DNA from: Planctomycetota bacterium | GTDB taxonomy: Bacteria > Planctomycetota > Phycisphaerae > SM23-33 > FEN-1343 | Assembly: GCA_013203365.1 (NCBI GenBank) | Contig: JABMQG010000027.1 | Location: 1-13,031, forward strand | Length of the DNA stretch: 13,031 nucleotides | Reading direction: 5' to 3' | Shown: piece after piece, positions 1-13,031 of the stretch | How positions within the stretch are numbered: the stretch's first letter is position 1 | How the letters are laid out: every line of letters starts with the position of its first letter | Notes under the pieces: model-generated | Told to the model about the DNA's origin: nothing | The model's input: only the letters and a program-made list of their open reading frames with translations | Databases searched by the model: none | Translations under genes and position numbers: made by a program

Positions 1-1478
1 ATCGACATCGCCAGGGCCTGGATCGTCTCCTCCGTCAAATCGGCCCGGGTCGCACCGGGAGACCAGAACAACCCGCCGATCCACTGCCGCCCGCAAACCA
101 AGGGCCAGTGCGCCGAGCAAGTCCTTGCGACGACCTCGGCCAGGGCGTCTTCGTCTTCTACGAGTTGTTTGAGAACGTCGGCTCCCCCGGCACCCAAGGC
201 CAGCGGACGGCTCGGAGGAAAATCCCCACGCGACACCAGCAGCTTCACCTCCGCCTCCTCGGTTCCCGTCTGGCTGGCAAGAACAATCGCTTGGTCGGCG
301 GAGGAAAATACGTAAGCTATGACCGGCTCGTCCTGCGAGGGGGCCAATTGCCCAGCCTCGGCCCAGGTACGCGCCATCAGGCGGCACAACGAGCCTAGGG
401 ACTCCGCTGCTGTTAGTTCCGATCCAAAACGCCGCAGCAGGCCAAGCGCCTTGCTCTGCGAGCCTGCCTGGGCCGCACGACGTTGAAGCCGGCAGTTGAG
501 TCGGCTCAGTTCCAAGTTCGCCGCCGTCAAAGCCGAACGGTAAAGGCTCTCGCTGGTGGTCTTGCCGACGCCAAACAGCTGGCTTCGCTCCTCGATCAGG
601 CCGGGCAGACGGTCTATGGTCTCTTTGAGGACCTCGGCGCTGACGCCAATCTGTGCCGCCAGCTTTGTCGAATCCGCCGGAAAAGTGAAATTGCCGCTGT
701 AGCCGAATCGCTGTTCCCGAACGATGGTGTCGGCCAAGTGAACCACGGCAATCGCACGCCTGCCAGAGAGCACTTCCGGCAAACCCTCGACCGGCTGATG
801 ATGCAACCAGATCGTCTGCTCTACCAATTCGGGCAGATGCCAAAGCTCGGCCAGTCTCCGGCCGGCAATAGTGTGATCCACACCCAGGATCTGACGCTCA
901 TATTCGGCTATGTTGCCGTATTGACTGTTGCACGCCTGCACAACACGCGTGTAACTCTTGGGCAGGCACTGTTCCATCGCCAGCTTGCCAATGTCGTGCA
1001 GCAGCCCGCAGACAAAAAGCTCTTCCGATTCAATGCCCAGACGAAGTCGCTGGCCCAGCAAATCCGACGCGCACGCCACGGCCAGGCAATGTTTCCAAAA
1101 CTCGCGCCGATCCAGGCCCGAAACGGACAAACCCTTCGGACCGAACATCTCGAATACCTTGATACTCAGCACCGCTGATCGAACCGCCTCGAAGCCCAGC
1201 ATGACCACCACCCTGCTGATGGTTCGCGCTTCCTTGCGCAGACCCGTGTTGGCCCGGCCCGCCAGCGACAGAATCTTCGCGGTTAGGCTCTGATCTGCGC
1301 TTACTAGATTGATTACCTCCTGGGTGTTAGCCTGGTTGGAACTGGTCAGCTTCAGCAGACGCGTTGCCACTTCCGGCAGCGTAGGAACTGATTCCAACTG
1401 ACGCAGTATCAGTTCAATCTGCTGACCCTTCAGCTTCTCCGCTGAAAGGGACGGGTTGTCGGCGTTTTTCGCTGCCAC
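1..1478 (-). CDS. HDOD-domain signalling protein with GAF-like region (3' end outside window)
   Basis: Translating the minus strand from GTG 1478 gives an open frame of 492 codons that runs off the left edge. GTG 1478 is the most upstream start possible, because an in-frame TGA lies at 1490-1488. Residues about 28-240 form an HDOD domain: it opens with SVPTLPEV (30-37), has H130 in FWKHC, HDIGK at 161-165, DH at 201-202 and HH at 226-227, so several metal-binding positions typical of HD phosphohydrolases are kept. Residues about 310-335 look helical and coiled-coil-like. Residues about 345-492 have the layout of a GAF-type sensor domain, a weaker call. HDOD proteins act in bacterial signalling. 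Many have further output domains, and a histidine kinase part could follow beyond the window; that is a guess. The start lies 2 bases after the stop of the response regulator, so the two are probably co-translated and work together. No clear ribosome binding site precedes the GTG, as expected for coupling. Confidence 0.85.
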   Translation of the reverse strand, partial: MAAKNADNPSLSAEKLKGQQIELILRQLESVPTLPEVATRLLKLTSSNQANTQEVINLVSADQSLTAKILSLAGRANTGLRKEARTISRVVVMLGFEAVRSAVLSIKVFEMFGPKGLSVSGLDRREFWKHCLAVACASDLLGQRLRLGIESEELFVCGLLHDIGKLAMEQCLPKSYTRVVQACNSQYGNIAEYERQILGVDHTIAGRRLAELWHLPELVEQTIWLHHQPVEGLPEVLSGRRAIAVVHLADTIVREQRFGYSGNFTFPADSTKLAAQIGVSAEVLKETIDRLPGLIEERSQLFGVGKTTSESLYRSALTAANLELSRLNCRLQRRAAQAGSQSKALGLLRRFGSELTAAESLGSLCRLMARTWAEAGQLAPSQDEPVIAYVFSSADQAIVLASQTGTEEAEVKLLVSRGDFPPSRPLALGAGGADVLKQLVEDEDALAEVVARTCSAHWPLVCGRQWIGGLFWSPGATRADLTEETIQALAMS

Positions 1479-1480
1479 GG

Positions 1481-2050
1481 CTAGGCTTCAATCAATTCCA
1501 CGATTCGTTCGATGACTTTGGCAATGTTGAACGGCTTCTTGATGAAGTCGTCCGCCCCGGCTGACAGCAACTGGTCTATCTCCGTCTGGTTGACGAGCCC
1601 GGAAATGATCAGTATTTTAATATCGGTTAATTCTTGGTTTTCACGGATGGTCTTGCATACCACGTTCCCGTTGATGTCCGGCAGCATGTAGTCCAGAATG
1701 ACCACGTCCGGTCTGAAACTCTGCGTCTGCACCCCCGCGTCGTAGCCCGTGGTGGCGGTTCCGACTTCAAATCGGCCGTCCCGCTTCAAAACATCCACGA
1801 ACAACTCCACTATCTCCGGGTCGTCGTCGACCACCAGCACCCTGGTCTTGTTGTTGTTCAAACCACCCAGCGGGATGTTGTTCTTTTTCATGAACCTGAC
1901 CATTTCATCCCGCGGAATCCGCCGAAACCGACTTCCCGGAACGCGAAACCCGCCGAGTTGCCCGTTGTCAAAGCAACGGATAATAGTCTGCTGCGAAAGG
2001 CTGCAAACCTCAGCCGCCTCTCCCGTAGTATAAACCTTTTTCTTTTTCAC
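1481..2050 (-). CDS. Response regulator: excisionase-type HTH plus receiver domain
   Basis: A 189-aa cytoplasmic regulator with reversed domain order. Residues 5-56 are an excisionase/MerR-like winged helix-turn-helix (YTTGEAAEVCSLSQQTIIR, then the wing segment FRVPGSRFRRIPRDEM). Residues about 69-189 are a CheY-like receiver. Receiver signature residues are all present: acidic pocket D75-D77, phosphoacceptor D120 in LDYMLPD, S150 in the switch position, and K172 before P173. It should therefore be phosphorylatable by a histidine kinase and bind DNA through its N-terminal domain; its targets are unknown. The start is GTG 2050, preceded by GGAGAAGG about 4 bases upstream, a good ribosome binding site that supports this start. 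Its stop is followed 2 bases later by the GTG of the HDOD gene, forming a two-gene signalling operon. Genes of this architecture are common in Planctomycetota and Deltaproteobacteria in my recollection. Confidence 0.88.
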   Translation of the reverse strand: MKKKKVYTTGEAAEVCSLSQQTIIRCFDNGQLGGFRVPGSRFRRIPRDEMVRFMKKNNIPLGGLNNNKTRVLVVDDDPEIVELFVDVLKRDGRFEVGTATTGYDAGVQTQSFRPDVVILDYMLPDINGNVVCKTIRENQELTDIKILIISGLVNQTEIDQLLSAGADDFIKKPFNIAKVIERIVELIEA

Positions 2051-2505
2051 AGTCCTTCTCCAGTCTTCGCATCGGCCGGCAGTTCCGCTAATGTCACGGG
2101 CAAGAGTGAACAGATGTCTCGCCCAATACCGTAGCTATTAAATCGACTGCCTGGACGCTTGCCTTAACTTTCCCAAACCGCACATTTTACGCAGTCGTAT
2201 TTATTTTAACTCTGGCTTGGGCAATGTGAAGTGAAATTCAGTAAAAAGCCGATGATGACGGAGACTGCAAGATACGCAACATCCTTACTTGAAACCACTT
2301 ATGTATTTTTTGAGGCAGTGGCACACCTGCAGACCCAAAACGATCCCAGGCTGCCAGCGCAGTCAGCTATATACTTATTGCTCAGGGGGATAACCTTAAT
2401 CCAGGTCAAATGAGCACAGTTTCCAACCAATACTCAAACCCATTGGCGCGGAACTTACGCTGATTTGGCGACAGGAGGTGACCAATGTCCTTATCACAAG
2501 CAGCC
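2051..2505. other. 455-base gap between serA and the response regulator
   Basis: This stretch is more AT-rich than its surroundings. It holds the candidate promoter described separately and a 60-codon GTG-start frame on the plus strand (2231-2413) without a ribosome binding site, which I do not accept as a gene. I see no convincing terminator hairpin behind serA. A near-perfect plus-strand Shine-Dalgarno sequence at 2474-2482 is discussed as a finding. The gap separates serA from the signalling operon, which probably has its own promoter. Confidence 0.5.
2203..2230 (-). promoter_or_regulatory. Candidate sigma-70-type promoter for the response-regulator operon
   Basis: On the minus strand TTCACA (2230-2225) is followed after 16 bases by TAAAAT (2208-2203). 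It lies in the AT-rich part of the gap between serA and the response regulator, about 150 bases upstream of the GTG. The match is fair (4 of 6 at -35, 5 of 6 at -10), but such matches occur by chance in AT-rich sequence. Confidence 0.3.
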
Positions 2506-4089
2506 TTAGAGCTTGAGTGTATAGACCTCGGTCATGAACTCCAGGGCCTTGATCCTCGCCAGCACCTGCTTTTCCGGAGCCGAATCCAGGTTGAAGCTCA
2601 GCACGGCCTTGGCCGGTTCGGTCTTTCGCCCGCAGCTCATGTGCGCGATGTTGACACCCGCTTTGCCGAAGGCTTCACCAACGCCGCCGATGACGCCGGG
2701 CTTGTCGTTGTTGAAGCAGATCACTACATTGCCCTCGGGAATCATCTCCATGTGATAGCCGTCCAAACCCACTATTCGTGGCAGGTTGTGGCCAAGGATC
2801 GTTCCCATCGCCGTGCGGGATAACTTGTCCGTCGTCAGCGTCACCTCCAGAAGGTTGGCAAAGTCCAACGCGTCGGCGCTGGTGACCGTCTCGACCGTTA
2901 TGCCGCGCTGCTTGGCCAGAACCGGCGCGTTGACGATGTTGAGCTGCTCGCCGAGGATGGGCTGCAACAGCCCGATCAACAGCGACGTCGTCACCGCCGA
3001 GGTGTTCGCCTCGGCAATGCCGCCGCGGTAGGCCACCACCACCTTCTCGATCGCCCCGGGGGTAATACAGCTGATCAACGTGCCCATTCGGCGGGCCAAC
3101 TCCACGTACGGCTTGACAGATTCGGGCACCTTCGTCGCGCCCGATATGTTCACCGCGTTGCGGATCTCGCCGCCGCTGAGGGCCTCCACCAGTACCTCCG
3201 CAGCCTCCAGAGCCACCAGGTCCTGGGCCTCTTCCGTGCTTGCGCCAAGGTGCGGAACGGCAAGAACGTTCGGATGCGAAAGCAGCTTCTTCAACACCTC
3301 GCTGGCAGGAGGCTCTTCCGTATAAACGTCCAGGGCCGCCCCTGCTACCTTGCCCTGCTCCAACGCCGCCAACAACGCCGCTTCGTCGATGATCCCGCCG
3401 CGAGCGGCGTTGATCAGACGAACGGTCGGCTTCATCCGCTCGAACTGCTCCTTCGAGATCATACCACGCGTGCTTTCCGTCCGAGGAACGTGGACGGTAA
3501 TGTAGTCGGCCCGCTCATAGAGGTCGTTTACGTCCTGGACAAACTCCACGCCGTCTGGGGCGGCGTCGGCCGACAGCAATGGGTCGTAGCCCAGCACCTT
3601 CATCTCCATCGCCACCGCACGGGCGGCTACACTGCGGCCGATACGCCCAAGGCCAATTATCCCCAGACTCTTACCGGCCAACTGAGTGCCCTCGTACTTC
3701 TTGCGATCCCACAGACCCTCCCGGACGCTGACGGCGGCTGGGACGATCTTTCGACTGAGAGCCATCATCAAAGCAATGGCCAGCTCTGCCGTGCTGATCG
3801 TGTTGCCGCCGGGGGTGTTCATCACGATAATGCCTTTGGTCGTGGCCGCCACAAGATCTACGTTGTCCACGCCGACACCCGCGCGGACGATGGCCTTAAG
3901 GCTACCGCTGTTGGCCAGCGCCTCGGCCGTCAGCTTCGTTGCGGACCTGATGATTATGCCGTCGTATTGGCCGATGATCCGGGCTAGTTCCTCTGGCTTG
4001 ATCCCCGCTTTGTTGTCGAAGGCCACGCCTTTTTGCTGCAAATAATCCAACCCGACCTGGCTGAGTTTGTCCGAAACTAGAATTTTCAT
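2506..4089 (-). CDS. serA: D-3-phosphoglycerate dehydrogenase (long form)
   Basis: Oxidises 3-phosphoglycerate to 3-phosphohydroxypyruvate with NAD+, the first step of the phosphorylated serine pathway, in the cytoplasm. The 527-aa length matches the long form known from Bacillus and Mycobacterium. Residues 1-310 are the 2-hydroxyacid dehydrogenase catalytic/NAD domains, with the Rossmann motif GLGRIG at 146-151 and the catalytic set R230 (NAARGG), E259 (TEEPP) and H280 (PHLGAS). Residues about 320-452 are the intervening allosteric substrate-binding domain. Residues 455-527 are a C-terminal ACT domain (NDKPGVIGGVG), which in relatives mediates feedback by serine; whether it does so here is not shown. 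The ATG at 4089 is preceded by AAGG at a distance of about 9 bases. It is divergently oriented to the LOG-family gene and followed by a gap, so it is probably transcribed alone. The protein shows no sign of damage. Confidence 0.97.
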   Translation of the reverse strand: MKILVSDKLSQVGLDYLQQKGVAFDNKAGIKPEELARIIGQYDGIIIRSATKLTAEALANSGSLKAIVRAGVGVDNVDLVAATTKGIIVMNTPGGNTISTAELAIALMMALSRKIVPAAVSVREGLWDRKKYEGTQLAGKSLGIIGLGRIGRSVAARAVAMEMKVLGYDPLLSADAAPDGVEFVQDVNDLYERADYITVHVPRTESTRGMISKEQFERMKPTVRLINAARGGIIDEAALLAALEQGKVAGAALDVYTEEPPASEVLKKLLSHPNVLAVPHLGASTEEAQDLVALEAAEVLVEALSGGEIRNAVNISGATKVPESVKPYVELARRMGTLISCITPGAIEKVVVAYRGGIAEANTSAVTTSLLIGLLQPILGEQLNIVNAPVLAKQRGITVETVTSADALDFANLLEVTLTTDKLSRTAMGTILGHNLPRIVGLDGYHMEMIPEGNVVICFNNDKPGVIGGVGEAFGKAGVNIAHMSCGRKTEPAKAVLSFNLDSAPEKQVLARIKALEFMTEVYTLKL

Positions 4090-4166
4090 TGTATCGCCTT
4101 ATTTGAAGTCATTGTGGCCGGCCTTTTCAGGGCCCCATTTCGTCCAGCACAATACCAGCGCTGACT

Positions 4167-4196
4167 TTAACTGACGGCAGGGACATTTTCTATAGT
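4167..4196 (+). promoter_or_regulatory. Candidate promoter for the LOG-family gene
   Basis: TTAACT (4167-4172) and TATAGT (4191-4196), spaced by 18 bases, lie in the divergent region between serA and the LOG gene. The -10 box matches consensus at 5 of 6 bases, the -35 at 4 of 6. An inverted pair ACTGAC (4170-4175) / GTCAGT (4195-4200) overlaps it and could be an operator, but may be chance. I found no equally good promoter for serA on the other strand. Confidence 0.35.
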
Positions 4197-4275
4197 CAGT
4201 GCACCGGCTTCCATAGAAAACACACAGAAAAACCACACCTTGCCGGTGGCGGTGCAGCAGGGTAATATAGCGCAC

Positions 4276-4809
4276 GTGGCAGAGCGTGTCCCTAGCATTA
4301 GCGCCGTGGCGGTGTTTGGTAGCTCCCAAGCCGACCAGGCTGCTTATGCACAGGCCGAGGCTGTCGGACGGGTACTGGGCCGACAAGGATACACAGTCGT
4401 CAACGGCGGCTACGGCGGAACAATGGAGGCCTCGGCCAAAGGCGCGCGGGCCGTCGGTGCCGAGGCCATCGGCGTCACCTGTCGGGCGTGGTCCTCGATG
4501 CCAAACTCGCATCTGACGCGCCAGGTGGAGACGGCGAACCTCTTGCAGCGACTGGCAACGCTGATCGAGTTGGCTACCAGCGGTTTCGTGGTGTTGCCCG
4601 GCGGCACCGGGACGCTGGTGGAATTTGCTACGGTATGGGAGCTCATAAACAAGCAGCTGACCGCGACAAGGCCGGTGGTATGCGTGGGCGATTTTTGGGC
4701 ACCCCTGGTCGAGCTGATCAGCCACATACAGCCGGCGGCCCGCCGGCGGGTCGCGTTCGCCGCCGATGCGGAGGCCCTGGTGGAGTTCTTCCCGCCATTG
4801 TCGCCGTGA
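4276..4809 (+). CDS. LOG-family / TIGR00725-type Rossmann-fold protein
   Basis: A 177-aa soluble protein of the LOG (lysine decarboxylase-like) family. Some members hydrolyse nucleoside 5'-monophosphates to base plus ribose 5-phosphate. The Rossmann nucleotide-binding motif GGYGGTMEA is at 44-52, and the family signature PGGTGTLVE at 108-116 contains the glutamate that is catalytic in active members. The start is uncertain: TTG 4240, GTG 4246 and GTG 4252 are in frame upstream, and none has a clear ribosome binding site. GTG 4276 is chosen because family members usually begin about 10 residues before the first beta strand (here VAVFGSS). The stop overlaps the first possible ATG of the following lipoprotein gene (4809), suggesting one transcript with it. 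The substrate cannot be told from sequence; a role in nucleotide salvage is inferred from family knowledge only. Confidence 0.8.
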   Translation: MAERVPSISAVAVFGSSQADQAAYAQAEAVGRVLGRQGYTVVNGGYGGTMEASAKGARAVGAEAIGVTCRAWSSMPNSHLTRQVETANLLQRLATLIELATSGFVVLPGGTGTLVEFATVWELINKQLTATRPVVCVGDFWAPLVELISHIQPAARRRVAFAADAEALVEFFPPLSP

Positions 4810-4856
4810 TGGCCGGGAAGAAAGAACAACAGAATTTTTTCAGAAGATACCAGAAG

Positions 4857-5462
4857 ATGCGTAGACCAATTGTGACTGTCTTGGTGAGAACTGTCCTTCC
4901 GGCATTTCTCTGCCTGGTGCCGCTAGCCTTGCTGTCGTGTTCCCAGAACACACCGGCCGGGTCCGGTTCCGCAGCGATGTCTTCGATTGCGCCAATCTCG
5001 CCGGCCGATGACGGCCTGGCCGCGGAGACGCCGGGCAGCTCGACAAGGCGGGAAGATGCCTCTCCGCAGTTGATTGGCCGGGAGGAACCTCGGCCGCTGG
5101 CACCTGTCGTTCCGGGGCCCGGCACGATGAGTGCGGAATTGACCTCGATGACAGCTGCAACGACTGCACTGCCGGAACTCAAGGACGGCGACAATATCGT
5201 CAATCGTACGGGCCGGATGGTGCGACAGGGCCGGACCGACAGATGGCAATTCGTTTTTAGCCCGCAGGTCGAGGGTAGGCCGCCGCTGCCACCGATGGAG
5301 ATTCTGCCTAGCCCCTACCTGGCGGAGATGGAAAAGATCGTTGCCACGCCGGAGACGGAGGAGGAAGTGGTCTTCCAGATCACCGCTGAGGTAACCCGCT
5401 ATCGCGAAAATGCGTACCTGATGATTCGAAAGGCCCTTGTCGAGCGGACTGTGCACAGGTGA
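4857..5462 (+). CDS. Predicted lipoprotein, member of a tandem paralogous pair, function unknown
   Basis: A 201-aa protein I cannot assign to a named family. Residues 1-27 form a lipoprotein signal peptide: basic MRRP start, hydrophobic core, and ALLSC lipobox with the lipidated Cys at 28. Residues 29-105 are a low-complexity linker rich in Pro, Ser, Ala and Thr. Residues about 111-199 are the conserved part, with NRTGRMV, W130, PPMEILP (145-151), EMEKI, and EVTRYRENAYLMIRKAL near the end. This last domain matches the next protein block by block, so the genes arose by duplication. ATG 4857 is chosen because it places the signal peptide at the N terminus. ATG 4809, overlapping the stop of the LOG gene, would add 16 mostly polar residues. 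Neither start has a strong ribosome binding site. The protein probably sits anchored in a membrane, facing outward from the cytoplasm. Confidence 0.75.
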   Translation: MRRPIVTVLVRTVLPAFLCLVPLALLSCSQNTPAGSGSAAMSSIAPISPADDGLAAETPGSSTRREDASPQLIGREEPRPLAPVVPGPGTMSAELTSMTAATTALPELKDGDNIVNRTGRMVRQGRTDRWQFVFSPQVEGRPPLPPMEILPSPYLAEMEKIVATPETEEEVVFQITAEVTRYRENAYLMIRKALVERTVHR

Positions 5463-5552
5463 CATCCACCGCGGCAATAAGACAATGGATTCAAAATTCG
5501 CATGCCGTACCTTGGGGGCGCGGAAGCGAATTCCAGGACGGGAGACGGAACG

Positions 5553-6143
5553 ATGAAAATGAAAATGCAAATGAAAACAAAAAAGGTCCTGACGGTTGCG
5601 ATCGGCCTGGCGTCGATACTGGTGAGCCTGTCGCTATTGGCGGCAGATGCGCCGGCAAGTGCCCCCGACGGGCCGGCGTCGATGCCGGCATCAACCGGCA
5701 ACGAAGCGCCAGCGGGCAGCGAGGCCGCAGCCGACGCGGTCATTCAGGCATTATTGAGGTCCCGCGTCGTCAAAGAGCCCGTTTTGCCAACATCGGCCAC
5801 TGCCCCTGCCGGCGAGGGCGACTCGGAGGCGCCGAAGGCGCTTTTCCAGCCGTTGCCCAAGCCGCCAGGATCGATGATCTTCAATCGGCTCGGCCGGCTG
5901 GTCAAGGACGAGGCCAGCGGATGGTGGACCTTCCGCTTCGAGAGCGAAAAGAACCTGCTCTACGAGCCGCCCATGCGAGTGCTGCCCAATCGGCTGCTGG
6001 AGGAAATGGAGACTATCCTGGAAAAGAACAGCATTGCGCCTACGGTGCGATTTCTCGTCAGCGGGGAAGTGACCCATTACCGCGGCAACCAGTATCTGCT
6101 GATTCGCCGCAAGCTCGTTAAACGCGAAATGGGGTCGCTGTAG
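5553..6143 (+). CDS. Predicted exported protein, paralogue of the preceding lipoprotein
   Basis: A 196-aa protein of unrecognised family. Residues 1-33 are a Sec-type signal peptide (MKMKMQMKTKK, a hydrophobic core to about 30, likely cleavage near AADA); no lipobox cysteine is present, unlike its neighbour. Residues about 34-105 are an Ala/Pro/Ser-rich linker. Residues about 108-193 are the conserved domain: FNRLGRLV, GWWTFRF, PPMRVLPNRLLEEMETI, GEVTHYRGNQYLLIRRKLV. It shares at least six aligned blocks with residues 114-197 of the lipoprotein upstream. ATG 5553 is preceded by GGGAG 8 bases away, a good ribosome binding site; the longer frame from ATG 5502 would bury the signal peptide. The final GEVT-YRG-N-YLL segment suggests a small beta-rich domain, but I do not name a fold. 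Confidence 0.8.
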   Translation: MKMKMQMKTKKVLTVAIGLASILVSLSLLAADAPASAPDGPASMPASTGNEAPAGSEAAADAVIQALLRSRVVKEPVLPTSATAPAGEGDSEAPKALFQPLPKPPGSMIFNRLGRLVKDEASGWWTFRFESEKNLLYEPPMRVLPNRLLEEMETILEKNSIAPTVRFLVSGEVTHYRGNQYLLIRRKLVKREMGSL

Positions 6144-6208
6144 GAATCGCCGTTTCCGAGCGCTCGCGAACATGCGTTTTTGCCAATGCCAGCCTGTAGA
6201 ATAACGGT

Positions 6209-7237
6209 ATGAGCACCGATAGCCACCACGAAGCGATGTTGTACGACAAGCTCGGGGACGGTGCCATGCGGTGCCGGCTGTGCGGGCATCAGTGTTTGAT
6301 ATCGCCCGACAAGCGCGGCGTCTGCCAGGTGCGACAAAACGTGGGCGGTAAATTGGTGACGTTGAACTACGGCTACCTGGTCGCGGCCAACGTCGATCCT
6401 ATCGAGAAGAAGCCCCTTTATCACTTCCTGCCGGGTACGACTAGTATGTCGGTGGCTGCCGCCGGCTGCAATTTCCAGTGTGAGTTCTGTCAGAACTGGC
6501 GGATAAGCCAGTTGCCCCGAATGGGCAGCACCATCGCCGGCGAGCGGGTGGAACCTAGGCAAATCATCGACGCCGCCAAACGCCAGGGCTGCCGATCGAT
6601 CAGTTATACCTACACCGAGCCGACCATCTTCTTCGAATTCGCATACGACACGGCCAAGCTGGCGGCGGAGGCGGGGCTGAAGAACTGCTTCGTTTCCAAC
6701 GGCTTCCTGAGCCCGGAGGCGGTCAGAACTATATCTCCGCTGCTGGACGCGATCAACGTTGACCTCAAGGCCTTCCGTGACGTGACTTATCGCAAGGTGA
6801 TGAAGGCTCGCCTGGAACCTGTGTTGCAGTGCCTCCGGACTCTAGTGGCCAATGGGGTCTGGGTGGAGGTGACCACACTGGTCGTGCCGGGCATGAACGA
6901 CTCCCAGGCGGAACTGTCCGACATAGCCGCCTTCATTGCAGGCGAGCTCGGCCACGACGTGCCCTGGCACCTGAGCCGTTACCACGATGACTACGAAATG
7001 ACCGGTCGGGGGGCCACGCCGCTTGAGGCGATGGAACTGGCCGCTGCCGTCGGCCGTCAGGCGGGCCTGCGGTATGTCTACCAGGGCAATGTCCCCGACG
7101 CCGCCGATGGCAATACGCACTGCCCAAAGTGCGACGAGGTGGTAATCGAGCGATCGTACTTCCGGGTGGCCGCCAACAGACTCCGCAACGGCGCCTGCAA
7201 TGCCTGCGGGCAAACCATAGCCGGTCTGTGGAGCTAA
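6209..7237 (+). CDS. amrS: AmmeMemoRadiSam-system radical SAM enzyme
   Basis: A 342-aa cytoplasmic radical SAM protein. The [4Fe-4S]/SAM motif CNFQCEFC has cysteines at 87, 91 and 94. An N-terminal zinc- or iron-binding cluster (C22, C25, C29, C39 in RCRLCGHQC and GVCQ) and a C-terminal CPKC...CNAC ribbon (305, 308, 330, 333) flank the barrel. YTYTEPTIF (133-141) and NVDLKAFRD are also typical of this family, which resembles pyruvate formate-lyase activating enzymes. In many genomes this protein is found with a Memo-like and an AMMECR1-like protein (whence the name); neither partner is in this window, so it is an orphan here. The reaction is not settled to my knowledge. ATG 6209 has only a weak ribosome binding site but fits the usual N terminus. 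The convergent RNase HII-like gene follows after 81 bases. Confidence 0.88.
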   Translation: MSTDSHHEAMLYDKLGDGAMRCRLCGHQCLISPDKRGVCQVRQNVGGKLVTLNYGYLVAANVDPIEKKPLYHFLPGTTSMSVAAAGCNFQCEFCQNWRISQLPRMGSTIAGERVEPRQIIDAAKRQGCRSISYTYTEPTIFFEFAYDTAKLAAEAGLKNCFVSNGFLSPEAVRTISPLLDAINVDLKAFRDVTYRKVMKARLEPVLQCLRTLVANGVWVEVTTLVVPGMNDSQAELSDIAAFIAGELGHDVPWHLSRYHDDYEMTGRGATPLEAMELAAAVGRQAGLRYVYQGNVPDAADGNTHCPKCDEVVIERSYFRVAANRLRNGACNACGQTIAGLWS

Positions 7238-7282
7238 TGTGTTCCAAATACAGCACATGGCGATTTACCGCCAACCCCACCC

Positions 7283-7318
7283 AAAAAAAGGTCGCCCGGC
7301 AGGCGGCGGCAGTCGGGC
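7283..7318 (-). terminator. Candidate intrinsic terminator after the RNase HII-like gene
   Basis: Directly after the minus-strand stop codon, GCCCG (7318-7314) can pair with CGGGC (7298-7294), followed by GACC and seven T (7289-7283). The stem is short (5 pairs) and the loop long (15), so this is a weak candidate; position and T tract favour it. Confidence 0.35.
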
Positions 7319-8308
7319 TCAGCGGGATCGGATTAACAGGTCGGCCGGCGAGTTGAGACGCTTTCTTACCTGATCTATGTCGGCCAGGAAGCGGTGAGCG
7401 TCGGTATAGTACCCGGCGGTGGGTTTGAGTGCGGCACCTTGCATCTTGTCGGCCCAGTAACGGTTAAAGAGAACCATGAACAGTTCGCGAATGTACTTGC
7501 TGGTCATGGACGCCAGGGCGACCGGCATGTGCAGGCCCTCGCCATCGCATTGGAAGTGGACCTCCAACCGGTCGCTGCCGAAGGTGAGGCGATAGGCGCT
7601 GCAGGCGGGCCGTTCCGCGAGTATCGTTGCCGACGTCGCCTTTGAACCGACGGCGGAGAACATACGCTGGAGCATCGGCAGGTAGCGCTGCCTGCCGCCC
7701 TGGCGATCGGCGTATATCGTGACGTTTTGCCCCGGCCGACGCGACCGCCAAACCCAATCAATGAGCCGGCAGGTCTGATCGGTCAACGTCGTGGCCTTGT
7801 TGTTAGTTGCGGCGATTAGCCTGTTGAACCGCCCCACCTCCACCACCTCACATCGCGCGCAGAGCGGCTTGATTTCCACGGCCTGCATGGCACAGGCTAG
7901 GGCCTTGGCCCGCAAGCGAAGGCCGGCGGGGTCAGCGGCAGTCGGCAAGTCAACGTCGGTGCTGTGATACCAGGGGTATTCGTCCATCTCGCCCAACGCC
8001 GGCGGGCACAGCCAGCCCATAAGCGACCGCAGGGATCCAACCCGGCCGGACATCATCCCCAGCACTCCAAGCACGCCGCGTTCCAGGTGTGTAAGACCGA
8101 TCGCCGGGCTGTAGAGTTTCTTGCTGTCGCCAATGGCCACGGCGACGCTGTTCTTGCCGGGCTTTTTTTTAGCCACAGCCGGTGCCAATTGGCCCCACCA
8201 ATCTGCGTCGATGAGCCTGTCGGGCACATCGAACAACACGGCTGTGACCACCAGCGGACCGAGAACGGGTCCCAGCCCAGCTTCGTCTATGCCCGCCACC
8301 AGTGCCAT
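7319..8308 (-). CDS. Divergent ribonuclease HII-like protein
   Basis: A 329-aa protein with the ordered motifs of RNase HII, which cleaves the RNA strand of RNA:DNA hybrids and single ribonucleotides in DNA. GIDEAGLGPVLGPLVV (6-21) corresponds to the GIDEAGRGP motif with D8 and E9. GDSKKLYSP (60-68) matches the DSKKLS block. D201 in IYADRQGG is the likely third acidic residue. ASMTSKYIRE (266-275) matches the ASxxAKxxRD block, but has Glu where Asp is usual. The protein is over 100 residues longer than typical bacterial RNase HII (about 200 aa), with extra sequence after the DSKKL block. ATG 8308 is chosen because AAGGAG lies 9 bases upstream and the DEAG motif then begins at the usual place; an upstream in-frame ATG at 8365 would add 19 basic residues. 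Activity is plausible but not certain. Confidence 0.75.
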   Translation of the reverse strand: MALVAGIDEAGLGPVLGPLVVTAVLFDVPDRLIDADWWGQLAPAVAKKKPGKNSVAVAIGDSKKLYSPAIGLTHLERGVLGVLGMMSGRVGSLRSLMGWLCPPALGEMDEYPWYHSTDVDLPTAADPAGLRLRAKALACAMQAVEIKPLCARCEVVEVGRFNRLIAATNNKATTLTDQTCRLIDWVWRSRRPGQNVTIYADRQGGRQRYLPMLQRMFSAVGSKATSATILAERPACSAYRLTFGSDRLEVHFQCDGEGLHMPVALASMTSKYIRELFMVLFNRYWADKMQGAALKPTAGYYTDAHRFLADIDQVRKRLNSPADLLIRSR

Positions 8309-8353
8309 CTGAGGATACTCCTTTCGTTTGGCCCGTGGAAAAGACCGACGGCC

Positions 8354-8381
8354 ATTATAGGCCAAACCGCGGCAAAGCCAA
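8354..8381 (-). promoter_or_regulatory. Promoter for the RNase HII-like gene
   Basis: On the minus strand TTGGCT (8381-8376) is followed after 16 bases by a perfect TATAAT (8359-8354). The predicted transcript would begin near 8347 and have a leader of about 39 bases with a good ribosome binding site. This is the best promoter match in the window. Confidence 0.5.
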
Positions 8382-8427
8382 ATACAAGCAATCTACACCC
8401 GGGCATGGAAAAATGAGGAAGAGGGGC

Positions 8428-8467
8428 TATACTGTAACGGGTGGTGCTGTTACTTTTGCGCAGCACC
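8428..8467 (+). promoter_or_regulatory. Candidate -10 box and leader hairpin upstream of the guanylyltransferase
   Basis: TATACT (8428-8433) resembles a -10 box; no good -35 is found 16-18 bases upstream. Just after it GGTGCTG (8443-8449) can pair perfectly with CAGCACC (8461-8467) across an 11-base loop, and GTAAC (8434-8438) is repeated inverted as GTTAC (8449-8453). The hairpin would sit in the roughly 90-base leader. Whether it regulates anything is unknown. Confidence 0.3.
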
Positions 8468-8527
8468 CCAGACCGGCGACGGCTTCGTCCGGCCGTCTCG
8501 GGCGGCCTGGAAGTTATGGAGACATCG

Positions 8528-9589
8528 ATGCGATACGCAGTAATCATGGCCGGCGGCGCCGGCGAACGACTCTGGCCATTGAGCCGGGGCAAGAACCCAA
8601 AGCAGCTCCTGCGTCTGATCATGGGCAAGAGCCTGCTCGAGTTGGCCGTGGAGCGTCTGGCGGGACTGTTTGCACCCGAGAACATACTGATCATCACCAG
8701 CGCAAACTACGCCGATGCCGTCTCGGCGGTCATTACCGGCATCCCACGGGAAAATATCATCGGCGAGCCGATCGGCCGGGATACCGCCAATGCCATCTGC
8801 CTGGGCGCCACGCTGGTGGCCGAGCGCGACGCCGACGCGACCATGGCCGTCTTCACCGCCGACCATATAATTCGCCCGAAGGAGGTGTTTGCCAAATCGG
8901 TGAAATTGGCGTGCGATACGGTGGAGCAACGGCCGGAGGCGCTTGCCACATTCGGCATCGTGCCGACCGGGCCGAACACCGGGCTGGGCTACATACATCG
9001 GGGCGAGAAGCTGCACGATTCGGTCTACCTGGTTCGGGGCTTCCGCGAGAAGCCCGACCACGCTACGGCACGTCGATACGCCGAAGGCGGGGAATATTAC
9101 TGGAACAGCGGCATGTTCGTCTGGAAGGTTCAGACCATCCTGGATGCGCTGCGGCTGCACCTGCCGGACTCGGCCAATAAGCTCCAGGTCGCCCCGCAAG
9201 CCAAGGACCTGGCGAGTTTCCTGGCCAACGTCTACCCGACCCTGAAAAAGATATCCATCGACTTCGCCGTTATGGAAAAGGCCAAGAACGTGGTAGTGGT
9301 TGAATTGGGCTGCGAATGGCTGGACGTAGGCAGCTGGCCAAGCCTGGCAGAGGTCGGAGAGATAGACGAGGACGGCAACGCAGTCGTCGCCCCTAAGACC
9401 GCACTGCTGGACAGCGAACGAAACGTTTTGGTCAGCGAAGATGATCATCTTATCGCCATGGTCGGCATGGACGACTGCATCGTCGTGCACAGCCCCGACG
9501 CCACGCTGATCTGCCACGCCAGCGAGTCGCAGCGATTGAAAGAACTCCTGGCCATCATCCGCGAAAAGTACGGCGACGAACACCTATGA
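8528..9589 (+). CDS. manC: Mannose-1-phosphate guanylyltransferase
   Basis: Makes GDP-mannose from GTP and mannose 1-phosphate, supplying mannose-containing cell-surface sugars. This is the single-domain form (353 aa) without a phosphomannose isomerase extension. Recognisable blocks are MAGGAGERLWPLSR (7-20), which binds the nucleotide, PKQLL (24-28), EPIGRDTANAI (80-90), FTADHII (109-115), GYIHRGE (154-160), FREKPDHA (172-179), NSGMF (193-197), ISIDFAVMEKA (242-252) and WLDVGSW (264-270). ATG 8528 is chosen because GGAG lies 6 bases upstream and MRYAVIMAGG is the normal N terminus; ATG 8516 is in frame and less well placed. The stop overlaps the ruvX start by 4 bases (ATGA), so the two are translationally coupled. 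Gene-symbol use follows the family; the enzyme could also accept related sugars. Confidence 0.93.
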   Translation: MRYAVIMAGGAGERLWPLSRGKNPKQLLRLIMGKSLLELAVERLAGLFAPENILIITSANYADAVSAVITGIPRENIIGEPIGRDTANAICLGATLVAERDADATMAVFTADHIIRPKEVFAKSVKLACDTVEQRPEALATFGIVPTGPNTGLGYIHRGEKLHDSVYLVRGFREKPDHATARRYAEGGEYYWNSGMFVWKVQTILDALRLHLPDSANKLQVAPQAKDLASFLANVYPTLKKISIDFAVMEKAKNVVVVELGCEWLDVGSWPSLAEVGEIDEDGNAVVAPKTALLDSERNVLVSEDDHLIAMVGMDDCIVVHSPDATLICHASESQRLKELLAIIREKYGDEHL

Positions 9590-10044
9590 CGCGCTGGCTG
9601 GCAGTGGATCATGGGACTAAACGCATCGGGCTGGCCGTCAGTGACGAGACCGGCTCAATCGTCTCTCCGATGGGTGCGATTCCCGCCACACCGGCAGCCT
9701 TGGCCTTCAGCCGCATTGCCGATCTGGCAGATGAATACGACATCTCGGGTGTCGTCGTAGGCTGGCCGCTCAACGTGAATGATACCGAAGGACCACAAGG
9801 TCGGCTGGCCCGTGCCTTTGCCTGCGAACTGGCCGAAGCGGTCGAGTTCGACGTTCGGCTCTGGGACGAACGGCTCAGCAGCCTGGCTGCCGACGAAAAA
9901 TTGGCGGGCCATTACACGCCCAAACAAGCCAAGTCCCGCCGCGACGCCGTAGCCGCCGCGACCATATTGGCCGACTTCCTCGCCGCCGACGGCCCAAACA
10001 CAGCCCCAACTCCACAGCAGGCCAAGCCGCCCAAAGTAACATGA
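9586..10044 (+). CDS. ruvX: RuvX/YqgF-type Holliday junction resolvase homologue
   Basis: A 152-aa RNase H-fold protein of the YqgF/RuvX family, implicated in pre-16S rRNA 5' processing and proposed as a Holliday junction nuclease. Motifs in order: AVDHGTKRIGLAVSD (6-20) with catalytic D8; VVVGWPLNVNDTEG (56-69), the VVGLP block with Trp in place of the usual Leu; WDERLSS (93-99) with E95; and RDAVAAATILADFL (119-132) with D120. Residues from about 135 form a short Pro-rich tail without obvious structure. The start ATG lies inside the end of the guanylyltransferase gene (ATGA overlap). It is the last intact backbone gene before the repeat-bounded region that begins a few bases after its stop. 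Confidence 0.92.
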   Translation: MTRWLAVDHGTKRIGLAVSDETGSIVSPMGAIPATPAALAFSRIADLADEYDISGVVVGWPLNVNDTEGPQGRLARAFACELAEAVEFDVRLWDERLSSLAADEKLAGHYTPKQAKSRRDAVAAATILADFLAADGPNTAPTPQQAKPPKVT

Positions 10045-10049
10045 TCGGC

Positions 10050-10157
10050 CGGGACAAAAGTTCAAACAGGGTGCCCCTTCAATCAAGGTCGGCCGAAAGA
10101 CGTGTGTGCCATAGACGAAGATGCCTGGAGAGAATTGTATAAGGTTTCACGGGAATT
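10050..10157 (+). repeat. Left copy of an imperfect inverted repeat bounding the 2.7-kb island
   Basis: This copy matches, in reverse orientation, 12655-12745. The best blocks are CGGGAC (10050-10055), GTTCAAACAGGGT (10060-10072), CGGCC (10090-10094), GACGAAGATGCCTG (10114-10127), TAAGG (10139-10143) and GGAATT (10152-10157). By hand count about 69 of 91 aligned positions agree, with a single length difference: this copy has 17 extra bases (about 10073-10089), flanked by GGT at both ends. It begins 6 bases after the ruvX stop. Confidence 0.75.
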
Positions 10158-10209
10158 CCGAACTCCAAGGGGCAACCCGAACTCCTCGCTCGATGCGCTC
10201 GGGCGTAGT

Positions 10210-10224
10210 GTTCGCGTTGCGAAC
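10210..10224. repeat. Small perfect hairpin
   Basis: GTTCGC GTT GCGAAC forms a 6-base-pair stem with a 3-base loop. It is the first of four hairpins in the non-coding stretch downstream of the transposase remnant. Confidence 0.5.
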
Positions 10225-10267
10225 TGCCGCCATACCCTTGTGACGCTGCGAAGCGATCAGGATTCTT

Positions 10268-10284
10268 CGGCTCCAACGGAGCCG
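10268..10284. repeat. Perfect hairpin, REP-like
   Basis: CGGCTCC AAC GGAGCCG forms a 7-base-pair stem closed by a 3-base loop. No T tract follows on either strand, so it is not a standard terminator. Confidence 0.6.
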
Positions 10285-10294
10285 GGGAATGTAG

Positions 10295-10344
10295 CCACGA
10301 GTGAAGCAACGCCAGCCTGTCGGCAGGCGTCGCGCAACTCGTGG
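10295..10344. repeat. Long two-part hairpin, REP-like
   Basis: CCACGAGT (10295-10302) pairs perfectly with ACTCGTGG (10337-10344). Inside, GCCTG (10315-10319) pairs with CAGGC (10324-10328) around a TCGG loop, or alternatively ACGCC (10309-10313) with GGCGT (10326-10330). The nested design resembles short mobile palindromic elements. Confidence 0.6.
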
Positions 10345-10364
10345 ATATAGCTCATCTTATATTT

Positions 10365-10381
10365 CCGCCCCGGAGGGGCGG
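10365..10381. repeat. Perfect GC-rich hairpin next to the transposase remnant
   Basis: CCGCCCC GGA GGGGCGG forms a 7-base-pair stem with a 3-base loop, extendable by one T-A pair. It lies 25 bases beyond the stop of the IS200-type transposase remnant. Subterminal hairpins are normal at the ends of IS200/IS605 elements and in REP sequences mobilised by related transposases. Confidence 0.65.
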
Positions 10382-10406
10382 ATGAAACCCCGGAATGCGC
10401 GACAGA

Positions 10407-10721
10407 TCAATCGAACACATACCGCTCGTCGCTCTCGACGCCGTGGGCGTGGAGCATCCGCAGAAGTTCGGACTTGAAATCCTCCTTCTTGTGATGCTCG
10501 ATTTGTCCTTCGATGTACTTCTTCACGGCCTCTTCCTGGCTCTTGCTGACGGAGAACACGCTGTACCCCTCTTGCCACGCGAACGCGTCGAACTGCGGGA
10601 ACATGTCATACACCCACTTCGACGAGCGTGCCTTGACCGTGCGCATCAGGTCCGAGACATTGGCATCTGGCCGCCACCGCAGGTAAAGGTGGACGTGATC
10701 TTCGACGCCGCCGATGTCGTA
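10407..10721 (-). pseudogene. tnpA: IS200-type (Y1/HUH) transposase, C-terminal remnant
   Basis: The reading starts at about TAC 10721 with YDIGGVEDHVHLYLRW and ends RYVFD at a TGA (10409-10407). The HUH motif is present as HVH in EDHVHL, and the catalytic Tyr with its following Gln as KKYIEGQIEHHKK; the segment after it (FKSELLRMLHAHGV) is also family-typical. About 40-50 N-terminal residues that normally precede the HUH motif (the beta strand and early helices) are missing. Upstream in this frame is antisense-quality sequence that belongs, in another frame, to the DUF1156 fragment. The IS200 family makes single-stranded DNA cuts and joins at hairpin-marked ends. Although both catalytic motifs survive, the lost N terminus makes it unlikely to work. 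An accidental ATG at 10760 opens the frame. Confidence 0.8.
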
Positions 10722-10806
10722 TCGACTTCTCCCTGGCCGAGTGCTTGGACACCACGGCAATCGGAAAATCCACCTTATCCAGTCGTTTGCATTCCTTGGG
10801 AATCAT
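10714..10806 (-). pseudogene. 5' fragment of a DUF1156-type adenine DNA methylase (copy 2)
   Basis: From ATG 10806 the translation begins MIPKECKRLDKVDFPI and continues VVSKHSAREKSIRH. From memory this is the N terminus of DUF1156-containing, defence-associated adenine-specific DNA methylases, which continue with a GH-S-LH-WWARRPL block. Here the reading instead turns into an Arg-rich run at about 10713, where the transposase remnant begins in another frame. Only about 31 of several hundred expected codons remain, so no methylase is made. The ATG overlaps the stop of the preceding 298-aa gene (ATGA), showing that the methylase was once translated from the same message. The family assignment rests on a short stretch and should be treated as probable. 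Confidence 0.6.
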
Positions 10807-11699
10807 GTTTGCCCCACTCCAGCAGTCTGTTTATCAACTTCAAGAAGATCGGCCACTGCGGCGCGAACAACCTGCCAACAAATGCGGCAGGTATCCCCAT
10901 CGGGTCGGTCTCGTGAAATCCTTTGAACGTAAGGATGAACGATGTTACGCGATTCCCGCAACGCGTGGCTGAACCGTTTGACATCGCCCTGAAGCCAGCC
11001 CACTTCGTGGGCTACGTCAATCAACACGGACAGGCTCCAATCATGGATCGGCTTGACCGAACCTGTCTTGTCTCTTGGCGCTGCCTTCGCTTGGTTGGCG
11101 ATCTTCATGTTGTGCTCGACCTTGTGTAAAAGCACGCCTTCAAGGATGCTGCCCATCATGATTACGGCCGACAGGTGAGCATCCGCCCTGAAGCATCTCT
11201 GGGCTTCAGCCCACCGAAAGGTCAGAATGTCCGCAAGCGATGAATCTTGTACCAGACGTCCAAAGTCCGGCGGGGCTTCCACGGGTGTCTCTTTAGGTTT
11301 GGGCACGTTTGCCGTGGCCTTGCGTTCACGAATCTGCGGTTCAACGCCAACAACTGCGAGCTCAAGACCTTCGACTTGAAGTATCTGGTTCAAATGTTCA
11401 GTCACGGTCTGCGTCACCGTCGCATCGCCTCGGTACTCTTTTGGCGAAGCCAGGCGCTTCAAGACGCTGTCAAGATGGGGCGTTCCATTGATTGCTTGGA
11501 GCGATTCCAGCACAAACCATTTTCGGGTGGAAGACATGCCCTGGGATTGGATTCCTGCTCGTCGGAAGAAATCGCTTATCTGTGATTTGGTCCGGTAGGG
11601 GCTGGGAGAGGAGTACTTTGGCCCTCCGCCGGCCCCTTCGCCCGAACCGCAGATTGCCTCAGCAATCGCTTCAAGCGTGCTGTCGTCGAGGCGTTTCAT
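10803..11699 (-). CDS. AbiJ-like / HEPN-like candidate defence protein
   Basis: A 298-aa soluble protein without signal peptide or membrane segment. Residues 1-115 (MKRLDDSTLEAIAEAICG, then YRTKSQISDFFRRAG, KWFVLESLQAIN, VLKRLASPKEYRGD, HLNQILQVEGLEL) recall the N-terminal domains found in AbiJ abortive-infection proteins. Residues about 120-148 are a charged, Pro-rich linker. Residues about 155-290 are helical and carry a HEPN-like RNase signature, LRESRNIVHPY, with R248, R251, N252 and H255; WSLSVLIDVAHEVGWL (221-236) precedes it. HEPN proteins of this kind often act as RNases that halt infected cells; that role is inference here. ATG 11699 overlaps the stop of a 16-codon ORF that copies a methylase start. 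Its own stop overlaps the second methylase start. I am confident that it is a gene, less so of the function. Confidence 0.75.
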   Translation of the reverse strand: MKRLDDSTLEAIAEAICGSGEGAGGGPKYSSPSPYRTKSQISDFFRRAGIQSQGMSSTRKWFVLESLQAINGTPHLDSVLKRLASPKEYRGDATVTQTVTEHLNQILQVEGLELAVVGVEPQIRERKATANVPKPKETPVEAPPDFGRLVQDSSLADILTFRWAEAQRCFRADAHLSAVIMMGSILEGVLLHKVEHNMKIANQAKAAPRDKTGSVKPIHDWSLSVLIDVAHEVGWLQGDVKRFSHALRESRNIVHPYVQRISRDRPDGDTCRICWQVVRAAVADLLEVDKQTAGVGQT

Positions 11700-11746
11700 G
11701 TCTTGCCATCCACTTCAGCCAGTCGTATGCATTCCTTGGGGATCAC
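11696..11746 (-). pseudogene. 16-codon ORF copying the DUF1156 methylase start (copy 1)
   Basis: GTG 11746 opens VIPKECIRLAEVDGKT and stops at TGA 11698-11696, which overlaps the ATG of the next gene (ATGA). The first 13 codons match the start of the DUF1156 fragment at 10806 (MIPKECKRLDKVD) and the 39 bases 11746-11708 are a direct repeat of 10806-10768. A ribosome binding site, TAGGAA, lies about 8 bases upstream. It is either the stub of a methylase gene interrupted after codon 13, or a leader ORF that couples translation of the 298-aa gene to the gene before it. Confidence 0.55.
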
Positions 11747-11757
11747 GTATTCTGTTC

Positions 11758-12507
11758 CTAGCCGTCGGGGGGCGCTGAAGCACTGGGCTTTGTGGTGTTC
11801 ACGATGTCCCTTATGAACTGCATGACTCTGGGAGGAAGCAATAAAGCTCCCGTGGCATACTTAACGTCGAGCGTCTTGGCAACGAGCTTGCAGGCGAGTT
11901 GGTAGGCCATCCGGGCGTCGGCATCCACGTCTTGCCCTGCTGGATCAATCATGAAATGCAGGTACTGCCTTCTCAACGCGCGAAGCTTGCCAAACGCATG
12001 TATCATCTCCTCATCCAGAACCTCCAGGGCGCGCAGAATCCGGACGCGCTCCTCTTGCCCCAGCTTGTCGAATTCCCTTTCCAAGAGGAGCTTCTGGAGT
12101 TCCCCATCTAGCACGCGTCCATCAAGCTTCGGCTCCAGCATCCTGAATCGCCAAAGGGCGACCATTTCGCCCACCAGCCCGGCTTGCGCAATACAGGCCA
12201 CCGGCATTCCCAATACATAGCAGCATTTGGCCTCCCGAAGCGGCCGGATGACATGCGTCGTGATGACCGGATGGTCGGGGGAAACCACCGGTTCCACAGA
12301 GGGGTCGGTGACCTCCTTGTATCGACGATTGACCAGACCCATCGGGTCGTTCCGATCATTAAGGATGTCACCCAGCAGCGATTGGGCACGCTGGGCGTTG
12401 TTTGCCGCGCCTGGTTCCTCATTGAGTGATGGAATGATCAATGGTCCCAGGTACACCGGGATTCTCACAGCTCCGTTAATGCCAGTTTCCTGTTTCTTCG
12501 GAATCAC
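11758..12507 (-). CDS. Conserved-looking 249-aa protein with HEPN-like motif, function unknown
   Basis: I do not recognise the family. The protein is soluble, with an N-terminal part of mixed character (IPVYLGPLIIPSLNE at 16-30) and a mostly helical remainder. Residues 155-190 hold LRALEVLDEEMIHAFGK followed by LRALRRQYLHFM; here R179 and H184 fit the Rx4H pattern of HEPN RNases. That match is short and may be incidental. The tail from about 238 is Ser/Pro/Ala-rich. GTG 12507 overlaps the stop of the upstream ORF (GTGA), which supports the start and implies translational coupling. Eleven bases after its TAG comes the methylase-like mini-ORF. The position between a putative operon start and the AbiJ-like gene suggests a shared task, perhaps phage defence, but this is inference by association. 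Confidence 0.7.
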   Translation of the reverse strand: MIPKKQETGINGAVRIPVYLGPLIIPSLNEEPGAANNAQRAQSLLGDILNDRNDPMGLVNRRYKEVTDPSVEPVVSPDHPVITTHVIRPLREAKCCYVLGMPVACIAQAGLVGEMVALWRFRMLEPKLDGRVLDGELQKLLLEREFDKLGQEERVRILRALEVLDEEMIHAFGKLRALRRQYLHFMIDPAGQDVDADARMAYQLACKLVAKTLDVKYATGALLLPPRVMQFIRDIVNTTKPSASAPPDG

Positions 12508-12638
12508 GCCTTGGCCGCTTCCTTGAAGGTTCCTTCAAACCGCTTCCATGCTTTCTTGAACGCCGACTTGTGCTTGTTGGTAGAGTCGCGCCAGAACTTA
12601 GATAATCCTGAATAACCCGGATAACCCGGGACGGTCAC
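12504..12638 (-). pseudogene. Tail of a small or truncated gene upstream of the 249-aa protein
   Basis: An in-frame stretch of 44 codons after a TAG, ending FKEAAKA at TGA 12506-12504. The last 30 residues (KFWRDSTNKHKSAFKKAWK and onward) are basic, aromatic and look coding. The first dozen residues (VPGYPGYSGL) are encoded by short tandem repeats and do not look like natural protein. The TGA overlaps the GTG of the next gene by 4 bases, as in a real operon. I read it as the 3' remnant of a longer gene cut at the repeats, although a genuine 44-aa peptide cannot be excluded. Confidence 0.45.
12601..12630. repeat. Tandem imperfect 9-base repeats
   Basis: Reading the minus strand, units close to GGGTTATCC, GGGTTATTC and AGGATTATC follow one another without spacing. 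They sit where the coding-looking tail upstream of the 249-aa gene gives way to non-coding sequence, and so may mark a rearrangement point. Confidence 0.45.
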
Positions 12639-12654
12639 CTATTATTATGCTTGT

Positions 12655-12745
12655 AATTCCGGCGACGCCTTACCCTTTTTTCCACAGGCATCTTCGTCTC
12701 TCTCCCGCCCGTCTTCAGGCCGACCCTGTTTGAACGTCCGTCCCG
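12655..12745 (-). repeat. Right copy of the inverted repeat bounding the island
   Basis: The reverse complement of this segment aligns over its whole length to 10050-10157, without gaps except the 17 extra bases in the left copy. It carries the same ordered blocks: CGGGAC, GTTCAAACAGGGT, CGGCC, GACGAAGATGCCTG, TAAGG and GGAATT. The two copies point toward each other and enclose the tail ORF, the two unknown genes, both methylase fragments and the transposase remnant. Confidence 0.75.
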
Positions 12746-13031
12746 CTGCCTCGCGAACGTGAAAAACCTAGCAGATAATCATAGCCTCGCTAATCCTCGC
12801 GTCAATGATACCTTGTGTTACTCAACTTTGTCGGATAGCTGGGGGTATGGTCGAGCCCCTAAAAAAGGCCGCTCACCTGGCCGAAATGACCGCCTCTCAA
12901 CAGCCAATCCTCATTCAGCCACTCGCAATGCGGTTGCGATTTCACTTCTTCTCAGTCCTTTTCGCAACGGCTCATCTGTCCTAATCCCGCCTATCGACAC
13001 TCGGCCGACCATTCCGTAGCATGCTTGTGGG
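12746..13031. other. Non-coding stretch at the right edge
   Basis: I see no supported gene here. An 86-codon plus-strand frame (12759-13019) lacks a ribosome binding site and recognisable sequence. On the minus strand GGCC-N8-GGCC followed by six T (12882-12861) is a weak terminator-like structure for some transcript entering from the right. No tRNA-like fold was found by eye. Confidence 0.4.

Follow-up and report, generated by a model that had tools for sequence, protein, structure and literature searches.

Two copies of a dispersed repeat, here called R, bound an island of accessory genes in the window, the whole stretch of 13,031 bases that was analysed and at the same time an entire contig of a planctomycete draft genome (82% complete). 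Our favoured reading, held with some reserve, is that these are two one-ended, TIRYT-like copies lying beside a decayed accessory locus, a segment whose mobility is putative; the arms probably flank a decayed gene cluster rather than end one mobile unit. The first-pass annotation had left two options for the inverted repeats around 10050-12745: that they mark where a mobile unit ends, or that they are two intergenic repeat elements that trapped a module. The second fits better because R is scattered over the genome in six copies, an observation that had been named beforehand as speaking against the first. Standard elements have their outer tips pointing outward; in the two copies here these tips face inward, which places the island outside both and means that it is not the internal part of a transposon with such ends.

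The repeat pair and its family

Aligned globally, 10050-10158 and the reverse-complemented 12653-12745 share 70 identical bases among 92 aligned (76%) and show one 17-base gap, the same figures as the earlier count by hand. In local alignment the arm pair scores 55, a value that 300 mononucleotide shuffles never approached (28 at most), and a repeat search of the window recovered the same arms (80 nt at 74%, 23 nt at 87%). The left copy (10050..10158, plus strand) begins 6 bases past the ruvX stop codon, aligns to the right copy and matches five other places in the genome. The right copy is a long form (12655..13031, minus strand), with 86-87% identity to copies on contigs C137 and C233 across as many as 392 bases. 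Because other copies align with it as far as 13031, where the contig ends inside it, this repeat extends past 12745, the position at which it had been thought to stop.

In all six copies, similarity ends at a tip motif or a few to about 50 bases beyond it, and a part of R lacking the tip is present on C269 and C143. The copies show one recognisable end only. We found no second, outer end and no autonomous relative carrying the R body, both of which count against our favoured reading; nor were the two ends of any one copy seen to be inverted repeats of each other. No copy was found in 59 relatives, all outside the genus, in 396 other genomes of the class (two candidates scored per genome) or among plasmids, and an exact-pattern scan of viral contigs gave no match; the lone exact-pattern match in GTDB contigs, from Porphyromonas bennonis, was judged to be chance. 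Scanned against Rfam at gathering thresholds, the window likewise gave no match.

Contents of the island and its surroundings

To the left of the island lie serA, a nucleotidyltransferase/GMP gene and ruvX, in agreement with the backbone character first assigned to that side, and the interior is accessory and decayed, as had also been claimed. It holds a truncated IS200-like Y1 transposase remnant (10407..10760, minus strand; PF01797, E 1.4e-17, profile positions 46-121 of 121), which is the sole PF01797 match in the genome. The end of this remnant and a palindromic stretch (10286..10461) recur on two further R-bearing contigs, at 88% on C233 (2863-3035) and at 78% over 92 bases on C336 (3067-3158). 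An ORF at 10606..10806 (minus strand), which starts like a DUF1156 N-terminus (PF06634, E 0.014, under the Pfam cut-off) and runs into the Y1 remnant, is a probable DUF1156 fragment. Two accessory ORFs with broad relatives follow. ORF2 (10803..11699, minus strand; 298 aa) has a weak DUF4145 match (PF13643, E 0.0024, under the cut-off) and 445 relatives, the closest 88% identical, and is a widely transferred accessory protein; ORF3 (11758..12507, minus strand; 249 aa), also an accessory protein, has 102 relatives and no family in Pfam or PADLOC.

ruvX was found in 28 other genomes among the 29 searched, and no exact empty site was found among these 28, because 7 of them share one downstream ORF, another gene lies downstream of ruvX in the nearest family member, and some relatives' contigs end shortly past ruvX. 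The shared ORF encodes a radical-SAM protein, which we take to be HemW; a search for it in the 82% complete draft gave a weak match only, which at that completeness carries little information. A join of contigs C217 and C233 across ruvX and fmt was rejected, fmt not being found near ruvX in relatives.

Tip motif and Y1 elements of the phylum

Each window copy carries a TIRYT-like terminal motif with its tip towards the island, at 10139..10157 on the plus strand (3 mismatches to GTAWGGTGTCMCCSGAAYT; weight-matrix score 14.8) and at 12655..12673 on the minus strand (2 mismatches; score 21.3). The repeats had at first been said to have the ends of no named element, and this needs amending: the inner tip is a degenerate match to the Y1 (TIRYT/TIRtron) terminal motif of the phylum, and it resembles an end of a known type of single-strand transposon. 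Of 392 phylum genomes scanned, 44 carry the motif GTAWGGTGTCMCCSGAAYT, this one included, with none in the control columns. The six R tips score between 14.8 and 26.3, higher than any reversed control in 912 kb, and in 109 loci fetched around motif places in the phylum scan the reversed matrix gave nothing scoring 10 or more. A looser pattern matched 10 times in the own genome vs. twice in the control, and single weak sites may therefore be chance. No match to the motif pattern was seen in viral contigs, and in the class of genome G654 it was present in G654 itself only (1 of 29 genomes).

The phylum motif includes GGGGACAC, consistent with GGGGWSAS, which a passage of PMC3733652 gives as common to some TIRs. 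Both window tips have different bases at that place and so lack the core; this departure, with the 3 and 2 mismatches, tells against the favoured reading. The idea that the motif rests on a palindromic hairpin was discarded, the folds being weak and the inner palindrome broken in the phylum form GGTGTCCCC.

Short Y1-transposase elements of the published TIRYT/TIRtron kind have the GTAWGGTGTCMCCSGAAYT motif as their outer ends. A Y1_Tnp gene lies between the outward tips of a complete element in G722, and among 23 standard outward-tip pairs of up to 1.2 kb, Y1 sequence lies in all 8 pairs of at least 402 bp (range 400-1200 bp; one is the query's own element) and in none of the 15 of 281 bp or less. 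Elements with such ends at loci L094 and L097 carry a Y1/HUH, IS200-like transposase (PF01797 alone was found, at E 0.001 or better), and terminal inverted repeats flank the transposase gene in phylum elements; R itself carries no transposase and is one-ended. According to a passage of PMC6006769, subclass 2.1 transposases have a C-terminal helix-turn-helix. No standard outward-tip partner accompanies 122 of the 168 sites in the 109 loci, so one-ended copies are the rule; part of PMC3733652 likewise describes TIRs as occurring singly, as dimers and in groups. On C171 of the own genome, a 0.3-kb standard pair encloses a Y1-like remnant, and in G533 the tip occurs together with an R-like flank, gaattgg.

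Promoter-like site and alternative origins of the repeat

Long R contains a promoter-like site, TTGACG and TATGAT separated by 16 bases (12778..12805, minus strand), which has 10 of 12 consensus matches and reads towards the tip and the island. Both hexamers are identical across the three long copies, and five such sites were observed vs. a shuffle mean of 1.2. Through this predicted promoter, firing out of the tip, long R copies may drive neighbouring genes. The conserved hexamers, their excess over shuffles and the tip-less part on C269 and C143 are also what one might see if R were a host intergenic regulatory repeat (terminator, promoter and leader) copied by recombination, its TIRYT likeness being chance; we consider this improbable, given that similarity is lost at or near the tip in six of six copies and that all six tips outscore the reversed controls. 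Still further from our expectation, and very improbable, is that the arms are the usual terminal inverted repeats of a single 2.7-kb transposon. Inverted arms of 76% identity do surround accessory genes, but the ends of such a transposon would be unique and bound the unit from outside, whereas here the repeat is dispersed in six copies, exceeds 91 bases on the right, where similarity runs outward to 13031, and has inward tips, and the sole transposase inside is a truncated Y1 remnant.

Facing tips and defence genes

Four pairs of inward-facing tips in the own genome enclose 1.9-3.7 kb of cargo: those of the window (2.5 kb), C271 (3.0 kb), C336 (3.7 kb) and C171 (1.9 kb). The pair on C336 encloses IetAS defence genes. 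In other genomes, a facing pair in G624 contains Mrr and a NucS-like ORF, one in G406 a Gp49/HTH toxin-antitoxin pair, and in G681 four miniature elements of ~181 bp alternate with TumE, TIR-fragment and PIN gene groups, and a SMODS gene comes next. These cases, and the finding that 7 of 10 facing pairs at 1-6 kb elsewhere have no complete element on either side, suggest another reading, in which two TIRYT-like tips that face each other mark the limits of a small mobile cassette, the Y1 enzyme or recombination between repeats moves the genes between them, and the repeat supplies a promoter. We hold this to be rather unlikely. Several facing pairs (C171 and G497, for example) contain no defence gene, two adjacent complete elements always leave a facing gap, and no excision, duplication or empty site was seen. 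A nearest-ORF control found no tip-side enrichment of defence genes, with 56 PADLOC families from 100 tip-side proteins vs. 97 from 86 body-side proteins (92 before six that were also on the tip-side list were dropped).

Facing orientation was seen in 10 of 21 pairs at 1-6 kb in the 109 other loci (P 0.02 vs. 1/4), a set that includes four facing pairs already noticed and a null that ignores complete neighbouring elements, which always yield facing gaps. Facing pairs are commoner than random, an excess that separate solo insertions alone do not explain and that weighs against the favoured reading. The broader proposal that inward TIRYT-type ends, often with an outward promoter, define small Planctomycetota defence cassettes (IetAS, Mrr-type nucleases, toxin-antitoxin), moved or exchanged via their tips through inside-out use of Y1 or recombination between repeats, with G681 as a chain of cassettes, strikes us as unlikely. 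If cassettes of this kind were real, a group of Y1 elements known chiefly as repeats would turn out to carry defence genes and to supply them with promoters, and a 19-base motif could be used to mark where small defence modules begin and end.

On the favoured reading of one-ended copies beside a decayed locus, R would be a dispersed repeat that is specific to the lineage, non-autonomous and equipped with a single TIRYT/TIRtron-type end (Y1, HUH, IS200-like), and we infer that a Y1 transposase acting in trans once spread its one-ended or miniature copies. The left copy would have come to lie just past ruvX and the right copy beyond the accessory locus, which may have gathered a Y1 element along with genes from a probable defence operon before it decayed. 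Even so plain a reading gives a testable sequence definition of TIRYT-like ends in one phylum and accounts for an unnamed repeat family in a draft genome.

Comparison with known systems

Complete elements of the phylum resemble TIRYTs/TIRtrons, as characterised in parts of PMC3733652 and PMC6006769, in having a Y1/HUH transposase gene between inverted ends, and their ends recur singly, paired and clustered, with a motif (GGGGACAC) that fits GGGGWSAS. R differs in that its window tips do not fit GGGGWSAS and face inward around other genes, in having a single end and lacking a transposase, and in its promoter-like body, which reaches up to ~400 bp. With bacterial MITEs, as defined in a section of PMC3733652, R shares a non-autonomous, dispersed nature and a transposon-like end, but no inverted repeat was found between the ends of one copy. 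The G681 array recalls integron cassette arrays in alternating short repeats with small toxin-antitoxin and defence genes; its repeats, however, are TIRYT-type inverted-end elements, with no attC features by eye.

REPs, BIMEs and REPINs (RAYT transposases) are short dispersed non-autonomous sequences linked to Y1 transposases, and R is likewise dispersed, non-autonomous and linked to such enzymes, although it is longer, low in copy number (six) and without a GTAG-type tag. The Y1 remnant of the window, with its palindromic 3' stretch, looks more REP-like than R.

The inverted arms belong to a dispersed repeat family

In the best-supported reading of the window, a decayed accessory locus lies between the facing tips of two one-ended, TIRYT-like, promoter-bearing repeats from a low-copy family. 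The inverted pair that the first-pass annotation had seen to the right of ruvX is borne out by alignment: positions 10050-10158 and the reverse complement of 12653-12745 are identical at 70 of 92 aligned bases, with one 17-base gap, and their local alignment score of 55 compares with a maximum of 28 among 300 shuffles. The repeat is longer than the ~91 bases first estimated, as a query with 12640-13031 placed the right copy in a ~400-base sequence common to contigs C137 and C233 of the same genome (86–87%). The left arm, searched against this genome, gave copies on C233, C137, C271, and C336 besides the right arm, plus three 14-base matches at chance level. The search proposed in the annotation thus returned a dispersed, multi-copy family of six members, here called R, with the copies on C271 and C336 in a form without an inner stretch. 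Five of the six reach or approach a contig end, as expected because repeats break assembly; the window is itself an entire contig (C217) of a draft genome of 554 contigs, 2.59 Mb, and 82% completeness. R was absent from all 59 relatives searched and, in a search that scored only two candidates in each genome, from all 396 other genomes of the class. Tip-less pieces of the R body also occur on C269 (L049:4467-4534) and C143 (L050:1982-2009). A second repeat family of this genome (L010:5700-5960, on C137) was found right where several contigs begin, and its translated string FFCQTNPF resembles one known from other planctomycete genomes.

Orientation of the copies and content of the island

A form of GGAGAATTGGGTAAGGTGTCACSGGAATTCC terminates all six R copies, in the window on the side toward the accessory genes (tips at 10139-10157, plus strand, and 12655-12673, minus strand). 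The GAATT tip points outward in complete elements and inward at both window copies, and therefore the island lies outside both repeats. The left copy ends 6 bases past the ruvX stop codon, with no space for a complete element, and the right copy (12655-13031) extends away from the island past the contig end. GC content falls from 0.60 in the part left of 10044 to 0.56 across the island and 0.54 within the right repeat; serA, also in the window, has named relatives from Planctomycetes, Planctomycetota, or Phycisphaerae bacteria.

The island (10050-12745) is an acquired, decayed locus. From left to right, it holds the left R copy, a stretch made up of palindromic sequence and the end of a Y1 (IS200-like HUH transposase) remnant (10286-10461), common to C233 and C336, the remnant itself, truncated on its N-terminal side, a probable DUF1156 start (E 0.014), ORF2 with a weak DUF4145 match, and ORF3 (102 relatives) before the right R copy. 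For ORF2 there are 445 relatives, up to 88% identical, whose named sources include Pseudomonadota, Spirochaetia, and others; a relative is present in only 6 of 392 phylum genomes, this one included. The decayed accessory character noted at first reading stands. Defence, proposed there as well, is a likely candidate role judging from the DUF1156-like piece. PADLOC found no known defence system in the island ORFs. The Y1 end and palindromic stretch were seen on three R-bearing contigs (the window, L011:2863-3035, and L013:3045-3165). ORF2 sits exactly between two copies of a 41-base direct repeat (10768-10808 and 11708-11748, 85% identical), both reading IPKEC-RL--VD, which resembles a DUF1156 protein start.

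The tip motif and its link to Y1 elements

In the window's genome, a looser tip pattern matched 10 places, the C271 and C171 sites among them, and its reversed control matched 2. Comparison of contigs brought out a related site on C336. Across the phylum, the class-of-end pattern GTAWGGTGTCMCCSGAAYT with at most one mismatch was found in 44 of 392 genomes including this one, with no control matches among the genomes listed. Its distribution is patchy, and in one class of 29 genomes the motif is present in a single genome (G654). When 126 sites at 109 loci of other genomes were used to derive a weight matrix, 168 sites scored at least 14, and the reversed control gave none of at least 10 in 912 kb; the window tips scored 14.8 and 21.3.

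At locus L094 (genome G722), two outward-pointing motifs flank a Y1_Tnp gene (PF01797, E 3.8e-13). Of 23 outward pairs within 1.2 kb, tblastn with L094 detected Y1 sequence in all 8 of at least 402 bp (one being L094's own element) and in none of the 15 of up to 281 bp, and 122 of the 168 sites have no outward partner; the end motif therefore occurs as complete elements, miniature elements, and many solo ends. A standard outward pair on C171, 0.3 kb apart with a Y1-like remnant inside, links the R-type end with Y1 genes locally.

TIRtrons are described as Y1 genes between inverted repeats, GGGGWSAS being common to some, with repeats of this type found singly, in dimers, and in groups (PMC3733652), and subclass 2.1 as taking in most TIRYT transposases (PMC6006769). 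The phylum elements agree with these in having a Y1 gene inside inverted ends and in having solo ends. The phylum motif contains GGGGACAC (read from the tip), a core that the window tips do not keep; on this sequence difference, R is filed as TIRYT-like rather than as a proven TIRYT member. R would have been spread by a Y1 enzyme in trans, probably via single-stranded DNA on the pattern of IS200-like elements, which are described as moving through single-stranded DNA (PMC6006769). Among the papers that our literature searches listed, none reported facing pairs of this type or TIRtrons carrying defence cargo.

Facing pairs and their contents

The window's genome yielded four facing pairs, with 2516 bases between motif starts in the window, 3049 on C271 (three ORFs, no Pfam match over cut-off), 3724 on C336 (IetA and IetS, PADLOC E 2e-70 and 3.6e-26), and 1946 on C171 (left site score 13.7; one ORF of 549 aa whose only match falls below threshold). 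After the solo R copy on C233 comes a YaaC-like gene. At the 109 other loci, neighbouring sites 1–6 kb apart were facing in 10 cases, tandem in 8, and outward in 3; at least 10 of 21 facing has P 0.02 under random orientation, and P is 0.0009 with this genome included (14/25) and 0.002 without the window pair (13/24), values softened by ascertainment and by complete neighbouring elements always leaving facing gaps. A complete element stands at one or both sides in 3 of those 10 pairs (L178, L218, L233), and the pair at L163 has a weak partner site.

Facing pairs elsewhere enclose Mrr_cat and a NucS-like ORF (G624), a Gp49/HTH pair (G406), and in some cases ORFs without a defence match. As a control, the nearest ORF on each side of 118 solo sites was compared with PADLOC at E 1e-5: matches to 56 families came from the 100 proteins on the tip side and to 97 from the 86 on the body side, these being numbers of families and not of proteins. 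Defence genes showed no tip-side preference in this set, and the general claim that tips carry defence cargo is therefore unsupported.

The most striking facing-tip place is an array on contig C115 of genome G681 (L233:2516-8136), where four miniature elements of ~181 bp each alternate with groups of toxin-antitoxin-like and TIR-fragment genes (TumE, a TIR_2 fragment, a PIN protein), followed by a SMODS gene. Both this array and the pattern in the window's genome may be due to an accumulation of elements in variable regions. Each miniature element contains, by eye, TTGACT-17-TAAGAT, and the three long R copies contain TTGACG-16-TATGAT. Two contigs of G654 (L150 on C257, L151 on C340) also carry facing tip pairs, with ORFs of no known kind between them and nearby reading frames that we take to be YD-repeat-like.
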